Of a stretch of DNA of 35,542 bases, positions 1 through 35,542 are shown in pieces. The stretch comes from a virus. Every line of letters starts with the position of its first letter. Position 1 is the stretch's first letter. The translations under genes and the position numbers were made by a program. Under the pieces are notes generated by a model, which ran no database searches, was not told the origin of the DNA, and saw only the letters and a program-made list of their open reading frames with translations. The stretch spans positions 1 through 35,542 of the IMG/VR virus record IMGVR_UViG_3300019927_000007; one strand, 5' to 3'.

Positions 1-247
1 GTTCTGTATCTCCCTCAGCTGGCAGGTCAATTTCTACGACGATTCTATCATTGTTAGCAGAAGTTTCAATGTCCACTAACTTTCCGAAAACCATTCCATT
101 CTCGGCAGTTCTTCTTTTAACCTCTTCAAATTGTTTGGAAAGGTTCTCCGCCCGTTTCATCGTCTGCAATTCAGCTTTTTCGTATTGTTCTTCGTCGTCA
201 ATCTGTACTTGATCGTCGGGGAGGCTTCGATCTGTTGATGTACTCAT
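1..247 (-). CDS. Hypothetical protein, 3' end outside the window
   Basis: The reading frame starts at an ATG at 247 and stays open to the window edge, so at least 82 residues are visible and the C-terminus is missing. The start overlaps the TGA of the upstream gene in an ATGA junction, which implies translational coupling. The N-terminal half is polar and predicted helical, with many Glu, Lys and Gln residues (QYEKAELQTMKRAENLSKQF) that could form a coiled coil. It is followed by a stretch that looks like beta structure (MVFGKLVDIE, DRIVVEIDLP). I do not recognise a family. It is the last visible gene of the leftward unit. Confidence 0.6.
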   Translation of the reverse strand, partial: MSTSTDRSLPDDQVQIDDEEQYEKAELQTMKRAENLSKQFEEVKRRTAENGMVFGKLVDIETSANNDRIVVEIDLPAEGDTE

Positions 248-657
248 TGTGCGAACTCTCGTAGATTGATGAGGCCAGCTTCACCGAGGCCAGAAACATC
301 TAATAACGCATCGTCGTCGGCTTGTTGAACATCAAGAACGGTACTATATCCTGCATCGTGAAGATTCTCAGCGGTAGTCTCTCCGATGTAATCTACCTCT
401 GTCCAGTCAAGATCCTCCGAGGAGAGCATATCTATGTCCGAATCTGGTTGATATTTGAACCAACCAGACTCAACCTGTTTATCGAACTCCGACCGACGCT
501 CGATTCGGTGGAAGTTCCCCGGTCGTCGTTCGGGATCATCACTTCGGAGCATGACCACTTCCTCATCAACGTAAAGGATCTGGTATTGATCGTCATTTCG
601 TTCAATTTGATACACCTGTCCAACTTCCGGTTCTATTTTATCGAGTTTTGTTGTCAT
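244..657 (-). CDS. Protein with C-terminal helix-hairpin-helix domain
   Basis: 137 residues from the ATG at 657, which overlaps the upstream TGA as ATGA; a longer GTG-started reading would lie wholly inside the upstream gene and is rejected. The last 50 or so residues (from DYIGETTAENLHDAGYSTV to DVSGLGEAGLINLREF) match a helix-hairpin-helix pair of the kind found in RadA N-termini and many archaeal proteins, with the diagnostic 'GETTAENL.DAGYSTV' and 'VSGLGEAGL' hairpins. This predicts sequence-independent DNA binding. The N-terminal part (GQVYQIERNDDQYQILYVDEE) looks like a small beta domain. A role in DNA replication or repair beside the downstream-encoded helicase is an inference. Confidence 0.7.
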   Translation of the reverse strand: MTTKLDKIEPEVGQVYQIERNDDQYQILYVDEEVVMLRSDDPERRPGNFHRIERRSEFDKQVESGWFKYQPDSDIDMLSSEDLDWTEVDYIGETTAENLHDAGYSTVLDVQQADDDALLDVSGLGEAGLINLREFAQ

Positions 658-971
658 AATTTTCCGGGTGGTGGGCACCCAGTATCGTTTTCCTGCATGA
701 ATTGTTTCGCCTCGACGGTGGCTTTCATCATTCCGGCTTCACCGGAACCGCAATTCCCCTGTACCAGATAGCTCTCTCCATCAAACGTTGTTGTGAACAG
801 CGCACGCCAATGTCCACGATCCGCTTGAAAGTCAGCGATAACTCTGTATGGAGAAGCTTTGTACTGCCATTTTAGGAACAACGGAGCGTTTATAAGTTGA
901 TGCCAACCGTCAGGAATCGGTTCTTCGTGTTCTCGTTTAGAGAGTGGACCCGGTGGCCGAAATGGATTCAT
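654..971 (-). CDS. Hypothetical protein, 105 aa
   Basis: Starts at the ATG at 971, three bases after the helicase stop codon, and ends in an ATGA overlap with the HhH gene. The protein has a Pro-rich N-terminus (NPFRPPGPLSKREHEEPIPDG) and a core of alternating hydrophobic residues with a Gly-rich turn (YLVQGNCGSGEAGMMKATVEA) that resembles a small alpha/beta fold. No family is recognised. The tight packing between a helicase and a DNA-binding protein suggests co-translation with them. Confidence 0.6.
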   Translation of the reverse strand: MNPFRPPGPLSKREHEEPIPDGWHQLINAPLFLKWQYKASPYRVIADFQADRGHWRALFTTTFDGESYLVQGNCGSGEAGMMKATVEAKQFMQENDTGCPPPGKL

Positions 972-974
972 TTA

Positions 975-2738
975 TCATCTCCACGGAGCGGCTTGCGGTA
1001 TTGCCCAATGACTCGGTGCATCCAACGTTAAGGCGTCAATGATGTACTGTGGCGGATCAACGCGATTCATTACCTCCTCGAACTTTTCGTCTATGACGTA
1101 GAAGCTCGCCGCCTCCGAAGGTTCAGGCCCTCGAACAGCACGACCCACCGCTTGAATAATGTCGATGGCCGCTTCTTCGTAATACCACGTCCATTCTTTT
1201 TCTTCATTCAACAGGTAGGACACCCGACTATCGCCAGCGAAAGCGAATGGAGCCTTGAGTAGTACTTGCCACCGACACCGATCACCGTGCAAGTCAACTC
1301 CCTCGGTCATTGTCGGGGACACCAGAATATCTTTATCGCTGTTTTGCCACGACTCGATTACAGAACTTGTTTCGAGTTCTTGTTTATCCATCATCACGTT
1401 GTCGCCAAGGGATTCAACCACACGTTCAGCCCTCGGATACGACACCGAATGGATCAACCCTTTCTCGCCTTTGTGATGGGACGCAATTTCTTCGATCTGG
1501 TCCATCGCCGCGTCCCAATTTTCATCTTCATCATCACCACTCATCGGTCCAACTATCGTGTTGGTATGAATCAGCCGGTGAGCAACTGGGAACGGAGTCG
1601 GCTTGCTAATGAACTTCGTATTTCCATCAAGCCCGATCCGATCAGCCCACCGTTGAATGTTACCACGGAAAGGGATCGTAGCCGACGTGATTAGCCGCCG
1701 GTACCCTCTCGACCACACAAAGTCACCGAGGAAGTCGTCAACCCACACCGGCTTCAACTCGATGGATTTCGTTGTCCGATCAGTACCGGGAACACCAACC
1801 TTCTTGATGTTAACGACCCACCCATCACCTTGCTTGACAGACTTAGCGCAGTACTCTATCTTTCGCTTGACGTTTTTGCAGGACTCAACCTCAGACTGTC
1901 GCTGTTCGATGTTTTCATACTGTTCGATGAAGTCTGTGATTTTTCGATGGAGCTGTTCAACGATGTCTTCAACGTCTTCATATCGGTCATCATCCCACGA
2001 CACACTTTGACCAGCCGATCCGTACACCTCCTTTGGCAACGTCCACGGTGACAACGTGAAGCCAGCGAACATACTCGCCGCTTGCCCTTCCGAATTATGG
2101 CCTTCGTCAACGATCACAAGGTCACGATCACCGAAGGACAGCCGACCGTTTTCATCCTCTTTCGGGATGTAGTTATCAACGATCTGCATGGCGAAGGTGA
2201 TCGCCGTTAGGTTTTCGTCACACGCTCCCATCTTTTCACGCCAATAGGTGCATTGAGGCTGATTTCGACAGGAATCATCGGGATCAGCACGAACCGAGCA
2301 ACTACTACAATCGCTACCGGTGACTCCACAGGTGTAATCACCGCGCCCTTTGAGCATTTTGACGTACTCACGGAGGTCTTCGTCTTCTGCAAGCTGGTTT
2401 CGAAGACTCTTTTGTGGCGTGGTATAGAATGACTTGCCGGTTTTCAGTCCCTCTATATTGACTCCGAAGTGTTGTTCGATGTCGCGGCTGTTTTGGTAAA
2501 GGTGAGTGATAACCCGACCAACAGCCACGTTTACCGGAGATTTACCGATGCCGGTCGGCCCTTCAATGATGACGTTACGGTAGCCATCAATGAACATAGC
2601 TTCAAGTGTTTCGTATAGGATCTCGTCTTGGTGATCTCGGTATCCCGGAAAAGGGAAGTAGAAATCAGCCAAATCTCGCAAGTAGTTATCAAACTGTTCG
2701 TAGTCTTCGTGGTGTGGTTCGTCTAATTGTATGCTCAT
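975..2738 (-). CDS. XPD/DinG-family iron-sulphur DNA helicase
   Basis: 587 residues from the ATG at 2738, chosen because it forms an ATGA overlap with the stop of the small zinc protein upstream; the GTG at 2795 would lie inside that gene. Superfamily 2 motifs are clear: Walker A EGPTGIGKS (residues 59-67), a DEGH box (211-214; DEAH-like) and a motif VI QAVGRAVRG near residue 540. Between motifs I and II lies a Cys cluster (C137, C144, C147, C157, C163, C173) matching the 4Fe-4S domain of XPD, FancJ and DinG. These enzymes unwind DNA 5' to 3' using ATP. In a virus it may serve replication, recombination or R-loop removal; the substrate is not shown by the sequence. Confidence 0.9.
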   Translation of the reverse strand: MSIQLDEPHHEDYEQFDNYLRDLADFYFPFPGYRDHQDEILYETLEAMFIDGYRNVIIEGPTGIGKSPVNVAVGRVITHLYQNSRDIEQHFGVNIEGLKTGKSFYTTPQKSLRNQLAEDEDLREYVKMLKGRGDYTCGVTGSDCSSCSVRADPDDSCRNQPQCTYWREKMGACDENLTAITFAMQIVDNYIPKEDENGRLSFGDRDLVIVDEGHNSEGQAASMFAGFTLSPWTLPKEVYGSAGQSVSWDDDRYEDVEDIVEQLHRKITDFIEQYENIEQRQSEVESCKNVKRKIEYCAKSVKQGDGWVVNIKKVGVPGTDRTTKSIELKPVWVDDFLGDFVWSRGYRRLITSATIPFRGNIQRWADRIGLDGNTKFISKPTPFPVAHRLIHTNTIVGPMSGDDEDENWDAAMDQIEEIASHHKGEKGLIHSVSYPRAERVVESLGDNVMMDKQELETSSVIESWQNSDKDILVSPTMTEGVDLHGDRCRWQVLLKAPFAFAGDSRVSYLLNEEKEWTWYYEEAAIDIIQAVGRAVRGPEPSEAASFYVIDEKFEEVMNRVDPPQYIIDALTLDAPSHWAIPQAAPWR

Positions 2739-2860
2739 GAATGGTGTTTTTCTTTGTGTTGTGGGTAGTGCATCTCCCGACCTTTCGGGGTACACCAGTC
2801 ACAACCCTCAACTGGACAGCGAGCCATGCCGTTATCATACTCCAATTCGGAGCGTGTCAT
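2735..2860 (-). CDS. Zinc-binding microprotein, 41 aa
   Basis: A short frame (ATG at 2858-2860, TGA at 2735-2737) encodes 41 residues with the pattern MARCPVEGCDWCTPKGREMHYPQHKEKHH. CPVEGCDWC and the His-rich tail (H31, H35, H39, H40) could form a C2H2- or CCHH-type zinc site; the 'CPVxGC' start is common in haloarchaeal mini zinc fingers. Its stop overlaps the helicase start (ATGA), and it begins four bases after the previous zinc protein. Function unknown; a nucleic-acid-binding or adaptor role is inference. Confidence 0.7.
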   Translation of the reverse strand: MTRSELEYDNGMARCPVEGCDWCTPKGREMHYPQHKEKHHS

Positions 2861-2864
2861 GCGA

Positions 2865-3008
2865 TCATTCTAATTTCTCTAATTCACTTGTTCGATAGTC
2901 GTACCGTACATCACCGTGGACCGGACACCGCATCTGAAGAATGTTGTTTGAACGCGATCCTTCGCCTTCTTTTCCACAACCCGGAACCGGGCAAGATACT
3001 CTCGCCAT
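2865..3008 (-). CDS. Zinc-binding microprotein, 47 aa
   Basis: Starts at the ATG at 3008 and ends in a TGA at 2865. The motif CPVPGCGKEGEG followed 18 residues later by CPVHGDVRYDY gives three Cys plus one His (CPVPGC...CPVH), a plausible single zinc knuckle. A longer reading from further upstream (start near 3101) is possible but would run through the 52-nt spacer and overlap the small membrane protein gene, so I prefer the internal start. It is a sister in style to the 41-aa protein directly downstream (both have an M-A-R-x-C-P-V core), possibly an old duplication. Confidence 0.65.
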   Translation of the reverse strand: MARVSCPVPGCGKEGEGSRSNNILQMRCPVHGDVRYDYRTSELEKLE

Positions 3009-3060
3009 GCTAATTATGAGGCTAAAACAGCGGTGCCTCGTACTGAAAAGTGGTTGATGA

Positions 3061-3237
3061 CTACCCGTATTGCCACGCCGGGTCGCCGTTACCGACGACA
3101 ATCATGGCAATTGGAAGAATAACGTAGCAGTCAATCAACAAAATTCGCACGTCGTGAGGGAGGGGAAGCGCCAACAGGGGACCACAGACGACACCGATAA
3201 TCAACCAAACACGGGCTTCAGCGAGCGTTAACTGCAC
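3061..3237 (-). CDS. Small membrane protein, 58 aa (GTG start)
   Basis: A GTG-started frame gives 58 residues with two hydrophobic segments: residues about 10-28 (VWLIIGVVCGPLLALPLP) and 31-48 (RILLIDCYVILPIAMIVV), separated by the short polar turn HD. The termini are short and polar. It overlaps the end of the upstream 42-aa frame by 20 nt. Two-span proteins of this size in viruses include holin-like and superinfection-exclusion proteins, but nothing here identifies its role. The start codon is uncertain. Confidence 0.5.
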   Translation of the reverse strand: MQLTLAEARVWLIIGVVCGPLLALPLPHDVRILLIDCYVILPIAMIVVGNGDPAWQYG

Positions 3238-3346
3238 CTGACACCGCCATCATTTGCTTGCTCATCCAAGCCCGTTTGTTTACTTCCGAGATACACCCTG
3301 TATAGCTTCCATGTCGGTCATCAACTTCACGGTCTTCGTAGTTCAT
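3218..3346 (-). CDS. Hypothetical microprotein, 42 aa
   Basis: The ATG at 3344-3346 overlaps the TAA of the upstream gene as TAATG, the usual coupling signal in this unit, and the frame ends with TGA at 3218. The product (MNYEDREVDDRHGSYTGC...) is polar with a basic second half containing KRAWMSKQMM. No family recognised. Support is positional (perfect stop/start coupling) rather than homology. Confidence 0.5.
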   Translation of the reverse strand: MNYEDREVDDRHGSYTGCISEVNKRAWMSKQMMAVSGAVNAR

Positions 3347-4086
3347 TACAGCTCACCAAGATTTTCGTTGAGTGACTGTTCCGTTTCGGACGGGATCGGG
3401 GCACTCACAGCCGCACTCTTGATGTGGTTGATCTTACCGAAGAACAGTTTGAGAGCGTCTTCGTATAGAAGCTCCACAAAGTGTTGATGGTCACCTTCAT
3501 GCGCTTCAACCTTCATCGCTTCAGCAACCGAAAGACCGTTTCCTGTTGCTTGCACCCCGTACTTCTCTCGGGCATCAACGACACTCATCTCGTTGTAAAT
3601 CCGGTAGATGTTTCGAACACGCTCCGAATCAAGTTCCATCACTTCCTCGAACTGATCTTGGTCACCGAACATGATGACACCTTCAACGTCAGGGAAGTAC
3701 ATCACCAGTCGTGCCAACTCCGACACACCGCAATGGCAAAAGGGAGAGAACTTCATCTCTTCCGCGAACTCCTCGGTCACATCGAAGGCTTCACGAATGT
3801 CGTGTTTGGAGTCAGAGTGACTGTGATTCAGACCGCACACCGAACACTCGAAACCACTCACGTTGTACTTTCGGGTGATTGCTTTCGCCTCATCTAAGGC
3901 ACCAGCAAGGCCCGGAGCCTGATCTTCGAGATGTTCCATCTCCGCTTCAAGAACATCCCAGTCCATGTCCGGCTTTTCTTCGTGGTCACCAAGCGACCAC
4001 TTTTTCACCGAGAACGGCTCGGTATCATCATCGTTATTATCCTGTGCTGTACTCTCGTCGTCGGAAAGGAAATCGTAGCCTAACAT
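3346..4086 (-). CDS. Hypothetical acidic protein with Cys/His cluster, 246 aa
   Basis: I start it at the ATG at 4086, preceded by GGTGTAGG about five bases upstream; a GTG at 4110 would add eight residues reaching towards the tRNA-like element. The first 45 residues are extremely acidic and probably disordered. A Cys/His cluster follows (FECSVCGLNHSHSDSKHD, then FCHCGVSE about 50 residues later), suggesting a zinc site. The C-terminal half is helical (DSERVRNIYRIYNEM; HFVELLYEDALKLFFGKI). No family recognised. A tRNA-like minihelix lies 36 nt upstream of the start. Confidence 0.6.
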   Translation of the reverse strand: MLGYDFLSDDESTAQDNNDDDTEPFSVKKWSLGDHEEKPDMDWDVLEAEMEHLEDQAPGLAGALDEAKAITRKYNVSGFECSVCGLNHSHSDSKHDIREAFDVTEEFAEEMKFSPFCHCGVSELARLVMYFPDVEGVIMFGDQDQFEEVMELDSERVRNIYRIYNEMSVVDAREKYGVQATGNGLSVAEAMKVEAHEGDHQHFVELLYEDALKLFFGKINHIKSAAVSAPIPSETEQSLNENLGEL

Positions 4087-4122
4087 TTTCCTACACCAAT
4101 CGGGTCGCACTTCACCCGAACG

Positions 4123-4160
4123 CCCTTCCCCGGAGTCGAACCGGGGGTCGCCACTAAGGG
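4123..4160 (-). ncRNA. tRNA-like minihelix 1 (acceptor plus T-arm only)
   Basis: On the minus strand, CCCTT (4160-4156) pairs with AAGGG (4127-4123) and is stacked without a gap on the T-stem CCCCGG/CCGGGG (4146-4141 with 4133-4128), giving an 11-bp helix. The loop is TTCGACT, the canonical T-loop. Only nine nucleotides (AGTGGCGAC) replace the D and anticodon arms. It begins five bases after the stop codon of the upstream gene (4166) and ends 36 nt before the next start (4086). No CCA is encoded. A full tRNA is ruled out because no 5' acceptor strand exists at tRNA distance. Confidence 0.75.
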
Positions 4161-4165
4161 TCTAC

Positions 4166-4855
4166 CTACGTCGGAACTTCAGCGGCCCACATCACTCGCG
4201 TCAGGAAATCCATCTCGTTTTTCGTCATTCGGTACGCCTCACCGTCGATCTCTAATGAATGGCGACTCTCATAGTTATCATCGAACTCCACATTGTACGC
4301 CGAGTCACCGGCATCAGGACTGATTACCGAACCTGAAAGCGACCGGCTGGTTGTATGAGGATGACGGAACTCACAATTCCATGTCACCAACAGTTCATCG
4401 TTGAATAGCCATCCGTTGTCAGTTAGTTCAAGGATACCCTCCTCGATGTATCGCGAGAACGGCGGCATTTCTGCAAGGTACCGAGCCACGATCATCCGAA
4501 CTCGGTTATCCATCATATCATCCCGAAGGTCGATTAACGGCGCAACGTAATCATCGTCGTTGCACTCATACACTTCGAGGAGGTTATCAATTAATCGGGG
4601 CTTCACGTCAGGACCGAGGTGAATTGGTTGTGCCCCCTCTATTTCAATCGTGTATTCTGTTGCCTGTTGGTTCGGAATGATAGTCACTTGTGGGTCAGAG
4701 CCAACTTTAACGATCTCGTCGCCCTCCTTCAGAAGCCCCCACAAGTCATGATCGAACAGAAGTCTGTTTTGTCTCGACAACGGAACGCTCTCAACCATTC
4801 CATCATCGTGCTGTACTACTATGTTCGCCGGAGTTCGTCGTTTGACTGTTGGCAT
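4166..4855 (-). CDS. Hypothetical protein, possible rIIB-like partner
   Basis: 229 residues from the ATG at 4855, which overlaps the stop of the GHKL ATPase gene as TAATG; the longer frame starting 18 bases upstream lies inside that gene. The protein has a beta-rich N-terminal half (TPANIVVQHDDGMVESVPLS; DPQVTIIPNQQATEYTIEI) and a C-terminal segment EEGILELTDNGWLFNDELL that loosely recalls the 'dG.llaYK' region of phage rIIB proteins. Its coupling directly behind an rIIA-like gene makes rIIB the natural guess, since rIIA and rIIB are adjacent in T4, but sequence support is weak. Confidence 0.4.
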   Translation of the reverse strand: MPTVKRRTPANIVVQHDDGMVESVPLSRQNRLLFDHDLWGLLKEGDEIVKVGSDPQVTIIPNQQATEYTIEIEGAQPIHLGPDVKPRLIDNLLEVYECNDDDYVAPLIDLRDDMMDNRVRMIVARYLAEMPPFSRYIEEGILELTDNGWLFNDELLVTWNCEFRHPHTTSRSLSGSVISPDAGDSAYNVEFDDNYESRHSLEIDGEAYRMTKNEMDFLTRVMWAAEVPT

Positions 4856-7731
4856 TATTTTTGACCATCCCAACTGTATTGTGATGGGTCAACTCGCTCG
4901 TGAAGCGGTTCTTCGTCACTATCGTCGCAATCTGTGGACTGACACACCGACATGAGAGTACCACGAACTTCGTCCTCATCCATATCGGAGAAGTCAATGT
5001 TAAGATCGTGAAGGGAGAGGAGCAACTGTTTGAGATGTCCCTTGTATCCCTTGTTGTACGACAGGCTGTCGATTATTTTGTACATCTCGGAATCATCGTC
5101 CCAGTTTGGCGTGTCGATAAGTCGCTGGTAATAGGACTCGCTATTTTTCAATCGGTAACTGTTCAAGCCCCAATTAAACCGACCTTGATACTTGAACGCG
5201 AATATATTCTTACGATTAGTGTACGACGATCCAATTGCGTACTTTAATCGGTGGTATGTTTTTCGTTCACACACAGCCCACAGCACATCAGAATTATTAT
5301 CTGAAGTAGTTACTTGATCCTGAAGATCCTCCGTGAAGTACTCCCGCATCGTTTCACGGTCGTCGGTGATAATTTTCTTGCCCTTGATGTCGTCAACCAT
5401 AGCTATGATGGTCTGTCGATCATCATTCTTCAATTCTCGGAATGTCATTCCACCGTCTTCGGTGGCTAACACCGTACTGTATGAGTGTTCCTTGAAGCCT
5501 TCAGGTGTCCACACATTCTCACAGTCGATCAGCGCCTCAAACTCCTCGTTGGTACAAGAAGCGATGGCGGCGTAGTCAGCAAAGAAGTAATTGTCCGAGA
5601 TATTCCTATCAACGGAACGTGGGAACAGAACCAAATCACTTCGTGAGAGAAGTCCCGATCCACCTTTCGAGAATTTTTCTTGTAGCTTCTCGATGGTGTA
5701 TCGACAGTCTATCGAATGACTATCATCAGTACGTATTTTGAGAACGTGTTCAGGTAGTTTATCCGCCTTACCAGAAGAACTTGGTGACGTTCCCTTACTC
5801 AACTTGTTTTTGTCGTTGATCTTGGATGGAATATCCCATTCATCATTCTCGTTATCAGATTCACGGTATGGAACTTCTTTGAGCTTCTTGAAGCCGTACA
5901 GATCACCGTATTTGCTGTACTTACTAACACCACTAACAACGACTACCTCGGAGTTGTCGTGTGTGTTCCAGAGAACTTTGGCGCGATCTTTGAACTTGCC
6001 ACCAGTCGAAGCGGCCATGTAAACGTTCGAGCCACCCGTATCGGCAAGCAGATCACCGAGCTTTTTCTCGGTTCGGCCACTCTTTGTAGATACATTGTAG
6101 CCATCTTGGGGGGCATGGGAGAACTCATTAAAGAGGCCCTGAATCTTCTGGTACACCGGAGGTATATCGTAACTTCCGATCACATCATCTTGAACAGGCT
6201 TGTCATCGGTGTGTTCTTTAATCATATTACACCGATTCTTCCATTGTTTGATGGTTATCTCCTCATCGTAAGTTCGGAACTCATTATCTTTTGACTGAAT
6301 GAACTTGGTAAACCGTTCCAGATTTGTAAACACCCTCCGAGGCCCTTGTTTTCGGAGAACTTTTCGGAACGTCGTCCACTTGTCGGGGTGATCTTGTGGG
6401 GCACTAAGAACGTCTTCCGGGCCTTCGATTTCATCGAGAAAGGACGCCGCCACTTTGAGTTCTTCATCTTTCACAACCTCTTTGATGTGAGTGAAGAACC
6501 GCTTGTTGGCTGTATCTCGCTGAAGCCGGTCACGGTCAGCGGTCGGTTGTGGCAAGGGAACGTCGTCTTCGTGGAGGGAATCGACGTTTTCCTGTTTCAT
6601 GCCACGGTGTGGACCCTTGACGATAAGCCCTTGCTCGTTGTGAATCTGCACCACAACATTCCAGAGTGACCGGATACTAACTCTCGTATTCCGGTCGATG
6701 GGCATACTGACGAGGAAACAATCCGGGCTGTTGTACCCAGTATCCACGTTCGGACCAGCAACAACGGTGTACTCGCCGGGCCGATCAACAACAATCGGCG
6801 GATTGTTGTACATCTCGGCCAGATTTTGACCACCGTATTCCTCCTCAACGATAGTTTCACCGTTCTTGTACTCTTTGTAGAGGAGGGGAACACGGAGTCC
6901 CTGACTGTACTCAGCGATCCAGTCAGAGAACTTGTTCAGTTTGAAACCACCATCATCATTTTCGAGAACCGGAATCTCGAACCGAGTACCCCGGAAGTCG
7001 TCGGGAACGGTGTTCGGGATCTCCTCGACACCGGAGAGATCAGTTAGGAACGCAATTCCATCACGGTCAATGTCCGGTGCGTCGGGCTTTCTCGTTCGAG
7101 TCCAGCCACTTATATCGCCTTCTTGACCGGCGGCGTTCACGAAGGTCAGGGCACCGACACCCATTTTGCCACCGGTATCAGCATCGTAGGAAACGCCGGA
7201 CTTGCCGGTTACGTTGAACGCCTTGTCCAACTCGTGGGCAGTCATACCGATGCCGGGATCTTCGTAAACGAGCTGTCGGTCGTCTCTATACAAGCTCACT
7301 TCGATGGTCGGATCGTAGCCAATACTCCGAGCCGCGTCCATCACTTCATCGAGGGGACGGGGGAGTTCGATAACCCGGCCAGAATCGAGCATTACGTCTC
7401 GCGTTAGCCATTCTGCGCCGTAATCCGGGTGATGGGTCAGAAGGAGCTTTGCCGCCCTGATACACGCCGTTTCAGCGTTTTGATTGTACTCTCGGGGAAG
7501 GGCCTTGTTACTACTGTAGATCAGGTCGGCAAGGTATTCGTGAATCGCGTCTTCAGCGATCTCACGTTCACTCTTACCGGTCGAACCTGTTTCTTTTGCC
7601 AAGGCTCCCTCGTGATTGAGGTCGAGGTCGTCTTTTTCAACCCGAGTAGACGACGACGTGATCTTATCGAAATCTTTCGTCGTCGGAACCGATGCGCCGC
7701 TCTGCTGTCGTTGGGTGTCCTGTTGGGACAT
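4855..7731 (-). CDS. rIIA-like GHKL-family ATPase, 958 aa
   Basis: The N-terminal domain carries the Bergerat (GHKL) ATP-binding fold: N-box ALPREYNQNAETA (residues 78-90, with E81 and N85), G1 box EDPGIGM (157-163), and G2 box GGKMGVGALT (187-196). The preceding 'SSNKALPREYNQNA' closely resembles the N-box of phage rIIA-type proteins. T4 rIIA (about 725 aa) is a membrane-associated protein required against the lambda Rex exclusion system; this protein is longer. The C-terminal two thirds is unrecognised, polar and acidic. Start at the ATG at 7731, 26 nt after tRNA-like minihelix 2. Inference: an early protein that counteracts a host defence or affects lysis timing. Confidence 0.75.
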   Translation of the reverse strand: MSQQDTQRQQSGASVPTTKDFDKITSSSTRVEKDDLDLNHEGALAKETGSTGKSEREIAEDAIHEYLADLIYSSNKALPREYNQNAETACIRAAKLLLTHHPDYGAEWLTRDVMLDSGRVIELPRPLDEVMDAARSIGYDPTIEVSLYRDDRQLVYEDPGIGMTAHELDKAFNVTGKSGVSYDADTGGKMGVGALTFVNAAGQEGDISGWTRTRKPDAPDIDRDGIAFLTDLSGVEEIPNTVPDDFRGTRFEIPVLENDDGGFKLNKFSDWIAEYSQGLRVPLLYKEYKNGETIVEEEYGGQNLAEMYNNPPIVVDRPGEYTVVAGPNVDTGYNSPDCFLVSMPIDRNTRVSIRSLWNVVVQIHNEQGLIVKGPHRGMKQENVDSLHEDDVPLPQPTADRDRLQRDTANKRFFTHIKEVVKDEELKVAASFLDEIEGPEDVLSAPQDHPDKWTTFRKVLRKQGPRRVFTNLERFTKFIQSKDNEFRTYDEEITIKQWKNRCNMIKEHTDDKPVQDDVIGSYDIPPVYQKIQGLFNEFSHAPQDGYNVSTKSGRTEKKLGDLLADTGGSNVYMAASTGGKFKDRAKVLWNTHDNSEVVVVSGVSKYSKYGDLYGFKKLKEVPYRESDNENDEWDIPSKINDKNKLSKGTSPSSSGKADKLPEHVLKIRTDDSHSIDCRYTIEKLQEKFSKGGSGLLSRSDLVLFPRSVDRNISDNYFFADYAAIASCTNEEFEALIDCENVWTPEGFKEHSYSTVLATEDGGMTFRELKNDDRQTIIAMVDDIKGKKIITDDRETMREYFTEDLQDQVTTSDNNSDVLWAVCERKTYHRLKYAIGSSYTNRKNIFAFKYQGRFNWGLNSYRLKNSESYYQRLIDTPNWDDDSEMYKIIDSLSYNKGYKGHLKQLLLSLHDLNIDFSDMDEDEVRGTLMSVCQSTDCDDSDEEPLHERVDPSQYSWDGQK

Positions 7732-7757
7732 AATAGCTTCCCCTCACCGTGGGGATG

Positions 7758-7795
7758 CCGCGCCAAGGAGTCGAACCCTGAAAAACCAGTCGCGG
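7758..7795 (-). ncRNA. tRNA-like minihelix 2
   Basis: CCGCG (7795-7791) pairs with CGCGG (7762-7758). The T-stem CAGGG/CCTTG (7780-7776 with 7768-7764, one G-U pair) caps it with loop TTCGACT. A single unpaired G (7763) lies between the stems on the 3' side. The linker is only ten nucleotides (ACTGGTTTTT), so D and anticodon arms are absent. The element starts two bases after the TAA (7797-7799) of the upstream gene and ends 26 nt before the rIIA-like start. Confidence 0.7.
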
Positions 7796-7796
7796 T

Positions 7797-8135
7797 TTAA
7801 ATCATCTCAGTCTTACCGTTCCGAACACGTTCTCGCAAGGACTCGATCTGCGTTTGAGTCCATCTGTTGGATTTTATCGCCGTCATTTCATCCAACTCAA
7901 CTGGGTACGCTGTTAACACATTCCCGTTCGACACGTCCACCGGAACCCGAAACGTCACACCACAGACCGAGTAGATAATGGCCTTTACATTATCTTCGTC
8001 GTCCTCGGTGCGTTCGCCATGCAAGATGGCATCTGAAATAATTTCCCGCTCGATGCACCGTTGTTTGTTGTCGTAATGTAGTCGTTGTCGAACATGGTCA
8101 CTTAGATCGAATGTCTGTTTCTGTTGGAGGGACAT
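7797..8135 (-). CDS. Small protein, weak DUF4258/RelE-like resemblance
   Basis: 112 residues, ATG at 8135. The order 'L(S)DHVRQRL..., R-E-I-I-S-DAILHGER, ..., VTFRVPVDVSNGNVLTAYPVE' follows the plan of DUF4258/RelE-superfamily small proteins (an N-terminal 'HvxxR' helix, a middle 'Is..v..vi..Ge' helix, then two strands ending 'ivTvy'). I did not find enough identity to call it firmly, and no antitoxin-like neighbour is coupled to it. It follows a 152-nt leader that shares a sequence element with the late-gene leader at 15.4 kb, so it may be separately expressed. It is directly followed by tRNA-like minihelix 2. Confidence 0.45.
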   Translation of the reverse strand: MSLQQKQTFDLSDHVRQRLHYDNKQRCIEREIISDAILHGERTEDDEDNVKAIIYSVCGVTFRVPVDVSNGNVLTAYPVELDEMTAIKSNRWTQTQIESLRERVRNGKTEMI

Positions 8136-8287
8136 CTCATCTACTACTGGTGAACATACTGTTTACTGTGGTTGGTAACGTCTGCGGGTGTCGCCCTTCT
8201 TGATGTTAACAGCACTACAACACAGCACCGCACAACAGAGTACTATTAACAACTACTATGCCAGTAAGGTAGGCCGGGGCACCGACC
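8136..8287 (-). promoter_or_regulatory. Leader/regulatory region with GT-rich repeats and GTTAAC motifs
   Basis: This 152-nt gap has no convincing coding frame. On the minus strand it reads GTTAATAGTA then CTCTGTTGTG, GGTGCTGTGTTG and TGCTGTTAAC, closely parallel to the + strand late-gene leader at 15,424-15,480 (GTTAACAGTA, then ACTCTGCTGTG and TGCTGTGCTGT). Two GTTAAC-like half palindromes (around 8,205 and 8,247) bracket the GT-rich stretch. I see no strong TATA box. The shared element suggests a common regulator or a leader bound by the same protein. Confidence 0.45.
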
Positions 8288-9265
8288 TCAGACTCGCTCC
8301 AATAGTTCCGCGTCGAACATAGATTCGAGCCGTTCAACGCGCCCCTCTAACTCTGCGAGAGCTTGCGCGTCAACTTCCACGGTGTCCCCGGACTCACCAC
8401 CATCCGTTGCTGGTGTCATTTGTTGTTCGTAATCGTTGCTTTTGTCCGTACTCCGCATTTCCTTACCGCGTGCTTTGATGTTCTTGTATCCACTATCTCC
8501 GAGGTGTTTTTGAAGGCCCTTGCGAACCGTATTCTTCGAGCAGTTGATGTCCTCGTCGTTGGCGATCTCTCGATTAGTGCGCTTCGGGTCACGAAGCTTT
8601 GCCAACGTAGACCGTTCTTGCTTGTTCAGGTCACTCAACGGCTTACTTTCGAGGTACTCCTGTGTCGTCGGTGGGTCACTCGGGAAGTCCGGTTCAGTAA
8701 CCTCGGTACTCTCACCTTGTGACTCATCGGAGTCATAGAAGTCCACCGGACTGTAAACGACCTCCTCACCGTCTTCGGTTTCGAGGATCGGAACGAAGAT
8801 CGGATCAACGTCGGACTTGGTATAATCCACGTTGTACTTCTCCTTGGCCTCCTGTTGTGGGATCTTGTGGACACCGACGATGTTGATACCGAAGTGTTCG
8901 CTGGCACCTTCAGTCCACATTTCTTCGGACGGCTCATCGAAGTCCTCTCGGTACTTCCGAAGGCCGTACATATCTAACTCGCCCGTGATCTCCTCGATCA
9001 ACTCCTGCTTTTCGTCGTTGAAGTACCGATAGTCGTCAACGGCACCAGACACTCCGGTATCGGTACCGGACACCGACAGATCGTCGTGTTGGAGGATTTG
9101 CGGCCCGGAACGTCGGTTACAGTCAACAGCGACCCAATACGTCTCATGGATCTGTGACCGTTCATCGAAGTACTGGTTGTCTTGCTCGTTCGTTTCGGTA
9201 CTTTCTTCATCGCTGGTTTCGTTCGTCGGATTTGCGAACATTTGCTGTTTGGGGTTGTCGCTCAT
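8288..9265 (-). CDS. HTH DNA-binding protein with acidic middle and coiled-coil tail
   Basis: 325 residues from the ATG at 9265; a GTG four codons earlier is possible. Residues about 210-265 contain a helix-turn-helix of the response/transposase-like type (LNKQERSTLAKLRDPKRTN, REIANDEDINCSKNTVRKGL): a 'REIAxxxxxSxxTVxxxL' recognition pattern. The C-terminus (ALAELEGRVERLESMFDAEL) is a short leucine-zipper-like coiled coil that could dimerise it. The N-terminal part is acidic and low in complexity, with 'YWVAVDCNRRSGPQIL' as a conserved-looking core. A transcriptional regulator of the viral programme is likely. tRNA-like minihelix 3 lies 51 nt upstream. Confidence 0.7.
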   Translation of the reverse strand: MSDNPKQQMFANPTNETSDEESTETNEQDNQYFDERSQIHETYWVAVDCNRRSGPQILQHDDLSVSGTDTGVSGAVDDYRYFNDEKQELIEEITGELDMYGLRKYREDFDEPSEEMWTEGASEHFGINIVGVHKIPQQEAKEKYNVDYTKSDVDPIFVPILETEDGEEVVYSPVDFYDSDESQGESTEVTEPDFPSDPPTTQEYLESKPLSDLNKQERSTLAKLRDPKRTNREIANDEDINCSKNTVRKGLQKHLGDSGYKNIKARGKEMRSTDKSNDYEQQMTPATDGGESGDTVEVDAQALAELEGRVERLESMFDAELLERV

Positions 9266-9316
9266 TGTTTGTAGCACAATACCTCAACCGTGGTGATAGA
9301 GTCACCGTGCTTCAAG

Positions 9317-9355
9317 GGAGGTGTGGGAATCGAACCCACAGGAACCATTACCTCC
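9317..9355 (-). ncRNA. tRNA-like minihelix 3
   Basis: GGAGGT (9355-9350) pairs with ACCTCC (9322-9317) and stacks directly on T-stem GTGGG/CCCAC (9339-9335 with 9327-9323), an uninterrupted 11-bp helix. The T-loop is TTCGATT. The ten-nucleotide linker AATGGTTCCT leaves no room for D or anticodon arms. It lies 55 nt after the stop of the 46-aa gene and 51 nt before the HTH gene. The spacer upstream on the transcript contains a pyrimidine-rich tract. Confidence 0.75.
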
Positions 9356-9410
9356 TACAAAGCTGGTAACCAACCAACTTTAACGAAAGAGGGGAGGAGA
9401 GAAGGAGCGT

Positions 9411-9551
9411 TTACAGCGCGTTGTTCAGTCGCACCTGCCACGGAGCCGTTCGGTCGGTACCGTACATCTCCATCATTCGTTCTCCGTGGGACATCTCCGC
9501 CTTCACTTTGACATCTTTCGATGCCGTGGGCTTCTTAGTGATCGTAGACAT
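9411..9551 (-). CDS. Hypothetical microprotein, 46 aa
   Basis: The ATG at 9551 overlaps the TAA of the upstream gene (TAATG) and the frame ends with TAA at 9411. The product is basic in its first half (MSTITKKPTASKDVKVKAEM) with a Met-rich SHGERMMEMYG segment. No family recognised. Support is the coupled start and the position between two genes of the same unit. Confidence 0.5.
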   Translation of the reverse strand: MSTITKKPTASKDVKVKAEMSHGERMMEMYGTDRTAPWQVRLNNAL

Positions 9552-9736
9552 TAGGCCGCCACCTCAGGTTCCACAACGCTCTCGATGTTGGTCACCTCAC
9601 TATCATCCGACGTATCGTAGACCGTCGCATCGTCGTCCTGAAGGGCACGTTCTACGAAATACCGGATACTCGTTTCACGTTCGACACCACTTTCGTACTC
9701 AACCCGACAGCTTCGGATCATCTCTTTGTCTTCCAT
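9551..9736 (-). CDS. Hypothetical acidic protein, 61 aa
   Basis: ATG at 9736, only five nucleotides after tRNA-like minihelix 4. The first half looks like a small alpha/beta unit (MIRSCRVEYESGVERETSIRYFVERAL in sense order), and the rest is acidic (DDDATVYDTSDDSEV). If the minihelix is cut at its 3' end, the resulting mRNA would have a 5-nt leader, close to the leaderless mRNAs common in haloarchaea. Function unknown. Confidence 0.6.
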   Translation of the reverse strand: MEDKEMIRSCRVEYESGVERETSIRYFVERALQDDDATVYDTSDDSEVTNIESVVEPEVAA

Positions 9737-9741
9737 CGCAG

Positions 9742-9788
9742 TAACTCGCGGAGAATCGAACTCCGAAAACGGTCACCAGACCGAGTTA
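9742..9788 (-). ncRNA. tRNA-like minihelix 4 (perfect 7+5 bp)
   Basis: The best of the series. TAACTCG (9788-9782) pairs perfectly with CGAGTTA (9748-9742) and stacks on T-stem CGGAG/CTCCG (9765-9761 with 9753-9749) with loop TTCGATT. This is exactly the 12-bp acceptor/T helix of a tRNA. The linker is 16 nt (GTCTGGTGACCGTTTT) and may fold a 3-bp mini-arm (GTC TGGT GAC). The first three bases (TAA) are the stop codon of the upstream 31-aa frame, and the next gene starts five bases after the helix. Confidence 0.8.
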
Positions 9789-9881
9789 ACTTTGTTCTTC
9801 AGAAATCCGCTTCAGCGCCGCGTCGATCACTTTAGGACTTGGTTCCGCCAAACAGACAGCGTTCTTAGGTGTTTTTTTCAT
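9786..9881 (-). CDS. Hypothetical microprotein, 31 aa
   Basis: The ATG at 9879-9881 overlaps the TGA of the upstream gene (ATGA), and the frame ends at TAA 9786-9788, which is also the first triplet of minihelix 4. The product MKKTPKNAVCLAEPSPKVID plus a helical end is basic then amphipathic. No family recognised. The ATGA junction and exact abutment on the minihelix favour a real gene. Confidence 0.5.
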   Translation of the reverse strand: MKKTPKNAVCLAEPSPKVIDAALKRISEEQS

Positions 9882-10213
9882 TTGTAAAGGTGAATGACGC
9901 CTTCGAGAACCGCGTTGTCATAGTGATCTCGGTGCATATACCGAGCCACTTCGTATTTACCGGACGGCCTCGTTCCAACCAGTACCATATCCCACTCTTT
10001 CTGCATCTTCTGGTGGGTATCGTTTTGAGCGATCTCGCTTTCTTCGTCGTAGGTCACGTACAACATTGCGTGACCAAAGCTACTCATTCGGAATAGTGAT
10101 CCTTGTTCAGGAGGAACTGCCGAATAAGCCATCTCTGCAACCTCGGTCGGACTGAATCGTTCGTTTTCTTCGGTGCGACTCGGATCTACCTCTTGGGGAA
10201 ATTTTGCACTCAT
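9878..10213 (-). CDS. Hypothetical protein, 111 aa
   Basis: ATG at 10213, coupled to the upstream gene by an ATGA overlap. The N-terminus is polar, followed by an alpha/beta core (GHAMLYVTYDEESEI; KEWDMVLVGTRPSGKYEVARYM) ending in a beta strand (VLEGVIHLYK). No catalytic motif or known family is visible. Part of the short-gene cluster following the giant RNA. Confidence 0.6.
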   Translation of the reverse strand: MSAKFPQEVDPSRTEENERFSPTEVAEMAYSAVPPEQGSLFRMSSFGHAMLYVTYDEESEIAQNDTHQKMQKEWDMVLVGTRPSGKYEVARYMHRDHYDNAVLEGVIHLYK

Positions 10214-10521
10214 GCTGTGGAAAGGGCTTCAAGAGCTTCTTCGATTGCTTCGTCAATTGATTCCGGTCGAGCGTCTTCGATGTCGGTCACGTCAGGCCCC
10301 GAAAGGAGGGTCATGTGTTGATTTGAGGTCTGACTGTAACCACCCCAATCAGGGAACCGGAAAACATTACCGCCGGAAGTACGGAGGGCGTAAACTGCCC
10401 AACCGTATCCCCAAATTGCCGCTGTTCCATCATCATCTTCTTCGATCTTCATACTGTTCGCCTGACCGCTTGTGCCGCCGGTTTTGAAGTGGCGGGCAAG
10501 GTTTGCGTTGGAGTACGTCAT
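10210..10521 (-). CDS. Hypothetical protein, 103 aa
   Basis: ATG at 10521. It is Tyr/Gly-rich in the middle (AAIWGYGWAVYALRT; FRFPDWGGYSQTSNQH), suggesting a compact beta-rich domain, with an acidic helical tail (DIEDARPESIDEAIEEALEAL). A seven-codon upstream frame overlaps its start, and tRNA-like element 5 ends 51 nt upstream. No family recognised. Confidence 0.6.
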   Translation of the reverse strand: MTYSNANLARHFKTGGTSGQANSMKIEEDDDGTAAIWGYGWAVYALRTSGGNVFRFPDWGGYSQTSNQHMTLLSGPDVTDIEDARPESIDEAIEEALEALSTA

Positions 10522-10541
10522 AGCAATTCCATTTTACACAT
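10518..10541 (-). promoter_or_regulatory. Possible 7-codon leader frame coupled to the 103-aa gene
   Basis: ATG TGT AAA ATG GAA TTG CTA TGA encodes MCKMELL. Its TGA overlaps the ATG of the next gene (ATGA), and a purine-rich TTAGAGGG directly precedes it. It may be a translational-coupling leader that loads ribosomes for the 103-aa gene. Chance is not excluded, as it is only eight codons long. Confidence 0.3.
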
Positions 10542-10572
10542 CCCTCTAACCAACGCGGTTATCATCGGGAAG

Positions 10573-10635
10573 CCTCGGCAAGGAGTCGAACCTTGCTACT
10601 GGCCTTAGAAGATGTAGTCTTCTTGTTCTTCGAGG
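10573..10635 (-). ncRNA. tRNA-like element 5 (with anticodon-like arm, overlaps a CDS end)
   Basis: T-stem GCAAGG/CCTTGC (10596-10591 with 10583-10578) with loop TTCGACT. CCTCG (10635-10631) pairs with CGAGG (10577-10573) and continues the T-stem without a gap, giving 11 bp. The 34-nt linker holds a perfect hairpin AGAAGA-CTACA-TCTTCT (10623-10607), which can also be read as a 5-bp anticodon-like stem with a 7-nt loop ACTACAT. There is no D-arm. The 5' part lies in the end of the 47-aa zinc protein gene (stop 10605-10607). An alternative acceptor (GGCCTT with AAGCC, one bulge) is possible. Confidence 0.55.
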
Positions 10636-10748
10636 GGGTTGTCGTCGCTCATCTCAATTGGGTGCCCACACTTCTCACAAGTGTTGGTCATACTATCACC
10701 TTCGAGAACGTCGTTTGGGGTACCGCAGTTTTGGCAAAATTCTTCCAT
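10605..10748 (-). CDS. Zinc-ribbon microprotein, 47 aa
   Basis: The ATG at 10748 overlaps the upstream TAA (TAATG); TAA stop at 10605-10607. CQNCG (C5, C8) and CEKCGHP (C24, C27) form a textbook four-Cys zinc ribbon with a 15-residue spacer, followed by an acidic tail (SDDNPLEEQEDYIF). Such mini zinc ribbons are widespread in haloarchaea and bind zinc; partner or nucleic-acid binding is unknown. The last codons double as the 5' part of tRNA-like element 5. Confidence 0.8.
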   Translation of the reverse strand: MEEFCQNCGTPNDVLEGDSMTNTCEKCGHPIEMSDDNPLEEQEDYIF

Positions 10749-11062
10749 TAGAGGGCGGCGCTGGCGGTCTGCACTTCTTGTTGTTCATCTTCCGGGGGAA
10801 CGATCTTGAGCATGATACGATCCTCCTCTTTGTGTCGATCATACTGCCACACATCACCGACCATTAATCCCATCTTGTTGACTTTTCTAATGACCGTGAA
10901 TGTCCACCCTTTTCGGGGGACCGACACCCGGAGCATCTTCGGATCGTCACTTGTGAGTCGTGGATTTTCTACCAGAACGCGCTCATAATCGCCATCTGGA
11001 GTGAGTGTTTCAATCTGTCCCAATTCGTGCATCACGTCGATGTAGTTACTAATTCGTGTCAT
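10748..11062 (-). CDS. Hypothetical protein, 104 aa
   Basis: ATG at 11062 (ATGA overlap with the upstream gene) and TAATG junction with the zinc ribbon downstream. The N-terminus looks like a short winged-helix or helical region (MTRISNYIDVMHELGQIETL) followed by beta strands (MLRVSVPRKGWTFTVIRKV; DRIMLKIVPPED). 'ISNYIDVMHELG' could be part of a winged-helix fold, but I cannot assign a family. Confidence 0.6.
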   Translation of the reverse strand: MTRISNYIDVMHELGQIETLTPDGDYERVLVENPRLTSDDPKMLRVSVPRKGWTFTVIRKVNKMGLMVGDVWQYDRHKEEDRIMLKIVPPEDEQQEVQTASAAL

Positions 11063-11361
11063 TTGCTGATTTTCCCTTCTTTGAAGAACTTCCGACCGTA
11101 CCGCATTGGTGCTTTTTGAATCGCCTTACCGAAGGACGTTGCATCTGAAACAGTATCTAATATCGGTGTCTCGAACAGTAATTTGTGCGCGTGACGGTCG
11201 TGATCTCGGGTCACCTTTAGAACTGTCTTGTAGTATATCCCATCGAGATTTTCGATGCGATCTATCCGAAGAAGCAACGGCTTCGAATTATGTTTGTATA
11301 GATGGACGACACTATCTCCGTTTGTATCACGTTCGTACCAATTTTCGTGTTCAAGTTGCAT
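11059..11361 (-). CDS. Hypothetical protein, 100 aa
   Basis: ATG at 11361, coupled by TAATG to the 161-aa gene. The protein is basic for this genome (FGKAIQKAPMRYGRKFFKEG at the C-terminus) with a beta-rich middle (HLYKHNSKPLLLRIDRIENL; YYKTVLKVTRDHD). The basic tail could contact nucleic acid. No family recognised. Confidence 0.6.
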   Translation of the reverse strand: MQLEHENWYERDTNGDSVVHLYKHNSKPLLLRIDRIENLDGIYYKTVLKVTRDHDRHAHKLLFETPILDTVSDATSFGKAIQKAPMRYGRKFFKEGKISK

Positions 11362-11846
11362 TAGAAATTGAACCTGATTTCTTCGTCGGGATTTTCGCTT
11401 CGGTACTCTTGCTCAAGCTGTTGGATGTGGTTTGTGAGCCACTCTCCGGTGTTTCCAACAGGTTCGAAAGCCATGATGCCATCTTCAGCCGCCAAACATG
11501 ACTCCCACGACCACAACGGGTGTCGTGACCAAGCGAACCTATCGCTTGAAAAAGTCCAGTAAATCGTATTTTCGGCTCGTTCCGGTGCATCTTGGCAGAT
11601 GTACTGGAATATTTTCAGACTAACATCCGCGGTGATGTTTCTTTCATTCCATCGTGACTTATCACCTGCCCAAACTCCGGCGTAGAAATAATCGTCGTCA
11701 ACTCGGATGGTGTTCGGTTGTTCGTCAGCCTCGACAAGGTGACCGATAACCTTGCGGCGGCTATTGTCATATACACGGATCTCGACTTCGTTGTGGGCAT
11801 TAACGTAGGCTTCTACGTCGTATCGCCCGTGAACTAACTTACTCAT
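11361..11846 (-). CDS. Hypothetical protein, 161 aa
   Basis: ATG at 11846, after a 59-nt spacer. Rich in aromatic residues, especially Trp (YAGVWAGDKSRWNERN; YWTFSSDRFAWSRHPLWSW), with a beta-strand N-terminus (YDVEAYVNAHNEVEIRVYDN) and a helical tail. The fold is probably compact and beta-rich. No family recognised. Confidence 0.6.
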   Translation of the reverse strand: MSKLVHGRYDVEAYVNAHNEVEIRVYDNSRRKVIGHLVEADEQPNTIRVDDDYFYAGVWAGDKSRWNERNITADVSLKIFQYICQDAPERAENTIYWTFSSDRFAWSRHPLWSWESCLAAEDGIMAFEPVGNTGEWLTNHIQQLEQEYRSENPDEEIRFNF

Positions 11847-11905
11847 TACAGTAAACGCGGTTGCTATTGATAAAACTATCGGACTTGTTCAATGGAGGTG
11901 GTTGC

Positions 11906-12205
11906 TTACAGCTCTTGGAACAAGTTCACCGTCTGTCCACATCTATTGCACACTCTACACAAGACTCTAACACCTTGCCAATCTTGTGCCATCTTGTGGT
12001 GATCTTCGTGGTTACAGTTTTGCACCTTTTCTGCAACTTTGTCCATCGAGTTTTTGGCTAATTCAGGATTCTCTCTCCTAAATCGAGCCATACCGTGATC
12101 TTCTCGAATCCGTGTCTCTTTGTCCCACGGGTGGTCAGGCCATTCCTGAACCTGTGGGCAATCGAACTCGAACTGATGGGCAAAAACGCGGCACACATCG
12201 CACAT
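11906..12205 (-). CDS. Zinc-finger protein, 99 aa
   Basis: The ATG at 12205 overlaps the TAA of the 39-aa gene (TAATG); the longer frame to 12238 would run through that gene. Cys/His pairs lie at the N-terminus (MCDVC, then FAHQFEFDC) and at the C-terminus (CNHEDHHK and CRVCNRCGQ), enough for two zinc sites. The middle is a charged helical segment (TRIREDHGMARFRRENPELA). Function unknown; the Cys pattern suggests a nucleic-acid or protein adaptor. Confidence 0.7.
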   Translation of the reverse strand: MCDVCRVFAHQFEFDCPQVQEWPDHPWDKETRIREDHGMARFRRENPELAKNSMDKVAEKVQNCNHEDHHKMAQDWQGVRVLCRVCNRCGQTVNLFQEL

Positions 12206-12324
12206 TAGTTGTCCTCGTACTCGTCTTCGGGTACCCATTCCTCGGCATCGGGGTTAGTTGCGTCACTAACTGCGTCACGTTGTACGGACTTGGCGTTATT
12301 TTGCCAATTGGACTCATCACTCAT
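12205..12324 (-). CDS. Acidic microprotein, 39 aa
   Basis: ATG at 12324 and TAA at 12205-12207 in a TAATG junction with the next gene. The product (MSDESNWQNNAKSVQRDAVS, then an acidic tail DAEEWVPEDEYEDN) is probably disordered with one helix. No family recognised. Tight coupling on both sides is the main support. Confidence 0.5.
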   Translation of the reverse strand: MSDESNWQNNAKSVQRDAVSDATNPDAEEWVPEDEYEDN

Positions 12325-12325
12325 G

Positions 12326-12427
12326 TTAGAATCCTTTGCTGTTCGGGTGGGAACCGTAGCAATTACAGCACTCTCCAACCTCACCGGCACTTAGGACTGA
12401 ATCGCAGAGGCTACAACGGTCCTCCAT
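12326..12427 (-). CDS. Zinc-ribbon microprotein, 33 aa
   Basis: ATG at 12427 overlaps the previous TGA as TGATG; TAA at 12326-12328. Only 33 residues, but with two Cys pairs (CSLC at 5-8 and CCNC at 20-23), the CxxC...CxxC pattern of a zinc ribbon. One of a run of Cys-rich microproteins directly behind the giant RNA. Confidence 0.65.
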   Translation of the reverse strand: MEDRCSLCDSVLSAGEVGECCNCYGSHPNSKGF

Positions 12428-12567
12428 CAGATCAGGCCCTTCTTTTTGAGGGGATTTTCGCACTCACACGGCAAGCCACCGTCCCATTCGGTACGGTTAC
12501 CGTGGGGACAAGTGATACTTACATCGTCGCCTATCCAACCTTCTGGCAGATATGGTTCGGGATTCAT
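12427..12567 (-). CDS. Small Cys/His-containing protein, 46 aa
   Basis: ATG at 12567 preceded by a purine-rich GGCGGAGAGATCGAAG; TGA at 12427-12429. The segment VSITCPHGNRTEWDGGLPCE plus CENP supplies Cys-Pro-His and two further Cys (CPH...CEC), a likely zinc site; the last residues (PLKKKGLI) are basic. It is the first gene after the giant RNA and tRNA-like element 6, which ends 43 nt upstream. Confidence 0.65.
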   Translation of the reverse strand: MNPEPYLPEGWIGDDVSITCPHGNRTEWDGGLPCECENPLKKKGLI

Positions 12568-12610
12568 CTTCGATCTCTCCGCCCCTCCGGGTGGTTGTCC
12601 GAAGGGAAAT

Positions 12611-12673
12611 GGACGGTGCAGGAATCGAACCTGCGGCTCCACCTGAACGATGAAGCATAGCCATAGAACCGCC
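12611..12673 (-). ncRNA. tRNA-like element 6 at the 3' border of the giant RNA
   Basis: T-stem GCAGG/CCTGC (12634-12630 with 12622-12618) with loop TTCGATT. An acceptor-like stem GGCGGT (12673-12668) pairs with ACCGTCC (12617-12611) leaving one bulged base, and stacks on the T-stem. The 33-nt linker contains GGCT/AGCC (12662-12659 with 12638-12635), an arm in the anticodon position whose large loop contains CAT; there is no D-arm. A degenerate or D-armless tRNA-Met is an alternative reading, but I could not fold a standard cloverleaf. Confidence 0.55.
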
Positions 12674-12675
12674 GT

Positions 12676-14834
12676 GATCCGCACTCAAAGAGTACGGAAG
12701 GGTTGAGCAGATAACTGCTCTTTAGTGGCGCTGGTAACTTTACGGGGTGATTACCGCTAACTCGAACGGATACCTCGACAGTCTACCTTACCCTATTGCT
12801 TACCTCTGTCCTACTCACCGTCATAAATCGGGGGTCTTGCGACGTACCGATCTTCGATTCGGCTTATTGTAGGCTGTTAACTCGGGGTCACAATGCTGGT
12901 CAATCGTGGTATAGCGACGATGCTACCTTTTGTGGAGCTTGTCGTCGTGTACCTCGCACTAATTCTAAGCTTGATGTGAGCCGTAATTAGCCAGCGTTTC
13001 GACGGTTTGTGTGGTGTACTTGCCACTATGAGGGATGCCTGTCGCGCCTAACGGTGGCTGTCCCTCGGGTGTTCGACCGGCCCTTGTGGAGGGCACTCAC
13101 TCCCCGCCTAATGTAATAGCTATTGGGATTTACGCGCTGTCGGTTCTTGGAGAGGACAGATCCCTCTCTCGTAACCTTGTGAGTTCCTATATTCTACTCT
13201 AACTGTCTGCGTGTATGTCGTGGTTCGTCTCTGACGGTGGGAATACCTTAGAGTAGAAGCATCCCGAGCCTTCGACAATACCGCGTCCCCGAAACAGGGA
13301 GACGCTATGCTAACCCGTATCAAACCGTGAACCGTGGTCGCTTCTACGGTACGACTTCCCGAGTTTGGTTTCGGTACTAACCTCAAAGAGGTACGACCAC
13401 TTTTCACGGCGACGGTCTTGGACGACGAGCCGCGCTTCGGATCACCCTATCGTTCGGGCTACGCATTTCGTCGTGGTTTTGACCACGCCCTGACGTGCTT
13501 ACACAAATTCGCCCTGTGGGAACCAGTTAGTGAAGCCGTATCACTACGAGTGACCGGACACTTCACCTCTCGGTGTCCCGTGGGGCGAACTACGTAATAT
13601 GTTTCTCCGCAAGCTATTCGCTCTCTGGATACTTGCATCTAAGTGCTGATCGTTGGTATTGGTTGACCGGACCCTCTCGGTGCCCGTTGGCCTATCCCGC
13701 AGGTGGGACCACTTATGCCTCTCTATCATCTGAGACTAATGGTTACTCATAGCGGTATTCGGTTAGCCCTTATACGGGCGTTGCCTGACCTTCTCGATGG
13801 TAACAACCCATCGGTACTGATCGGACTCACCGATACGTTCCCCACGGTCTTCTACCGTAGGTACTTCCCATCCGTATCATTGATCTTACCTGTGGGTCAC
13901 CTGTTTACCCAAGGATCTCAGTAGGTGCCTGTTTTCCCACAGGGGTTGGCGCTAACCATCGCTCTACTGTGTCCTCGTCCGGCTCTAAGTCCGGGGATCT
14001 TGGAGGTGACCGTAGGCTACCCGCTGGCAGGCGGGAGATCAGTAGCTACTTGGCTTCACTCTGATCTTACCAACGACCCTTGTTTGCTCTCGCGCAGTTT
14101 GGTCTATCCGATCCGAAGATCGGTGTCACGACCTACTTACCGTGAGATCCGCTTCACCTTTCGGTTGCACTCACCAGTAGCGTACTTCCGGTTGTCTCTC
14201 GACTACTGGGACATGGCTACCCCGTCGTTGGCGTCTCGGAGAAGTCTCTCCGCTACGATCAACACTTACTAACTTAAGGTTGGGTTTTGGTCACCCGCGA
14301 ACACAGGTAACATAGTTACCACTATGCGCTGTGTGGACTACCTTCACTCCTGATACTTCCCCTGTCGGGGGTACAGATGTTTCTCATTCGATCCGGTGAC
14401 TGCCCATTTCTGGTTACATGGGGCACCCACTTTTAAACCTACCTTACGGACCCCCCACCTACCTTTGCGGTGGGTTTAGATACCTCTCGTGATATCAGGT
14501 CGATCTGTACACCGGAACTACCTCAGTCCTTTAGCTTTCGCTTTAGCCGTCGCTACCTCACCTAACCGTTTTCTGGTGGCTCTCGACGGATAGCCGCAAG
14601 GCTACCCTCGGCCCTTTCCGGCACCACTTGCCGGATACTCGTACCAGACTTTGGTTGTGACTAAGGGAACCCCATCAGGTCGCATACCAGTCAGATTTGT
14701 CTTAGATGCGTCTAAGCATACCTGAAGTGCGCATCACGCCGTTCGTGAGTTCACCTGTGGGTAGTGAACCGGTGTACTCCGACGCCCCCCGGAGGGGGAC
14801 GCCGCCCGCGGTGGGTCGCTACCTGCCTGCCTGC
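12676..14834 (-). ncRNA. Giant structured non-coding RNA, about 2.1 kb, no known family recognised
   Basis: No frame above 115 aa exists on either strand, and none looks like a protein. On the minus strand perfect hairpins are dense: CCGATC-TTCG-GATCGG (14124-14109; a C(UUCG)G tetraloop), CACC-GAGA-GGTG near 13,570, ACC-GAAA-GGT near 14,160, AGC-GAAA-GCT near 14,536, GTC-GAGA-GAC near 14,197, CTTAGA-CGCA-TCTAAG near 14,708, and CCCCC-TCC-GGGGG near 14,790. TTCTACTCTAA pairs over 11 bp with TTAGAGTAGAA (13258-13248 with 13202-13192). UUCG and GNRA loops are stable only on the minus strand, which sets the strand. The 16S and 23S signatures I looked for (790 loop, 515 region, sarcin-ricin loop, PTC loop) are absent. 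A TATA box lies upstream and a tRNA-like element closes the 3' side. Exact ends are inferred. Confidence 0.8.
12705..12720 (-). terminator. Perfect 6-bp hairpin near the 3' end of the giant RNA
   Basis: GAGCAG-TTAT-CTGCTC on the minus strand, just before the tRNA-like element and followed by a small ACTC-TTT-GAGT hairpin (12693-12683). It has no U-tract, so I read it as a 3' structural hairpin or protective stem of the RNA rather than an intrinsic terminator. Confidence 0.45.
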
Positions 14835-14856
14835 ATTGAATAACAGGGGAGATAAT

Positions 14857-14864
14857 CATATAAA
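14857..14864 (-). promoter_or_regulatory. TATA box for the giant RNA / leftward unit
   Basis: The minus strand reads GTAAGG-TTTATATG, an archaeal TATA box with a purine-rich upstream (BRE-like) element. Transcription would start about 25 nt downstream, near 14,832-14,836, just before the GC-rich hairpins of the RNA. The same bases read CATATAAA on the + strand, so a weak rightward start is also possible. Confidence 0.6.
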
Positions 14865-14865
14865 C

Positions 14866-15335
14866 CTTACGCCCGGCGAAGGTGTAGGATTTGCACGTCT
14901 AAATTTGTCCGGGCACGCGCGGGCGGGCAAAGTTGAACCGGCGTTAAGAGCCTCTACCGCCTGAAATCCCCACGTAGAGCCAATATAGGCCCCCCAAGCA
15001 TGGACTACCTGATCATGGTATGTGATGGCATGGCATGATTGGGCACCTACGGGGGTTACAACCGGCAAGACTCTCCGGTATGTTAATCAGTCAGTTGGTA
15101 CATTAAAGTTGCACAGCAAGCGGATGGGAACGTTAGTCCGCGCGAAAATTTATGTGGATTTTGAGAGTCCCAAGTGGATTTCTCGCCTCGGTGACACTTC
15201 GGGTGGGCACCTGCATTGAACAACATAGTTGGGAACCGGCAAGAAAATCCGAGCAATGAAAAACTGCAAGTAATACATGGAGGTGACACAACCATGCTGA
15301 TGCTAACGGGCCACCGCGTGCCGCGACGTGGCCCA
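14866..15335. other. Non-coding divergent region with repeats; candidate packaging or control site
   Basis: About 470 bp between the two promoters without a convincing gene. CCTGCATTGAAYAACA occurs at 14,830-14,845 and 15,210-15,225 (15 of 16 bases identical), and AACCGGCAAGAnnnTCCG at 15,060 and 15,234. The second is part of a small CGG/CCG stem-loop. There are also an ATGGCATGG-type repeat near 15,027 and GCGGA/TCCGC and GGTG/CACC inverted repeats. Because it lies directly before the terminase small-subunit gene, a pac/cos recognition region is plausible; a regulatory RNA is the alternative. Confidence 0.4.
15308..15334 (+). promoter_or_regulatory. GC-rich inverted repeat (operator or hairpin) before the late promoter
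   Basis: GGGCCAC (15308-15314) and GTGGCCC (15328-15334) form a perfect 7-bp inverted repeat with an inner CGCG-TGC-CGCG. It ends five bases before the first TATA box of the late unit, so it is well placed as an operator or as a barrier between the divergent units. Confidence 0.5.
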
Positions 15336-15339
15336 CGGC

Positions 15340-15367
15340 TTATAAACTACCCCCCACCCTATATAAA
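15340..15367 (+). promoter_or_regulatory. Tandem TATA boxes of the late (virion) unit
   Basis: TTATAAA at 15,340-15,346 and TATATAAA at 15,360-15,367, twenty bases apart, both good archaeal TATA boxes. Predicted starts are near 15,370 and 15,392. The first late gene begins at 15,570, so the transcript would carry an unusually long leader (about 180-200 nt) for a haloarchaeal mRNA. Confidence 0.65.
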
Positions 15368-15421
15368 CCCTTGTCTATTCATTAGAGTAGGAAGGACGAA
15401 GCAGAGAGAGACTGTAAAAAG

Positions 15422-15545
15422 TACTGTTAACAGTAGCAGTTGAACTCTGCTGTGTTGTGCTGTGCTGTACTGTGGTGCTGTCCGTTGTTGCGTTCTCGAT
15501 GATAACAACCACAGTTAACCTTGTTACAGTTAACAGTACAGTTTA
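15422..15545 (+). promoter_or_regulatory. Late-gene leader with GTTAAC palindromes and GT-rich repeats
   Basis: TACTGTTAACAGTA (15,422-15,435) is a perfect 14-bp palindrome; a one-mismatch copy TACAGTTAACAGTA lies near 15,528 and a half copy ACAGTTAACC near 15,513. Between them is a run of CTGTG/TTGTG/CTGTA units. The same arrangement occurs at 8.2 kb on the minus strand. Operator sites for a viral regulator, or an RNA-level control element, are likely. Confidence 0.5.
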
Positions 15546-15569
15546 AAAGTAACCGGGGGAGACTACAAA

Positions 15570-16337
15570 ATGGCCGCAGGAGAACAAACAGGCGCGGATG
15601 CCCAAGAACTTGCCGAAATGCGGTTTAAGTATCAGGGTACCCCGAAACACGAAGCCGGTATCCCATTCGAAACAGCGTATTGTATCGAAAGTATTGGGAA
15701 ACAGCCGGATGAGTACGATGGGCCACAACGGTACTGTCGTAAGCGAGTAAAAAGATATACTGATGACAACGGGAAGGAGCGACACGCCCCCTCGTGTCGT
15801 TTCCACGGTGGCCGAAAAGGGGGAAATGCAGATCGTCTTGACGAACCGGGATTAGCTAACCTCTCACACGGATATTACGCTATGGAAGAACATCTACTTG
15901 AAGACTTGAGCGATAAAGAACGCCGCGCTTATGAGAAGATCATGGAGCGTGGGGCAGAGAACGGGATCACCAAAGATGATGATTTCTTCTCGTGGGAATC
16001 GCTTCAGTCACTTGCCCTTAACATTGTCACCGACCGCCGGTTGCGGAAGGTAATCAACAACGAGGGCGTCGTGAAGGAGGTTAACGAGTTTTCGGCGCAA
16101 GGTGAACTTCTCGACAAGAATGACGAGGAACATCACCTGCTCAGTATTTCGCAGTCGCAACGGCGGCTGATCGAGAAGCTGAAGGAGAATCTTGGACTGA
16201 CGCGCAAGCACAAAGACGAAATGGATGCCATCGAGGAAGGTGGCACTATTGAGTTCCTGTCCGAGGGCATGGAATCGGCGCTCGAAGATGGGGACGACTA
16301 CGATCCCGAGGATTGGGACGATGAGGAGTCCGGTTAA
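15570..16337 (+). CDS. Terminase small subunit (TerS), probable
   Basis: 255 residues, first gene of the packaging module and two short genes before TerL, the normal TerS place. The N-terminal third has the pattern of many TerS proteins that recognise DNA: YCxx...RYCRKR...APSCRFHGGRKGG (Cys and His of a 'C...C..HGG' cluster), then helical segments (DLSDKERRAYEKIMERG; SQRRLIEKLKENLGLTRKHKDEM) that could form the oligomeric ring. The C-terminus is very acidic, as expected for the TerL-contacting tail. TerS binds the packaging site and stimulates TerL. Confidence 0.7.
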   Translation: MAAGEQTGADAQELAEMRFKYQGTPKHEAGIPFETAYCIESIGKQPDEYDGPQRYCRKRVKRYTDDNGKERHAPSCRFHGGRKGGNADRLDEPGLANLSHGYYAMEEHLLEDLSDKERRAYEKIMERGAENGITKDDDFFSWESLQSLALNIVTDRRLRKVINNEGVVKEVNEFSAQGELLDKNDEEHHLLSISQSQRRLIEKLKENLGLTRKHKDEMDAIEEGGTIEFLSEGMESALEDGDDYDPEDWDDEESG

Positions 16338-16647
16338 CACCTCGGTTCGGGAATTTTCACACGGATACGCCATTACGGAGTTTAATCTGGACGTTGGCAA
16401 TTACGAGAACGTCCAGATTTCAACATACCGGGCAGAAGATATTCGTGAATGGTGGTTTAGATCAGGGGCGGCGGCGTCCGTTCCTGTTGTTATCAAGGCT
16501 GATAACAGACCGATGGTTCCCGAGGAAAATGACGACGTAGATTACGCAACGTTGCGCGTTCCCGCGGACATGATAGATGAACGAGGTACTGAATCGTTCC
16601 TGATTCCAAATGAACAGCACACACGGCTTCTCATGGGGTTTGTGTGA
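16321..16647 (+). CDS. Hypothetical protein between TerS and TerL, 108 aa
   Basis: I start it at the ATG at 16,321, which overlaps the end of TerS by 17 bp; longer frames run through TerS. The product looks like a small alpha/beta protein (NVQISTYRAEDIREWWFRSG; VPVVIKADNRPMVPEEND; YATLRVPADMIDERGTESF). No family recognised. It is coupled by TGATG-type overlap to the next small gene. Confidence 0.55.
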   Translation: MRSPVNTSVREFSHGYAITEFNLDVGNYENVQISTYRAEDIREWWFRSGAAASVPVVIKADNRPMVPEENDDVDYATLRVPADMIDERGTESFLIPNEQHTRLLMGFV

Positions 16648-16790
16648 TGGTTGACCCAAGTGCCACGGAAGGACATAACGTCGCCACAGGCGGCGGAGAG
16701 GTCGGTCATTTGATCGTTGAGAAGGATGGCGATGCGTGGATTCAGGCTGATAATATCAATTCCTTCGTTTCAATAGATAACTGCGTATAA
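16647..16790 (+). CDS. Hypothetical microprotein, 47 aa
   Basis: ATG at 16,647 overlaps the preceding TGA, and its TAA (16,788-16,790) overlaps the TerL start as TAATG. The sequence VDPSATEGHNVATGGGEVG followed by LIVEKDGDAWIQADNI suggests a small beta-hairpin protein. No family recognised; the double coupling supports translation. Confidence 0.55.
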   Translation: MVDPSATEGHNVATGGGEVGHLIVEKDGDAWIQADNINSFVSIDNCV

Positions 16791-18517
16791 TGGATAGTAA
16801 ATTAGCCGAAAAGTTCGCCAATAACACCGAATATTCGTTTTCGGAGTTGGTTGAACGGTGGAATGGGGCACCTGAAAAGGTCGCAGAGGACTTATTTCAG
16901 GCTCAGAACCCGGACACCGGTAAAATGGAGTCTATTGACGTTTTTAGCTACCAAGCGCAGTTTCTACACGCTTATTTCTTTAGTGACGCGACGATCCTGA
17001 ACACGTACAAAGGTCGTCGGATTGGGATGTCGTATATTGCCTGTATTGCGATCATTATTGACGGGCTTCGACACCCAAACATGGAGTTTCCGATTCTGGC
17101 CACGAAGAAAGAGCAGGCTCAGGATCGAATATCTGATATTGAGACGCTTTTGAAGTCGTCTCCACTTCCGTTCGATGAGCTGGTGGACACCAACAACAAA
17201 GGTGAAATTATCCTTTATAATGGGTCCACATTCAAGGCGTACACCGCAAATCCCGATAATGCACGGGGAATTACGGCTCGAACCGTCTTTATTGACGAAA
17301 TGGCCTTCGTTGAGGATCAAGAGAAGGTTATTGAAGCGTTTATGCCGACGATTTCCCTTGGCTCTAAGGGTAAACTCCTCCAAATTTCGACTCCAAAAGT
17401 CTCTAACGACCTTTTTGTAGAGACAAACAAGCGTGGGAGAGATGGTGCAGACGACGTTGTTTCGATCAAACAACCCACATTCTCCAACGCAGAAGAAATT
17501 GACATTGAGGTTCCGTTAACTGAACAGCCTGCAAAGGTTGTCAGACCGGATATGAACGCGGCGGCGTTCGAATCTCAACGTCTTTCGGACCCGCAAGGCT
17601 TCGCGCAAGAGTACTTGTGTCGTCCAATTTCGGACGAATATCGGTTCTTTGCCGAAGATTCGATTGACAGGTCACAAAAGCGCGGATCAGCGGAGAGTTA
17701 CGAATACGGAGCGTATGTTGGTGCCGAAAGAGGCGGACTGATGGTCGCGGGCATCGACCTTGGTGCTTCAGGCGACGATACAGTAATTTCGGTGTTTGAA
17801 CATACGGGGAAGCGTCGGTATCTCCGGTACCACGAGGTTATTACCAACCAAACGCTCCAACTTTCAGGTATTCGAGATCCCGACCGTGGGAATCCGAACC
17901 ACCTGATTAAGCGATTTAAAGACTTGAAATCTCAGATCGGCATTGACCACATGGTGATTGATGCGACTGGGATGGGGAAGTTCTTCGATTCCAATATCAC
18001 GAACGTTCTCGGACGTGGTGTCCACAAGTTCGATTTCAACCAGCAAGAAGACTGGTTCGATATGGCTGGTGACCTAAATGCGGCACTTCGAGAGGATATG
18101 GTCACCCTTGTTCCCGACGACGATATGGCTGACCAGTTGAAGTCGATGGTCAAAACGCAAGACGAAGACTGGAAAAAGCCGAAACTAACCGGAAAGAATC
18201 ATTCGAAAGATGGGAAAGACGACATCGCGGTGTCGTTGATCCTTGGTGCATACCCGGTGATGTTAAACTCGCAACGGTCACAGCGGATGCACGCTTCAGA
18301 AGACGACGAATACGCTCCGGCTGAAGGTGAACCTCGACCCGATCCAGATGGTCGTGTCCGGTCATCATCGGGAACGGCTGTTCTCCAAAATTCTGATCGA
18401 AATAATAACCGGAACTTTTCAGGTGGCAGTAAACGGTCGGGATCAGCGTATAGTTCTCGTGGTATTGGTGAACCAAAGAGCGATGGGCGGTCATATAATC
18501 GGCGGCACTCACGATGA
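16790..18517 (+). CDS. Terminase large subunit (TerL)
   Basis: 575 residues, the DNA-packaging motor and nuclease. ATPase domain: deviant Walker A KGRRIGMS (residues 74-81), Walker B TVFIDE (165-170) and coupling motif ISTP (199-202). C-terminal RNase H-like nuclease: GIDLGASGDD (D323), VIDATGMG (D391) and KDDIAVSL (D477/D478) supply the metal-binding acids. Length and motif order are those of myovirus/siphovirus TerL proteins. The last 70 residues are polar and Ser/Arg-rich. It overlaps the portal start by an ATGA-type junction. Confidence 0.95.
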   Translation: MDSKLAEKFANNTEYSFSELVERWNGAPEKVAEDLFQAQNPDTGKMESIDVFSYQAQFLHAYFFSDATILNTYKGRRIGMSYIACIAIIIDGLRHPNMEFPILATKKEQAQDRISDIETLLKSSPLPFDELVDTNNKGEIILYNGSTFKAYTANPDNARGITARTVFIDEMAFVEDQEKVIEAFMPTISLGSKGKLLQISTPKVSNDLFVETNKRGRDGADDVVSIKQPTFSNAEEIDIEVPLTEQPAKVVRPDMNAAAFESQRLSDPQGFAQEYLCRPISDEYRFFAEDSIDRSQKRGSAESYEYGAYVGAERGGLMVAGIDLGASGDDTVISVFEHTGKRRYLRYHEVITNQTLQLSGIRDPDRGNPNHLIKRFKDLKSQIGIDHMVIDATGMGKFFDSNITNVLGRGVHKFDFNQQEDWFDMAGDLNAALREDMVTLVPDDDMADQLKSMVKTQDEDWKKPKLTGKNHSKDGKDDIAVSLILGAYPVMLNSQRSQRMHASEDDEYAPAEGEPRPDPDGRVRSSSGTAVLQNSDRNNNRNFSGGSKRSGSAYSSRGIGEPKSDGRSYNRRHSR

Positions 18518-19959
18518 TGAATCAAGGACAAACAGATACCTATAACCTGCTTCAAGAGGCCGGTAATAAGGGAGAACTCGATTTTGCTCTTGAGTCTTCC
18601 AAAGCGGTTGTTCAGTCAACCGGAGCGGGTAGTGATCCCCGTCCAGAAGGGCCTCCTGAAACACGAATTGAAGAATTTCGTACCGTTTACAACTCAGATC
18701 CACTTGTCGGCCAAGCTGTCGATAAGATTGTTGAATACCTTGTTGGTTCAGGATTTAACATTGAACCTCGGAACGTTCCTTATACGGACACCGAGCAAAC
18801 TGCTGAAGACATTTCAGAGCTGAAACGGCTTATTGAACTGTCTGATTTTAATGGTGTTCTTATTGACTGGGTTCGTCGAGCCGTAATCGACGGCACAGCC
18901 TTTCTTGAGCTTGTTTGGGACTCCGAAACAGATACCTTTGAACCAAATATCCTCCCGGCGTTGGATATGGAGATTCAGACCGACGAGTTCGGTAATGATG
19001 ATCTCTATATTCTTGAAACGGCTGGCGATGATGATGACCCTGAGTATGAATCACATGAAGTAGCCTGTCTTCGATTCCACAAAAAACCGAAAGAAGTGTG
19101 GGGTCACTCCTTCATTCAACGAGCGCAAGAGCAGGCCGATATGCTTCGTGACATGGAGATCGACATGGCGCGGTTCATCTCCACGAAAGCGTATCCACCG
19201 ATCCTGTGGAAACTCGGTGACGCTGAAAATAACATCCATTGGACTGACGAGCAGATTGAAGGATGGCTGGACACCGTTGAACAGATCGAACCTGATTCAA
19301 TGCTCGCGGCAGGTGATGATGTTGATTATGACGTTGTAGGGTCAACCTCAACAAGTTCCGAGTCCGGGGTAATGAACCTCGACGGGACGTTTAATCATCT
19401 TCAAAGCCGGGTCGCAACCGCGTTCGGGATTCCGGCCTTCTTGCTGAACCTCGATTCGGGTACCGGGCGAAACGATTCCGTGACGATGATGCCGTCTTTT
19501 GACAGACGGATTCAGTCACTTCGAGTGCCCATTCAAAATGCGGTGGAACAACAGATTTTCCGTTCCATCATGGGTCACCCGGACCCTGAAAACTTCAACG
19601 AGATGGTGCCCCGGTTCGAATTTGGGGAACACTCGTCCGAAGAAGAACGGCTTGAGACTGACGAGGCCCTTAAGTTGTTCAATAATGGGTTCTTGACCCG
19701 AGAGGCGTTTGCAGAACGGGTTGGCATTGATCCTGAAGTTGAAATGCCGTCTATTGACGAACTGAATAACGAAATCGTGCCTTTGATTCAGCAGATGTCT
19801 GGTAAAGGTGATGATATTCAGAATCCTGACGGCGGCTCTCCAACTGATACTGGTGGTGGTGCTGAAAGCTCTGGTAACGAGGTCAAATCACGAGAGAATC
19901 CTGAAGAAGACAATTCCGATGATAACAGTCGCAACAAACGGAGCGTTGATGAAGAATAA
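18514..19959 (+). CDS. Portal protein
   Basis: 481 residues directly after TerL. Features typical of HK97/SPP1-type portals: N-terminal SDPLVGQAVDKIVEYLVGSG, a clip/stem region, the segment DMEIDMARFISTKAYPPILW, and AFGIPAFLLNLDSG ('fGiP..ll') before the crown. The C-terminus is polar, acidic and probably disordered. The portal dodecamer sits at one capsid vertex and passes DNA. Two adjacent ATGs (18,514 and 18,517) could start it. Confidence 0.9.
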   Translation: MMNQGQTDTYNLLQEAGNKGELDFALESSKAVVQSTGAGSDPRPEGPPETRIEEFRTVYNSDPLVGQAVDKIVEYLVGSGFNIEPRNVPYTDTEQTAEDISELKRLIELSDFNGVLIDWVRRAVIDGTAFLELVWDSETDTFEPNILPALDMEIQTDEFGNDDLYILETAGDDDDPEYESHEVACLRFHKKPKEVWGHSFIQRAQEQADMLRDMEIDMARFISTKAYPPILWKLGDAENNIHWTDEQIEGWLDTVEQIEPDSMLAAGDDVDYDVVGSTSTSSESGVMNLDGTFNHLQSRVATAFGIPAFLLNLDSGTGRNDSVTMMPSFDRRIQSLRVPIQNAVEQQIFRSIMGHPDPENFNEMVPRFEFGEHSSEEERLETDEALKLFNNGFLTREAFAERVGIDPEVEMPSIDELNNEIVPLIQQMSGKGDDIQNPDGGSPTDTGGGAESSGNEVKSRENPEEDNSDDNSRNKRSVDEE

Positions 19960-19961
19960 AT

Positions 19962-20234
19962 ATGAACGACTCCGAAAACAAACAACTTGACGACATACAC
20001 GATGAAGTTAAAGGATCTCATGCTCAGTTAGGTGCAATAGACGAACGCACGAGGAGTATTCAAAGAGAACTTGAGAATATATCTGATAGTGTTGAAGATA
20101 ACGAAACAGATATAGATAAACTTCAGAGTGAGGTGAAGCGAAACACCACCATTGTAGGCGGTGTAACTGGTGGTTTAGGAATGGTCCTGTTGTGGCTTGC
20201 GGATAAAGTCACTCGGGTTATGCACATAACATGA
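19962..20234 (+). CDS. Coiled-coil protein with C-terminal membrane segment, 90 aa
   Basis: Residues about 5-60 are a charged coiled coil (HDEVKGSHAQLGAIDERTRS; QRELENISDSVEDNETDIDK), followed by one hydrophobic span VGGVTGGLGMVLLWLADKV. The plan matches XhlA/holin-like proteins and t-SNARE-like phage proteins. It lies between portal and protease, an odd place for a lysis gene. Holin, superinfection or ejection-related membrane protein are all possible. It overlaps the protease start (ATGA). Confidence 0.6.
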   Translation: MNDSENKQLDDIHDEVKGSHAQLGAIDERTRSIQRELENISDSVEDNETDIDKLQSEVKRNTTIVGGVTGGLGMVLLWLADKVTRVMHIT

Positions 20235-21709
20235 ATACAGACAAACAAACAATACAGGGAGACGATCTTTCTGACCTCAATTTTAACGTTGATATTTCGT
20301 CTCCCGACCCCGAAGCCCTCGCACAAGGATTCAACCAATTTGGTGTAAAAGACACCGAAGATCGTGTTGAGTTTATCTTTGAGGCGATGCAACCGGGGAT
20401 GCGAAACGGCGTCAAGATCACCGAAGATTTCCTTCAAAGGGTTGCCTCCAATTTCGAAGATGGGGCACCTGCACAGATTGACCACGACCGGTCAATGCTG
20501 ATGAACGCAGGGCAGATCGAACGAGTGTGGTTCTCGGACGGTGCCCTTCGTCTCAAAGGATACATTCCCAAAACTGGTGCTGACACGCATCAAGAGTTCG
20601 TTAATCGGTTTACGTTCGATCCTCCGCAGGTTCAAAATGGATCTGTTGGGTTCGGGATGAAATACGAACTTTCAGAAGATGATGATGGGAACCCGATGCT
20701 CGTTGATGGGGATATGCAAGAATTTTCGTTCTTGCCTTTCCCCGGTGGATACGACGAATCTTCTGGTGGTCTAAAAGCGCAGTTCGAAGAAGCGTATCAG
20801 GAGTATCGAGAAGATATGGAGCCTGACCAAGACGAATTGGATACGGTCTATTCCGAATGGTCTTCGATGGTCAACATGGACAACGACCAGATGGAGCGTT
20901 GGGACGAAAATCCTTGCGCTGATGAAATGGTCGATGGCGGTGAGGACACCCGAGACGAGACGTTAATGCTGATGGGTAGTCCGAAGGAAAGTTGGTCGCA
21001 ACAGAATGTTGATATAGCGAATCAGGTTATCGACTTTCTCGCGACGGAAGTTGAAAAAGACGCTGACAATCCAGAAGAAGGCGGCCCCGGCACTTGTCCG
21101 AGCCGATGGGCAGTCAACCTTCTCAATCGGGGTTATAATCCATTTGATGATTTCCCGACTGGGAACCCGCAGTTTGGTGAGTCGGGCACTATTGATGATG
21201 ACGCCTCCAAAGACGACGTAAGTGGGGTCGAGTCCTTTGATGTCCGCCTCGAAACGGAAACACTACACAATTCTACTACAATGACTTTTGAACGAATTGA
21301 TTTTGATGATCTAAGCGACGACCTCCCCGAGGACGTTGCGGAGTTCATTTCTGACGTTCAGGAACAGCACGAGGCCAATGTCGAGTTTATCGAGTCGGTT
21401 ATCGAGGACCGCGACACGGCTGAAGACGAACTTCAGGAGTACAAGCAGGATCTCGCGGAAGACCTTGAAGACCGTGAGGCCGTTCTGTTTGAGGCTGACG
21501 AACTCGTTGAGTTTGAGATGTCCCGCCTTCACAAGCTGGACGCCGACTCCAAGGAGTTCGAGGTTTCTGCTGACGAAGCGGACACCGAGGGTACGGAAGA
21601 CGGTGACTTTGGCTCTAAAGATCGTAAGTCGAAGAATTTCACCGAAGATAAGCCTGACAGCCGAGCAACCGAGGGTCTGGCTGACATGGCTGGAATCTCG
21701 ATTGAGTAA
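20231..21709 (+). CDS. Prohead maturation protease fused to scaffold domain
   Basis: 492 residues. The N-terminal 180 residues match HK97-type (S78-like) prohead proteases: H85 in AQIDHDRS, S138 in NGSVGFGMKY and the strand EFSFLPFPG (164-172). The C-terminal 150 residues form a long acidic coiled coil (DVQEQHEANVEFIESVIEDR; TAEDELQEYKQDLAEDLEDR) as in scaffolding proteins, so the enzyme and scaffold are one polypeptide. A middle segment (about 225-315, with WDENPCADEMVDG and GTCPSRWAVNLLNRGYNPFD) is not explained by either. The protease would cut the scaffold and capsid protein during maturation. Confidence 0.8.
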   Translation: MNTDKQTIQGDDLSDLNFNVDISSPDPEALAQGFNQFGVKDTEDRVEFIFEAMQPGMRNGVKITEDFLQRVASNFEDGAPAQIDHDRSMLMNAGQIERVWFSDGALRLKGYIPKTGADTHQEFVNRFTFDPPQVQNGSVGFGMKYELSEDDDGNPMLVDGDMQEFSFLPFPGGYDESSGGLKAQFEEAYQEYREDMEPDQDELDTVYSEWSSMVNMDNDQMERWDENPCADEMVDGGEDTRDETLMLMGSPKESWSQQNVDIANQVIDFLATEVEKDADNPEEGGPGTCPSRWAVNLLNRGYNPFDDFPTGNPQFGESGTIDDDASKDDVSGVESFDVRLETETLHNSTTMTFERIDFDDLSDDLPEDVAEFISDVQEQHEANVEFIESVIEDRDTAEDELQEYKQDLAEDLEDREAVLFEADELVEFEMSRLHKLDADSKEFEVSADEADTEGTEDGDFGSKDRKSKNFTEDKPDSRATEGLADMAGISIE

Positions 21710-21724
21710 TTTTGGAGAATATCA

Positions 21725-22225
21725 ATGACTAACGTTAACATCGCGAGTAACACGGAGTACATCGAGAACCGACAGTCCAGCGGGGTTATTCAGTACGAGT
21801 GTAATGAGGGTGACCTCGTTGCTATTGACGGTACTGGTGACGTTGTTGAAGCAGATGCCGCCAACGGCGTTAGCGGGAAAGCCCGAGGTGTCATTATGGG
21901 TCCGGCTCGTGATCTTTCGAATTACGGTTCGGACTTCATGGAAACCCAGTTGGTTGTCGAAAATGAGTATGATCTTGTCGGTGAGGACCGCAAGACGTTC
22001 TTCGAATACGGGTTCCGTGTTCGAAATCAGGACGAGGACTGGGACTTCACCCCCGGCGCGGACATCTATCTGGCCGAGGGTGGCGGTTACACGGAGACAA
22101 AGCCTACTACGAGTGGTTCCGTCGTTCAGCAGGTCGGCTACGCAAAGCCCGGCCCCACCGAAGACGGCGTTGCCAACGAGGTCGTCGTCTTTGTTGACCA
22201 GTTCGCAACGGAGACGGTCGCGTAA
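21725..22225 (+). CDS. Head decoration protein, probable
   Basis: 166 residues between scaffold/protease and major capsid protein, the usual place of decoration proteins (lambda gpD or DUF2190 type). Beta-rich sequence with an N-terminal extended arm and the core EGDLVAIDGTGDVVEADAA and GKARGVIMGPARDL, typical of the 'value/offset' strands of decoration proteins. A GGAG ribosome-binding site lies six bases before the ATG. It would bind the capsid lattice after expansion. Confidence 0.65.
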   Translation: MTNVNIASNTEYIENRQSSGVIQYECNEGDLVAIDGTGDVVEADAANGVSGKARGVIMGPARDLSNYGSDFMETQLVVENEYDLVGEDRKTFFEYGFRVRNQDEDWDFTPGADIYLAEGGGYTETKPTTSGSVVQQVGYAKPGPTEDGVANEVVVFVDQFATETVA

Positions 22226-22264
22226 ATTTAGCCCGTCATTAAACAACACATCTTAATTTAATCA

Positions 22265-23245
22265 ATGCCTACTGACAATCCTTACAGTACTGAGCTTGAG
22301 ACGAAGGACGACATCAAGCTGAGTAAGCTATTCGATATTGCGATGCAGAAAGTGGACCTGTTCAACGAGGCGGAACGTCCGTTCCGTAACCTCTTTGTTC
22401 AGGAAGTTTCGGAAATGATCTTCTCTGCCGACCATATCCCCGCCGACATGACGTGGGAGCAGGTCGGTGAAGGCGAGCATCCTGTCACGGGTGACCTTCC
22501 CGAGGACAAGAAGATCGCCATGAACGTTGACAAGTACTCGCGTGCCCTGAACTTCTCGCAGGAGTTTATTGAGGACAACCCGTCCGATATGGTCACCCGA
22601 CGCCTGAACGCCATGCTTCAGGGTGCCATCAAGAAAGAGCAGGAAGTTATCTTCAACACCTTCAAGCAGGGTATTGCGGACGGTGGTACGGTCTGGTATG
22701 ACGTTCCCGACTACGGGGAGTACACTTTCTCGAATGACCACGACCACACGTTCGCCTCGACGCAAGAGTTGTTCGAGCGAACTGGTGGTTCCGATACCAA
22801 TGCCCACGCACCCACGGAGCATCTTCGTGAGGCGAACAAGGAGATTCGGCACCACGGTCGTAGCCCGGAGTACGCACTCTGTTCGAGCGAGTTTGCGGCT
22901 GAACTCGTTAATGAACTGTCGTGGGACGCGAGCTACGAGATCCCCGACGCTTCGAACCTCCGCTCGACGGCTCTGCCCGATACGCAGATCCGAATTGACG
23001 GTACCACGTTGTTCCAGACGCCGTGGATCAACGACGAAGGTGCAAGCAGTTACACCTTCTACATGATGGACGGCTCGAAGCCGATGTACTTCCACGAGGC
23101 CAGTCCGGTCACCCTGAACGGTATGAATGGTGCCCCTGTCCGGTCGCCGGGTGACATTCTCGGTGCAACTGGAAGCGCACGTTGGGGTGTCAAGATGGTT
23201 GACCCGCTTGCTGGCGTCAAGGTCACCGCGGACAACCTCTCGTAA
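22265..23245 (+). CDS. Major capsid protein, HK97 fold
   Basis: 326 residues. Position after decoration protein, length, and sequence plan (N-terminal helix DIKLSKLFDIAMQKVDLFNE; E-loop region with TWEQVGEGEHPVTGDLPED; spine helix MVTRRLNAMLQGAIKKEQEV; A-domain YALCSSEFAAELVNELSW; DGTTLFQTPWINDEG; P-domain end RWGVKMVDPLAGVKV) fit an HK97-fold capsid protein of haloarchaeal viruses. Codon use seems more GC-rich at third positions than in neighbours, as expected for a highly expressed gene. The leader upstream is A/T-rich without a clear ribosome-binding site. Confidence 0.85.
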   Translation: MPTDNPYSTELETKDDIKLSKLFDIAMQKVDLFNEAERPFRNLFVQEVSEMIFSADHIPADMTWEQVGEGEHPVTGDLPEDKKIAMNVDKYSRALNFSQEFIEDNPSDMVTRRLNAMLQGAIKKEQEVIFNTFKQGIADGGTVWYDVPDYGEYTFSNDHDHTFASTQELFERTGGSDTNAHAPTEHLREANKEIRHHGRSPEYALCSSEFAAELVNELSWDASYEIPDASNLRSTALPDTQIRIDGTTLFQTPWINDEGASSYTFYMMDGSKPMYFHEASPVTLNGMNGAPVRSPGDILGATGSARWGVKMVDPLAGVKVTADNLS

Positions 23246-23266
23246 AGTTTCAACTAACGTTTGACT

Positions 23267-23728
23267 ATGGCCACCTCTGACACAGAACTTCGTCCGCAAG
23301 TTCGTGAGCTAACTGATTATACATCTAAGACAAACCTTACTGAGGAAGCATTAGGTGATGTCTTTGATATTGCGAAACGGGACATTCAGGGCGAAGCAAA
23401 CAAGTCGATAGACGGGTGGTACACAGACCGTAACAGCGAGAACGCCTTGTTTTGGACGGTGTGTCTGTTCACGAAGATCAAGGCCGGTGAACTTGATGGC
23501 GTTCCAATGAGTCTCGGTGATATTGATTACGATACTCTAAAATCGGCTGGTAACCGAAAAGACGAGAATCCGGTTATCTGGTACGAGAAGGCGCAACGGT
23601 ATATTCGTCGTCTTGAACCACAAAGTGCCCGATTCGCGTCTACTCGGATTAATCGTGGCCAAAGTCGAACGTATGGATCTGAAAGCGACATTAACGATCC
23701 CATCGACTACGGTGGCGACGATACATGA
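23267..23728 (+). CDS. Head-tail adaptor, probable
   Basis: 153 residues from the ATG at 23,267. Mostly helical (LRPQVRELTDYTSKTNLTEE; LGDVFDIAKRDIQGEANKSI; KAQRYIRRLEPQSARF) with a disordered Tyr/Gly/Asp tail. First gene after the capsid protein, where gp6/gp15-type adaptors that bind the portal are encoded. Ends in an ATGA overlap with the next gene. Confidence 0.6.
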   Translation: MATSDTELRPQVRELTDYTSKTNLTEEALGDVFDIAKRDIQGEANKSIDGWYTDRNSENALFWTVCLFTKIKAGELDGVPMSLGDIDYDTLKSAGNRKDENPVIWYEKAQRYIRRLEPQSARFASTRINRGQSRTYGSESDINDPIDYGGDDT

Positions 23729-24066
23729 ACCCTGTTGGGAACGCACTCAGTACTATATTTTCTCGTTTTGGCGAGGAGGTTCCCATCAAGCGGTTCACCG
23801 AAGATGGAACAGACCGACTCAACCAGCAAACGGGTAACTGGAAACTGGTTGGGAACGTTATGGCGGTCAAGTATTACCCGAGCGAAAACGGTCAAACTTC
23901 GCTTGCATCGGGTACGATGGATACGGATAGACCACATCTAATCTTTAACGTTGACTCTGATGTTGAAGATGGTGATAAAGTCTATTTCCCATCTGGAATC
24001 TACGAAATTCAATCTATCACGCTAACTCACGGATACAAGTTAGCAACGGTCAAGAGAAACGACTAA
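23725..24066 (+). CDS. Head closure (stopper) protein, probable
   Basis: 113 residues, beta-rich (VPIKRFTEDGTDRLNQQTGN; VEDGDKVYFPSGIYEIQSI; KLATVKRND) in the manner of SPP1 gp16/FII-type stoppers: 'f..dG..y.v.......'. Gene order between adaptor and neck protein supports this. It would close the portal channel and form the interface with the tail. Confidence 0.6.
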   Translation: MNPVGNALSTIFSRFGEEVPIKRFTEDGTDRLNQQTGNWKLVGNVMAVKYYPSENGQTSLASGTMDTDRPHLIFNVDSDVEDGDKVYFPSGIYEIQSITLTHGYKLATVKRND

Positions 24067-24070
24067 TCTC

Positions 24071-25687
24071 ATGAAAGCCAGCTTGGATGTGAAAATGCGT
24101 TCGGTAGCGCATACTACAAAACGATTAGAGCGTGCTATCGAGCGTGCCCAACACCAAGCTGTTAGTGACACTCTTGAAAACACAATTGACGAAGGTAAGC
24201 AATCCGTCTACAAGGGTGACGCCATTTGGAAGTGGCAAACGTATGAATCTTTTAAATGGACACGCTTTCGTTCTAACTCATATCATGTTTTAAATACAGC
24301 ACCTTATGCTGGTGCTGTTGACAAAGGAGCCGATTTTGACGATCACCCGCCTGCCGACGATTTGGTTCCGTGGGTTCTTGATAATCTACAAGATTGGCAC
24401 CCTATTGAGGAAGAAGCGCGTGAACGACTGAACCTCGATCCCGACGCTTCATTAGATCCAACAGGGGACGACGACGATCCGAGTGGCGATTCACCGGAGT
24501 CTTTCACAAGTTACGGTGGAGACAATTCGGATATTGACTCAACGTGGTCACCCGGTGGTGATGATTCTTCTCGATCTTCTGGCTATGGTAGTTCAGACTA
24601 CTTTAGCGACGATGATAGTAGCAGTTCATCTTCTGGTGGTAGTGTTGGTTGGGGTGACGTATCCGAAACCGACGATGGACCAGAAGACATCAGCGGACAG
24701 TTCACCGTTGGAACAGCTCCATATTCATTTAGACCACTTCGAAGTTCCCAACTTCTAAGCGATATTGGGAACCCCACAGTTGTTTCTGGAAGTATTTCGG
24801 ACTTGATTGACTACGACGATGTAACTAAAGTGACCAGCGGTGTTGTTGGATCAGACTTTACTTACAGCGTCTTAGCAAAGTCTACCGAAGACGCATTACT
24901 TAGCAAGCTTAGAAATGAGTACGGTGATGCGGCAGTTGATACAATTACTTCGGACATTCAACGGTGGAAAGAGACTACATTTGTTGAAGAAGGTGCCCAT
25001 CTTGAGGCAATTGCCAAGCAACGATATAATATTGACTCACCAATCCGTGGTGAAGATCAGTTCGACATTCCAGAAGTAACACCGGAGCAACGACAAGCGT
25101 TCCACGAGCTTTCTATTTCAAGCCACGAAGTACTGGCACGGAATCACGCTACGTCAGGCAAGCTCCAATTGTATCGTGGAATGAACACGACTCAAAGCGC
25201 GAATTTCGTAAAGTCTATCATCGAGAACCCACGCGCCGACTCGTGGAATGTAGAGACGAGCGTAATTCAGAACTATACGTTGAATCCCGAAACGGCTGAA
25301 AAGTTCAGTCAAGGAATAGAGATCGGGACCACCGTTGATCTTAACGACGATGTTCTCCTTGCGCCGGACTTTGTTCTCGATGATACCCACGACGGACTCC
25401 GTAATTCCGAAGTGTGGGTCTTTGGTGGTGATCGTGGATACTCTGCTGACACCCTAACTATTGATGGTCACTTGGCGAACGATCTCATGAAAAAGGCTCC
25501 GTGGAACTACACGGAGGCTCAACTTGAAGCAATCGAGCTTCTGGTGAATGGGATGTACGAGAAGGGCACCAAGATTGAAACACAAAATGGTGCCGCATGG
25601 CTTCGAGAATGGCTTGATGCCTATGAAGACGAGTTTGGGGACACAGAAAACTACAAAGACAAAATCGAGTCGATTATCCAACTCTAA
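24071..25687 (+). CDS. Neck protein (gp10-like) fused to an ADP-ribosyltransferase-like domain
   Basis: 538 residues in three parts. Residues 1-115 resemble HK97 gp10-type tail-completion proteins (KRLERAIERAQHQAV...; VLNTAPYAGAVDKGA, the 'N..pYA..ve.G' motif). Residues about 125-210 are a low-complexity Asp/Ser/Gly linker. Residues about 330-500 follow the R-S-E plan of ADP-ribosyltransferases: LQLYRGM (R369), SWNVETSVIQNYTLNPETAEKF (S391, T403) and NSEVWVFGG (E447). The domain would transfer ADP-ribose from NAD to a host target. Fusion to a virion neck protein suggests delivery with the DNA or packaging inside the virion. The usual second acid of the E-x-E motif is an Asn here (N445), which leaves the activity open. 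Confidence 0.7.
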   Translation: MKASLDVKMRSVAHTTKRLERAIERAQHQAVSDTLENTIDEGKQSVYKGDAIWKWQTYESFKWTRFRSNSYHVLNTAPYAGAVDKGADFDDHPPADDLVPWVLDNLQDWHPIEEEARERLNLDPDASLDPTGDDDDPSGDSPESFTSYGGDNSDIDSTWSPGGDDSSRSSGYGSSDYFSDDDSSSSSSGGSVGWGDVSETDDGPEDISGQFTVGTAPYSFRPLRSSQLLSDIGNPTVVSGSISDLIDYDDVTKVTSGVVGSDFTYSVLAKSTEDALLSKLRNEYGDAAVDTITSDIQRWKETTFVEEGAHLEAIAKQRYNIDSPIRGEDQFDIPEVTPEQRQAFHELSISSHEVLARNHATSGKLQLYRGMNTTQSANFVKSIIENPRADSWNVETSVIQNYTLNPETAEKFSQGIEIGTTVDLNDDVLLAPDFVLDDTHDGLRNSEVWVFGGDRGYSADTLTIDGHLANDLMKKAPWNYTEAQLEAIELLVNGMYEKGTKIETQNGAAWLREWLDAYEDEFGDTENYKDKIESIIQL

Positions 25688-25872
25688 TGCCTGATGTAGA
25701 TAGTCTAACTGCCGAAGAACAAGTCAAAGTATTCTGGCTTCAACAACATCTCTACGAAGAAGGCACAGAGGGGGTGTTCTTTTCAGATCGGATGCGGGTT
25801 TACCTGCAAACCGATGGTGAAGACAACATCGAAGACGAGATGGAAAAGCGATTAGATAGGCGATCATTTTAA
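25687..25872 (+). CDS. Hypothetical protein, 61 aa
   Basis: TAATG-coupled on both sides (25,687 and 25,872). Helical sequence VDSLTAEEQVKVFWLQQHLY followed by EEGTEGVFFSDRMRVYLQTDG. It is placed between neck and tail terminator; possibly a small connector component. No family recognised. Confidence 0.55.
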   Translation: MPDVDSLTAEEQVKVFWLQQHLYEEGTEGVFFSDRMRVYLQTDGEDNIEDEMEKRLDRRSF

Positions 25873-26411
25873 TGGATGAACTTGATCTCGCTTCGGCGCT
25901 TATTGCTGAATCTGAAACGGTTGTCAGTTATCCTGTAAAGACACAGGGTAGCGGTGACCACGAAGCTCCGGTTATCCTATTGACCGACCTTGACGCAAGC
26001 CGAGTCCAACGTGGAAACTCGTCGCAGGATGGGTTGGTCACCGACGATAGCGGAACTGTGGTTGGTGAACGACTTGAACACAAGTACAAAGCCTCCTCCG
26101 TAATTGAAGCAAGAAGCGCCACAGAAACAGAATCGTACACGTTGGCTTCCAATCTCCGTGACCACTTTGCGGTGTTCGAGGAGTACGAAGACCAACTTCA
26201 CAACGACGTTATAGAGGTTTATATTGGAAAAGTCAAGCAGACTGATCCCGTCGTTGAGACGCCAGAGCCTCTATACAAACATTACTTTTCGCTGTCTGTC
26301 AAGTACACCCACACCGTAACTCGACAAATCGAGAACGACACGTCGAGTGATTCGAGTGGGACTGCGGTTCAGGAATTGACCAGCGTAGAAGACGACATTA
26401 CACTTAGTTAA
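25872..26411 (+). CDS. Tail terminator / tail completion protein, probable
   Basis: 179 residues immediately before the sheath gene, where tail terminators are encoded in myoviruses. The alpha/beta plan (VIEARSATETESYTLASNLR, DHFAVFEEYEDQLHNDVIEV, then strands HYFSLSVKYTHTVTRQIEND) resembles gpU/gp17-type terminators with a C-terminal disordered Ser/Thr/Asp tail. It would cap the tail tube and join it to the neck. Confidence 0.6.
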   Translation: MDELDLASALIAESETVVSYPVKTQGSGDHEAPVILLTDLDASRVQRGNSSQDGLVTDDSGTVVGERLEHKYKASSVIEARSATETESYTLASNLRDHFAVFEEYEDQLHNDVIEVYIGKVKQTDPVVETPEPLYKHYFSLSVKYTHTVTRQIENDTSSDSSGTAVQELTSVEDDITLS

Positions 26412-26413
26412 TT

Positions 26414-27724
26414 ATGACTACTATTGGAAACGACGTTATTCCGGGGATTCAGACGACGGTTGATAGTGCGGACACGGTTGCCGTTGCTCTTGGTTCCCCG
26501 ACCGATCCGGCCTTGGTTGGTCCGGCAGATGAAACGGCTCCCGAATATCCCGGCCCGAATACTGTTAAAGCAATTACGACTGCTTCTGACGCTCGCGCCA
26601 TGTTCGGTGAAATTGGTGACTCGATGCTTACGAGGCAAATTTTCGGGGCACTTGGCGAGGGCGCACGGCCTGTCTATGCGTGTGCAGTCGAGGGAACCGA
26701 TGTTAGTGCTGAAGATATTAGCGGCCTTGGTTCTACCTCGGGCACTCTCGGAACAGCTCCGGCTTCGGAAGATGTCGAGGACTACACGCTAACCGTTGAC
26801 AGTACGGATAAGACGGTTACGCTAACCTACGGCGATCCGGCAACAATGAATCCGGGTACCGACGAAGCGTATCTCAATCCGGTTACCGGTGCTTTCGAAC
26901 TTGACGCGGCTCCGTCTACGTCTGGTACTATCGACTACACCCATTACGGGCAGTCGAGTTACAAGGCCGCTTTCGAGGGCGTTTCGAAACAGCGCGGTGA
27001 GACGATTGACTTCCTGACGCCGATTCAAGAGAACGTTGACGTGACGCAGGAAGCACTCAACGAAGTCCAGATCATGGAAGGCTTCGCAGAGCTTGCGGTT
27101 GCCCTGTGTGGTCTTCCGATGGACACTACCATCGAGGAGGATATGACTTCCACCATTACGTGGGACACCTCCCGGCTTCAAGTTATCATGCCTGCCCGAG
27201 ACGAGGAAGGCAACAGCGCGATGGGTTCGTATGCTGGTCGTCGGGCCACGCTTGGTATCGACGCTTCTGCAATGGGCAAGGCGCTTCAGACGCAGGGTCG
27301 GATGTATCAGCGGATCTCGCTTCAAGACCAGAAGGATCTCGTGAACAACAACGTTGTTCCGATTCGATCTGGTACTGGTGGTGCCCGAATTGTGGACGAT
27401 CCCACGACTGTCACCGAGCAGAACTCTGAGGAACAGGGCATGACGCAAGGCTTCGCTCGCCTTGTCATGGATCGTGTCATTAACATCGTCCATAGCAACG
27501 AAACAGCGTTTATTGGGCGACTGAATAAGGAAGAAACCCGAAATGCTCTTGAGACGGTCGTTACCAACGAGCTTGAGGATCTTCTGAAAAGTGACGCTAT
27601 TGAAGACTACAACGTTGGTGTGCAGGAGAAGGACGCTATGTCGGCCAAGGTCAACGTGACTGCTGACACGACTGATCCGCTCCGTAACATCTACAACGAC
27701 GTTCTGGCCGGGCAGGTCAACTAA
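26414..27724 (+). CDS. Tail sheath protein (contractile tail)
   Basis: 436 residues. The N-terminal domain contains TTVDSADTVAVALGSPTDPA and AITTASDARAMFGEIGDSML (the 'v.vt.. s.ad....fG...' strand/turn common to sheaths). The C-terminal domain has QKDLVNNNVVPIRSGTGGAR, matching the conserved 'gvn.i....G.rv.ga.Tl' of sheath proteins, and ends with a helical handshake region. Location before a tube gene confirms the call. This marks the virus as a myovirus: contraction drives the tube through the host envelope. Confidence 0.85.
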   Translation: MTTIGNDVIPGIQTTVDSADTVAVALGSPTDPALVGPADETAPEYPGPNTVKAITTASDARAMFGEIGDSMLTRQIFGALGEGARPVYACAVEGTDVSAEDISGLGSTSGTLGTAPASEDVEDYTLTVDSTDKTVTLTYGDPATMNPGTDEAYLNPVTGAFELDAAPSTSGTIDYTHYGQSSYKAAFEGVSKQRGETIDFLTPIQENVDVTQEALNEVQIMEGFAELAVALCGLPMDTTIEEDMTSTITWDTSRLQVIMPARDEEGNSAMGSYAGRRATLGIDASAMGKALQTQGRMYQRISLQDQKDLVNNNVVPIRSGTGGARIVDDPTTVTEQNSEEQGMTQGFARLVMDRVINIVHSNETAFIGRLNKEETRNALETVVTNELEDLLKSDAIEDYNVGVQEKDAMSAKVNVTADTTDPLRNIYNDVLAGQVN

Positions 27725-27738
27725 ACTACTGATTAACA

Positions 27739-28167
27739 ATGGCTACTGAAGATCAATCCACGGTTAGCGGTGACGCTGAAGTTACTGGGAATATTTCGCT
27801 TGAGGTGTCCTATACGGACGACAACGGCGACACCCAATCTGCAAACTACACGATCAAATCGCTGGACACCAGCAAGGAGATCACGCTTGCAGAAATTCGC
27901 GGTAACAACGTCAAGCTTGAATCGACTTCGACTACTTCTATCGACTACTCGGGTTCTCTGACGTTCCACGGGGACAAGAAGTCCTACTTCGATGATAAGC
28001 TGTTCAACGAAGATGACACGCCCCGAGAGTGTTCCATCACGATCACGCACGCTAACGGAGAGAGTTCCGGGTACAGCGGCGTGAAAATGACCTCTGAGGG
28101 TTACACGGCTGACGAAGGCGAGGCCACCGAAACGTCCTACGACTGGATGGCCCGCGACGAGACATAA
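27739..28167 (+). CDS. Tail tube protein
   Basis: 142 residues directly after the sheath gene. Beta-rich sequence (NISLEVSYTDDNGDTQSANY; SGSLTFHGDKKSYFDDKLFN; CSITITHANGESSGYSGVKM) consistent with the rolled two-sheet fold of tube subunits. It would polymerise as hexamer rings on the tape measure. Confidence 0.75.
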   Translation: MATEDQSTVSGDAEVTGNISLEVSYTDDNGDTQSANYTIKSLDTSKEITLAEIRGNNVKLESTSTTSIDYSGSLTFHGDKKSYFDDKLFNEDDTPRECSITITHANGESSGYSGVKMTSEGYTADEGEATETSYDWMARDET

Positions 28168-28253
28168 GGCGGTAATCCTCCGTTCTCGTTGATAGCAGTT
28201 TTAGTATAACTTCATGATTGAGTCGCCCTACTCACTCCTCTTTAACTAATACA
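28168..28253 (+). promoter_or_regulatory. 86-nt gap with possible TATA-like sequence
   Basis: The largest gap in the virion module. It contains TTTTAGTATAAC (near 28,200), a weak TATA-like match, about 55 nt before the chaperone gene. It may host a secondary promoter or an mRNA 3' end for the abundant sheath/tube message. No strong terminator hairpin is visible. Confidence 0.3.
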
Positions 28254-28721
28254 ATGAGCGACTCTAACACCGAAGATAGCAACGAAATCGAAAGTATCCC
28301 GAAGTTCAAGCGTATGGTTCTTCGGGGCACCGATTACCGCGAGGAGTACGAATACGAAATCTTTGATGATTCGATGACGCTCCTCATCAAGCCTCTTTCC
28401 GACGACCAGTACACAACGCTACTGGAACAAATGGAGGAGGACATTGACGACGCAAAGTTCCAGCGTATCATGGCTGAAGCCGATGGTAAAACTCCTGAAG
28501 AAGCCGAGGAGGAATTTGATGTTGGCTTCGTGAAGGCCATGCAAACTGCGGCCAAGCTCGGAATTGACCCCGAGTCGGTTGACCTTTCGCAGTCCGAGGT
28601 TGCCGAACTGGTCGAAAAGATGGTTGGTGGTCAGTCTATTCAGATTGGTCGAGAGGTGATGGAAATTACCTCGAACGTTTCCAAGGCCAAAGAATTTCCG
28701 GGATCGCGGGGCGGCGACTGA
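28254..28721 (+). CDS. Tail assembly chaperone (gpG-like)
   Basis: 155 residues from the ATG at 28,254 (a longer frame would run into the spacer). Acidic, helical protein (FDDSMTLLIKPLSDDQYTTL; KAMQTAAKLGIDPESVDLSQ; VEKMVGGQSIQIGREVMEIT) directly before the tape measure region. Such chaperones coat the tape measure during tail assembly. The 3' end contains GC-rich CGCGGGGCGGCGACTGA, where a frameshift into the next frame is proposed. Confidence 0.75.
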   Translation: MSDSNTEDSNEIESIPKFKRMVLRGTDYREEYEYEIFDDSMTLLIKPLSDDQYTTLLEQMEEDIDDAKFQRIMAEADGKTPEEAEEEFDVGFVKAMQTAAKLGIDPESVDLSQSEVAELVEKMVGGQSIQIGREVMEITSNVSKAKEFPGSRGGD

Positions 28722-28998
28722 AGTTTGGATCTTAACACAGGCTGGTAGTGTTCTTGCTGAGGATCAATTGAAACTCACCCCGTTGCAGAAGCAAGTGTTG
28801 GTGCAGGGGTATCAAGAGATCAAAACGCAGGAGATGGAAGCTCAACAGCAGATGGTAAGTGGCGGTGGTGGTGGCGGTGGTGGTCCAACCGCTGGTTCCA
28901 CACGCAATGGAGCATCTGGTACTGATACCAGAGTTGAAGAACAGTCCTATGTCAATCCCGGCGCGACGGACCCGCTTGAAAATGTAGATGAGGAATAA
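28720..28998 (+). CDS. Tail assembly chaperone extension (gpGT-like), read after a programmed frameshift
   Basis: The frame has no ATG start; its only late start is a TTG at 28,768, but it is open upstream through the end of the gpG-like gene. It lies one base ahead (+1, equivalent to -2) of the gpG frame. The encoded segment (WILTQAGSVLAEDQLKLTPL then LQKQVLVQGYQEIKTQEMEA) and the Gly-rich tail resemble T domains that recruit the tape measure. It stops in TAATG at the tape measure start. Annotated from the proposed shift site. Confidence 0.65.
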   Translation, partial: EVWILTQAGSVLAEDQLKLTPLQKQVLVQGYQEIKTQEMEAQQQMVSGGGGGGGGPTAGSTRNGASGTDTRVEEQSYVNPGATDPLENVDEE

Positions 28999-31900
28999 TG
29001 ACAGTTCAAATTGACGTAGAACTTAACGAGAAGTGGCGCGACGACATCGGTGAACTCTATTCCGAGTTCAAAGCGATGGACGGCGCGTCGGTTGACTTGG
29101 ATGCTGATGTTTCTCGTGCCTCAAATAAAGTTGGGGCACTTAAAGGTGAAGTTGAAGCTCTTACGTCTGGTCACCACGAAATAGATGTTGACGCAAACAT
29201 CGACCACGACAGTATTCAGGAATCTGTTGATTCTTTGAACGAGCTTGATGTTGACAACGTTGATCTTAACCTTGGTGACCTTGGTGACCTCAACGAATCC
29301 ATCAGCATTACAACTGATATAGACGACGATGATCCAGTACTCAATGCACTCACAAATGACGAAGATTTAGAAACCCAAGGCACAATTCGATGGGATTCTC
29401 GTGGTGGATATGGGCCATCGAGAAGTAGTGGTACGATAAACTGGGATTCTGACGTTAGTGCTACCGAGCTTATTGACGAACTTAAAGCGGCAAAGAATCA
29501 AGCAAAAGCCGCTGGTGCTACAACTATTGATTACGAGGTTCAACCAAAGGATGGCACTTCGTCTCAATTTATTGAATCTGTAAAGAATAACAGCAACGAA
29601 AGTACAAGTCAAACACACTCATTCACAGAATATACGAATTATGAAGCTTATGTTGACCACGGTTCATTCGAGGAAAGTCAAGCAGAACTTGAACGCCTGA
29701 AACGTGGGATGGACCAAAGCGGTCTAACTAAAATCAAAACGAAGGTCTGTGTTGAGCGGTGCGACGATTGGAAAAAGAACCTCAACAATATATACAAGGA
29801 TCTCGATGCCATCGAGGATTGGAACAAACGAAACGGTGACATTGAGATTTCACTTGCTGGCAACCTCGGTGAATTAGAGGACACCATCGACGCTATTGAA
29901 GAAAGTGATCTCGATCTATCGGGTCAAAGTGGCGGTGGTGGTGACACCGAAGTTGAGCGGATGCTTTCAAATGCTCAAAATGACGTTTCGCCGTATGAAG
30001 CATGGAAGCAGAAACATGGCATTGGAACTGAGACTGGTACCAACGAGAAGGGCGACGACGGCCCTACCTCACCCGGTTGGACAAAAGAAGACCGGAAATG
30101 GATGGGAAGCGGCTTTGGTCGCGCTATTTCAACTGAAGCGTCGTCGCAATTGGATCGGTTAGATAACACACTCGATTCACTTGGTATCGAAGGTCAAGTT
30201 GGTGGTGACCAATTTACTCCGAGCGACATTCAGACCACAACTCGGATGGAAGACGCGGCGTTCCAAAGGCAAACTGGTCGCTTCCCGATGGGAGCAGAGC
30301 AGAGAAAAATGGCGAAAGAACTTGCTCAAAGCAAAGCTTTCGCTGATGTCACCCGAGAGTTCGATACAACAAGTGGATATGGTGACGGTGTAACCCGAAG
30401 TACAAAAGATTACAGCGATCACGGTGTCTACAACCCCAACAAGAATCGTGGAATCTACAGCGGACAAAGTGGTGCGATGTGGGCCACCGGAGACGCAATC
30501 GAGAACACACTTGATGGGCAACATGGAACCAACCCATTCACACAACAAGAGCAGGATCTTCTTCGACAGGTTGGTGTCGATATGCCGTCGTCACAGTATT
30601 TCGGATCGGACGATGATTCGGCTATGGCGAACTGGTTTACGTCGATAACCGCACGTCGAACGGGTGGAAATGGGTTTGGGAACTTCGATGCCAACTTAGA
30701 CAGCTTCAAAAGTGGTGGTGGCACATCGGACTGGGGGTCGATCCTTGGGTTCGGTGGGTTACCCGGCTTCGGTGGTGATGGTGACAATGGAAGTGGTGGC
30801 CCGGGTATAAACTCACTCAAGAAATTAATGCCAACGATGGCGAAGTACTGGCAACTGATTGCCCTTCTGTCACCGATGTTGATTACGTTGGCCGCAAACG
30901 CCGCTGGTGTCGCCGCGGCTATGGGGTCTATTGCTGTCGCTGGTGGAGCTGTGATCGGCCTCGGATTGCTCGGCTTCGGAAGTAACTTAGCCGATTCAAT
31001 GAAGGAGGCCCAACAGCGGATTAAGGAGTTCAAAAAGGAACTATTCGCAACGTTCAAGCCGACATTCCAACAGTTCTCGCCGTTTACTGAATCGTTCATG
31101 GCAACGGCTCCCATTCGAGTGGAACCGCTTGCACAGTCGATGAAAGGACTGACGGAGTTCGTTCCGACGTTCAACGACGCCTTCGACGGATTGGTTTCCT
31201 ACGCGGCTGAGTTTATTGATGTCGTCGTACAGTTAGAACCAATCCTTTCACAGCTTGGGATGAGGTTCGGAAGTATTCTTGGTGACCTTGCTATTCGTGC
31301 GTTCACATGGTTAACGCAAGAAGCCTACAAGAACCAAGATGTGATGATTGATGTTGGAAAGGCTATTTTCAGCTTAATCAAAGTTCTATACCAGTTCGCA
31401 CACGTCTTGGCGTACTTGACCGCGATCTTCTCGCCGGTCATTAATGCCTTTGCGTGGATTGCATCGTTCATCTCCGAGCGGTGGGTTGCCGCGATGCTCG
31501 CAGGAACGATGGCAGTCTATGGAATTGCTACAGCGGTCGGGGTGTTATCCGGGGCCTTCAGTACGCTACTGTCAACGAGTTTGGCCTCGATGGGCGCGTC
31601 CATTGCGTCGTTCGCCGCGACTGCTATCACGTCGTTCCTTGCGGCGGCTGAGGCGCTTGCTGTGCTGATTGCTGGTCAAGCTACGTTATTGACCATGACC
31701 GGTGCAGGGATCGCTCTCGCCGCCGCTGGCGTGGCCGCAGGGTATGCCGCGTACCAAGCCATTGCTCCGAAAGGTCAAGCATCGAGTCTTGGTGGTGGAG
31801 GCGGAGGTTCACCCGGACTCGGAGGTGGCGGAGCAGGTATGGCCAACGGCGGTGGTATGGGTGCTGGTGCCGGTGGTGGCGGTGGTTCAAAGACTGTTAT

Positions 31901-32012
31901 TAACGTTCAGGGAGACATTTCGAAGGCGTCTATTTCTGACGTTGAAGATGCAGTCGAGAAGAATTACTCGGACGAAACAACTATCGAAGAAAATCGGAAT
32001 CCGATTAACTAA
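28998..32012 (+). CDS. Tape measure protein
   Basis: 1004 residues. Long helical N-terminal half with coiled-coil-like and low-complexity stretches, a hydrophobic region (about 610-700: LIALLSPMLITLAANAAGVA; AAAMGSIAVAGGAVIGLGLL; further segments around 800-920) and a Gly-rich C-terminus. Length sets tail length; at roughly 1.5 angstrom per residue this predicts a tail of about 150 nm if all helical, from the general rule. TAATG-coupled to chaperone and next gene. Confidence 0.85.
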   Translation: MTVQIDVELNEKWRDDIGELYSEFKAMDGASVDLDADVSRASNKVGALKGEVEALTSGHHEIDVDANIDHDSIQESVDSLNELDVDNVDLNLGDLGDLNESISITTDIDDDDPVLNALTNDEDLETQGTIRWDSRGGYGPSRSSGTINWDSDVSATELIDELKAAKNQAKAAGATTIDYEVQPKDGTSSQFIESVKNNSNESTSQTHSFTEYTNYEAYVDHGSFEESQAELERLKRGMDQSGLTKIKTKVCVERCDDWKKNLNNIYKDLDAIEDWNKRNGDIEISLAGNLGELEDTIDAIEESDLDLSGQSGGGGDTEVERMLSNAQNDVSPYEAWKQKHGIGTETGTNEKGDDGPTSPGWTKEDRKWMGSGFGRAISTEASSQLDRLDNTLDSLGIEGQVGGDQFTPSDIQTTTRMEDAAFQRQTGRFPMGAEQRKMAKELAQSKAFADVTREFDTTSGYGDGVTRSTKDYSDHGVYNPNKNRGIYSGQSGAMWATGDAIENTLDGQHGTNPFTQQEQDLLRQVGVDMPSSQYFGSDDDSAMANWFTSITARRTGGNGFGNFDANLDSFKSGGGTSDWGSILGFGGLPGFGGDGDNGSGGPGINSLKKLMPTMAKYWQLIALLSPMLITLAANAAGVAAAMGSIAVAGGAVIGLGLLGFGSNLADSMKEAQQRIKEFKKELFATFKPTFQQFSPFTESFMATAPIRVEPLAQSMKGLTEFVPTFNDAFDGLVSYAAEFIDVVVQLEPILSQLGMRFGSILGDLAIRAFTWLTQEAYKNQDVMIDVGKAIFSLIKVLYQFAHVLAYLTAIFSPVINAFAWIASFISERWVAAMLAGTMAVYGIATAVGVLSGAFSTLLSTSLASMGASIASFAATAITSFLAAAEALAVLIAGQATLLTMTGAGIALAAAGVAAGYAAYQAIAPKGQASSLGGGGGGSPGLGGGGAGMANGGGMGAGAGGGGGSKTVINVQGDISKASISDVEDAVEKNYSDETTIEENRNPIN

Positions 32013-32437
32013 TGGCAGACTCACCGCTTAACAATTTACCTGACTTTTCTCTTGTTTCTGAATCAACTTCATTCGAACCGACATATTATCCCGAACGTGT
32101 GAAGCCAACCCGAGAACGGAATATTAACAGACAAGACGGACTTTGCGAAGGTGAAGAAGTGAATGACAACGGGGGTAAGAATCACGATCTTCACGTTCGC
32201 GGATTCCTGCTTGAATCTGAAAAGAATACGTTTTGGGAAGTTCTTGATGATGGAAGTGAGTTTGAGATGGTTGCGATGCCGTGGTCTGGCTTCGTGTATG
32301 TCAAATCTGGCAACCTTGAAGGCCCCAAGGGAGTTGACAATCGAGAACGCGAGTGGGTCTACGAATATACACTCAAGTTCGTTGCCGCCGGATCTGGTAC
32401 AGAAACAGGAAACGGAATCATCGAACGAGGTGGATGA
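32012..32437 (+). CDS. Baseplate/tail protein, hypothetical
   Basis: 141 residues between tape measure and hub. Beta-rich C-terminal half (DLHVRGFLLESEKNTFWEVL; PWSGFVYVKSGNLEGPKGVD; REWVYEYTLKFVAAG). In Mu-like and T4-like viruses this position holds a DNA-circulation or LysM-type hub-associated protein; I cannot prove this. It overlaps the tape measure end by TAATG. Confidence 0.55.
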   Translation: MADSPLNNLPDFSLVSESTSFEPTYYPERVKPTRERNINRQDGLCEGEEVNDNGGKNHDLHVRGFLLESEKNTFWEVLDDGSEFEMVAMPWSGFVYVKSGNLEGPKGVDNREREWVYEYTLKFVAAGSGTETGNGIIERGG

Positions 32438-32440
32438 GTA

Positions 32441-33703
32441 ATGAGTTGCGATCTATCAAATGTAGCAATTCATTTTCTTGAATCTGGAATTAAAGTACGC
32501 CCATTCTCGATTGATATTCGCCGCTCTCGTCAAAATGATAATAAGTTCGATCACGTTCAAGCGACGATAACGAGAGAGGCAGGCGAACATATTATTGACA
32601 AACACACGTTCAAAGAGCCTATTGAAATAAAAATAGACGAAGAAAACGTGATCTACCGTGGATGGTACAAAACAGATTCTACATCACTTGGTAGAAACGA
32701 AGCTGTTTTAGAGATCAAAGATCCGCGGAAGATTCTTCGGTCGGGAACAGTTGACCAAGAATGGCACGAGATCACGCTTAAGAACGTTGTTGAATACATT
32801 TTCGAACGTCGGCAAGATCCACATAATGTACTTCGTGTACCGTCGATATTGAGTAGCCAAGCCCACGAATTGAAAGCGCAACACAACGTTTTCCTCAACG
32901 GATCTGATATGGTTGAGGATTTCTTGCTGGAAACAATCCCGTTTGCTAACGGTGACGGTAATTTTGATTTCCGTGAGGAGTCACCGTACTCGGCGCTCAT
33001 GGAAGTTATGAGCATTTGGGAAACCAGCTTTTGGGTCAACAAAAATGGGATCTTAGTCGTTGGCCCACCTGATCTTCTCGGTGATACCTACGGTGCCGGT
33101 AGAGGATACGGTAATTGGCACATCAGCGAGTGGAACTTGCCCGACAACACAACACCGTTGAAAGCGGTCGTTGTGAAAGGGCAGATGGATCAAAAGCAAC
33201 TTCAAGAAGGCGATAAAGACTGGGGGATCATTACTGATCGTCAGAAGTATGAAACCCGAGCGGCGGCGGGCTTTCTCGATGATAACGAGCTTGAGGAGAC
33301 AATTATTCTAAACGGCAAAAAAGAAACAACCGATCCAAAAGCGTTGAAAAATATGGCTCGGTCTGCATTTAAAAAACAACACACCAAGAATAATCGCGGT
33401 TCGATGGTGATTGACGTAACCGCCTCAAGTGGTATTCCAACGTCCGAATTTGTTGATTTGAGAGTTGGTGACCGAGTACTTGTCAATAATGCCAACGTCC
33501 GTTGTGATGTGCTTAATGAAGGCGTGTATGCCATTCATTCAGTTCAACACGATATTACCGGATCTGATGGATGGACAATTACACTTGAAGTAACGAAAAC
33601 AATAACGAATGGAAGTGAATTGAAGGAACGGTTCTGGTACTTTGACCCGACCGATCCTGACATGGCAAGCGATTCACTTCCGACACAACCGATTCAATTC
33701 TAA
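32441..33703 (+). CDS. Baseplate hub protein (gp44/gpD-like), probable
   Basis: 420 residues. Plan of the phage late-control/baseplate-hub family: N-terminal beta domain (IKVRPFSIDIRRSRQNDNKF; TITREAGEHIIDKHTFKEPI), a middle domain with 'EDPRKILRSGTV' and LKNVVEYIFERRQDPHNVLR, and a C-terminal TSEFVDLRVGDRVLVNNANV followed by VYAIHSVQHDITGSDGWTIT. It would form the trimeric centre of the baseplate that holds the spike. The following gene is the spike, as expected. Confidence 0.7.
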   Translation: MSCDLSNVAIHFLESGIKVRPFSIDIRRSRQNDNKFDHVQATITREAGEHIIDKHTFKEPIEIKIDEENVIYRGWYKTDSTSLGRNEAVLEIKDPRKILRSGTVDQEWHEITLKNVVEYIFERRQDPHNVLRVPSILSSQAHELKAQHNVFLNGSDMVEDFLLETIPFANGDGNFDFREESPYSALMEVMSIWETSFWVNKNGILVVGPPDLLGDTYGAGRGYGNWHISEWNLPDNTTPLKAVVVKGQMDQKQLQEGDKDWGIITDRQKYETRAAAGFLDDNELEETIILNGKKETTDPKALKNMARSAFKKQHTKNNRGSMVIDVTASSGIPTSEFVDLRVGDRVLVNNANVRCDVLNEGVYAIHSVQHDITGSDGWTITLEVTKTITNGSELKERFWYFDPTDPDMASDSLPTQPIQF

Positions 33704-34215
33704 TGGTACGAGGACAGAAACCGAAGCAGACTGGACGAGTTGTTTCAGTCACACAGACTCCAAATGGGATGGTAAAATGCTCCGTCCAACTTTCACATTC
33801 AGGCGGGGCACGAGAAGATATTCCGGTCGGAAAACCGCACTCCGGGGTAATGTGGAAGCCAAAGCCCGGATGGACTGTTGTTGTTGACTATACAGACGAT
33901 GGAAACCCATTTGTTTGTGATGTCTTGTCGGTTTCGTCCGAGTACAACGTTCCCGATCTCGCTGAAGGAGCTATGACGTTTCAGTTTGATGGCGAAACAG
34001 AGATCACAGTTAACAAAGACAATAGCGGTAATTACACAGTCGATATTTCGGCATCAGGCGAAGTAACTGTTGACTCAGATACGGTGAAGCTCGGCGGAAA
34101 AACAGGAACGAAAGTTGTTGCTCGAAAAGGAGATACAGTTGAAACAAACGATCCGCTGACTGGAACCAACACCGGACAGATCACAGGCGGCGCGTCAAAT
34201 ACGGAAGCAAAATAA
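33703..34215 (+). CDS. Baseplate spike protein (gpV/gp45-like)
   Basis: 170 residues. N-terminal OB-fold (TGRVVSVTQTPNGMVKCSVQ; SGVMWKPKPGWTVVVDYTDD) then repetitive beta strands (FDGETEITVNKDNSGNYTVD; ISASGEVTVDSDTVKLGGKT) that can form a trimeric beta-helix, the membrane/envelope-piercing tip. 'VKLGGKTGTKVVARKGDTVE' resembles the C-terminal end of gpV-type spikes. TAATG-coupled to the hub gene. Confidence 0.75.
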   Translation: MVRGQKPKQTGRVVSVTQTPNGMVKCSVQLSHSGGAREDIPVGKPHSGVMWKPKPGWTVVVDYTDDGNPFVCDVLSVSSEYNVPDLAEGAMTFQFDGETEITVNKDNSGNYTVDISASGEVTVDSDTVKLGGKTGTKVVARKGDTVETNDPLTGTNTGQITGGASNTEAK

Positions 34216-35430
34216 ATGGCTACTGAAAAAACTAAAAATCTTGAATGGGATAAGCCAGTTTTTCCCTCTAACAATCTCGATACAGAATTAAGTACGCTAT
34301 TCGATCAGATTGATACGGATGTTAGTAAATTTGGCCTAACAGTTAGCGATAGTACTACAAAAATAGTAGACGTTCCTGATGGGCTTAATTTTGGAGACGA
34401 TCTCGTTGTATTCGATGATGGCGACGGATCGGTTACAATCAATTCAACGGCGATTAGTCCCAACGAGAAAGGCGCGGCAGATGGGGTTGCCGAACTTGAT
34501 TCATCTGCTAAGATCCCAACGGCACAATTACCGAGTATTGCGGTTACTGAAACTGACGTTGTTGCAGATCAAACTGAACGACTTGCACTCGATGCTGAAA
34601 CGGGAGATATTGCAGTCCAACAAGATGAAAACCAATCGTATATTCTCAAAGGCTCCGATCCAAGCCTCGATTCCGAATGGGCAATTCTTGAAACACCGAC
34701 AGCAGACGTAGCCAGCGTTTTTGGCCGTACTGGTCAAATAACTGCAAGCTCTGGTGATTATACACATAGTCAAATTGCGAACGTATCCAGTAACGATCAT
34801 CATAATAGATATACAGATACAGAAGCAGAAAGTGCGGCTCCAATACAATCTGTAAATGGCAAAACTGGAAACGTAACAATTAACGGATTTAGTGGATCGC
34901 ACTTGGATCTGACAGATATTCAGTCCGATGCACACCATTCTCGATATACAGACTCTGAGGCGGCAACAGCGGCCCCGATACAGTCAGTAAACGGAAAGAC
35001 TGGGAATGTCACCATTGATACCTCAAGCGGCTCTCACACCGATCTCACGGACGTTACAGCGAACGATCACCACGAACCGTTCGAACCGGTTGATTATACG
35101 CCAGAAACAGATACACACAACAGATATACGGATTCAGAAGCGGTTTCTGCAATTGAAACAACACCTCTTAGCTCAAATCTTGATTTAGGCGACAACAATC
35201 TTAACAGAGTGAGTTCAATTGATAGTACAAACGATAGTGACGCATACATTCGAACCAAAGGTGGCGGATCTGACCTTTGGAGATTCTACGACGAAGCCAA
35301 CGGTCAAAATATAGCCGAGTTTCGAGAAGGGGGCGACGTTGCGATTCCGAACGGTGGCGTTGTAATGGGCAATTTCAAAGTTGAGCAGAACAGTTCGACC
35401 AACAGCCTTGATTTCAATTACACAGGATGA
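34216..35430 (+). CDS. Tail fibre / adhesin with HH-repeat units
   Basis: 404 residues starting directly after the spike stop. Contains at least three repeat units of the type NDHHNRYTD-x-EA-xx-AAPIQSV followed by NGKTGNVTI (near residues 195, 240 and 300). The His pairs with Asp/Thr are typical of haloviral fibre repeats and could bind metal ions that stiffen a trimeric fibre. The C-terminal part (SDAYIRTKGGGSDLWRFYDE) resembles the 'wrf..d..g.' end of phage fibres. It would bind the host surface. Confidence 0.75.
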   Translation: MATEKTKNLEWDKPVFPSNNLDTELSTLFDQIDTDVSKFGLTVSDSTTKIVDVPDGLNFGDDLVVFDDGDGSVTINSTAISPNEKGAADGVAELDSSAKIPTAQLPSIAVTETDVVADQTERLALDAETGDIAVQQDENQSYILKGSDPSLDSEWAILETPTADVASVFGRTGQITASSGDYTHSQIANVSSNDHHNRYTDTEAESAAPIQSVNGKTGNVTINGFSGSHLDLTDIQSDAHHSRYTDSEAATAAPIQSVNGKTGNVTIDTSSGSHTDLTDVTANDHHEPFEPVDYTPETDTHNRYTDSEAVSAIETTPLSSNLDLGDNNLNRVSSIDSTNDSDAYIRTKGGGSDLWRFYDEANGQNIAEFREGGDVAIPNGGVVMGNFKVEQNSSTNSLDFNYTG

Positions 35431-35437
35431 TTCATAA

Positions 35438-35542
35438 ATGAGCTTAGTCGCGTGGTGGCCTCTTAACGGCAATGCGAAAGATAGAGTGGGTGGGAACGAT
35501 GGAAGTGGTTCTCCAACCTACGTAGACGGTAAAATTGGTCAA
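35438..35542 (+). CDS. LamG/concanavalin-like protein, 3' end outside window
   Basis: ATG at 35,438; only 35 residues are visible. MSLVAWWPLNGNAKDRVGGN (W-W-P-L-N-G-N-A-D) and TYVDGKIGQ are a standard start of a LamG-like jelly-roll lectin domain ('lv.yWpLn....D.sg......g......Gk.G'). In viruses such domains bind glycans as part of tail fibres or receptor-binding proteins; position beside the fibre supports this. Confidence 0.75.
   Translation, partial: MSLVAWWPLNGNAKDRVGGNDGSGSPTYVDGKIGQ

Follow-up and report, generated by a model that had tools for sequence, protein, structure and literature searches.

The left part of this haloviral genome raises the question of what tRNA-like arms are doing between the protein-coding genes of a tightly packed operon. 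The window, by which we mean the whole stretch of DNA analysed, is a 35,542-bp IMG/VR virus record from a virus of salt-loving archaea, with terminase, portal and capsid genes on the plus strand in the right part; its left part has a minus-strand operon of early type, whose products include a helicase and an HSP90-like protein. The closest named viruses are Hafunaviridae: the terminase is ∼52% identical to that of the HRTV-7/HSTV-2 group, the HSP90-like protein has its best virus homologues in HRTV-2, HRTV-7 and HSTV-2 (∼37% identity), and the helicase is ∼55% identical to that of the HF1/HF2 group. The closest contig by the HSP90-like protein is IMGVR_UViG_3300019926_000010 (67%; hereafter L007) and the closest by terminase is IMGVR_UViG_3300019927_000014 (85%), and a search of genome contigs with the HSP90-like protein found no relative. 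Little is understood of how haloviruses and haloarchaea cut their long transcripts into mRNAs; long primary RNAs alongside shorter mature ones are on record for HF2 and phiH1, without a known signal. We propose, with a probability of roughly three in four, that the elements E1–E5 (possibly also E6) are t-elements by which host tRNase Z cuts the polycistronic early mRNA.

The initial annotation had noticed six minus-strand T-arms in this region, and all six are there, each with five of five T-stem pairs and the loop TTCGAYT, with no such arm on the plus strand, against a mean of 0.025 expected by first-order Markov resampling; GGTTCGANTCC occurs five times on the minus strand of the window and not once on the plus strand. 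E1 to E4 are clear acceptor/T minihelices, E5 is partial and E6 is doubtful, and the acceptor-like stems of 5–7 bp that had been described stand for the first four, with linkers of 10, 10, 10 and 16 nt by the present pairing (9, 10, 10 and 16 nt in the earlier reading). E1 (4120–4162; CCCTT AGTGGCGACC CCCGG-TTCGACT-CCGGG g AAGGG) lies downstream of an ORF of 235 aa (4166–4873; this and the other genes below are minus-strand entries of the ORF list), matches our covariance model R2 with 49.7 bits (E 3.6e-12) and forms the minihelix in the minimum free energy (MFE) fold; its homologues are L007 8684–8727 and HF2 2904–2947. E2 (7755–7797; CCGCG ACTGGTTTTT CAGGG-TTCGACT-CCTTG g CGCGG; 48.5 bits) separates an ORF of 112 aa (7797–8135) from the gene of the HSP90-like protein (4855–7731), and has a competing fold in the MFE structure; its syntenic copy (L007 5055–5103) has the acceptor GTCAC/GTGAC instead of CCGCG/CGCGG, with pairing kept. 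E3 (9315–9356; GGAGGT AATGGTTCCT GTGGG-TTCGATT-CCCAC ACCTCC; 33.9 bits) precedes an ORF of 329 aa (8288–9277), forms the minihelix in the MFE fold and has its counterpart at the same junction in L007 (3041–3084).

E4 (9740–9789; TAACTCG GTCTGGTGACCGTTTT CGGAG-TTCGATT-CTCCG CGAGTTA) has a perfect acceptor of 7 bp and a longer linker, and scores 16.7 bits (E 0.022); it too forms the minihelix in the MFE fold, and its copy in L007 (2405–2450) carries the compensatory change TAACTCA/TGAGTTA. E5 (10570–10613; 22.3 bits, E 4.7e-4) is weaker: the T-arm CAAGG-TTCGACT-CCTTG is extended to 6 bp, and the acceptor is bulged or long-range (CCTCG/CGAGG); it lies upstream of an ORF at 10210–10521 and is syntenic with L007 1471–1509. 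The weakest is E6 (12609–12660), which lies 5′ to the first early ORF and in which R2 matches only the T-arm GCAGG-TTCGATT-CCTGC (12618–12634, 15.9 bits), and the 6-bp acceptor (GGCGGT/ACCGTC, 33-nt linker) is unconvincing and absent from the MFE fold. The stability of the minihelices is ordinary for their composition (z-scores 0.0 to −1.1 for E1–E4), and hence the case is comparative and not energetic. In the plus-strand structural-gene half of the window (13000–35542) there are no elements, and the late region of HF2 is likewise free of them.

The claim that the stems covary while the loop stays constant is borne out in a set of 20 diverse elements, in which the covariation score was 0.909 compared with 0.212 ± 0.031 after shuffling, 95.0% of the pair cells of the two helices were paired compared with 59.9%, and double changes numbered 80 compared with 24.5; sliding the partner by one column destroyed the signal. 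The D and anticodon arms are missing, as had been stated, but the linker is not a mere deletion scar, because a conserved GG is kept in it. Among 43 elements (one of which, in a VOLN27B coding region, is probably false) the linker measures 9–12 nt in 33 and nearly always contains GG 3–5 nt past the acceptor, the first GG being at position 4 in 29 of the 43; by family, 8 of 12 have GG at linker positions 4–5, where shuffled linkers give 1.2. From tRNA structure we infer that the linker may be a D-loop remnant (G18 G19) whose stem has been deleted and which could still dock on the T-loop. Elements with linkers of 26–40 nt (L048 24347, L045 28988, L047 29239 and L007 3257) may stand midway between a full tRNA and a minihelix, and at L007 2941–2975 there is a T-loop hairpin in which CCTCG/CGAGG is joined straight to the T-stem with no linker.

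Full tRNAs with introns had been named as one finding that would speak against mimicry. ARAGORN found no tRNA in the window, and Rfam gave no match there at gathering cut-offs, nothing meaningful at E ≤ 10 and no RF00005; a D-stem and an anticodon arm are absent, so the elements do not form the cloverleaf of a functional tRNA, and hidden full or intron-containing tRNAs were rejected on these negative results.

A second possible objection, absence from relatives, also fell away. In L007, whose compared early proteins are ∼46–76% identical, elements stand at the E1–E5 junctions with altered stems. Two elements at fixed early sites are found in the Haloferacalesviruses HF2, Hardygib1, HRTV-5, HRTV-8, HJTV-2, VOLN27B, HSTV-4 and Serpecor1, the Mincapviruses have two or three each, and further elements occur in many IMG/VR contigs with 39–85% terminase identity. 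In HF2 the two minihelices (2904 and 4374) carry no annotation and fill gaps between annotated genes (2875–2979 and 4346–4446). HFTV1, from another family, has one t-element (35056–35099) between gp62 and PCNA; published RNA-seq exists for this virus (PMC12542753), in whose genome a single putative tRNA is reported by the authors. An HSTV-1 match at 29687 within an annotated CDS was left out of the count, and an HF2 match at 20867 lies within tRNA-Tyr. R2 found no match in phiH1, phiCh1, HVTV-1 or BJ1, though the RNAs of phiH1 are reported to be processed.

The decisive comparison is with the hosts. R2 was built from viral and proviral elements only (it replaced an earlier model, R1, that was too narrow to cover all elements), and beyond the viral relatives, over which the initial annotation had suggested such a search, it recovered the t-elements ahead of host 5S rRNA, full length and with up to 49.9 bits. 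Of 59 Halobacteria genomes 40 had matches, as against none of the 69 other genomes of the phylum sample. In all nine cases checked with Rfam the host element ends exactly one nt before the 5S rRNA, and in a wider look it ends within one nt of the 5S start. In H. volcanii the t-element is directly upstream of the 5S rRNA, and the tRNase Z cut makes the 5S 5′ end (PMC4326828, PMC3296008); t-elements have been employed in living Haloferax cells as substrates for RNase P and tRNase Z (PMC4326828, PMC3296008, PMC4946936). The viral elements fit the same structural model, sharing with the haloarchaeal 5S t-elements that R2 matches the acceptor-like stem, the short linker with GG, the T-arm TTCGAYT and an equal length. 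They differ in that they, like some host elements, lie between protein-coding genes, several per operon and with varied stems, and often precede a hairpin where the 5S t-element precedes 5S rRNA. A model made from viral elements recognises host 5S t-elements and places their predicted cut at the 5S 5′ end; together with retention at the same junctions in relatives and the covariation, this comparison makes tRNA-mimic punctuation of the viral mRNA the best-supported reading.

However, the system is not only viral, as it had been described, because host operons carry such elements too. Among 55 host matches in one set, 30 abut 5S rRNA and 25 do not, by a motif-based call, and proviral origin is possible for a few of the 25. 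L170 has four elements (9372, 11842, 14508 and 15893) in a single operon that encodes DUF1102, LamG and beta-helix proteins, L179 has two (10409 and 13474) among camelysin-like genes, and single elements are present in L172 (10133) and L175 (9681); they precede DUF1102/camelysin-like surface-protein genes, several per operon, and most share the stems CCCAC/GTGGG and GGCGG/CCGCC. This link to surface proteins is based on Pfam scans of a few operons and on recurring MKRR-type starts judged by eye. Around the non-5S host elements there were almost no Hafunavirus homologues (six in L178, one each in L170 and L175), and we therefore rejected the idea that these elements simply belong to hafunavirus proviruses. 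Holzle et al. in 2012 reportedly described further tRNA-like elements in H. volcanii, of which the tested examples were said to be uncut in vitro. On balance it seems rather probable that mRNA punctuation by a redeployed 5S t-element is common to Halobacteria and their tailed viruses, with many redeployments between protein-coding genes, in surface-protein operons of the hosts and early operons of the viruses, where tRNase Z would set both mRNA ends and the 5′ hairpin would be ready-made.

We infer the following course of events. Each t-element, in which an acceptor-like stem and a T-arm are joined by a presumed D-loop remnant with GG and neither D-stem nor anticodon arm is left, would fold in the early mRNA as a tRNA-like elbow recognised by host tRNase Z, which would cleave ∼2 nt beyond the acceptor, just as ahead of 5S rRNA. 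The upstream mRNA would thereby obtain a stable tRNA-like 3′ end and keep its own stop codon, and the downstream mRNA would obtain a new 5′ end, usually beginning with a hairpin, near its start codon; stability and translation rate could then differ from segment to segment. With the element-to-5S spacing as ruler, the cuts are predicted just past 4120, 7755, 9315, 9740 and 10570 on the minus strand, within 1–2 nt of the 3′ sides proposed earlier. The E1 cut would fall between 4120 and 4119, exactly where a predicted hairpin starts (UCGGGU..ACCCGA, 4100–4119); the E2 cut (7755/7754) would leave the hairpin CCCC(ACGGUGA)GGGG (7740–7754) at the 5′ end of the HSP90-like mRNA, and downstream of the E3 cut (9315/9314) folding gives GGUGA(CUCUA)UCACC (9293–9307). 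The E4 cut (9740/9739), near which there is no such hairpin, would leave a 3-nt leader ahead of the ATG at 9736 of the next ORF (9551–9736). Over 34 viral elements, 23 have a hairpin of at least 5 bp starting at most 4 nt from the predicted cut, compared with a mean of 5.2 and a maximum of 11 in 200 shuffles. In HF2, where long transcripts were detected by RT-PCR and Northern bands were mostly 1–2.5 kb, the authors suggested processing (PMC8707807).

The position of stop codons bears on a variant of this reading, in which RNase P and tRNase Z both cut and an RNA of ∼45 nt is excised at each junction. Engineered t-elements flanking crRNA in Haloferax (PMC4326828, PMC4946936), which are likewise tRNA-like and serve to free an RNA from within a longer one but are man-made, are reported to be cut by both enzymes (PMC4326828). 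That the viral elements sit right after stop codons is broadly right, yet in E4 and E5 the stop (TAA) is inside the element; the stop of the upstream ORF lies within the acceptor or linker in E4 as well as in HRTV-7 14424, L007 5055, L107 16022 and L110 15010. A 5′ cut by RNase P would remove these stops and yield non-stop mRNA, which favours a cut by tRNase Z alone and makes the RNase P part of the earlier proposal doubtful; we regard double cutting as rather unlikely.

Somewhat less probable still is that the elements are uncut and act as structured RNA, stabilising upstream 3′ ends, blocking exonucleases or helping ribosomes to start downstream. tRNA-like structures in other viruses can have effects of this sort, and the stable helices with a second hairpin close to start codons would suit such a role. 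The published primer-extension 5′ end in HF2, T-4384, is the first G of the conserved GG of the second element (4374–4416); it differs from the predicted end at 4417 and was read in the publication as a promoter start. Because it lies inside the element, some HF2 RNA there is uncut or initiates within the element, a point against the main reading and for this one; the end stems either from a promoter that overlaps the element or from a stop of reverse transcriptase. On the other side, an uncut structure does not predict that anatomy, length and the conserved GG would be shared with the host 5S t-element, a tRNase Z substrate.

It is very improbable that the elements are functionless remnants, either of decayed tRNA genes or of attachment sites, even though related viruses carry genuine tRNAs along with a partial tRNA-Arg and an attP tRNA fragment (PMC7230728, PMC8707807). 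Decay explains neither the compensatory changes with syntenic retention nor a truncated anatomy common to host 5S t-elements. The attP fragments lie apart from the elements, have the loop TTCAAAT and gave no acceptor in our scan. No integrase was found among the 20 window ORFs scanned, and the six elements all differ in sequence. The tRNA-like sequences of the HF1 group (partial tRNA-Arg, tRNA-Pro-like and attP tRNA-Thr) belong to the same virus family but are in other places and represent decayed tRNA or an integration site; their authors call for further study (PMC7230728, PMC8707807). A function at the DNA level, including att, was judged unlikely because the stems covary between copies and the elements follow the coding strand. 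A chance B-box-like sequence is practically negligible, given the resampling count and the covariation.

Punctuation of the proposed kind has parallels in mitochondrial tRNA punctuation and plant mitochondrial t-elements, in which tRNA-shaped signals are likewise used by tRNA enzymes to cut polycistronic RNA; but animal mitochondria, another lineage, use whole functional tRNAs, and the viral elements between genes are truncated. In the literature searched, which is a part of all papers, we found no t-element punctuation of viral or host mRNAs, and although the kind of element is known from 5S rRNA, its use as viral and host mRNA punctuation appears to be new. If the proposal is true, there would be a processing signal recognisable by a covariance model together with a candidate enzyme, nucleotide-exact predictions in laboratory viruses (HF2, and HFTV1 at 35099/35100), a role for tRNase Z as an mRNA-processing enzyme in archaea, and a minimal, naturally tested substrate with a tRNA elbow. 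Another device for cutting RNA between genes occurs in this virus group, namely a type II hammerhead ribozyme, already annotated and confirmed by an Rfam match in HF2, which lies in the gap just before the helicase gene in HF2 (L040, 10292–10359), Hardygib1 (L044, 9837–9902) and Serpecor1 (L050, 39366–39433).
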